From NCBI GenBank assembly GCA_029863385.1, contig JAOTVU010000037.1:1-33974 (forward strand): a stretch of 33,974 bases of DNA, in the 5' to 3' direction. Source of the stretch: Acidimicrobiia bacterium (lineage in GTDB: Bacteria; Actinomycetota; Acidimicrobiia; Acidimicrobiales; SZUA-35). A program made the translations under genes and the position numbers. Of the stretch, positions 1 through 33,974 are shown one piece after another. The notes under the pieces were generated by a model that worked only from the letters and a program-made list of their open reading frames with translations, ran no database searches and was not told the origin of the DNA. Numbering within the stretch: position 1 is the first letter of the stretch; each line of letters starts with the position of its first letter.

Positions 1-72
1 CGGATCTCGGAGCGGGAATTGTCGACGGTCACCAAGGTCATGGACCGCCTCCGCCACCCGGCCGACAGCTGA
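1..72 (+). CDS. C-terminal end of an unidentified protein (partial)
   Basis: An open frame enters from the left edge and stops at TGA 70-72. The 23 visible residues (RISERELSTVTKVMDRL...) look like an amphipathic terminal helix. The pattern 'S-E-x-E-L-x-T-V-x-x-V-M-D-R-L' is reminiscent of the last helix of MarR-type regulators, but 23 residues cannot settle that. It converges on the TetR gene, whose stop lies only 7 nt away. The function is not assignable. Confidence 0.45.
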   Translation, partial: RISERELSTVTKVMDRLRHPADS

Positions 73-78
73 ACCGCC

Positions 79-729
79 CTACGAATCGTCAGCGGCGGCG
101 GCCGCGGACGCCGGCAAGCGGGGGAACGCCGCCAGCAGGCGGGTGGCGACCTCGGCACTCTCGGCCAGCGCGTCGTAGATGCGGGCGTTCGTCGGGTCGT
201 CGGGATCGAGGCGACTCATGAGCTGGAGGCCCAGGAACAGCGCCGAGATCGTGTGGGCCATGTCCTCGATCGGCAGCAGGTCGGCCAGCGCCGACCCGGC
301 GGTGATTCGGCGAACGGCGGCGGCGATGGCCTCGTCCCAGGGTCGCAGTGTGGCCAGGACCTTCGGGCCGAGCGGGCTGTCCGGTGACCATCCGGCCACC
401 ACGAGTGCCACCGCCGCACTGTCGGCCGGTTTGGGTGTACCGCTCTGGAGCTCGACCGCCACCTCGATCAGCTCGGTCAGCGACTCGACCTTCTCAAGCC
501 GGGGGCCGAAGTAACCGAGCCGCCGCTGGTTCACGTCGTTGACGACCTCGAAGAACAAGTCCTCGAGCGAGTCGAAGTGATAGTAGATCAGGGCCTGATT
601 GAAACCGCCGGTCCTGGCGATCGAACGGGCGGTGGCACCCATCATCCCCTCGGAGTTCAGGGTCTCGATCGTGGCATCGATGATCCGCTGGCGGGTTTCG
701 GCCGACGACTGGCGACGACGGGTTGGCAT
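79..729 (-). CDS. TetR/AcrR family transcriptional regulator
   Basis: A 216-residue protein of typical TetR length. The N-terminal helix-turn-helix covers about residues 8-55: ETRQRIIDATIETLNSEG, then GATARSIARTGGFNQALIYYHFDSLEDLF, with the conserved IYYHF recognition-helix end. The rest is a variable ligand-binding domain ending in an Ala-rich tail. The frame stays open far upstream, but homology begins at the ATG used here, just after the DCC gene stop (20-nt gap). It is the last gene of a three-gene minus-strand run (membrane protein, DCC protein, TetR). Two TetR-style operators sit before the first gene of that run, so it is inferred to autoregulate and to control the divergent selenoprotein/thioredoxin genes. 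The ligand is unknown. Confidence 0.9.
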   Translation of the reverse strand: MPTRRRQSSAETRQRIIDATIETLNSEGMMGATARSIARTGGFNQALIYYHFDSLEDLFFEVVNDVNQRRLGYFGPRLEKVESLTELIEVAVELQSGTPKPADSAAVALVVAGWSPDSPLGPKVLATLRPWDEAIAAAVRRITAGSALADLLPIEDMAHTISALFLGLQLMSRLDPDDPTNARIYDALAESAEVATRLLAAFPRLPASAAAAADDS

Positions 730-749
730 GACCTCCAGTCTGGCGCACT

Positions 750-1190
750 TCACCGCTGTTGCCCTCTCGGCGACACCATTTGTGCGTTGCCGTGGATATC
801 GCAGCTCTCGTCCTCGCACCGACCCGACATCAACTCGGCGATGCGGTGGCGGTTCGACGAGACCGTGCTGAACACCAGCCGGGCCAGGGTCCGCCAACCC
901 GGTCGGGCAGCCAGGTGGGCCCAATTCCGGTGGGCGGCCGTCGCCCACAGGCACATGACGAAGGCGTCGGGCCCGGCCCAGATCCGGCCATGCTCGTCGG
1001 CCACGATCAGGACGTCTCGGCGGATGCCGATCGAGCCGTATCGTCGCACCGCCTCGTCGGAGCCGACCGGGAGGAACTGCACCTCGACCAGCAGCGGCTG
1101 ATCGGCGAGCCAGCCCCGACAGCGCCGGCACAGCTCGCATTGCTCGTCGGTCACCACCGTCAGCCGTCGGGGCGGTGGAAAGGACGTCAT
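750..1190 (-). CDS. DCC (DUF393) family thiol-disulfide oxidoreductase-like protein
   Basis: A 146-residue protein. After an N-terminal beta-strand comes TDEQCELCRRCRGWL (residues 14-28), the D-x-x-C-x-x-C signature of the DCC/DUF393 family (Asp15, Cys18, Cys21). A segment VEVQFLPVGSDEA then fits the usual second strand. The family has a thioredoxin-like fold and a presumed redox role, though few members have been tested. Two further Cys lie near the C-terminus (RCEDESC). The start is the ATG giving the family N-terminus, 13 nt after the upstream membrane-protein gene and 20 nt before tetR, so the three are probably one transcript. With a thioredoxin and a CxxU protein encoded on the other side of the operators, a thiol-redox role is likely, but the substrate is unknown. 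Confidence 0.8.
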   Translation of the reverse strand: MTSFPPPRRLTVVTDEQCELCRRCRGWLADQPLLVEVQFLPVGSDEAVRRYGSIGIRRDVLIVADEHGRIWAGPDAFVMCLWATAAHRNWAHLAARPGWRTLARLVFSTVSSNRHRIAELMSGRCEDESCDIHGNAQMVSPRGQQR

Positions 1191-1203
1191 GGCGGTCACG
1201 GAC

Positions 1204-1665
1204 CTACGCCGGGTTCTGGGGGGCGGCCAGCTCGGTCGAGCCCGAACCGGAGACCGGAGGGGGCGGCTGGTAGGCCGACGGCGTAACCGGTACTCGTCCC
1301 TGGCGATCACGATGGGTGCGCACCCGCCACAGCACCATCATGTTCACCAGGTGAATGGCCCCCAGGCTGAGGAACAGCACACCGAGTCGGTTGACGAGCT
1401 GATTCCAGGCCTCGGCCACCGATCCGTAACTGGGTTCGATCTGGTACAGCAGGAAGGCGTAGCCCATGTTGAGCAGGTAGAAGCCGATGACAAGGAGACG
1501 GTTGACGGCGTAGCCGAGCTCCTTCGAGTCGAACACATCCTCCAGGAACTTGTTGCCGGTGTTGAAGAGGGTGCGGGCCAGCCACACCACAAGGGCCAGC
1601 GTGACCGTGGCGTACACGAGGTAGAAGGCGATCGGCAGGTTGCCGAGGCTGTCGTTGACGTCCAT
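1204..1665 (-). CDS. Three-helix integral membrane protein, function unknown
   Basis: A 153-residue protein with three clear hydrophobic segments: about residues 10-34 (PIAFYLVYATVTLALVVWL), 48-74 (VNRLLVIGFYLLNMGYAFLL) and 92-115 (LGVLFLSLGAIHLVNMMVLW). A basic, Pro-rich, probably cytoplasmic tail (RVRTHRDRQGRVP...) follows. There are no Cys residues and no family I can name with confidence. The start is fixed by a strong Shine-Dalgarno, AAGGAGAG, 6 nt before ATG; the longer frame upstream crosses the operators and is not coding. It is first in the minus-strand run with the DCC and TetR genes, and the operator pair lies 18-69 nt before its start, so it is the most directly TetR-controlled gene. 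A membrane partner of the redox proteins is possible but unproven. Confidence 0.8.
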   Translation of the reverse strand: MDVNDSLGNLPIAFYLVYATVTLALVVWLARTLFNTGNKFLEDVFDSKELGYAVNRLLVIGFYLLNMGYAFLLYQIEPSYGSVAEAWNQLVNRLGVLFLSLGAIHLVNMMVLWRVRTHRDRQGRVPVTPSAYQPPPPVSGSGSTELAAPQNPA

Positions 1666-1682
1666 TGATGCTCTCCTTGATT

Positions 1683-1734
1683 GTTTAAACGTTCGTTCAA
1701 AATGGACGGTACCGTAGTTTAAACGATCGTTCAA
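1683..1734. promoter_or_regulatory. Two TetR-type operators overlapping a minus-strand promoter
   Basis: Two 18-bp copies, GTTTAAACGTTCGTTCAA (1683-1700) and GTTTAAACGATCGTTCAA (1717-1734), differ at one base and start 34 bp apart. Each is a near-palindrome around AACGWTCGTT, the usual form of a TetR operator. On the minus strand, TTGAAC (1734-1729), a 17-nt spacer and TACCGT (1711-1706) make a good -35/-10 pair. The -35 lies in one operator and the expected start of transcription falls in the other, so binding should block transcription toward the membrane-protein gene. The likely binder is the TetR encoded at 79-729. Confidence 0.75.
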
Positions 1735-1793
1735 TATGACGTTCGTCACGTCCGGGCCGCGCGCGTCGTCGATCGCCCGAAATCCTGTCCCGG

Positions 1794-1824
1794 TTGACAG
1801 TGCTACCGGAACCGTGGTCACAAT
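1794..1824 (+). promoter_or_regulatory. Possible promoter for the selenoprotein/thioredoxin genes
   Basis: A perfect -35 hexamer TTGACA (1794-1799) is followed after 19 bp by CACAAT (1819-1824). The spacer is longer than ideal. It would give a leader of roughly 40 nt before the GTG start at 1874. It lies outside the two TetR operators, so control of this arm by TetR is less certain than for the minus-strand arm. Confidence 0.35.
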
Positions 1825-1873
1825 GGAGATGGTTGCGCTCAGGTCGAGCGCGGCTCGAAAGGGGGAAATCCTC

Positions 1874-2455
1874 GTGGCCACACGAATCACCCCGGTGGAG
1901 CCCGGTCAGAGTTCCGACGCCGAGGTCAACCAGATACTGGCCGATGGTAGAGACGGCTGGTGGGGTGACGCCGCCATGTTCGGCGTCATCGCCCGCAACC
2001 CGCAGATGCTCAAGGCCATCGTGCCGGTCTTCGTCTCGTTCTTCGGCGAGGGAGCCGTCGAACCGCACATCCACGAGATGATGCGATTGAAGACCGGGCA
2101 GATCAACGACTGCGCCTATTGACAGACGGTACGAACCACCGCCGTGAGCGGTGCCGTAGGACCCAAGGAACACGCCCTGTTCGAACACCAGCCCAAACCA
2201 GGCGCGGAGCTGACCGAGCGGGAGGCATTGGCCGTCTCGCTGGCCGAGCGCATCGCACTCGATCCCCACACTGTGACCGACGAGTTCTTCGCGTCGTTGA
2301 AGCCCCACTTCACCGACGACGAGATCGTGGAGATGGTGTTTGCCTGCTCGATCTTCAACTGGGGCAACAAGTTCAACATCACCATGAACCTGGACTCCTC
2401 GCCCGAGTCGGCCTACCCAACGGACATGGAGTACCGCCAGGAGGAGATCGCCTAG
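1874..2455 (+). CDS. AhpD/carboxymuconolactone-decarboxylase-like selenoprotein (in-frame TGA = Sec)
   Basis: Read through one TGA (2120-2122), this frame gives 193 residues. The first part (MATRITPVEPG... GRDGWWGDAAMFGVIARNPQMLKAIVPVF... RLKTGQINDCAY) and the second (QTVRTTAVSGAVG... LTEREALAVSLAERIALDPHTVTDEFFASLKPHF... FACSIFNWGNKFN) are the two halves of one CMD/AhpD-like domain in the same frame, with no shift. Family members read NDCAYC at the redox CxxC; here the second Cys codon is TGA, giving C80-A-Y-U83. A SECIS-like hairpin follows. Sec at this position of AhpD-like proteins is known in other bacteria. The GTG start is chosen for its AGGGGG Shine-Dalgarno about 8 nt upstream and the family N-terminus; in-frame ATGs upstream are less likely. 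The thioredoxin gene starts 29 nt downstream. A Cys-to-stop mutation or base error is the alternative. Confidence 0.8.
2120..2157 (+). other. UGA Sec codon plus SECIS-like stem-loop
   Basis: After TGA (2120-2122), CACCGC (2137-2142) pairs with GCGGTG (2148-2153) around a five-base loop CGTGA. ACGG (2126-2129) can pair with CCGT (2154-2157) below it, leaving a 5' bulge; an alternative fold pairs ACGGTAC with GTGCCGT. The loop begins 20 nt after the UGA and has G as its second base. Both fit the general pattern of bacterial SECIS elements: a short hairpin just downstream of the UGA with an early G in the apical loop. Free energy was not computed. Confidence 0.6.
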
Positions 2456-2484
2456 GTCCCCACGCCGAGTCAAGCGATCCAATC

Positions 2485-2805
2485 ATGACCATCGACGAGA
2501 TCACCACGACCGCCGAACTCAACCGCATCATCCTCGGTGAGCATCGGGGAGTCGTGCTCGACTTCTGGGGGACCTGGTGTCAGCCCTGCCGGTCGTTGCG
2601 ACCCCATCTGGAACGCCTGGCCGACGATCATGGAGACCGCTGGAGAGTGATTGCGGTTCACTGTGAGGAGAGCCCGTCGCTGGTCGACGCCTACGACGTG
2701 CGGTCGACTCCGACGCTGGTGTTTCTACGCGACGGCGACGAGGTCGATCGCACCACCGGTGCGGTGACCCCGTCGTCGATCGCCGGGAAACTGGCCGGCT
2801 TGTGA
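2485..2805 (+). CDS. Thioredoxin
   Basis: A 106-residue single-domain thioredoxin. VVLDFWGTWCQPCRSLRP (residues 23-40) contains the active site W31-C-Q-P-C35; STPTLVFLRDG (about 73-83) has the conserved cis-Pro, and an amphipathic C-terminal helix follows. The usual site is WCGPC, and Gln in place of Gly should shift its redox potential. No signal peptide is present, so it is cytosolic. The ATG at 2485 gives the normal family start; the open frame further upstream overlaps the selenoprotein gene in another frame. It lies 29 nt after the selenoprotein stop and is probably co-transcribed. Thioredoxin would be a natural reductant for the CxxU site, though that pairing is inferred from position. 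Confidence 0.9.
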   Translation: MTIDEITTTAELNRIILGEHRGVVLDFWGTWCQPCRSLRPHLERLADDHGDRWRVIAVHCEESPSLVDAYDVRSTPTLVFLRDGDEVDRTTGAVTPSSIAGKLAGL

Positions 2806-2835
2806 CCGGCCTGTCGTCGGCCCCCGAGGCGACGC

Positions 2836-5085
2836 CTAGCCCGTCTGACAGACGGTGCTGCCGCGGTAGGTCAGCCCCGGTGCCGTCACGTTCGTAACGC
2901 ACGCCTCGAAACTCGGTTTCCGAAGCGAGGTCGAGGTGATGTAGGTCGCCCTACCTGTGCCATCGGTGCGCACCGTCGCATCGTCGGCGAAGTCACCGCC
3001 GAGAACGATGTGCACATCGGCGCCGGCGACCGGTTGGCCCAGTTCGTTCTCGACGCTGACCGTCACCTGACCGAGGCTCTGCCCCTTGCCGGCCGAGACC
3101 TCGGTGGTCGACATCGACGACAGCACGGCCATCGTCGGGTCGCCGGGCTCCTCGCCATCGACCCGGAGCAGGTCGACCGCGATCGAGTCGTAGCCGAGTT
3201 CCCGGGCGGTCGAGTCGGTGTCGACCACCCGCACCCAGATCGTGCCGGTCGGCGAGCCGAGCACGTAGGAGGCGTCGACCGGTCCGGTGATGGTGTCGAG
3301 GGTGATCCAGCTCGAGCCGTCGTCGGACCACTCGAGGGCGATGCCCGAGTCGAGGTCGCCCCCGTCGTCGACGTCGGCCACGATCGACAGCGTCTGCACG
3401 CCACCCGGTGAGGGGATCGTCCACCGATGGTCGAGATCGTCGTGGCGCCGGCTCGGCTTTCCGCCCGACGTCGTCTCGGTCAGGGTCTCGACCTTACCGT
3501 CGGCGGTGAAGGTCGCGGTGTAGGAGGCGCTGACTGAGCCGATGGTGGTCGACTCACCGTTGGCGTACGCGTCAGTCGAAGGAGGAGGAGGAGGAGGTGG
3601 TGGCGGCGGGGGCGGTGGCTCCGTCGAGTCGAAGCTGGCGCTCAGCGTGTAGACGCCCAGACTGCCGTAGTCGGTGTAGCCGGTCGGCGGGTTGTTGGCC
3701 GGGTTGCCGACGCCGACTCCGTCGACCTCGACCGTGTAGTCGCCGGCCACGAGCTCGGTGGTCAGCGAGGCGGCGAGCGTGGCCGGGTCGTTGCCGACGG
3801 CCACCAGCGCACCGGTCGAGTCCCGGACCCGGATCTCGATGTCGAGGTTCGGGGCGAGGGGAGCCGGATCGGCGGCGAAGGTGGCGACTCCGCCTGAGGT
3901 GCTGAAGCTGAACACGTCCACGTCGCCGGCGGTGCTGATCACGCCGCTGACACTCGGGTTGTCGCCGGCGAGCGCGGTCGCCGTGCCGGCGGTGTCGCCG
4001 TGATCGTCGGCCTTCAGCCCGAATCCGTTGCCGTTGGTGAGCGACGAGATGATCGCCACGTCGTCGGGCCCGCGGCCGTAGTTGGCCGAATCGGTGTCGT
4101 TGTTGGCGTCGAAGTACTCCTGCCGGCTCCACTGACCGATGTTCACGGAGTAGGCGACGCCCATGATCGGGGCCCACGACGTCTCACCGGAACCGTGGCC
4201 GGTGTAGTAGCTCGCGCCGCTCCTTGTGCCGTCGTGGGCGAGCAGCATCGAGTGGCCGACCTCGTGGGTGATCGCCTCGGACACGCCGACGAAGGAGCTG
4301 TTGTAGACGAAGACCGGCTCGTCGAGATTGTCGTCGAAGGAGCCGATGTAGGCGTGGCCGCCGCAGCGGCAGTTGGCCCAGGTGTCGGCGGTGATCACGA
4401 CCCTCACGCCCCACCGCGTGTCACCGCCGCCCGTGTGGCGCAGCGCCTCGACGCCGGGATCGATGGTGGTGACGTTGATGTTCCACGGAGCGAAGTCCTC
4501 GGCCACGACCTTCCATGAATCCTCGATGATCTGGAGTTCCTGGGCCGACCATGTGTCGACCGTGTTCGCGGGGTCGTTGTTGGGCTTGTGGTAGGGGGGC
4601 GACACGATGGTGTCGCCACCGTTCCAGTTGGTGCCGGACGACGTGTGGCCGTCGAAGTCGAGGTAGATGGTCTTCTCGGCGCCGGGCAGGCTCGCCAGCT
4701 GGAACTGTGCACCGTCGGTGGGTGGAGCAGCGGCCGTTGTCGTCTCCGACATGCCGTCGCCGGCTACCTCGCCGGGGGCGAGGACGTCGAAGTAGGCCAC
4801 TTCCAGTTGATCGTCGACGGTGATTGTGGAGTCCGACAGCAGCGATTGCCGGAGTTCGGCGGCGGTCAGGCCGTAGCCGGCAGCCACGGCTGCGATCCTG
4901 TCCCCGAGTTTGTCCACGGCGGCCTGACCGCGGTCGTAGCCCCGAACCTGGTTGGGCGCCGGGACGTCGAGGTTGGCCAGACCCGGCGGCTGATCGGGCC
5001 GCTGTGCTCCCGCCGCTGATGCGGTGATTGCCACCACGGCCACAGCGGCCAGGACGGCAAGGGGACGAACGACATGCTTGCGCAT
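2836..5085 (-). CDS. Secreted zinc metallopeptidase (metzincin-like) with PPC and Ig-like domains
   Basis: A 749-residue exported protein. The signal peptide runs MRKHVVRPLAVLAAVAVVAI... to about AGA (27). The catalytic domain carries H274-E-V-G-H-S-M-L-L-A-H284, an HExxHxxxxxH zinc site, and a Met-turn-like APIMGVAY (Met308). Metzincins normally have Gly at the eighth position of this motif; here it is Leu. A pre-peptidase C-terminal (PPC) domain follows at about 359-488, then a 13-Pro linker (about 490-503). After it come a beta-rich domain (505-650) and a C-terminal Ig-like domain (about 652-749, ending in Cys-containing strands). ATG at 5085 has AAGGAG 5 nt upstream. The gene stands alone on the minus strand. 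The substrate is unknown, and the exact peptidase family needs a profile search. Confidence 0.85.
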   Translation of the reverse strand: MRKHVVRPLAVLAAVAVVAITASAAGAQRPDQPPGLANLDVPAPNQVRGYDRGQAAVDKLGDRIAAVAAGYGLTAAELRQSLLSDSTITVDDQLEVAYFDVLAPGEVAGDGMSETTTAAAPPTDGAQFQLASLPGAEKTIYLDFDGHTSSGTNWNGGDTIVSPPYHKPNNDPANTVDTWSAQELQIIEDSWKVVAEDFAPWNINVTTIDPGVEALRHTGGGDTRWGVRVVITADTWANCRCGGHAYIGSFDDNLDEPVFVYNSSFVGVSEAITHEVGHSMLLAHDGTRSGASYYTGHGSGETSWAPIMGVAYSVNIGQWSRQEYFDANNDTDSANYGRGPDDVAIISSLTNGNGFGLKADDHGDTAGTATALAGDNPSVSGVISTAGDVDVFSFSTSGGVATFAADPAPLAPNLDIEIRVRDSTGALVAVGNDPATLAASLTTELVAGDYTVEVDGVGVGNPANNPPTGYTDYGSLGVYTLSASFDSTEPPPPPPPPPPPPPSTDAYANGESTTIGSVSASYTATFTADGKVETLTETTSGGKPSRRHDDLDHRWTIPSPGGVQTLSIVADVDDGGDLDSGIALEWSDDGSSWITLDTITGPVDASYVLGSPTGTIWVRVVDTDSTARELGYDSIAVDLLRVDGEEPGDPTMAVLSSMSTTEVSAGKGQSLGQVTVSVENELGQPVAGADVHIVLGGDFADDATVRTDGTGRATYITSTSLRKPSFEACVTNVTAPGLTYRGSTVCQTG

Positions 5086-5227
5086 CTGGCTCCTTCGTTG
5101 TAGGCAGACCAGAGCGCTATCGGCGGGGAGGGGCGCAAACCTGAAGTGATTTGGGCTGAATTCCTCGTGGTTCGGCCGACGACGGAGCCGCCCGGTTCCC
5201 GCTGGGGCGGCCGGGGCAAAAAGGAGC

Positions 5228-5269
5228 GACGCCCCCGGATGTCAACTTGCGTTGACTCCCGGAGGCGTC
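5228..5269. other. 19-bp imperfect inverted repeat
   Basis: Arm GACGCCCCCGGATGTCAAC (5228-5246) faces GTTGACTCCCGGAGGCGTC (5251-5269) across a 4-nt TTGC loop; 16 of 19 positions pair. It lies about 140 nt before the peptidase start codon on the minus strand. There is no T-run on either side, so it is not an ordinary intrinsic terminator. A second stem, CTATCGA (5293-5299) with TCGATAG (5323-5329), follows closely. Confidence 0.6.
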
Positions 5270-5336
5270 GTGGTTCGAAGCAGGATCCACCACTATCGAT
5301 CTTCGCAGGTGTACTGTTCGTCTCGATAGCTTTCCA

Positions 5337-5366
5337 CTGCCCGTCGAGCCGAAGCTCGGCGGGCAG
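5337..5366. terminator. 13-bp GC-rich hairpin with UUCG (minus) / CGAA (plus) loop
   Basis: CTGCCCGTCGAGC (5337-5349) pairs with GCTCGGCGGGCAG (5354-5366), with one mismatch that is a G-U wobble in RNA of one strand. On the plus strand it is followed by TTTCCGTTT, so it looks like an intrinsic terminator for a plus-strand transcript, yet no plus-strand gene precedes it. In minus-strand RNA the loop is a C(UUCG)G tetraloop, the very stable kind. It could therefore end a small plus-strand RNA or be part of a structured minus-strand leader. Confidence 0.5.
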
Positions 5367-5390
5367 TTTCCGTTTCGGGACCTCAGCGCC

Positions 5391-5470
5391 GACCCGAAGG
5401 TTGGCCTGCCGACCCGAAGGTCGACGTGCCAGCCCGAAGGCGGCTTGCCGGCCCGAAGGCCGACACCTGA
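5391..5470. repeat. Four 20-bp tandem units, each a UUCG-tetraloop hairpin on the minus strand
   Basis: Units starting near 5391, 5411, 5431 and 5450 share the core CCCGAAGG at exact 20-bp spacing (with a 1-bp slip at the last), while the sequence between cores diverges. On the minus strand each core reads CCTTCGGG and closes a UUCG loop. Stems are 5 bp in units two (CGACC/GGTCG) and four (CGGCC/GGCCG) and 3 bp in units one and three. Conservation of the hairpin core, with compensating flanks, suggests RNA-level structure rather than coding. Confidence 0.6.
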
Positions 5471-5935
5471 GGTTTCGACCGCTCCGGCCCGAAAGCCGGG
5501 TTGGTCGACCGCTCCAGTCGGAGGACCGGAGCGGAGTCCGATCGTCCGTTCGGCTCCCCCGCTCTCCGCTACTCCGAGGAGCAGCATCGATCGAGTTGTC
5601 CCTCGACCTCCGCCGCTCCGGGGAGCTGCGTTGTTCGAGGTGGTCCTTCACTCCGCCGCTCCGAAGAGCGGCTTCGATCAAGACCTGGAGCGGAACCGAC
5701 GAGGTCTGCCTGGTGTTCGGCCGGGCCGAAGCCCTTCCGTCCACTTTCCGCAAACCAGCGGATCTGCTTCTCCCAGTCGGGCTGTTTCCCCGATTTGGGT
5801 TCAGCGTCGGCCTCGTTCCGGTTGCCCGGTTCTCGACTTTCGCTTCCCCCTCGGATCACCAGCCGGTGACTGAGTGATTTGCATCATTGCACCTGCGAAA
5901 GACAGGGGTCAAGAGCTTTTTCGAAATCCCCAGGG

Positions 5936-5996
5936 TTGTCCACCGGATTTCTTCGATACCCCCAACTTTTCCTGGTTCATCCACCGTTTATCCACT
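5936..5996 (+). other. Cluster of DnaA-box-like words in an AT-richer patch
   Basis: TTGTCCACC (5936-5944), TTCATCCACC (5976-5985) and TTATCCACT (5988-5996) resemble the DnaA-box consensus TTRTCCACA in one orientation. No dnaA, dnaN, rnpA or par gene is nearby, so an origin is unlikely. The cluster could titrate DnaA or be chance. Confidence 0.25.
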
Positions 5997-6054
5997 CGAA
6001 ACACACAGGCAACGTTCGTGGCCGAGGACGGTTGTCGACGTCGGTCCGGGGTGT

Positions 6055-6903
6055 TCAGGACGGCTCCGCACGCAGGAGCGAGACCAGCGTGTCGACGGTC
6101 GATGTGTCCGCATCCCGGAGCGGGGCCAGTCGGCAGTAGGTCTCGGCCGCCGCCTCCCAGAAGCCGGCCGGCAATCCCACGTCGGCGAAGCTCGCCGCAA
6201 TCTCCTGCATCTCACCGGCGAACCGCCATGCCTTCGGTCCGACACCGGCGGCCGTCCTCGTCACGCGTTCGTTGAGCCCTGGTTGCGATCGCTCCCACTC
6301 CCGACCGAGGTCGTCGCCGACACCCATCGCCTCCGCACCGGCCACGATCGTGGCCAGCAACGCCGCTGAGCCCTTGGTCCACGCGGCGTAGGCCATCTTG
6401 AGCGCCGAGGCGGCGCCGACATCCCCGTCGAGCACCTCGGCGGTGAGCTCGGATCCGGCCCAGAGCGCCGCGATGCTCTCCGCGGTGGAGCGGTCGCCCG
6501 AGAGGTAGAGGCGGGTGCTGCCCGGTTCCGCCGGTGGCGGGCCGATGATCCCTCCGTCGACGAACCGGTCGAACCGTTGACCGATCCGACGGGTGGTCGC
6601 CGGCGCGATGGCATTGGCGTCGACGTAGACGCCGGCGAAACCCGTGGCCGCCACCTGGCCGGCCACCGACTCGGCAGCCGACGGAGGGCAGACGGAGATG
6701 ACGACATCGGCCTCGGCCACGCCGCGCTCGAGGTCCGCCACGGCGTCCAGGCCCTCGGCGGCGGCCCGAGCCTTGGTCTCGGCCGAGCGTCCGCTGGTCA
6801 CCCACAGACGCCGCCCGGCACCGCGACAGCACCCGGCCATGCGGGAGCCCATCGCACCGGGATGCAGGAACAGGACGACGTCGGTGGCGGCAAACGGAGA
6901 CAC
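6055..6903 (-). CDS. NAD(P)-dependent oxidoreductase, 6-phosphogluconate-dehydrogenase-like with DUF1932 domain
   Basis: A 282-residue protein. The N-terminal Rossmann strand and glycine loop read VLFLHPGAMGSRMAG (about residues 10-24), the 'LHPGAMG' variant seen in this group in place of GLGxMG. DVVISVCPPSAAESVA and YVDANAIAPATTRRI fit the beta-hydroxyacid-dehydrogenase superfamily, and FVDGGIIGPPP continues the pattern. LKMAYAAWTKGSAALLATIVAGAEAMGV opens the all-helical C-terminal DUF1932 domain. The GTG start gives the correct distance to the Rossmann strand and is preceded at 8 nt by TACGCT, which fits a leaderless transcript. An open frame continues upstream but overlaps the divergent racemase gene. 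The substrate is unknown. Its divergent pairing with a proline-racemase homologue hints at hydroxy- or amino-acid metabolism. Confidence 0.8.
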   Translation of the reverse strand: MSPFAATDVVLFLHPGAMGSRMAGCCRGAGRRLWVTSGRSAETKARAAAEGLDAVADLERGVAEADVVISVCPPSAAESVAGQVAATGFAGVYVDANAIAPATTRRIGQRFDRFVDGGIIGPPPAEPGSTRLYLSGDRSTAESIAALWAGSELTAEVLDGDVGAASALKMAYAAWTKGSAALLATIVAGAEAMGVGDDLGREWERSQPGLNERVTRTAAGVGPKAWRFAGEMQEIAASFADVGLPAGFWEAAAETYCRLAPLRDADTSTVDTLVSLLRAEPS

Positions 6904-6945
6904 TGACGTCGAGCGTAGATCGACGGTGCAGTAAGGTCCCAACCT
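6904..6945. promoter_or_regulatory. Divergent leaderless promoter pair in 42 bp
   Basis: On the plus strand TAAGGT (6932-6937) lies 8 nt before the ATG at 6946. On the minus strand TACGCT (6917-6912) lies 8 nt before the GTG at 6903. Both are TANNNT -10 boxes at the spacing expected when transcription begins at the start codon, and neither gene has a Shine-Dalgarno. The two promoters must interpenetrate, because the -35 zone of each would fall near the -10 of the other. Confidence 0.5.
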
Positions 6946-7995
6946 ATGGATCACGACCTCAGGACTGGCGAACCCACCGTTCCCGGCCGTCTGGCCGTCA
7001 GCACGGTCGATTACCACACAGCAGGTGAGCCCTACCGGATCGTGGTCGGAGGCGTTGCGCCGCTCTCCGGGGCGACCGTGCTCGACAAACGATCCGATGC
7101 CATGAACCGGCTCGACCACATCCGCCGACTCCTGGTGAACGAGCCAAGGGGACACGCCGACATGTACGGCTGCTTCGTGACGCCTCCCGACGATGACGAC
7201 GCCGAGTTCGGCATGGTCTTCTTCCACAAGGACGGCTTTTCGACCGCGTGTGGTCACGGCACGATCGCCGGGGCCACCTGGGCCATCGACAGCGGGGTGA
7301 TCACGGGACCGCCGGCCGAGCCGGTGGCCCGCTTCAATCTCGATGTGCCGTCGGGCCGGCTGGCGGTGGAAGCCGATGTCGCCGACGGCCGGGTCGGCGA
7401 GGTTCGGTTCACGAACGTGGCGGCCGTCGTCCGGGCCGACGAGGTGCCCGTCCGCCTCGACGACGGCACGCAGGTCGAGGTCGCCGTGGCCTACGGCGGT
7501 GCACACTACGCCGTGCTGCCGGCCGCTTCGGTCGGCCTTGCCGTCGGGCGGGCACGGGTCGATGATTTCGTGCGGCTCGGCCGGTCCATCAAGGCGACGC
7601 TCGCCGGGCACCCGGCCACCGAGCACCCGAGCGACGAGCGGCTGTCGGGCCTCTACGGGGTGATCTTCTTCGACGACGATCCGGCTCCCGGTGTCGACGG
7701 GGCGACACTCCGGCAGCGCAACATCACCGTCTTCGCCGACGGCGAGGTCGATCGGTCACCCTGCGGCTCCGGAACGTCGGCCCGCCTGGCCGTGCTCCAC
7801 CACCAGGGCCGGCTCGACATCGGCGAGGTCCTGTCGCACCGGGGTGTCGCCGGTGGCCTGTTCGCCGGTCGGGTCGTGTCGGCCGGTCCGGACGGTGTCG
7901 TCACCCAGGTGGGTGGCCGGGCATCGCTCAGCGGTTACCACACCTTCGTCCTCGAGCCCGACGACGAACTGGGCCTCGGCTTCCAACTCCGCTGA
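6946..7995 (+). CDS. Proline racemase / hydroxyproline epimerase family protein
   Basis: A 349-residue member of the cofactor-independent proline racemase superfamily, of normal length. STVDYHTAGEPYRIV near the N-terminus is the family opening. FSTACGHGTIAG carries the first catalytic Cys (Cys102) and DRSPCGSGTSARLA the second (Cys273). Both Cys being present argues for a racemase or 4-hydroxyproline 2-epimerase rather than trans-3-hydroxyproline dehydratase, where the second is Thr. MNRLDHIRRLLVNEPRGHADMYG is also typical. The exact substrate cannot be read from this. The ATG follows a TANNNT box at 8 nt. The divergent neighbour is a dehydrogenase-like enzyme that may act in the same pathway. 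Confidence 0.9.
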   Translation: MDHDLRTGEPTVPGRLAVSTVDYHTAGEPYRIVVGGVAPLSGATVLDKRSDAMNRLDHIRRLLVNEPRGHADMYGCFVTPPDDDDAEFGMVFFHKDGFSTACGHGTIAGATWAIDSGVITGPPAEPVARFNLDVPSGRLAVEADVADGRVGEVRFTNVAAVVRADEVPVRLDDGTQVEVAVAYGGAHYAVLPAASVGLAVGRARVDDFVRLGRSIKATLAGHPATEHPSDERLSGLYGVIFFDDDPAPGVDGATLRQRNITVFADGEVDRSPCGSGTSARLAVLHHQGRLDIGEVLSHRGVAGGLFAGRVVSAGPDGVVTQVGGRASLSGYHTFVLEPDDELGLGFQLR

Positions 7996-8024
7996 GGCTG
8001 TGGGGGGCGGCTCAAACGACGTGA

Positions 8025-8126
8025 CGCCGCCGGCCCCAGGTGGCCGGCGCCGTCCTGTTCCTGCTGTCCGCCGCTGCGGGCTGCACCAACGGCGTCAACC
8101 TGGAGATCTCCGGCGGCGGAGCCTGA
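8025..8126 (+). pseudogene. Remnant C-terminus of a short-chain dehydrogenase/reductase (SDR)
   Basis: In one frame, ending at TGA 8124-8126, the sequence reads VAGAVLFLLSAAAGCTNG then VNLEISGGGA. This is the characteristic SDR tail ('AV.FLaSdaAsyiTG..l.vsGG'). An in-frame stop (8022-8024) lies just before it, and no Rossmann or YxxxK segment is present upstream, where the racemase gene ends at 7995. It is therefore a decayed fragment of about 33 codons between the racemase and the PPOX-fold gene. Confidence 0.65.
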
Positions 8127-8187
8127 TACCGGCGGGCCGGGACCCGGATCCGAGTTCGGGACCAAAGGCCCCAATGCCGGAACCGTC

Positions 8188-8193
8188 TACAAT
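8188..8193 (+). promoter_or_regulatory. Possible -10 box of the PPOX-fold gene
   Basis: TACAAT matches a -10 hexamer well and would give a leader of about 40 nt before the ATG at 8240. No convincing -35 is seen 17 bp upstream. Confidence 0.35.
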
Positions 8194-8239
8194 CTAGGCT
8201 TGAAGGCAAGGGACACGAAACGACGCCAGGGAGGTCACG

Positions 8240-8650
8240 ATGATCGATCAACGCACCGGTCTCGAAATCATTGAGGAGACGGAGTGCTGGGATCTTCTGG
8301 CCGAGCGACGCGTCGGTCGGGTGGCGGTGTCCATCTCCAACAAGCCCGACATCTTCCCGGTGAACTACCTCCTCGACAAGAGGGCCATCTACATCCACAC
8401 CGTGCCGGGAACGAAGCTCGCCGGAGCCGTACTGGGGCGAGCGGTGGCCTTCGAGATCGATGAACTCGACGAGGCGACCCACCAGGGTTGGAGTGTGGTG
8501 GTCCACGGCGTGGCCGAGGAGGTCGAGAAACTCGAAGACATCCTGTATGCCGAGACGCTCGGCATACAGCCCTGGACCGACACACCCAAGTTCCGATTCC
8601 TGCGGATCATCGTCGACGAGATCACCGGGCGACGGATCCCGGTCGACTGA
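8240..8650 (+). CDS. Pyridoxamine 5'-phosphate oxidase-fold (PPOX/FMN-binding) family protein
   Basis: A 136-residue single-domain protein with the split beta-barrel pattern of actinobacterial flavin- or F420-binding PPOX proteins. ECWDLLAERRVGRVAVSISNKPDIFPVNYLLDKRAIYIHT is the first half; TKLAGAVLGRAVAFEIDELDEATHQGWSVVVHGVAEEV is the second, including the strand carrying the 'GWSV-V-G-A' motif. ATG at 8240 has AGGGAGGT about 5 nt upstream. Members bind FMN, F420 or heme and few have known substrates, so a specific activity is not assigned. It is monocistronic as far as the sequence shows, with a separate promoter before the next gene. Confidence 0.85.
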   Translation: MIDQRTGLEIIEETECWDLLAERRVGRVAVSISNKPDIFPVNYLLDKRAIYIHTVPGTKLAGAVLGRAVAFEIDELDEATHQGWSVVVHGVAEEVEKLEDILYAETLGIQPWTDTPKFRFLRIIVDEITGRRIPVD

Positions 8651-8715
8651 ACGATCCCGCCGCCGGGCGGACGGGACTTCCATATCGAGCCCGGCACCGG
8701 GTGCACCCTCGGGCG

Positions 8716-8722
8716 TTAGATT
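8716..8722 (+). promoter_or_regulatory. Leaderless -10 box of the HAD gene
   Basis: TTAGAT(T) lies 6-7 nt before the ATG at 8729, with no Shine-Dalgarno between. This is the standard layout of an actinobacterial leaderless promoter. Confidence 0.55.
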
Positions 8723-8728
8723 GAGCGG

Positions 8729-9496
8729 ATGCAGGCCCCTCGCCTCACTCCCGCCCTTCGGCGACAGCTGGTGGCGCCCGTCAAGGCGATCGTGTTCGAC
8801 AAGGACGGTACCCTCACCGAGCTGAACTCCCGGTGGGTCACGTTCTTTCGCTCGATCATCGCCGCCACGGCGGCCGACGGCGGGGATCCGGAGGCCGAGC
8901 ACACCCTGGCCGACTGCCTCGGCGTCGGGGTCGACCACATTGTGCCCGGCAGCCCGGCGGCGGTGAAAACCGAGTCCGAACTGATGACGATCGCCCTCGA
9001 CCATCTGGTCGGAAGGGGTTGGACGGCCGAGCAGGCCATCACCTCGATGGGTGTCGGGTTGGAGGCGGCGACGTTCGGTCCGCTTGCACCGCTGGGTGCC
9101 GTGGCACCGACGATCGAGACATTGGCCGCACGCCATCTTCTCGGCGTGGCCACCTCCGACAACCGGGCCAACACGCTCGATGAGCTGAACCGGCTTGGCG
9201 TCGGGCACCATGTCTCGGCGTTGCGGTGCGGCGACGACGGTGGCCCGGTCAAACCCGACCCCGAGGTGCTCCTGGGCCTGGCTCGGGAGTGGCGGGTGGA
9301 GCCGGCGCAGCTCCTGTTCGTCGGTGATTCCGAGCAGGATCGCGACACCGCCCGGGCCGCAGGAACACGATTCATCGCAGTGGTGCCCGAGCCTCGGGGC
9401 GTCGATCCCGCTCAACAGGCACCGGCGGCCATCGGGGCCGACGCCTGGATCACCTCCATCGAGGATCTCGCCTGCATCGAGGATCTCGCCGGCTGA
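8729..9496 (+). CDS. HAD-superfamily hydrolase, phosphoglycolate-phosphatase-like
   Basis: A 255-residue HAD phosphatase with all four motifs in order. Motif I is VFDKDGTLTE (Asp24 nucleophile, Asp26), motif II ATSDNRANT, motif III the Lys of KPDPEVLLGL, and motif IV FVGDSEQDRDTARAAG. A helical cap of about 100 residues lies between motifs I and II (class C1, as in Gph and beta-phosphoglucomutase). The most likely activity is a small-molecule phosphomonoesterase, with substrate unknown. It appears leaderless. Its stop lies 15 nt from the stop of the convergent lacI-type gene, with no obvious terminator between. A repeated IEDLACIEDLAG at the C-terminus reflects a small local duplication. Confidence 0.85.
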   Translation: MQAPRLTPALRRQLVAPVKAIVFDKDGTLTELNSRWVTFFRSIIAATAADGGDPEAEHTLADCLGVGVDHIVPGSPAAVKTESELMTIALDHLVGRGWTAEQAITSMGVGLEAATFGPLAPLGAVAPTIETLAARHLLGVATSDNRANTLDELNRLGVGHHVSALRCGDDGGPVKPDPEVLLGLAREWRVEPAQLLFVGDSEQDRDTARAAGTRFIAVVPEPRGVDPAQQAPAAIGADAWITSIEDLACIEDLAG

Positions 9497-9510
9497 CCCG
9501 ATGGGGTGGA

Positions 9511-10539
9511 TCAGGTTGTTGCGCGGATCTCGCCCGAGCCGCGGGCGATCACCTCGGAGGCGATGATCTGCCGCACCGCCGGACCGAGCTCGCCGTCGAG
9601 TCGACGGAAAAGCTGCAGCGCAGCCCGCCGCCCGAGATCGCGGGGGTCCTGAGGTACGAGCGAGACGCCGGGGGTGACGGCGTCGGCCAGATCGATGTCA
9701 TCGAAGCCGACATGGGCGATGACATCGCGCAGCCCGCGGTGATGGAGCGCTCGGACCGCACCCAGCGTCACGAAGTTCTGGGCGGTGAAGATGGCGGTCG
9801 GCAGGAGAGTCGACGCCAGGTAGCGGTCGATGATGTCGGTCCACTCCTGGTGGGAGTGCGATCCGGTCACCTCTCGCTCGGAACCCACCGACAGCCCGGC
9901 GTCGGCCATCGCCCACCGGAATCCGGCGAGCCGTAGGCGGGCCGAGAAGATGGCCGGATCGTCACCGAAGTAGGCGACATCGGTGTGCCCATGGGCCAGC
10001 AGGTGTCGGGTGGCGGCGATGGCGCCCGCCCGATGGTCGCTGCGAACGACGTCGATGTCGAGGTCGGGGATCTCGGGCTCGGCGTCGACGAAGACCACGG
10101 GGGTTCCCCTCATCACCTCGGATCGCAGTGTGTCGGCGGCCGCCCCCCAGGAAACGACGATCAGGCCGGCTACCCGCCGCTCCACGAACGTCTCCACGAG
10201 TTGCCGTTCCCGTTCGACAACGCCCTCGGTGCTGCCGGCCAGGACCAGGCACTGACGACTCATCGCCACCTCCTCGATGCCTCGAAGGAGGTTACTGAAG
10301 AAGATGTTGGCCACGTCGACCAGCACGAAGCCGATGGTTGTCGGCGCCGAGATCGAACGACGAAGGAGTCGAGCCCGCTGGTCGGGGCGGTAGCCGAGTT
10401 GCGCGACGGCGGCCTCGACCTTCGTGACCAGCTTCGGGGAGACCCCGCCTTCACCATTGACCACCCGGGAAACGGTCTTGAAGCTGACGCCGGCTTCGGC
10501 GGCAACATCTCTCATCGTCGGACGTCGGTTTCCCGACAA
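9511..10539 (-). CDS. LacI family transcriptional regulator of the frc operon
   Basis: A 342-residue LacI/GalR repressor. The helix-turn-helix is TMRDVAAEAGVSFKTVSRVV (residues 8-27), followed by the hinge and a periplasmic-binding-protein-like effector domain (TIGFVLVDVANIFFSNLLRGIEE, VAGLIVVSWG, VVFVDAEPE, HVGFDDIDLADAVTPGVS). The start is a TTG with a strong AGGGGGGAT Shine-Dalgarno about 5 nt upstream; the ATG eight codons later would cut into the DNA-binding domain. It is divergent from the frcBCA-type ABC genes, and two perfect palindromes lie in the interval. By position it is the repressor of sugar uptake, released by the transported sugar or a derivative, as for other linked LacI/ABC pairs. 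Effector identity is inferred only. Confidence 0.9.
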   Translation of the reverse strand: MSGNRRPTMRDVAAEAGVSFKTVSRVVNGEGGVSPKLVTKVEAAVAQLGYRPDQRARLLRRSISAPTTIGFVLVDVANIFFSNLLRGIEEVAMSRQCLVLAGSTEGVVERERQLVETFVERRVAGLIVVSWGAAADTLRSEVMRGTPVVFVDAEPEIPDLDIDVVRSDHRAGAIAATRHLLAHGHTDVAYFGDDPAIFSARLRLAGFRWAMADAGLSVGSEREVTGSHSHQEWTDIIDRYLASTLLPTAIFTAQNFVTLGAVRALHHRGLRDVIAHVGFDDIDLADAVTPGVSLVPQDPRDLGRRAALQLFRRLDGELGPAVRQIIASEVIARGSGEIRATT

Positions 10540-10637
10540 ATGATCCCCCCTGAATCCGGACCTTCTTGTCGCAGACGCATACGTCGTGTAACAGCCGGAT
10601 GAGGTCGTCGACCGGTCGCCCGTATGTTGTCATCTGA

Positions 10638-10684
10638 TGACAACGTTGTCAAGATTACGGTTTGACTGTTTGACAACGTTGTCA
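10638..10684. promoter_or_regulatory. Paired LacI-type operators
   Basis: The perfect 14-bp palindrome TGACAACGTTGTCA occurs at 10638-10651 and again at 10671-10684, 33 bp (about three helical turns) apart, each with AG following. The central CG is typical of LacI-family operators. A further half-site, TGTTGTCA, sits at 10625-10632. The sites lie between the divergent LacI gene and the ABC operon. Confidence 0.85.
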
Positions 10685-10698
10685 AGCTGCAATACAGT
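10670..10698 (+). promoter_or_regulatory. Promoter of the frcBCA operon
   Basis: TTGACA (10670-10675), a 17-bp spacer and TACAGT (10693-10698) form a near-consensus sigma-70-type promoter. The downstream operator covers the -35 and most of the spacer, so bound LacI would directly exclude RNA polymerase. The leader before the ATG at 10801 is about 95 nt. Confidence 0.75.
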
Positions 10699-10800
10699 GC
10701 AAACGTCCAACGTCCTGGGCGCTTCAGGCTAGTGTCGCAACGATCGCAGCCGCCTCCCGGGTCGCTGCAACCACAACCTTTGCACAAGGGGGAGACCCAT

Positions 10801-11997
10801 ATGTCACTACGTTCTCTTGGCTGGCGCTTGCTGGCCCTTCTACTTGCGCTCGCCATGGTGGCGTCCGCCTGTGGATCAGATGATGAAAGTTCGACCGATG
10901 CCGGTACGGACGAGTCCACCGAGGAAACGACGGAGGACACCGCCGCCACCGAGGAAACGACGGAGGACACGGCGGCCGACGAGGAGGCCATGGATGAGGG
11001 CGACGCCGTATCCGTCTCGCTGATCACCAAGGACTCCACCAACCCGTTCTTCGTCGCCATGCAACAAGGCGCCCAGCAGAAGGCCGACGAGCTTGGCATC
11101 AACATCAGCATCGGATCAGGCCAGTCCGAGGGTGACGACGCCGGTCAGATCGAGCTGATCGAAGCCGCCATCGCCCAGGGCCAGGACGGCATCCTGATCA
11201 CGCCGATGTCGGTCAACGTCAACGACGCCATCCAGAAGGCCCGCGACGCCGGCCTGTACGTCATCGCCCTCGACACCCCGACCGATCCGCCGGACGTGGT
11301 AGACATCACCTTCGCCACCGACAACTGCAAGGCCGGTGACGCCATCGGTCAGTGGGCCGCCGGCAAGCTCAACGGTGAGAAGGCGATCATCGCCCGTCTC
11401 ATCATCTTCGACGACCGCACCGTGTCGGTCGACTACTGCCGTGACAACGGCTTCCTCCGGGGCATGGGCATCGACATCGGCGACCTGACCGTCATCGGTG
11501 ACGAGCCCGAGACCGGTAACTACACCACCGGTGCGGGCGGCGAGTACGAGATCGCCTGTCTCGAGGCCACGGGAGCCAACGAGGAAGGCGGCCGGACCGG
11601 CATGGAAACCTGCCTGTCGCAGAACCCCGACATCAACGTCGTCTACACGATCAACGAGCCCACCGCCTTCGGCGCCGCTGCGGCCCTCGAAGCTCAGGGC
11701 AAGGTCATCGGTGAGGACGTCTACATCGTGTCGGTCGACGGTGGTCTCGCCGGCGTCGAGGCCGTCCAGAACGGTCAGATCCAGGCCACCTCGCAGCAGT
11801 ATCCGCTGCGCATGGCCAGCCTCGGCGTCGAAGCCATCTTCGACATCGCCACGGGAGGCTCTCCGCCCGAGAACACCTCCGACGACGGTACGTTCTTCGA
11901 CACCGGTGTCACCCTGTGCACCGACGAGCCGATGGACACCGTCACCGTGGCGCCCATGGAGGACTCGCAGTACTGCATTGACAACGCCTGGGGCTGA
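10801..11997 (+). CDS. frcB: ABC transporter sugar-binding lipoprotein, FrcB-like
   Basis: A 398-residue exported binding protein. A hydrophobic signal with a lipobox ends at Cys24 (LAMVASAC), then comes an acidic Thr/Glu linker built from a 10-residue repeat (EETTEDTAAT/EETTEDTAAD). The type I periplasmic-binding fold begins at VSVSLITKDSTNPFFVAMQQGAQQKADELGI, with GILITPMSVNVNDAIQKARDAGLYVIALDT and VYIVSVDGGLAGVEAVQNG later. It resembles the fructose-binding FrcB group, and the ATPase gene downstream is strongly FrcA-like. Related systems also take up ribose and mannose. ATG at 10801 has AAGGGGGAGA about 7 nt upstream; the open frame before it is the leader. It is first in the operon and is followed by a hairpin that may raise its expression over the membrane genes. 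Confidence 0.85.
   Translation: MSLRSLGWRLLALLLALAMVASACGSDDESSTDAGTDESTEETTEDTAATEETTEDTAADEEAMDEGDAVSVSLITKDSTNPFFVAMQQGAQQKADELGINISIGSGQSEGDDAGQIELIEAAIAQGQDGILITPMSVNVNDAIQKARDAGLYVIALDTPTDPPDVVDITFATDNCKAGDAIGQWAAGKLNGEKAIIARLIIFDDRTVSVDYCRDNGFLRGMGIDIGDLTVIGDEPETGNYTTGAGGEYEIACLEATGANEEGGRTGMETCLSQNPDINVVYTINEPTAFGAAAALEAQGKVIGEDVYIVSVDGGLAGVEAVQNGQIQATSQQYPLRMASLGVEAIFDIATGGSPPENTSDDGTFFDTGVTLCTDEPMDTVTVAPMEDSQYCIDNAWG
10921..10980 (+). repeat. 30-bp tandem duplication in the frcB linker
   Basis: Two adjacent 30-bp units (10921-10950 and 10951-10980), nearly identical, encode the repeated acidic linker just after the lipid-anchored Cys. The repeat is in frame, so copy number could vary without loss of function. 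Confidence 0.8.
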
Positions 11998-12049
11998 TCA
12001 ACTCGCCCCGGGTGATGCGCAAGTCGTCAAAGCATTGAAGAGGCAGTGA

Positions 12050-12084
12050 GAGAGGGTGGTGGCCGGATCGGTCACCGCCCTCTC
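12050..12084 (+). terminator. Intercistronic hairpin between frcB and frcC
   Basis: GAGAGGGTGGTGGCC (12050-12064) pairs with GGTCACCGCCCTCTC (12070-12084) over a 5-nt loop, fully paired in RNA if two G-U wobbles are allowed. No U-run follows, so partial termination or protection of the frcB 3' end is more likely than full stop, as in many binding-protein operons. The rest of the 169-nt gap holds no gene. Confidence 0.6.
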
Positions 12085-12166
12085 GCCTTCCAAAGAGGAG
12101 GGTTTGCCTCGCGGGAATCCGTAACGTACGTTCGTCACCACCAGCAAGACTCGAAGGGAATCACAA

Positions 12167-13228
12167 GTGAGCTCAACCGTCACACCGGATGTGGGGGCCG
12201 TAGACCTGAGTAGCGAGTTCGACCAACCGTCGGGCATCGTCGCCAAGATCCAGGCCATCCTGCACCGCTATCCGTACCTCAGCCCGTTGACGGTGCTGAT
12301 CCTGGCCATGATCGTGTTCACGATGCTGAATGAGCGGTTCATCCTGGCCACCAACCTCTCGCTGATGACCCAGCAGGCAGTGATCGTCGGCACCCTGGCC
12401 ATCGCCCAGACCCTGATCATCCTCACCGCCGGCATCGACCTCAGCATCGGCGCCGTCATGGTCTTCGGGCAAATGATGATGGCCAATATGGCCGCTCAGG
12501 GGGCGTCGAATGTCGCCAACTTCGGGCTGCCGTCGGCGCTGGCGATCATCATCGGTATCGCCATCGCCACGCTGGCCGGGGCCTTCAACGGCTTCCTCAT
12601 CGTGCGGCTCAAACTGCCGCCGTTCATCGTCACACTCGGCACCCTGAGCGTGTTCACCGCATTGACCTTGATCTTCTTCAAGGCCCGCACCATTCAGGGC
12701 GGCGAGTTGCCCGACTTCATGCGGTTCATGGGCACCACCCCGTTCAAGATCGGCAGCTTCCAGGTGATGACCGGGGTGTTGGCCATGCTGGGCCTCTACG
12801 CCCTCTTCTCCTACATCCTTCGCAACACGTCGTGGGGCACCCACATCTATGCGGTCGGCGACGATCCCGAGGCCGCCGAACTCTCCGGTATCAACACCGA
12901 TCGGGTGCTGTTCAGCGTCTACACCGTGTCGGGACTCATCATGGGCATCGCGGCGTGGATCACCATTGGCCGGGTTGGATCGGCCAGCCCCAACGTCGCC
13001 CCAGACATCAACCTCGACACCATCACCGCCGTCGTGATCGGCGGCACCTCGCTCTTCGGTGGCCGTGGCACGATGATCGGCACCCTGTTGGGGGCCATGA
13101 TCGTTGTCGTCGTCCAGAACGGCCTGGCGCTCGCCGGCTATGACCAGGCGCCGCGGGTTCTGGCCGTCGGCCTGCTCGTCATCGCCGCCGTGTCCCTCGA
13201 CCAGTGGATCCGGAAAGTGAAGGCGTGA
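12167..13228 (+). CDS. frcC: ABC transporter permease, FrcC-like
   Basis: A 353-residue inner-membrane permease of the sugar BPD_transp_2 family. It has eight to ten hydrophobic helices, including PLTVLILAMIVFTMLNERFI, AVIVGTLAIAQTLIILTAGIDLSIGAVMVFGQ, LKLPPFIVTLGTLSVFTALTLIFFKARTIQG and LGAMIVVVVQNGLALAGYDQ. TAGIDLSIG and the cytoplasmic coupling segment GDDPEAAELSGINTDRVLFSVY are family hallmarks. The start is GTG at 12167 with GAAGGGA 7 nt before it. It ends 3 nt before the ATPase gene. It should form a homodimeric channel with the FrcA-like ATPase and FrcB-like lipoprotein. Confidence 0.9.
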   Translation: MSSTVTPDVGAVDLSSEFDQPSGIVAKIQAILHRYPYLSPLTVLILAMIVFTMLNERFILATNLSLMTQQAVIVGTLAIAQTLIILTAGIDLSIGAVMVFGQMMMANMAAQGASNVANFGLPSALAIIIGIAIATLAGAFNGFLIVRLKLPPFIVTLGTLSVFTALTLIFFKARTIQGGELPDFMRFMGTTPFKIGSFQVMTGVLAMLGLYALFSYILRNTSWGTHIYAVGDDPEAAELSGINTDRVLFSVYTVSGLIMGIAAWITIGRVGSASPNVAPDINLDTITAVVIGGTSLFGGRGTMIGTLLGAMIVVVVQNGLALAGYDQAPRVLAVGLLVIAAVSLDQWIRKVKA

Positions 13229-13231
13229 CCC

Positions 13232-14047
13232 ATGTCTGACACCGCAACCGCAGTAGATGTCAAGCCGATCGTGAAAGGCCGAAACCTCGTCAAGACCTTC
13301 GGCCACGTGGTCGGTCTCAACCATGCCGATCTCGACCTGTTTCCCGGTGAGGTTCTGGCGGTCATCGGCGACAACGGCGCCGGCAAGTCGACCCTCATCA
13401 AATGCTTCTCCGGCGCCCATGTTCCCGAGGCGGGCACGATGGAGGTCGACGGACGGCCCGTCCACTTCCGCAGCACCAACGACGCCCGGGCAGCCGGTAT
13501 CGAGACGGTGTTCCAGACGCTGGCCGTCTCGCCGGCCCTCGACATCGCCACCAACCTGTTCCTCGGCCGGGAGCTACGCAAGCCGGGTCCGCTGGGTCAG
13601 TTCTTCCGGATGATGGACAAGAAGCAGATGCGGACCCAGGCCGCCCAGCAGCTTTCGGATCTCGGCATCTCCACCATGCAGGACATCACCCAGGCGGTGG
13701 AGACGCTGTCGGGCGGTCAGCGTCAGGCCGTCGCCGTGGCCCGGGCCGCAGCGTTCGGGTCGAAGGTGATCATCCTCGACGAGCCCACGGCTGCTCTTGG
13801 TGTGCGGGAGTCGGCTCGGGTTCTCCAGTTGATCCACGACCTGCGGGAAAAGGGGATGCCGGTGATCCTGATCTCCCACAACATGCCGCAGGTATTCGAG
13901 ATCGCCGATCGGATCCACGTGCAACGTCTGGGTCGCCGGGCCGCAGTGGTCACGCCGCAGTCCCACACCGCCAACGACGCCGTGGCCATCATGACCGGTG
14001 CCGTGCAGGTTCCGGAGGAAGAGCAACAGCTCGGACCCGTGCGGTAG
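13232..14047 (+). CDS. frcA: ABC transporter ATP-binding protein, FrcA-like
   Basis: A 271-residue single-domain ATPase. Walker A is GDNGAGKST (46-54), the signature LSGGQ (159-163), Walker B VIILDEP and the H-loop VILISHN. Most sugar importers of this permease class use a double-length ATPase (as RbsA); the single domain, with GIETVFQTLAVSPALDIATNLFLGRE and the tail RIHVQRLGRRAAVVTP, is characteristic of the fructose system FrcA. The start follows the permease stop by 3 nt, so translation is probably coupled. No fructokinase gene accompanies the operon, so the sugar must be phosphorylated by an enzyme encoded elsewhere. Confidence 0.9.
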   Translation: MSDTATAVDVKPIVKGRNLVKTFGHVVGLNHADLDLFPGEVLAVIGDNGAGKSTLIKCFSGAHVPEAGTMEVDGRPVHFRSTNDARAAGIETVFQTLAVSPALDIATNLFLGRELRKPGPLGQFFRMMDKKQMRTQAAQQLSDLGISTMQDITQAVETLSGGQRQAVAVARAAAFGSKVIILDEPTAALGVRESARVLQLIHDLREKGMPVILISHNMPQVFEIADRIHVQRLGRRAAVVTPQSHTANDAVAIMTGAVQVPEEEQQLGPVR

Positions 14048-14056
14048 TCGTCCGAT

Positions 14057-14111
14057 CCCGTTCTGCGGTTCCCCGGCCCATCTTTCGGGGGTTGCCGAGC
14101 CGCAGAACGGG
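14057..14111 (+). terminator. Hairpin after the frc operon
   Basis: CCCGTTCTGCGG (14057-14068) pairs perfectly with CCGCAGAACGGG (14100-14111). An inner CCCCG/CGGGG stem closes over the central stretch. It begins 9 nt after the frcA stop and lacks a U-run. Its layout recalls the hairpins at 23628 and 24677. Confidence 0.6.
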
Positions 14112-14171
14112 CCCAATCGGCCGTTGCCGATGGAATATCGCTCGAGGTGAACGGTTACGTTGAATACACCT

Positions 14172-15647
14172 ATGACCTCGACCGTGACCAAGCTGTTCGA
14201 CTTCGACAACACCCTGGCGAAGGCTCTGCCGGAGCTCGTGCTGCCGTGGCAGCCTGTCGAGGTGCCGAGCCCGGAGCTGGTGGCCGTCAACCGTGAGGTG
14301 GCGGCCGCTGTGTCGGTCGACGCCGATGCACTTGCCGGTGAGGCCGGCGTCGCCGTGCTGGCCGGCAACGCCGTTCCCGACGGCACCGAAACCGTTGCCA
14401 TGGCCTATGCCGGGCATCAGTTCGGATCATACTCGCCCCGTCTCGGCGATGGCCGGGCGCTACTGCTGGGCGAGGTGATCGACAGCGAGGGCAATCGGGT
14501 CGACCTCCACCTCAAAGGCTCCGGTCGGACCCCGTTCTCGCGGGGAGGCGACGGCAAGGCCACCGTCGGCCCCATGTTGCGGGAGTTCCTGATGGCCGAG
14601 GCCATGTACGCGCTCGGCGTCCCCACCGGTCGTGCGCTGGCCGTCGTCACCACCGGCGAGCAGATCCATCGCCAGAAGCCGGAACCGGGGGCGGTGCTGA
14701 CCAGGGTGGCGGCCAGCCACCTGCGGGTCGGCACGTTCGAGTACGCGGTGCGGCTCGAGGATCGATCGGTCGTACGACGGCTGGCTGATTACGCCATCGA
14801 ACGCCACTATCCCGACCTGGTCGGTGAGCCGTCACCCTCGATGGAGTTGCTGCGGTCGGTCATCGGAGTCCAGGCGTCGTTGATCGCCCGCTGGATGCTG
14901 GTCGGTTTCATCCACGGGGTGATGAACACCGACAACATGGCAATCTCCGGTGAGACGATCGACTACGGCCCCTGCGCGTTCATGGATCGCTACGACCAGC
15001 GCACCGTATACTCGTCGATCGATCATCAGGGCCGCTACGCGTTCGGTAATCAGCCGACGATTGCCCACTGGAACCTCACGCGTCTGGCCGAGACGCTGCT
15101 GCCCGTCATCGCCGAGGAGAACGGCGTCGAGCCCGAGGCGTTGATCCCGGTTCTGAGCGATGTGCTCGACACGTTCGGTGACCGTTTCCGCGCCGACTGG
15201 GCCGACGGGATGCGGGCCAAGTTGGGTTTGTCGGAGGCGGCCGACGGCGATGACGATCTGCTTCGTTCCCTGGTCGAGATGCTGCAGGAGCAACGTCTCG
15301 ACTACACGTCGTTCTTCCGGTCGCTGGCCCGGACACTCCGAGACGACGGGCCGGTACCGGAGGCGGCGGAGGCCTGGGTGGCGACGTGGCGGGAGCGGCT
15401 TGCCGCCGAGGGCCGTGACCCGGCCGAGGTTGCCGACGCGATGGACGCCGTCAACCCGATCTACATCCCTCGCAATCATCTCGTCGACGAGGCGCTGGCG
15501 GCGGCCGAGTTGGGCGACATGGAGCCGTTCGACACGCTCCTGTCGGTGCTGACCGATCCGTTTACCGAGCGTGACGGGCTCGACCGCTACGCCGAGCCGG
15601 CCCCCGAGGACTTCGACCGCACCTTCCGCACCTTCTGCGGTACTTGA
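14172..15647 (+). CDS. selO: SelO/YdiU family protein adenylyltransferase
   Basis: A 491-residue pseudokinase-fold enzyme of the SelO (YdiU) family, which transfers AMP from ATP to protein hydroxyl groups and is linked to redox stress. AYAGHQFGSYSPRLGDGRALLLGEV and DLHLKGSGRTPFSRGGDGKATVGPMLREFLMAEAMYALGVPT form the nucleotide-binding lobe. HGVMNTDNM (Asp254) and DYGPCAFMD (Asp264) carry the metal and catalytic residues. NPIYIPRNHLVDEAL is the conserved C-terminal block. Eukaryotic SELO has Sec near the C-terminus; here the protein ends FRTFCGT with a plain Cys (Cys489) and no TGA. ATG at 14172 gives the usual start; a TTG four codons upstream is possible. It converges on the ureohydrolase gene. 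Confidence 0.92.
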   Translation: MTSTVTKLFDFDNTLAKALPELVLPWQPVEVPSPELVAVNREVAAAVSVDADALAGEAGVAVLAGNAVPDGTETVAMAYAGHQFGSYSPRLGDGRALLLGEVIDSEGNRVDLHLKGSGRTPFSRGGDGKATVGPMLREFLMAEAMYALGVPTGRALAVVTTGEQIHRQKPEPGAVLTRVAASHLRVGTFEYAVRLEDRSVVRRLADYAIERHYPDLVGEPSPSMELLRSVIGVQASLIARWMLVGFIHGVMNTDNMAISGETIDYGPCAFMDRYDQRTVYSSIDHQGRYAFGNQPTIAHWNLTRLAETLLPVIAEENGVEPEALIPVLSDVLDTFGDRFRADWADGMRAKLGLSEAADGDDDLLRSLVEMLQEQRLDYTSFFRSLARTLRDDGPVPEAAEAWVATWRERLAAEGRDPAEVADAMDAVNPIYIPRNHLVDEALAAAELGDMEPFDTLLSVLTDPFTERDGLDRYAEPAPEDFDRTFRTFCGT

Positions 15648-15663
15648 CCCCGAACTGAAACTC

Positions 15664-15704
15664 TTCCTGAAGAATCCGCGCACTATGCGCGGATTCTTCA
15701 GGAA
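15664..15704. terminator. Perfect 19-bp hairpin shared by convergent genes
   Basis: TTCCTGAAGAATCCGCGCA (15664-15682) and its exact reverse complement (15686-15704) flank a 3-nt loop. It starts 17 nt after the selO stop. The minus-strand ureohydrolase stop codon (15698-15700) lies inside the right arm, so it can serve as a bidirectional terminator although the coding sequence enters it. Confidence 0.75.
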
Positions 15705-16582
15705 AACGTGGGGGAGGGCGACGGGAGAATGAGGACGCCGAGGAGTTCCCGCACCAGCTTGGCTCCGACCATGGCGGTGATGTCATGGATGTCGCGCTCA
15801 GGATTGATTTCGACGATGTCCGCCGCCACCACCTCGATGCCGTCGGCGGCCGCCATGGTCGCCAGCTGGTGCAGGCAGTCGACGAGCTGGCGGGTGGTCA
15901 TGCCTCCCGGTTCGTGATGGGAGACCCCCGGAGCGAAGGCCGGATCCAGCGCATCCATGTCGATGGTGACATAGACGGGGCCGGCCAGATCACCCGGCAG
16001 CCGACCGTCCCACGTCCGCAGCTCATGAACCTCGACCCCGAAGCGCTCGACCTGTTCGAGCTGGTGGGAGGTCATCGTCCGGATCCCGATCTGGACGAGA
16101 CGATCAGCCAAACCCTCCTCCATGATCCGGGCGAACGGGCAGGCGTGAGAATGGCGATCGCCGTCGAGCTCGTCGTACAGATCGGGATGGGCGTCGAAAT
16201 GTACGATGGTCAACCCCCGGTGGTTGGCGGCGACACCCTTGACGAGCGGCCACGTGACCATGTGGTCGCCGCCGATCGACAGCAAGCGCCCACCGTCGGC
16301 GGTGATGCCGGCCGAGGCCTCGGCAATCCGATCGAGTGTCGGCTCGACGTCCCCCGGTAGATCGAGATCGCCGAGGTCGGTCCAACGAGCCGGATCGACC
16401 TCGACACCGAGCTCGGTCCAGTAGTTGGCCGACCCGCCGTGGAGGACTCGCCGGACCTCCGTGGGAGCGCCGGCCGGTCCGCGGAGGAACGATGAGTGGG
16501 CGTCGTACGGCACGCCCAGCAGGCAGGTTCGCGAGGACGCCGATTCGGACTTGGAGCGTTGCTGATCAAACATGGCCTCCAT
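15698..16582 (-). CDS. Ureohydrolase (agmatinase/arginase family)
   Basis: A 294-residue binuclear-manganese ureohydrolase. LSIGGDHMVTWPL (His107), VHFDAHPDLYDELDGDRHSHACPF (Asp130, His132, Asp134) and VTIDMDALDPAFAPG (Asp208, Asp210) supply the six metal ligands. The substrate loop reads VSHHEPGGMTTRQL instead of the TGTPE-type loop of classical agmatinases, and DIVEINPERD closes the fold. Agmatine, arginine or another guanidino compound would be hydrolysed to urea, but the loop leaves the substrate open. Two ATGs three codons apart are possible; the longer one is given and neither has a clear Shine-Dalgarno. It is divergent from the amylopullulanase gene and convergent with selO. Confidence 0.88.
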   Translation of the reverse strand: MEAMFDQQRSKSESASSRTCLLGVPYDAHSSFLRGPAGAPTEVRRVLHGGSANYWTELGVEVDPARWTDLGDLDLPGDVEPTLDRIAEASAGITADGGRLLSIGGDHMVTWPLVKGVAANHRGLTIVHFDAHPDLYDELDGDRHSHACPFARIMEEGLADRLVQIGIRTMTSHQLEQVERFGVEVHELRTWDGRLPGDLAGPVYVTIDMDALDPAFAPGVSHHEPGGMTTRQLVDCLHQLATMAAADGIEVVAADIVEINPERDIHDITAMVGAKLVRELLGVLILPSPSPTFS

Positions 16583-16590
16583 GATGCCCG

Positions 16591-16634
16591 GGTGGCGGCG
16601 CCTGCTCGCGCCACCGGTCAGGGCCCCGTGACCG
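16591..16634. promoter_or_regulatory. Two adjacent inverted repeats between divergent genes
   Basis: GGTGGCG (16591-16597) pairs with CGCCACC (16609-16615), and CGGTCA (16615-16620) with TGACCG (16629-16634). They lie just upstream of the ureohydrolase start and about 150 nt before the amylopullulanase gene. They may be operator sites; no regulator is adjacent. Confidence 0.3.
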
Positions 16635-16780
16635 CGCTGCTACGGCTTGTACGGTCGACGGGGCGGTGGACGACCTGCACAGCGGTGGTTTCCGGTTCAA
16701 ACGGATCCCCGACGGGTTTGCCCTAGGCTCCGCGGCCGGATACGGTCGCGACTACCGCCGATACACCTGCAGGGGGCTCC

Positions 16781-19700
16781 ATGTCGTTGAATCGTGTCCG
16801 GGTGCGAGTACTGGCCGTGGCAACCTTGGCGGCGGGCCTGGCCGCCGTGCCGCTCAGCCCGACCGCCGCCGATCACACGCCGACTCCCACGTCGGTGACC
16901 GTGGCCGGAAGTCTGCAGGAGGAGTTGGGCTGTCCCGGTGACTGGCAGCCCGAGTGCGCCGTCACCCATCTGGGCTACGAGGCCGATTCCGACGTCTGGT
17001 CCGGCACCTTCACGGTGCCCGCCGGTGCCTGGGAATACAAAGCCCCGTTGAACGATTCGTGGGACGAGAACTACGGCGCCAACGCCGTCCGGGACGGCGC
17101 CAACATTCCGCTCGATCTGGCCGCCGACACCGACGTCACGTTCTACTACTCCCACAACACCCACTGGATCACCGACGACGTCAACGATCGTATCGTCACC
17201 GCCCCCGGCAGCTACCAGGCCGCCGTCGGCTGCCCCGGTGACTGGCAGCCCGAGTGCATGCGATCCTGGCTCCAGGACCCCGACGGCGACGACGTCTACA
17301 CCTTCACCACCACCGCCATCCCCGCCGGCTCCTACGAGGCCAAGGCCGCGGTCAATCGGAGCTGGGATGAGAACTACGGCGTCGGCGGCGTGGCCAACGG
17401 ACCCAACATCGCCTTCACCGTCGGCGCCGGGCAGGCCGTCACGTTCTCGTTCGACTCGGCCACCAACGTCTTGACCATCGACACCGGTGAGAGCCCCTAC
17501 TCCGACACCGTCGAACCCGGTGACGAGGCACTGGTGGCGGCACCCGTCCGCCCCGAATCCGACGAGTCGGTCTACTTCGTGATGACCGACCGGTTCGCCA
17601 ACGGCGACACCAACAACGACGCGGCCGGGCTGACCGGCGATCGCCTCGACCACGGGTTCGATCCCACCGACAAGGGTTATCACCACGGCGGTGACATCGC
17701 CGGCCTCCAGGCTCAGCTCGACTACATCGAGGGTCTCGGCGTGAGCGCCATCTGGATCACCCCACCGTTCAAGAACGACTACATCCAGGGACCCGGCGCC
17801 GAGGTGTCCTCGTCGTATCACGGCTACTGGCAGATCGACTTCACCCAGATCGATCCCCACTACGGCACCAACGCCGAGATGCAGGCCTTCATCGCCGACG
17901 CCCACTCCCGCGGCATCAAAGTGCTGTTCGACGTGGTGCTCAACCACACCGGCGATCTCATCGACTACGTCGAGGGATCAACCCCGCTGTACCGGAACAA
18001 GACCGACTTCCCCTACCTCGACGCCACCGGTGCCGAGTTCGACGACCGTGACTTCGAGGGCACCGGCACCTTCCCCGAGCTCGACCCGGCCACCAGCTTC
18101 CCCTACACCCCGATCGTCACCGAGGCCACCAAGGCACCCGATTGGCTCAACAATCCGATCTACTACCACAACCGGGGCGACTCCACCTTCGCCGGTGAGA
18201 ACAGCCAGTACGGCGACTTCTTCGGCCTCGACGACCTGTTCCACGAGCACCCCGACGTGGTCGCAGGCATGATCGACATCCACACCCAAATGATCGACAC
18301 GTTCGATGTCGACGGGTTCCGGGTCGACACCGTCAAGCACGTGTCCGACGGCTTCTGGGAGGCCTGGGTTCCCGCCGTGCTCGACCACGCAGCGGCCGCC
18401 GGCAAAAACGACTTCGTGATGTTCGGCGAGGTGTTCGGGGAGACTCACCAGTTCCGCTCCCGCTACTCGACCGAACTCGACTTCCCGGGCACGCTCGACT
18501 TCGGGTTCAACGGCAACGCCTACCGGTTCGCCGCCAACTCGGCGCCCACCAACGAGCTGACCGCCTTCTTCGCCACCGACGACTGGTACACCGACACCGA
18601 CTCCAACGCCCATGACCTGGCCAAGTTCATGGGCAACCACGACATCGGCCGCCTCGCGCTCGAGGTCGTCAACCTCAACGGTGGCGCCACCGACGGCGAA
18701 CTCGTCGCCCGGCTCGAGATCGCCCAGGCCCTGAACTGGCTGACCCGGGGCCTCCCCGTTGTCTACTACGGCGACGAGCAGGGTTTCGTCGGCGACGGCG
18801 GAGATCAGGACGCCCGGCAGGACATGATGCCCTCGCAGGTCGCCACCTACAACAACGACGATCTGATCGGCACCGACGCCACCACGGCCGACTCGAACTT
18901 CGACACCACCCATCCGCTGTACCAGGCGATCGCCGACCTTGCTGCCGTGCGGGAGGCCAACCCGGCGCTGCAGACCGGGGCCCAGATCGTGCGCTCCTCG
19001 TCCGGCTCGGCCGGTATCTTCGCCTTCAGCCGCGTCCAGCCGGGCGGAACCGGCAACGAGTACGTGGTGGCCATCAACAACGCCGAGTCCGAGCAGTCGG
19101 CCACGTTCGCCACCGACACGGCGTCGTCGGGCTGGACTGCGGTCGCCCCGGCGTCGGCACCGGCGCTCACCTCCGATGGCGACGGCAACCTGACCGTCAC
19201 CGTCCCGGCGCTGAGCTGGGTGGTCTATCGGGCTGGTTCGCTGCTGACCGCGGGCGCATCGGCCGAAGGTTTCGCCATCGCCATGACCGCTCCCGCCGAG
19301 GGCGCGGAGGTGGTGGGTCGGGCCGAGGTCGGCGCCGACCTGCTCGACGACCGCTACGCCGAGGTCACGTTCGCCGTGTCGGTCGACGGTGGGCCGTACG
19401 AGGTGATCGGGACCGACGACAACGCCAACTACAACGTCTATCACGACGTCAGTGGCTACGCCGTCGGGTCCACGGTCACGTTCAAGGCCATCGCCCGCGA
19501 CGCCGGCGGCAATCTGGTGTCGAACACCGTCTCCGCCGTGGTCGGCGAAGAGGTCGTACCGCCTCCGCCCGGTGGTGGCGACGCGGCCTATGCCATCATC
19601 CACTACCAGCGCTCCGACGGTGACTACGGCGATCATACGACGGGCGACTTCAACGACTTCTGGGGTCTGCACCTCTGGGGTGATGCCATCGACCCATCCG

Positions 19701-22700
19701 AGGTCACCGAGTGGCCGAGCCCGAAGCCGTTCCTCGGCGAGGACGAATACGGCCGGTTTGCCTGGATCAAACTCGCCGAGGGGGCCAGCGCCACCGACAT
19801 CAACTTCATCGTCCATCGGGGCGACACCAAGGACGGCACCGACGCCGATCGGTTCTTCGACGCCGGCGCCAATCCCGAGATCTGGCTCAAACAGGACGAC
19901 GGCAACACCTACACAACCCAGGCCGACGCCCAGGGGTACGTGACCATCCACTACCAGCGACCCGACGGCGACTACGGCGACCCGACCTCGTCGGACTTCA
20001 ACGACTACTGGGGCTTGCACCTGTGGGGCGACGCCATCGATCCGTCGGAGGCCACCGAGTGGACCGGAGCCAAGCCGTTCGACGGTATCGACGACTATGG
20101 CGCCTACTGGAACGTGGCGGTGGTCGATACCTCCCAGCCGGTCAACTTCATCATTCATCGGGGCGACGCCAAAGACCCCGGCCCCGACCAGTCGATGATC
20201 CCGGCCGATGACGCGTCGATCTGGATCCAGTCGGGTGACGAGGTGATCTACGGCGCCCGGGGGGCGGCCGAGGACTTCGCCACCATTCACTATCACCGCG
20301 ACGACGGTGACTACGGCGATCCCTCCAGCGTCGACTTCAACGACTTCTGGGGCCTCCACCTCTGGGTGGGCGCGGCCGAGCCGAACCCGTCGTGGCAGCA
20401 GCCCATGAAGCCGACCGGGTTCGACCTGTTCGGACCGTACTGGCAGGTGCCTCTGGTCGACGGCGCTCCCGAGCTCGCCCACATCATCCACCGGGGCGAC
20501 ACGAAGGACCCCGGTCCCGATCAGTTCCTGACCTTCTCCGTCTACGATCACGAGGTTTGGCAGTTGGAGAACGCCGATCCGAATTCGCCCTACATCATTC
20601 CCGTGCCCGGTGGCGGGGGAGGAGGTGGCCCGACCGGCAACCTGAACGAGCAGCGGGCCCACTGGGCCGACGCCACGACCATCGTGTGGGATCCGGGCGA
20701 CGGGGCGGCCGTGCCTGGCGGCCAAGCCGAACTGTGTGGTGCCGTGGCCGGGGGCATGTCCTTGAGCGACACCGGCCTGAACGGCGCCGACACCTGCATT
20801 GCTCTGACCGCCGGTTCCGCCTACCCGTCCGACATCGACGGTCAGCTCCACCTCGGCGGACGTCCGACCTGGACCATCGACGCCGCCGACGCGGCGTTGG
20901 TGCCGGTGCTCCTGACGGGGCAGGTGGCTGTGGTCGCCCTCGACGGTGACGGCAACCGGGTCAACGCCGCCGGTCTCCAGATCGCCGGTGTGCTCGACGA
21001 TCTCTACGCCACCGGCACCGAGTTGGGTGTTGTCTGGTCGTCGGCGTCGCTGCCGGCAACCCCGCCGCTGCCGACGCTGAAGCTGTGGGCGCCGACCGCC
21101 ACGTCGGTCGCTCTGCGCGTCTACGACGGTCCGACCGGGACCGACTACGAGACGATCGCCATGACCCGGGGCAGCGCTGATGAGGCCGGCGTGTGGTCGG
21201 CGACCGGTGAGGCCGACTGGAACGGCAAGTACTACCTGTACGAGGTCGAGGTCTACGTCCCGTCGCTCGATGCGATCGAGATCAACCTGGTCACCGACCC
21301 CTACTCGTTGTCGCTGGCCCGCAACTCCACCCGCAGTCAGATCGTGGATCTGGCCGACCCGGATCTGGCCCCGGCCGGGTGGGCGGACACGGCCAAGCCG
21401 CCGCTCGGATCCTTCGAGCAGGCCTCGGTCTACGAGCTGCATGTCCGCGATTTCTCGATCCGCGACGAATCGGTACCGGCCGGTGATCGGGGCACGTTCG
21501 CCGCGTTCACCCACGAGAACTCCGACGGGATGCAGCATCTCTCCGCCCTGGCCGACGCCGGGCTGACCCACGTGCATCTGCTGCCGGTGTTCGACATCGC
21601 CACGATCGACGAGGATCCGGCGGCTCGGACCGAACCCGACTGGGCGACGCTCGGGTCGTTCCCGCCGGACTCCGATCAGCAGCAGGCGCTGATCTCGCCG
21701 ATCCGTGACGACGACGGCTTCAACTGGGGTTACGACCCGTTCCACTACACGGTGCCCGAGGGTTCCTACTCCACCGACCCCCAGGGGCCCACCCGGATCA
21801 CCGAGTTCCGTGAGATGGTGCAGTCGCTCAACGGCACCGGGCTGCGGGTGGTGATGGACGTTGTCTACAACCACACCAACGCGGCCGGACAAGCCGACAA
21901 GTCGGTGCTCGACCGGATCGTGCCCGGCTACTACCACCGCCTCGACGAGGCCGGTACGGTCACCACCTCCACCTGTTGCCCCAACACCGCCACCGAACAC
22001 GCCATGATGGGCAAGCTCATGGTCGACTCGGTGGTGACCTGGGCGAAGCAGTACAAGGTCGACGGCTTCCGCTTCGACCTGATGGGCCACCACTCCAAGG
22101 CCAACATGCTGGCCGTGAGGGCCGCCCTCGACGAACTGACCGAAGCCGACGACGGCGTCGACGGCTCCAAGATCCTCATCTACGGCGAGGGCTGGAACTT
22201 CGGTGAGGTGGCCGACAACGCCCGCTTCGAGCAGGCCTCCCAGCTCAACCTGGGAGGCACCGGTATCGCCACCTTCTCCGACCGGCTGCGAGACGCTGTG
22301 CGGGGCGGCGGACCGTTCGACGGCGGCGATGCCCTGGTCGTCAACCAGGGCTGGCTCAACGGCCTGTGGTACGACCCCAACGCCTCGGCCATGCCGCAGG
22401 CGCAGGCGCTCGATCGGCTGCTGCTGGCGGCCGACCAGATCCGGGTCGGGCTCGCCGGCAACCTGGCCGACTACGAGTTCGTCGATCGAACCGGGGCCAC
22501 GGTCACCGGGTCCCAGATCGACTACAACGGCTCCCCGGCCGGCTACACCGCCGACCCCCAGGAGAATGTCGTCTACATCGCGGCCCACGACAACCAGACC
22601 CTGTTCGACATCGGGCAATACCACCACCCGCTGTCGACCTCGACCGCCGACCGGGCCCGAGCCCAGAACGTCGGCAACGCCGTGGTGGCACTGGGTCAAG

Positions 22701-23620
22701 GTGTGTCGTTCTACCACGCCGGTCAGGACATGCTGCGGTCGAAGTCGATGGACCGTGACTCGTACAACTCCGGTGACTGGTTCAACCGGCTCGACTTCAC
22801 CTACCAGACCAACAACTGGGGTGCAGGGTTGCCGGTCGAGGAGGTGAACGGCGACAACTGGTATCTGATCCAGCCCCGCCTGGCCGACCCGGCGCTGAAG
22901 CCGACGTCGGACGACATCGAGTTCAACGCCGCAGTCACCCGGGAGTGGCTGCAGATCCGCACCAGCACGCCGCTGTTCTCGCTGCCGTCTGCGACCGCCG
23001 TGCAGGACGCCGTGAGCTTCACCAACACCGGCCCCGACCAGACCCCCGGTCTGATCGCCATGTCGATCGACGACGTCGGCGGCGTCGACGACGAGGCCAC
23101 GGGAGTCGTGGTGCTGTTCAACCCGACGACGTCACCGGTCGAGCACACGATCGCGGAGGTCGCCGGCTCCCGGGCTCAGCTGCATCCGGTACTGGCCGGG
23201 TCGGTCGACGAGGTCGTCCGCACCGCCTCCTTCGACGACGCCACCGGCACCTTCACCGTCCCCGCTCGCACCGCGGCGGTGTTCGTGGTCCCCGAACCCG
23301 ACGTCACGCCGCCGACGGTGACCGCGGCGCTGGAGCTGGTCCAGCAACGCGGTCGGAACGGTGTCTATCGGGTCGTGGCGTCGTGTGTCGACACCGGAGG
23401 TGTCTCCAGCGCTGATGGCGGCGTCGTGGCCGAGTTCTCGGCCGAGCTCAACGGGGTGCCGGTGATCGACGGCCAGGAGGTCTTCCTCATCCAGCGGCCG
23501 GGTCAGCAGAAGGTCATCGACAACGGACCCCAGGTCACCATTCAGGCGCCGTCGTTCGAACTGGTCGTCACCTGTACCGACGCCTGGGGCAACACCACCA
23601 CCGAACGAATCACCCCCTAA
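16781..23620 (+). CDS. Secreted amylopullulanase: two GH13 catalytic domains, X25 and CBM41 modules
   Basis: A 2279-residue exported enzyme for alpha-glucan breakdown. Modules in order: signal peptide (1 to about 30); two X25-type repeats (about 37-245, each with CPGDWQPEC and RSWDENYG-like blocks); a GH13 alpha-amylase domain from about 263 with D384VVLNH, DGFRVD516, GEVFGE (E550) and GNHD621; an all-beta C-domain and an Ig-like segment; three CBM41-type repeats (about 937-1050, 1054-1165, 1167-1275; HYQR-DGDYGD and [10 protein letters not shown]); a Gly-rich linker; a pullulanase N-domain and CBM48-like domain; and a second GH13 domain with FNWGYDP (1647-1653), D1693VVYNH, DGFRFD1766, YGEGWN (E1803) and AAHDNQ (D1937). 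Both catalytic triads are intact. The second domain fits type I pullulanase, with Phe for Tyr in YNWGYDP. No LPxTG anchor is present. ATG has AGGGGGC 5 nt upstream. Confidence 0.92.
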
Positions 23621-23627
23621 CCCGGTG

Positions 23628-23669
23628 CTGTGCGCTCCAGGCCCGGAAGCTCGGGCCTGGAGCGCACAG
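23628..23669. terminator. Perfect 18-bp hairpin after the amylopullulanase gene
   Basis: CTGTGCGCTCCAGGCCCG (23628-23645) and its exact reverse complement (23652-23669) flank a 6-nt loop. It begins 8 nt after the stop codon and lacks a strong T-run. Its left arm is nearly the same as that of the hairpin at 24677. Confidence 0.7.
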
Positions 23670-23689
23670 TTGGCGGTTCCACGGAGCAC

Positions 23690-23695
23690 TACCGT
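23690..23695 (+). promoter_or_regulatory. Leaderless -10 box of the VOC gene
   Basis: TACCGT lies 7 nt before the ATG at 23703, with no Shine-Dalgarno, matching the TANNNT layout of leaderless genes. It sits only 20 nt past the preceding terminator-like hairpin. Confidence 0.5.
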
Positions 23696-23702
23696 TGAGG
23701 CC

Positions 23703-24125
23703 ATGGAGCAACGACTGTCGATCATCACGCTGGCCGTGGCCGATCTGGCCGTGTCACGGGCGTTCTACGGGGACGTCTTCGGCTGGGTCGAGATCGAACC
23801 CCCTGCCGACGAGATCGCCTTCTTCCAACTACCCGGTCTCCAGTTCGCGCTCTATCCGGCTGCGGCCATGGCCGCCGAACACAACGGTCCTGTCGGCGCA
23901 CCCCAGGGGTTCACGCTGGCCTACAACGTCAACTCGAAAGCCGAGGTCGACGAGGTCTACGCCCAGGTGACCGGTCGGGGAGCGACGTCGCTGAAGGCGC
24001 CGGAAGAGGTGTTCTGGGGTGGCTACTCATGCTACGTCGCAGGCCCTGACGGTGAGCAGTGGGAGATCGCCCACAACCCGTTCACCGCGGTCAACGAAGA
24101 CGGAACCTACGGCGCCTGGCGTTGA
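23703..24125 (+). CDS. VOC (glyoxalase/bleomycin-resistance) family protein
   Basis: A 140-residue protein with the paired beta-alpha-beta-beta-beta units of the vicinal-oxygen-chelate fold. The first module is LSIITLAVADLAVSRAFYGDVFGWVEIE; the second is GFTLAYNVNSKAEVDEVYAQVTGRGATSLKAPEEVFWGG, ending YSCYVAGPDGEQWEIAHNPF, where the Glu is the usual C-terminal metal ligand position. The start is placed at the ATG opening the first strand; the frame further upstream runs through the hairpin. VOC proteins range from glyoxalases to dioxygenases and antibiotic-binding proteins, so the activity is not assigned. Confidence 0.85.
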   Translation: MEQRLSIITLAVADLAVSRAFYGDVFGWVEIEPPADEIAFFQLPGLQFALYPAAAMAAEHNGPVGAPQGFTLAYNVNSKAEVDEVYAQVTGRGATSLKAPEEVFWGGYSCYVAGPDGEQWEIAHNPFTAVNEDGTYGAWR

Positions 24126-24235
24126 CGTCCTCCGTCAGTCTGTCCCACCGGATCAGGCTGCCTGGATCGGTTCGATGTTCGGGCATAAACTCGCCAACTC
24201 CGGAACATCAGCCGACCATGAGGAGACCGGGATCG

Positions 24236-24661
24236 ATGCGACTCGACGATTGGGGACTTCCGCGGGGCAGATCGCTCTGGCACCGGCATCCCGCTGTGAG
24301 GTCGGGCGATCAGCTGACCTTCGGTGAGCGGGCCGCCGACCGGTTGCGCAACGGCATGGGATCCTGGGGATTCGTGTTCGGGGCACTGTTGTTCCTCGCA
24401 GGGTGGATGCTTGGCAATCGAAACAGCGGATTCGATCCCTATCCGTTCATTCTGTTGAACCTCGTCCTGTCCTGTGTGGCCGCACTCCAGGGCGCCATCC
24501 TGCTGATCGCCGCCCGGCGGGCCGACCAGATCTCGGCGGAGCTGGCACAGCACGACTATCAGACGAACCTCGACGCAGCGCAGATGATCGGTCAGATCCG
24601 GGACCTGACCAACGACATCCACCGGTCGCTCACGGCTCCGCCCTCGCAGCCGGGTGCCTGA
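24236..24661 (+). CDS. DUF1003 family membrane protein
   Basis: A 141-residue protein carrying the DUF1003 pattern: FGERAADRLRNGMGSWGFVFGALLFLAGWMLGN (first helix), then FDPYPFILLNLVLSCVAALQGAILLIAARRADQ (second helix) and DYQTNLDAA. Two transmembrane segments are expected, with N- and C-terminal tails on the same side. Its function is unknown in all organisms, to my knowledge. Of two in-frame ATGs, 24236 is preferred, with GAGGAGA about 9 nt upstream; the ATG at 24218 overlaps that site. It follows the VOC gene by 110 nt with nothing recognisable between. Confidence 0.85.
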   Translation: MRLDDWGLPRGRSLWHRHPAVRSGDQLTFGERAADRLRNGMGSWGFVFGALLFLAGWMLGNRNSGFDPYPFILLNLVLSCVAALQGAILLIAARRADQISAELAQHDYQTNLDAAQMIGQIRDLTNDIHRSLTAPPSQPGA

Positions 24662-24676
24662 CGAGCTGCCGCCTCG

Positions 24677-24722
24677 ATCTGTGCGTTCCACGCCCGGCTT
24701 TCCGGGCGGGTGACGCACAGAT
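24677..24722. terminator. Bidirectional hairpin between convergent genes
   Basis: ATCTGTGCGT (24677-24686) pairs with ACGCACAGAT (24713-24722); after a 4-nt internal loop, CGCCCGG pairs with CCGGGCG over a CTTT loop. It lies between the ends of the DUF1003 gene and the convergent scramblase-like gene. The left arm matches 17 of 19 bases of the hairpin at 23628. Confidence 0.65.
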
Positions 24723-24732
24723 TACAGGGTGG

Positions 24733-25677
24733 TCAGCCGTCGAACACGTTGAGGACGCTGCCGGTGTTGAGCCCCCGGGCGTCCTGTTTGAGTGCGGTGT
24801 CGATGGTGACGGCCGAGGCGTAGACCATCAGACGGAGCGGGTCGGGTAGCTGCTGATGCACCTGGAGCACGTAGTTGTCGGCCGTGGTGAACGCTGTCTT
24901 CAGGAGGCCTTCGAACGTCTTGGTGACTCGAGCGATCTCGGTGCCGTTGGCGTCCTTGATCGAGAAGTTCCAGGCCCGCCAGTTCTCGGCGAAAATCCCG
25001 CCGATCTCCGCACCGCCGACCTCGAAACCGAACCGGATCTTGCCGAAGACGTTGCGCTGGATGATCTGGCCGACCTCGACGCCAAGGGCGTCCCGGACGA
25101 TGACCCGGGATTTGAAGATCTTGGCCGGACGGGTGATCAGCAGCTGAGGTGTCCCCGACGCGTCAACCACCTGGTACTTGTGGGTGAAGTACTGGTCGAG
25201 GTCACCGAGGAACCGCACGATCTTCTTCAGCGTGCTCTGCCCGACCTGACGGACGGCGCCGATCTGGTTCCCGTTGGCGTCGTAGATGGCAAACTCGCTG
25301 TTGACCTCGATCAGCTTCCACTTCTGGTTGATGACGAGGATCGGCTGGTCGAGCAGCCCGCCGCCGCTCAGTGCCATCGCCGACTCGGTCGGAGCTCCCC
25401 GCTTGGCCGCCGATCGGAGATGTTTGTCGACCTGGGTCTGCACCGTCGGTGCCGTCTGCTGGCCGACCACGGTTTTCGGTGGCTGATCGGCGATTGGGTC
25501 GGTCGACTGCCGTCCGTGGGAGGCGACGTGATCGGTCCATGTGGCGCCGTCCCAGTAGCGGTATTCGTGGCGGCCCATTGGGTCCGGGTACCAGTCGGGA
25601 GCCGGGGCGCCCGCCGTCGGCTGGCTCGGCGTTCCAACCGGTGGACCACTCGGTTCCGGCATGTTGGCATCGGTCAT
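24733..25677 (-). CDS. DUF2510 plus phospholipid-scramblase/LURP-like protein
   Basis: A 314-residue protein. A short DUF2510 module, PDWYPDPMGRHEYRYWDGATWTDHV (27-51), is the Trp-rich motif common at actinobacterial protein ends. A Pro/Thr linker follows, then a scramblase-type beta-barrel domain (about 110-314) with repeated strand pairs: LVINQKWKLIEVNSEFAIYDANG, LLITRPAKIFKSRVIVRDALG, FGFEVGGAEIGGIFAENWRAWNFSIKDANG and VARVTKTF-like blocks. The last, hydrophobic region (VYASAVTIDTAL) resembles the central helix of this fold. Scramblase activity in bacterial members is not established. ATG at 25677 has GGGAGGT 7 nt upstream, which excludes the slightly longer open frame. Confidence 0.8.
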   Translation of the reverse strand: MTDANMPEPSGPPVGTPSQPTAGAPAPDWYPDPMGRHEYRYWDGATWTDHVASHGRQSTDPIADQPPKTVVGQQTAPTVQTQVDKHLRSAAKRGAPTESAMALSGGGLLDQPILVINQKWKLIEVNSEFAIYDANGNQIGAVRQVGQSTLKKIVRFLGDLDQYFTHKYQVVDASGTPQLLITRPAKIFKSRVIVRDALGVEVGQIIQRNVFGKIRFGFEVGGAEIGGIFAENWRAWNFSIKDANGTEIARVTKTFEGLLKTAFTTADNYVLQVHQQLPDPLRLMVYASAVTIDTALKQDARGLNTGSVLNVFDG

Positions 25678-25777
25678 GTTGGCGACCTCCCGCACGTCGT
25701 GCTCGACAGCCGAACCGTGGCGCCGGCCTGGGGGCAGTCTACCTCACGGTCGATCTGCCTTCCCTTTACGATCGGCG

Positions 25778-25821
25778 TGCCCCGGGGTGGTCTTGAACCG
25801 CCTTTTATCCACGCCGGGGCA
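25778..25821 (+). other. Stem-loop in the YggT leader
   Basis: TGCCCCGGGGTGG (25778-25790) pairs with CCACGCCGGGGCA (25809-25821), one mismatch in 13, across an 18-nt AT-richer loop. It ends 9 nt before the ATG at 25831, close enough to affect ribosome access. No T-run follows. Confidence 0.4.
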
Positions 25822-25830
25822 TCATGGACC

Positions 25831-26088
25831 ATGGCCTACATCATCATTCAGTTGTTGCGGGTGGCGGCGATCCTGTTCATCCTCCGCGCATTCCTCAGTT
25901 GGATCCGCATCGGTGGCGACTCCCCGCTTGCCGGTATCGCCTCGGTCATCTACCAGATAACCGAGCCGGTGCTCGCCCCGGTTCGCCGGATCATCCCGCC
26001 GATGGGGGCCTTCGACCTGTCGATTCTCGCGGTCATCATCATCATCAACTACCTCCTGATCCCGCTGGTCGCCCAGACACTGGGCTGA
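25831..26088 (+). CDS. YggT family membrane protein
   Basis: An 85-residue protein with two hydrophobic helices (IIIQLLRVAAILFILRAFL and LSILAVIIIINYLLIPLV). Between them is the conserved family loop SWIRIGGDSPLAGIASVIYQITEPVLAPVRRIIPPMG, with the EPVLxPxRRxIPP signature. Actinobacterial yggT normally lies in the cell-division cluster between sepF and divIVA; here it stands alone beside unrelated genes. It may be a second copy or a relocated one. A role in envelope or division is inferred from the family. Confidence 0.88.
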   Translation: MAYIIIQLLRVAAILFILRAFLSWIRIGGDSPLAGIASVIYQITEPVLAPVRRIIPPMGAFDLSILAVIIIINYLLIPLVAQTLG

Positions 26089-26239
26089 CCCTGGGGGCGG
26101 ACTCCGGCCCTCAACCGGCGTGCAGCTGTCGACGGAAGATCGTTGAGGCGTTCACAGTGCCGTTCGGAGGCATCGCGGACAAGAGGCCGGGCGTTGCCGC
26201 CTCGAACGCCTCGACCATGTCCGGCGGCGACCACCCCGA

Positions 26240-26659
26240 TCAGGCGAGGGTGGCGTTGAGCCTGATGTCGGTGTCGAACAGCTTCGAGACCGGGCAACCC
26301 TCCTTGGCGGCATTGGCCGCGGACTGGAAGGTTTCATCGGTGGCACCCGGGATGGTGGCCTCGAGATCGAGGACGACACTCGTGACGGTCAGCGTCGACG
26401 GATCGAGCGTGAGGGTGGCGGTGGTGGCCAGCCGGTCGGCCTCGAGGTCGTGCTCGGCAAGCACGTTGGAGAGAGCCATCGTGAAGCAGGCCGCGTGAGC
26501 GGCCGCGAGGAGCTCCTCGGGGTTCGTGCCGTGCTCGTCGCCGAAGCGCTTGGCGAACGAGTAGCCGACATCGGACAGCGTGCCCGACTGGGTCGACACC
26601 GTGCCGCCGCCCTCCCTGAGGTTGCCCGACCAAACAGCTGAACCGGTCTTCGAGATCAT
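26240..26659 (-). CDS. osmC: OsmC family peroxiredoxin
   Basis: A 139-residue thiol peroxidase of the OsmC branch of the OsmC/Ohr family. KTGSAVWSGNLREGGGTVSTQSGTLSDVGYSFAKRFGDE, GTNPEELLAAAHAACFTMALSNVL and KEGCPVSKLF match OsmC closely, and both catalytic Cys are present (Cys58, Cys122). It reduces organic hydroperoxides, usually with lipoyl- or thiol-based reductants, in the cytosol. ATG has AGGAG 7 nt upstream. A 12-bp palindrome lies about 70 nt before the start in the region shared with the divergent hydrolase gene. The 151 nt between its stop and the yggT gene hold nothing recognisable. Confidence 0.92.
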   Translation of the reverse strand: MISKTGSAVWSGNLREGGGTVSTQSGTLSDVGYSFAKRFGDEHGTNPEELLAAAHAACFTMALSNVLAEHDLEADRLATTATLTLDPSTLTVTSVVLDLEATIPGATDETFQSAANAAKEGCPVSKLFDTDIRLNATLA

Positions 26660-26726
26660 GAATCGCTCCTGAGGTAGTCGTTGAACGAGCGGCCGGCTGG
26701 CCGACTCCGAACGTCAACTCAACTCT

Positions 26727-26738
26727 ATTGCGCGCAAT
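26727..26738. promoter_or_regulatory. 12-bp palindrome, possible MarR/OhrR-type operator
   Basis: ATTGCGCGCAAT is a perfect palindrome, extended partly by CT and TCTAG flanks. It lies 68 nt upstream of osmC and 86 nt upstream of the divergent hydrolase. A thiol-based MarR/OhrR regulator is the natural candidate for an organic-peroxide gene, but none is encoded nearby. Confidence 0.45.
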
Positions 26739-26823
26739 CTAGTTCGGCACCTGACCGGGTGACCCCGGCTCGGATCCGACCGTTCGGAAGGCACGGACGC
26801 CGAGTTTGGGCCAAGCTCTGTGT

Positions 26824-28008
26824 ATGTCGATCAGCGGAATGGTCAAGCCCCAATTCGAGAAGGTCCGGGAGGTGTTCGAGGAGAACTTCGAGATTCGGGA
26901 TGAGGTGGGGGCGGCCTGTGCTGCGGTGGTCGACAACGAGCTGGTCGTCGATCTGTGGGGCGGAGTGGCCAATCCGAAGAGCGGTCGGCCATGGCAACGC
27001 GACACCGTGGTCAACGTGTTCTCGACCACCAAGGGGATGGCGTCGATGGCGGTTCTGCATGCCGCGTCCCGAGGGCTGTTCCAGATCGACGACCGGGTTG
27101 CCGACCACTGGCCCGAGTTCGCGGCCAACGGCAAGGACCATGTGACGATCCGCCAACTGCTGGCCCACCAGGCCGGGCTGTGCGCCATCGACCGCAAACT
27201 GCGAGCGGCCGACCTCGCCGATCCCGATCGGGTGGCGGCGGCGTTGGCCGAGCAGGCGCCCGCTTGGGAGCCCGGCACCCGCCACGGCTACCACGGCATC
27301 AGCCTCGGCTGGTATGAATCCGAACTCGTTCGCCGGACCGACCCGGCCGGTCGCACGATCGGCCGGTACTTCAACGACGAGATCGCCGAACCCCTCGGTC
27401 TCGACTTCTGGATCGGCCTGCCCGACTCGGTGTCGGCGGCCCGGATCGCCCGTGTCCTCGGCGACTGGTACCGGGTGCGGATGCTGGGCAACACGTCGAA
27501 GCTGCCGCGCGAGTTCGTCAAGGGATTTCTCAACCCCCGCTCGCTGACCGCCCGCACCTTCGGTAACCCGGCCATGCTCGGCAAGCCCGCCCGTTACAAC
27601 GATCCGGCCATGCGCAAACTCGAACTGCCGGCATCGAACGGCCACGGAACGGCCCGGTCGATCGCCACCGCCTACGGCGACCTCGCCGCCGGTGGTGCGG
27701 GGATGGGTGTGATTCCGGAGATCCTGGCCGAGGTCTCGGCCGCCGCCACCGACCCAACCGGAGGGCGCCTCGACGCCGTCCTCCATACCGACACCCGGTT
27801 CTCACTCGGCTACGCCAAACCCTGGGAGGGATTCGACTTCGGGACGCCTTCCGCCTTCGGCACACCCGGTGCGGGCGGGTCGTTCGGATTCGCCGATCCG
27901 GAGCGGAAGCTGGGCTTCGCCTACGTCATGAACCGCATGGACTTCCATCTGCTCGACGACCCCCGGGAGCGGGCCCTTCGAGAAGCCGTCATAGATAGTC
28001 TGACCTGA
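26824..28008 (+). CDS. Serine hydrolase, class C beta-lactamase / EstB-like esterase
   Basis: A 394-residue protein with the penicillin-binding fold. S67-T-T-K70 (VNVFSTTKGMASMAV) is the SxxK nucleophile motif and HGYHGISLGW supplies the second-motif Tyr156. GTPGAGGSFGFADPERKLGFAYVMN takes the place of the KTG-box strand, as in esterases of this family. VTIRQLLAHQAGL is also typical. No signal peptide is present, so it is probably a cytosolic esterase rather than an antibiotic beta-lactamase. The ATG at 26824 lacks a Shine-Dalgarno; a second ATG five codons on is an alternative. The stop overlaps the next gene's ATG by one base. Confidence 0.88.
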   Translation: MSISGMVKPQFEKVREVFEENFEIRDEVGAACAAVVDNELVVDLWGGVANPKSGRPWQRDTVVNVFSTTKGMASMAVLHAASRGLFQIDDRVADHWPEFAANGKDHVTIRQLLAHQAGLCAIDRKLRAADLADPDRVAAALAEQAPAWEPGTRHGYHGISLGWYESELVRRTDPAGRTIGRYFNDEIAEPLGLDFWIGLPDSVSAARIARVLGDWYRVRMLGNTSKLPREFVKGFLNPRSLTARTFGNPAMLGKPARYNDPAMRKLELPASNGHGTARSIATAYGDLAAGGAGMGVIPEILAEVSAAATDPTGGRLDAVLHTDTRFSLGYAKPWEGFDFGTPSAFGTPGAGGSFGFADPERKLGFAYVMNRMDFHLLDDPRERALREAVIDSLT

Positions 28009-28613
28009 TGGCAACAACGAGTCCGCAACGGAATCCCAAGGTCGACGCCTTCATCGATCGGGCCATGTTGTGGAAGGACGAGACGGTCGAGTTGCGCCGG
28101 ATCGCGCTGGACTGCGGGCTGAACGAGGAACTGAAGTGGGGCAAACCCGCCTACACGTCCGACGACGGCTCGAACATCGTCATCATCCAGGGTTTCAAGA
28201 AGTACTGCGCGCTGCTCTTCCCCAAGGGTGCGCTTCTGGAGGACCCGATGGATCTCCTGGTGAAGGTCGGGCCCAACAGCCGGTCCGGGCGCCAGGCCAG
28301 GTTCACCTCCGTCGCCGAGATCCGGGAGGTGGAACCGGCGCTGAAGGCCTACCTGCAGGAGGCTGTCGACGTCGAGAGCGCCGGGCTCGAGGTCGACATG
28401 GAGGCGGCCGACGAACTCGTCGCCCCCGAGGAGCTGGAGCAGAAGTTCGACGAGCATCCGGAGTTCAGGCAAGCCTTCTATGCCCTGACACCCGGTCGTC
28501 AGCGGGAGTACCTGCTCCACTTCACCGGAGCGAAGCAATCCAAGACCCGCACCGCCCGGGTGGAGAAGGCCGTGGATCGCATTCTCGACGGCAAGGGGAT
28601 GCGGGACCGGTAA
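28008..28613 (+). CDS. YdeI/OmpD-associated family protein
   Basis: A 201-residue cytosolic protein. The N-terminal DUF1801-like domain shows ELRRIALDCGLNEELKWGKPAYTSDDGSNIVIIQGFKKYCALLFPKGALLEDP, then GPNSRSGRQARFTS, and the helical C-terminal part ends in a YdeI-type LTPGRQREYLLHFTGAKQSKTRTARVEKAVDRI. The family has been linked to stress or peptide resistance in a few bacteria, but the biochemical role is unknown. The start codon overlaps the preceding stop by one base (TGATG), so translation is likely coupled. A TAGTCT box 6 nt upstream could also be a leaderless promoter but lies in coding sequence. Confidence 0.85.
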   Translation: MATTSPQRNPKVDAFIDRAMLWKDETVELRRIALDCGLNEELKWGKPAYTSDDGSNIVIIQGFKKYCALLFPKGALLEDPMDLLVKVGPNSRSGRQARFTSVAEIREVEPALKAYLQEAVDVESAGLEVDMEAADELVAPEELEQKFDEHPEFRQAFYALTPGRQREYLLHFTGAKQSKTRTARVEKAVDRILDGKGMRDR

Positions 28614-28640
28614 GCCGCCCGGTCAACCGGACGTCGTCGT

Positions 28641-28857
28641 TCAAGCCCGCAGCCCCAGACGGTCACGAAGGTGGCCGAGATACGCCGCCTCCTCCTCGCT
28701 GACCCGCTTTCCGCCGATGCCGAATACACCACCCTCCTTCGCCGTCTCCGCCGAGGCTTCCGCGCCCCACGTCGTCGTCCTCCCGGGCGGGTGCCTTGGT
28801 TGGTGCGGCCCGTTCGGACCGGATCGTAGCCTGATTGCTAACAGTGGCGTCGGTCAC
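28641..28857 (-). CDS. Small protein, apparently interrupted by a frameshift
   Basis: The gap between the YdeI-like gene and glgA is filled on the minus strand by two abutting frames. From a GTG at 28857 one reads TDATVSNQATIRSERAAPTK then APAREDDDV. The other, ending at TGA 28643-28641, reads AEASAETAKEGGVFGIGGKR then VSEEEAAYLGHLRDRLGLRA. They join into about 71 residues if one base of the four-base G run (minus strand, 28768-28765) is dropped. The joined protein is acidic and helical with no family I recognise. The fit to the gap and the GC-rich codon use support a real gene; the frameshift may be a sequence error, a mutation or programmed. GTG has no good Shine-Dalgarno. Confidence 0.4.
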
Positions 28858-28872
28858 TCCGATGGGAAATCG

Positions 28873-30312
28873 ATGGCTACCGAGCGATGTGCCCCAACCG
28901 TCCTGTTCGCCACTGCCGAGTTCGGCCCGTACGTGAAAGTCGGCGGCCTGGGGGAGGCGTCCAGCGGCCTCGTCGGCAGTCTGTCGTCGATGGGTGTCGG
29001 GGTCTCCGTGGTGATGCCCGACTTCGGCCTCATCGAACTCGAGGACGAGAAGCGCTGGCCGCTCACCGGACTGCCGTCGTGGTGTCCGCCGATCGAGGCC
29101 CGCTCCGGCTCAACCGATCCCGAGGCCGGTGACGACACCGACATCATCTTGCTGTCGTTCGAGGGTGGGCTGCGACCCCACCCCTACGTCGACCCGGCGA
29201 CCGGTGAGGGCTGGCCGGATGCCACGTGGTTCTACATGACGTTCAGCGCCGGCGTCGCCGCGCTGGCCGCCGAGGTGCGTCCCGATGTCGTACATCTCAA
29301 CGACTGGCACACCGCGGCCGCGCTCCTGCGGCTCCCGTCGGACGTCGGGGCGATCCTGACGGTGCACAACCTCGCCTATCAGGGCATCGACGACCCGGCG
29401 TGGCTGGGCCGCATGTTGGAGTCGGTCGACGCCTCGGCGTTGCGGGTCGATCCGATGGCCTTCATCGTCGACGGGGCGTTCAACTCCCTCGCCGGCGGCA
29501 TCGCGGGGGCCGACCGGATCGTGCTGGTCAGCGAGTCGTATCGCGACGAGGCGACCAGCGAGGCCGGGGGCTTCGGTCTGCACCATCAGCTCCTGCAGCG
29601 GGGCGATCTGGTCTCGGGAATTCGCAACGGCATCGATCTCGGCCTCTGGCATCCGGCCGACGATCTGCGTCTTCCCGTCGGCTTCGATCACGGTGATCTA
29701 TCGGGCAAGGAGATCTGTCGCAAGGAGCTGCTGAAGGAGGCCGACCTCGATGCCGACCGTGGTCCGGTGATCGGCATGGTCGCCCGGCTCGTTCACCAGA
29801 AGGGAATCGACCTGGCGCTGGACCTCGTCCCGTTCCTCGACTCGCTCTCGGCCCGCCTGGTGTTGATGGGCTCGGGTTCACCGGCCCTGGCCGACAAGGT
29901 GCGCGATACGGCCGAGCGGTACCCCGAGCACTTCGCCGGGTTCTGCGACTACGACGAGACGATGGCCCACCTGATCGTCGGCGGCAGCGATCTGCTCCTG
30001 ATGCCCAGCCGGTTCGAGCCGTGCGGCCTCACCCAGCTCCAGGCGATGACCTGTGGCACGATCCCGGTCGTGACGGCCGTCGGGGGTCTGCGGGACACGG
30101 TTGTCGACACCGACTCCTGCCCCCGCCGCGGCACCGGTTTCGTGGCCGAGCGGGCCACCTCACTCGACCTGCTCAACGCACTCCACCGAGCCTGTCGTGG
30201 GTGGTCGAATCCCCGCCGCAGGGCCGCCGTCCAGCGTCGGGGCATGACCGCCGACTGGTCGTGGACCAAACCGGCCCGCCAGTACCTGGAGCTCTACCGG
30301 GAGCTGCTGTAG
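28873..30312 (+). CDS. glgA: Glycogen synthase (GT5 family)
   Basis: A 479-residue starch/glycogen synthase-type glucosyltransferase, which extends alpha-1,4-glucan from ADP- or UDP-glucose. VLFATAEFGPYVKVGGLGEASSGL has the nucleotide-sugar motif KVGGL (22-26). VVHLNDWHTAAALL (His146), ILTVHNLAYQG and GIRNGIDLGLWHP follow. The C-terminal lobe has GMVARLVHQKGIDL (the Arg and Lys that bind phosphate) and PSRFEPCGLTQLQAM (Glu382). The ATG is chosen at the family N-terminus; frames further upstream overlap the small minus-strand gene. It could supply storage glucan, complementing the amylopullulanase and sugar importer in this window, though no other glg gene is adjacent. Confidence 0.9.
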   Translation: MATERCAPTVLFATAEFGPYVKVGGLGEASSGLVGSLSSMGVGVSVVMPDFGLIELEDEKRWPLTGLPSWCPPIEARSGSTDPEAGDDTDIILLSFEGGLRPHPYVDPATGEGWPDATWFYMTFSAGVAALAAEVRPDVVHLNDWHTAAALLRLPSDVGAILTVHNLAYQGIDDPAWLGRMLESVDASALRVDPMAFIVDGAFNSLAGGIAGADRIVLVSESYRDEATSEAGGFGLHHQLLQRGDLVSGIRNGIDLGLWHPADDLRLPVGFDHGDLSGKEICRKELLKEADLDADRGPVIGMVARLVHQKGIDLALDLVPFLDSLSARLVLMGSGSPALADKVRDTAERYPEHFAGFCDYDETMAHLIVGGSDLLLMPSRFEPCGLTQLQAMTCGTIPVVTAVGGLRDTVVDTDSCPRRGTGFVAERATSLDLLNALHRACRGWSNPRRRAAVQRRGMTADWSWTKPARQYLELYRELL

Positions 30313-30328
30313 GTCGCCGATGATGGGT

Positions 30329-31357
30329 CTAGGTTGTCGCCGGTAGGAGCGACATCAGCCCCATTTGCTCGAGGATCATCCAGACCACGAAAACGCCATA
30401 GGCGACGAGCAGCAGCCAGCTCTCGAGCTTGCTCAGCTCGAGCCCGGTGCGAAGCTGGGCGAACAACACGATGGTGGCCAGGGTCAGGAAGCCGATGAGG
30501 GGGACGGCCACCGCGAACTGGAAGGCGACACTGCCGGCGATCAGTACACCGGCCGGCACGGCGATCAGCAGGTCGAAGATGTTGCTGCCCAACACGTTGG
30601 ACATGCTGACCACGCCTTCACCCCGACGAGCCAGTCGGATCGAGATCAGGGCGTCGGGAACGCTGGTGACGCCGGCGATCACGGTGATGCCCCAGACGAA
30701 CGGGGGGATCCCCGTGGTGTCGCCGAAGAACAGCGCGGCCCGGACCAGCCCCTCCACGCCGACCACCACGAGAACCAGGCTCAGGGTCAACAGACTCCAC
30801 TGCCGGCCGACCCGTAGATCGTCCGGCGGTTCCTCCAGCTCGGTGTCGGACACCTCCTGTTGCTGGATGAAGACGTAGAGGAGGTAGAGGGCGATCGGGA
30901 TCAGCGCCAACGGCCGGGTCATGGTTCCGGTCAGGGTGTTCACGCCGTCGGAGGTGGTGTCCGGGTTGTAGATCAGGGCGAAGCTGAACGTCAGGACGAA
31001 GACGGCCACGGAGATCAGGTAGAACTGGGCGTCCTTGTAGACCAGTTCCTTGTCGCTCAGAACGCCGGCCGGGGACATGACCCCCGAGAGCCCGGGAATG
31101 ACGAGGATGTTGAAGATCGCCGACCCGACGACCACGCTCAGACCGAGCTCGAACTCCCCGTGAATCAAGGTGGCCAGCACGGTGCTCGACAGCTCCGGAA
31201 AACTGGACCCGACGGCCACCACCATGGCGCCGTGCACCACCGGAGGCAGCCCGTAGAACAGCGAGAGCTGCTCGGCGCTCTTCTCCAGCAGGTCCGAGCC
31301 CCGCCAGACGACGACGCTGGCCGCAACCGCGATGAGGAACCAGACGACGGTCGACAC
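30329..31357 (-). CDS. Sodium/calcium exchanger (CaCA superfamily)
   Basis: A membrane protein of about 342 residues and ten hydrophobic helices. The two inverted alpha-repeats are clear: GSSFPELSSTVLATL with GLSVVVGSAIFNIL in the first half, and GVTSVPDALISIRLARRGEG with SNVLGSNIFDLLIAVP in the second. These carry the acidic and Asn residues that coordinate the cation. A hydrophilic loop (about 165-190) separates the halves. It is likely a Ca2+:Na+ or Ca2+:H+ antiporter. The GTG start is chosen because TAGGTT lies 8 nt upstream, a leaderless layout; a TTG three codons earlier is the alternative. It is divergent from the sigma-factor operon and convergent with glgA. Confidence 0.88.
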   Translation of the reverse strand: MSTVVWFLIAVAASVVVWRGSDLLEKSAEQLSLFYGLPPVVHGAMVVAVGSSFPELSSTVLATLIHGEFELGLSVVVGSAIFNILVIPGLSGVMSPAGVLSDKELVYKDAQFYLISVAVFVLTFSFALIYNPDTTSDGVNTLTGTMTRPLALIPIALYLLYVFIQQQEVSDTELEEPPDDLRVGRQWSLLTLSLVLVVVGVEGLVRAALFFGDTTGIPPFVWGITVIAGVTSVPDALISIRLARRGEGVVSMSNVLGSNIFDLLIAVPAGVLIAGSVAFQFAVAVPLIGFLTLATIVLFAQLRTGLELSKLESWLLLVAYGVFVVWMILEQMGLMSLLPATT

Positions 31358-31405
31358 CTCTGGCAAACCTAGCGGCTTCGACGCAGGGCGCCTCGCTTCG
31401 AGTTT

Positions 31406-31426
31406 TCACGATTCCTTGTCACGATT
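31406..31426 (+). promoter_or_regulatory. Direct repeat before the ECF sigma gene
   Basis: TCACGATT occurs at 31406-31413 and 31419-31426, 13 bp apart, followed at 31429 by CGTC, a common -10 element of ECF promoters. The first repeat is near the -35 distance. This suggests an autoregulated ECF promoter, but it is a visual match only. Confidence 0.3.
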
Positions 31427-31450
31427 TTCGTCGGCTGCGAGATTTGTCTG

Positions 31451-31933
31451 GTGGTGGATACTTCCACGGAGGACGAATTCGCAGCATTTTTTGCCGAGGT
31501 CGAGCAGCGGTTGCGGCTCTCGCTCGTCGCCGCGTTCGGGTATCACGTCGGGCGCGACGCCGCTGCCGACGCACTCGCGTGGGGTTGGCGCAACTGGGAT
31601 CGACTGCAGGCCATGGACAATCCCGCCGGGTATCTCTACCGCGTCGGTCAGTCGAGGGCGTTGAAGGCGATCGCCCGGGAGGGAGCGGCCGGCGGGGACT
31701 CGAACCGGGTCTCCGCCGGCTTCGAGGTTCCCGAGTTCGAGCCTCAACTTCGGGGGTTGTTGTCGGGGCTTCCGGAACAGCAGCGTGTGTCGGTGTGGCT
31801 GGTCCACGGTTTGGGCTACCGGCATCGAGAGGTCGCCGAGCTGCTGGGCTGCTCGATCTCCACGATCGCCACCCATGTTCGTCGGGGTCTCGCCGCGCTG
31901 AGGGTCGCACTGGAGGTGAACGTCGATGGCTGA
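31451..31933 (+). CDS. ECF-type RNA polymerase sigma factor
   Basis: A 160-residue small sigma factor. The sigma-2 region is EDEFAAFFAEVEQRLRLSLVAAFGYHVGRDAAADALAWGWRNWDRLQAMDNPAGYLYRVGQSRALK, with the DAAADALAW.WR.WD pattern. Sigma-4 is LRGLLSGLPEQQRVSVWLVHGLGYRHREVAELLGCSISTIATHVRRGLAALR, containing the promoter-binding helix-turn-helix. Two adjacent GTG codons can start it. The first (31451) is given, and neither has a clear Shine-Dalgarno. Its end overlaps the next ATG by 8 nt, the tight coupling usual for a sigma factor and its regulator. Confidence 0.88.
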   Translation: MVDTSTEDEFAAFFAEVEQRLRLSLVAAFGYHVGRDAAADALAWGWRNWDRLQAMDNPAGYLYRVGQSRALKAIAREGAAGGDSNRVSAGFEVPEFEPQLRGLLSGLPEQQRVSVWLVHGLGYRHREVAELLGCSISTIATHVRRGLAALRVALEVNVDG

Positions 31934-33707
31934 ACGCCGTCCTGAGATCGACGTCCTGATCCAACTGGTCTCGTCGGCGTCCGAACCGATCACGCTCGAC
32001 GAGGTGAAGAACCGAGCCGAACGGCTGGAGCACCTTCCCGCACCGTTGACGGCCGACCAGGCTGCGGTCAACGGAACACCGTTGCTCGGCTCCGACGAGG
32101 TGGTCACCCTTGCCCGGCCCCGGGCTCGAGCCGCCGACTCGGTAGCGCTCCGTCGGGCCTGGATCGTGTCGGCTGCGGCGGCGGTCGCACTTGCTGCGGG
32201 GATCCTCACGGTTGTCAGCGTCCTGGCCGATCAGCGCGACGGAAATCGAATCTCGTCGACCGGACCAGGTTTCGATGTGACGGAGGCCGACCCGTCCAGC
32301 ACGTCGAGTTCATCCGTGACGTTCGGTTCGACCACCGTTGCGGCCCCCGTCGAGCAGACGCCCTCCGTCGTCACGATGGAAACGAACTTCGCCGTTCTCG
32401 CCCTCCTGGTGCTTGACGACCGGCGTCTGGTAGCGGCCGGGGAGGGTGACATCTTGCAGTACTGGGATCCCGTGCATCCGGACGACGGTCCGACCGAAGT
32501 TCGCGTCGAGGATTCGTTCAATGCCGGGGCAATGCCGCGCTCGGTGTCGAGTCTCGGCCGACTCCCGTCGGGTGGTCTGGTGGTGGTCAGCTCGTTCGCC
32601 GATTCGATGGCGCTGGAGGAGATCGATCCCGAGTCGGGGTTCGGCCTCCGGGGCGGTCAGCTGACGAAGGACGTGGCGCCGCAGCCGAAGATCACGGTGT
32701 TGCGCTCCGGCGATGTGGTGTTCGGCGGAACGGGGGGTCTCGTCACCATCGGGCCGGTTGGGGACGAAGGCGTCCGGATCGATACGAAGCACACCGGAAC
32801 GGTGCTGACTGTTGTCGAGCTCCCCGACGGGATGCTCGTGAGCGCGGGGAGTGAGGGAACCATCCGGATCTGGGATCCGGCGACGGGCGTCGAGGACGAA
32901 CGATCACCGGTGTCGGTCGGTCACTCGGATGCGGTCACCGCTCTCGTCGTCCTCGCCGATGGTCGGGTCGCCTCCGGGGATTCGAACGGGGCCATCCGGA
33001 TCTGGGATCCCGGTCGTCCGGTTGGGGCGCCGGCGGTGCTCGATGGGCATCTCGATGCCATCACCGGGCTGGTCGAGCTCCCCGACGGGCGGCTGGCCTC
33101 CGGCAGCGCCGACGGCACCGTACGGGTCTGGGACCGGGGCCTGCCGACCCGCAACCCGACCGTGCTCGATCAGCACACAGGTGCCGTCAAAGCGCTGGCC
33201 GTCCTCCCCGACGGGCGGTTGGCGTCCGGCAGCTCCGACACCACGGTGCGGATCTGGGACGTCGGCTCCGGACCTGGGCCGTTGGACGAGGTCTCCGGTG
33301 CCGAGTTGAACACGGAGACGCCTGACGTCGACAACGATGGGACCGCGGACGCCGACATCCCCGTTCTGGTCGCCGATCGGCCGCCTGCCGTGATCGAGTG
33401 CGAGAGCGGCCCACCGGACTTCCCTCCCAACGACGGTGAGTCTGATCTCGAGCCCACGGTCTTCCCAACTCCCGAGGAGGCGCTCGACCGAGTTCTGGCC
33501 TCGATCCACGACGGGGGAACACAATGGAAGGACGAACTGATCCGAATCGACACACCCGACGGCTCGATCAACTACGCGGCCCCGACGGATCCCGTGCTGC
33601 CCGTCGGCAGCCGACCCGTGGAGGAGGCGCTCTTCCTCGTGGTGGTGCGGCCGTCGGGTTCCGGTGATGGGTACGTGGCGGCGCGGTGGGAGATGGTCGG
33701 CTGCTGA
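31926..33707 (+). CDS. Membrane-anchored WD40-repeat protein, probable regulator of the ECF sigma factor
   Basis: A 593-residue protein. A soluble N-terminal region (about 77 residues, with EPITLDEVKNRAERLEHLP) is followed by one helix, AWIVSAAAAVALAAGILTVV (about 78-101), and a Ser/Thr-rich outer linker. The rest is a beta-propeller: at least five WD-type blades end in YWDP, IRIWDP, IRIWDP, VRVWDR and VRIWDV, with LPDGRLASGSADGTVRVWD as the clearest. Cytoplasmic head, single helix and large outer domain is the layout of transmembrane anti-sigma factors, and the 8-nt overlap with the sigma gene supports that role. There is no zinc-binding HxxxCxxC motif, so it would be an unusual type. The C-terminal 110 residues after the propeller are unassigned. 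Confidence 0.8.
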   Translation: MAERRPEIDVLIQLVSSASEPITLDEVKNRAERLEHLPAPLTADQAAVNGTPLLGSDEVVTLARPRARAADSVALRRAWIVSAAAAVALAAGILTVVSVLADQRDGNRISSTGPGFDVTEADPSSTSSSSVTFGSTTVAAPVEQTPSVVTMETNFAVLALLVLDDRRLVAAGEGDILQYWDPVHPDDGPTEVRVEDSFNAGAMPRSVSSLGRLPSGGLVVVSSFADSMALEEIDPESGFGLRGGQLTKDVAPQPKITVLRSGDVVFGGTGGLVTIGPVGDEGVRIDTKHTGTVLTVVELPDGMLVSAGSEGTIRIWDPATGVEDERSPVSVGHSDAVTALVVLADGRVASGDSNGAIRIWDPGRPVGAPAVLDGHLDAITGLVELPDGRLASGSADGTVRVWDRGLPTRNPTVLDQHTGAVKALAVLPDGRLASGSSDTTVRIWDVGSGPGPLDEVSGAELNTETPDVDNDGTADADIPVLVADRPPAVIECESGPPDFPPNDGESDLEPTVFPTPEEALDRVLASIHDGGTQWKDELIRIDTPDGSINYAAPTDPVLPVGSRPVEEALFLVVVRPSGSGDGYVAARWEMVGC

Positions 33708-33718
33708 AACGCCGGTTG

Positions 33719-33974
33719 TCAGTCGCGGTCGTCGTCGCTGTCGGCGAGGCCGGCGGAGCGATGCTCGTCGATCAGTTCCTGTCGACGGGTGCTGACGAGG
33801 AAATCCGGTGAGCCGAGCGAGAGGGGGCGGAACTCGTCGAACTCGCCACCGAGGACACGGGTGAAGGTGCGGGCCCGTTCCTTGGGACCGACTTTCGTGC
33901 CGCATGCCTCCTTGATGTCGATCTGAACGATCCAGTACGGGTCCCGGTTGGCGGCCGCCGTCATCCAGACGATG
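33719..33974 (-). CDS. Hypothetical protein, N-terminus outside the window
   Basis: The frame is open to the right edge and ends at TGA 33721-33719. Visible residues include DPYWIVQIDIKEACGTKVGPKERARTFTRVLGGEFDEFRPLSLGSPDFLVSTRRQELIDEH and an acidic DSDDDRD tail. An internal ATG at 33964 could be the start, giving 81 residues, but the frame continues beyond it. I recognise no family. It is convergent with the WD40 gene, 11 nt apart. Confidence 0.5.
   Translation of the reverse strand, partial: IVWMTAAANRDPYWIVQIDIKEACGTKVGPKERARTFTRVLGGEFDEFRPLSLGSPDFLVSTRRQELIDEHRSAGLADSDDDRD

Follow-up and report, generated by a model that had tools for sequence, protein, structure and literature searches.

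Does a TGA codon inside a gene of the AhpD/carboxymuconolactone decarboxylase (CMD) type end translation, or is it read as selenocysteine (Sec)? The question was raised by the window, that is, the whole 33,974-nucleotide stretch of DNA analysed here, in which the initial annotation had described two in-frame halves of one such domain split only by a TGA and had proposed a probable selenoprotein. Read-through translation reproduced these coordinates exactly: with TGA taken as a residue, 1874-2455 is a single frame whose sole odd codon is TGA 2120-2122, residue 83 in QINDCAYU, which is the second Cys position of the CxxC motif (NDCAYU). We found that the TGA is almost certainly decoded as Sec (probability about 0.96), so that the region would form one intact AhpD-like selenoprotein gene, which standard annotation would break at the TGA. 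The proposal is supported by the Sec machinery of the genome, the conservation of the TGA in orthologs, a covarying hairpin, Sec/Cys alternation and purifying selection.

Table 1. Features of the predicted selenoprotein locus, in window coordinates.
Feature	Position	Strand	Description and basis
Possible ribosome-binding site	1860..1865	+	AGGGGG, 8 nt 5' of the GTG at 1874; suggested by sequence
AhpD/CMD-fold gene, predicted selenoprotein	1874..2455	+	193 aa, GTG start, TAG stop, CxxU (Cys80, Sec83); read-through translation, orthologs, profiles, model
Cys80 codon of CxxU, probable resolving Cys	2111..2113	+	TGC; invariant in 29 orthologs; putative role
TGA codon, predicted Sec, residue 83	2120..2122	+	TGA in 22 genes including the window gene, Cys codon in 7
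Bacterial SECIS hairpin, predicted	2137..2153	+	6-bp stem CACCGC/GCGGUG, loop CGUGA (2143-2147), 20 nt between UGA and loop; covariation in TGA genes
Thioredoxin gene	2485..2805	+	106 aa, WCQPC; PF00085 74 bits; 29 nt downstream of the selenoprotein gene

Conservation of the TGA and of the hairpin behind it

Twenty-one orthologs in other genomes (57-94% identity; n=22 with the window gene) carry TGA at this very codon; they belong to Actinomycetota (Acidimicrobiia and Haloechinothrix), Acidobacteriota, Chloroflexota and Alphaproteobacteria. Seven orthologs, from Pseudonocardia, Rhodococcus, Methylibium, Duganella, Shinella, Pseudomonas and a Cellvibrionales MAG, have a Cys codon (TGC or TGT) at residue 83, which agrees with the earlier placement of the TGA at the second Cys of CxxC. 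The alternation is clean, with 22 TGA versus 7 Cys and no third residue among the 29 orthologs. Ortholog identity across the genome collections searched was 49-94%. One Marinimicrobia sequence (L081) was excluded from all counts, as it aligns over residues 126-191 only and its upstream frame is non-homologous, and two genomes that had been entered twice (L025 and L026, the same as L059 and L060) were each counted once. A tree of Sec and Cys forms needed two changes; its deep forks are weak, and it does not fix the direction of the Sec/Cys exchange. In a phylum-wide profile search of 396 genomes (E<=1e-30) the own genome was the sole match, indicating that the family is rare and patchy.

The initial annotation had also remarked that both flanks of the TGA are well preserved, unlike those of a decaying gene. 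Pairwise comparison of seven orthologs gave dN/dS values of 0.06-0.30 C-terminal of the TGA and 0.05-0.29 in the N-terminal part. These low values on either side bear out the remark and indicate that the region 3' of the TGA is under purifying selection.

The initial annotation had suggested looking for a SECIS element within 2120-2160, and a covarying bacterial-type hairpin was found where it was predicted. Aligned from the TGA onwards, the 22 TGA genes show no gap over 45 bases, and RNAalifold predicted a single hairpin; it occupies columns 18-23/29-34 (2137-2153 in the window), and its loop is CGUGA, CGUGC or a close variant. Standard pairs occupy 97.7% of the cells in these columns, two-sided changes occur in four of the six pairs, and the covariation score was 0.421 versus 0.181 for shuffles (0 of 500 as high), also above all slid registers. 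The same columns in the seven Cys genes were paired in 35.7% of cells and showed no covariation. Some paired changes also replace amino acids (L058, for instance, has V in place of T and D in place of G), suggesting that protein conservation alone does not account for the pairing. When the window hairpin was folded as a single sequence its stability was not significant (z -1.3), and the support for it is the covariation. The published bacterial SECIS model requires G among the first two loop bases and a spacing of 16-37 nt from the UGA (PMC13188914); the window loop, which starts 20 nt past the UGA and has G second and then U, conforms to it.

Selenocysteine machinery of the genome

The host assembly (5.04 Mb, 92% complete, 5.6% estimated contamination; closest named relative found, an Acidimicrobiia bacterium) encodes tRNA-Sec (66.3 bits, above the Rfam cut-off, with ARAGORN concurring), SelA (321 bits) and SelB (267 bits) adjacent on contig C265, and SelD (342 bits). 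Every component whose absence the initial annotation had named as a counter-argument is therefore present. The estimated contamination counts against the selenoprotein reading, but the same arrangement was seen in the assemblies of other species. SelD and formate dehydrogenase alpha are classical selenoproteins. In this genome the active-site motif of SelD (contig C127), SHGAGUACK, includes an in-frame TGA, which makes SelD itself a selenoprotein, and formate dehydrogenase alpha, FdhA (contig C190), has one at the usual Sec site, CNRTUHAPSVVGLATVFGAGG, with a hairpin downstream. These two genes thus serve as positive controls for the decoding of UGA as Sec in this genome. Across the ortholog set, SelA was detected in 21 of 22 Sec genomes versus 2 of 7 Cys genomes (one-sided Fisher p ~0.001, uncorrected for relatedness). 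One Sec-bearing genome (G419) had no detected SelA and another (G416) only a SelA fragment, plausibly because these assemblies are incomplete.

These data bear on two readings in which the codon is not Sec at all. If the TGA were a sequencing artefact, or a true stop that had replaced TGC or TGT in a decaying pseudogene, the single base that separates it from those codons and the existence of Cys homologs would be readily explained. However, the same TGA occurs in assemblies of many other species from four phyla, which excludes sequencing error and is decisive against this reading as a whole; dN/dS that stays low past the TGA, a hairpin that covaries in TGA genes only and the presence of the Sec machinery also speak against it, leaving it next to no credence. 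Just as little can be given to the idea that a suppressor tRNA or a changed genetic code inserts a residue other than Sec. The frame is open whichever residue TGA is taken to encode, but TGA is the normal stop of the adjacent thioredoxin gene (2803-2805) and of many orthologs, the genome has tRNA-Sec and a complete Sec machinery, and Cys is the only alternative to TGA that orthologs show at this position. On TGA conservation in orthologs, hairpin covariation and dN/dS, we rejected the pseudogene, sequencing-error and alternative-code readings. The selenoprotein reading implies that SelB, bound to the hairpin just 3' of the UGA, would deliver Sec-tRNA-Sec and make residue 83 Sec, as suggested by the Sec machinery together with UGA conservation and the RNA structure.

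Family, fold and active site

The window protein scored below the thresholds of the family models: 60.0 bits for TIGR01926 (cut-off 81.8), 64 bits for NF053654 GroundWater_YciW (cut-off 310), its best NCBIfam score, and 15.4 bits for Pfam PF02627 (CMD; gathering score 23). No NCBIfam model was reached at its cut-off, including every seleno-specific model touched. As the PF02627 score is below gathering, its AhpD/CMD membership rests on fold and profile searches. A profile search matched PA0269-type AhpD structures (E 1e-13), and the AlphaFold model (pLDDT 92.6) has an all-helical AhpD fold that carries the CxxU. In a comparison with the PDB, 169-176 residues of this model aligned with AhpD and peroxidase-related structures at Z scores of 16-17 (up to 17.3), the AhpD proteins of S. 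pneumoniae and D. radiodurans giving Z 17; the peroxidase-related structures 6K40, 6E8L, 2OYO and 2PRR have the same fold (Z 15-17). The YciW-related (seleno)protein NF053654 aligns over nearly the full length with a score far under its cut-off, and appears to be a relative from a different family.

Comparison with PA0269-type AhpD (PDB 2O4D/2IJC; fold Z 15-17) was used to describe the active site. A proton relay of Glu36, Cys48, Tyr50, Cys51 and His55 has been proposed for PA0269 (in classical AhpD, Glu, Cys, His or Tyr, Cys and His), and His55 is described as unchanged in every family member of that comparison (PMC3141380). Glu68, Cys80 and Tyr82 of the window protein correspond to Glu36, Cys48 and Tyr50, whereas the second Cys (Cys51) is replaced by Sec83 and the catalytic His55, four residues past it, by Arg87. 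Both Cys80 and Arg87 are invariant in all 29 orthologs. Many AhpD-like proteins that are more distantly related but come from the same order also have Arg at position 87, so this residue marks a wider branch, independently of Sec. Peroxidase activity of the window protein is not assured, the catalytic His of AhpD being Arg.

AhpD-like CxxU selenoproteins have been reported from the Sargasso Sea (PMC1088965) and from GOS (PMC2398784), and a 2026 catalogue lists AhpD-like selenoproteins, MCB9421940.1 among them, under TIGR01926, PF02627, NF041238 and NF041047 (PMC13188914), so the statement in the initial annotation that Sec is known in such motifs was correct. The window protein resembles the catalogued forms (TIGR01926/COG2128/PF02627) in its AhpD/CMD relationship, in having Sec second in CxxU, in its Cys homologs and in its downstream SECIS. 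It differs in scoring under the TIGR01926 and seleno-specific NCBIfam cut-offs and in the thioredoxin that adjoins most loci. Our comparison points to a real, probably uncatalogued subfamily of a known kind of selenoprotein, set apart by model scores. In the literature collection searched, no report of AhpD-like selenoproteins in Acidimicrobiia was found. A second AhpD-like family, which shares about 30% identity with the window protein, has an in-frame TGA in CPIU in five loci of other genomes of the same order (L028, L029, L034, L049 and L043), in the motifs QLNDCPIULNFRAAS and QINECPIULDTRAAS, followed by a hairpin of the GCUGCGUCGGUGACGCAGC type; this family is likely to be another selenoprotein.

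Thioredoxin neighbourhood and predicted function

In 20 of 29 loci (13/22 Sec, 7/7 Cys), spread across phyla, the gene directly behind that of the enzyme encodes a thioredoxin, and all seven Cys loci have a thioredoxin reductase gene close by. The order ahpD-like/trx/trxB is seen in the five proteobacterial Cys loci, and in those of Pseudonocardia and Rhodococcus trxB lies upstream on the opposite strand; in the genome of the window, trxB is present elsewhere, away from the locus. The thioredoxin of the window is likely to be encoded in the same operon as the selenoprotein and to be its electron donor. No thioredoxin gene adjoins the enzyme gene in the nearest relative (L054), in the Chloroflexota loci or in the majority of the Acidobacteriota loci, so there the reductant may come from elsewhere or differ. 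At 3582-3636 of L054, the thioredoxin gene is gone from between the selenoprotein gene and the gene downstream, for a 749-aa protein, both of which are conserved.

Promoter and terminator scans returned nothing. Elsewhere in the window, two similar repeats at 1682-1735, GTTTAAACGTTCGTTCAAA and GTTTAAACGATCGTTCAAT, lie upstream of a divergently oriented gene for a small membrane protein (minus strand, start 1665), whose neighbour encodes a regulator of the TetR type (minus strand, within 79-1140); the repeats are probable TetR operators. Very long open frames overlap at 16781-23620 (plus strand, 2279 aa) and 17978-22717 (minus strand, 1579 aa), presumably reflecting one giant gene in GC-rich DNA.

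On the basis of fold, motif and gene neighbourhood, we consider a thioredoxin-dependent (hydro)peroxidase or thiol-oxidoreductase role reasonably probable, and peroxide or disulfide reduction would be the likeliest task of the Sec/Cys centre. The Cys80/Sec83 pair, with Glu68, Tyr82 and Arg87 around it, would form the redox centre. The selenol of Sec83 would attack peroxide or a similar oxidant, a selenenylsulfide would then form between Sec83 and Cys80, and the neighbouring thioredoxin would reduce it and be recharged by the thioredoxin reductase whose gene lies at another site in the genome.

Other roles for a CxxU protein of this fold were weighed against this one. The selenoprotein might reduce no peroxide itself but act as an adaptor, taking electrons from thioredoxin or lipoyl proteins and handing them on to a separate peroxiredoxin, as M. 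tuberculosis AhpD, which has the same fold, does for AhpC (PMC3141380). We regard this as unlikely, because no AhpC-type peroxiredoxin gene was recognised adjacent to it among the neighbouring genes examined, and a thioredoxin gene is there instead. A selenol-dependent reductive dehalogenase, or a similar substrate-specific reductase, is suggested by the AhpD-fold debrominase Bmp8, whose structures 6ohi/6ohj are among the top fold matches (Z 16.6-16.7, about equal to AhpD), and the His-to-Arg change hints at chemistry unlike that of classical AhpD. Yet identity to Bmp8 is only about 16%, the fit to AhpD and peroxidase-related structures is just as good, and no halogen-metabolism gene was seen adjacent, so we think this role highly improbable. 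Scarcely better placed is the broader conjecture of a phylum-crossing family of AhpD-like selenoenzymes with a CxxU...Arg site, a dedicated thioredoxin and a substrate other than simple peroxide (for example, reductive dehalogenation as in Bmp8); if true, it would be a new enzymatic use of selenocysteine.

Under the favoured selenoprotein reading, the locus defines a clearly bounded AhpD-like subfamily with Sec and Cys forms and a covarying SECIS. Its thioredoxin neighbourhood, joined in the Cys forms by thioredoxin reductase, suggests a concrete electron pathway, open to testing, in a class of selenoproteins that is known from computation alone. The locus also indicates that these uncultured Acidimicrobiia-related bacteria use selenocysteine.
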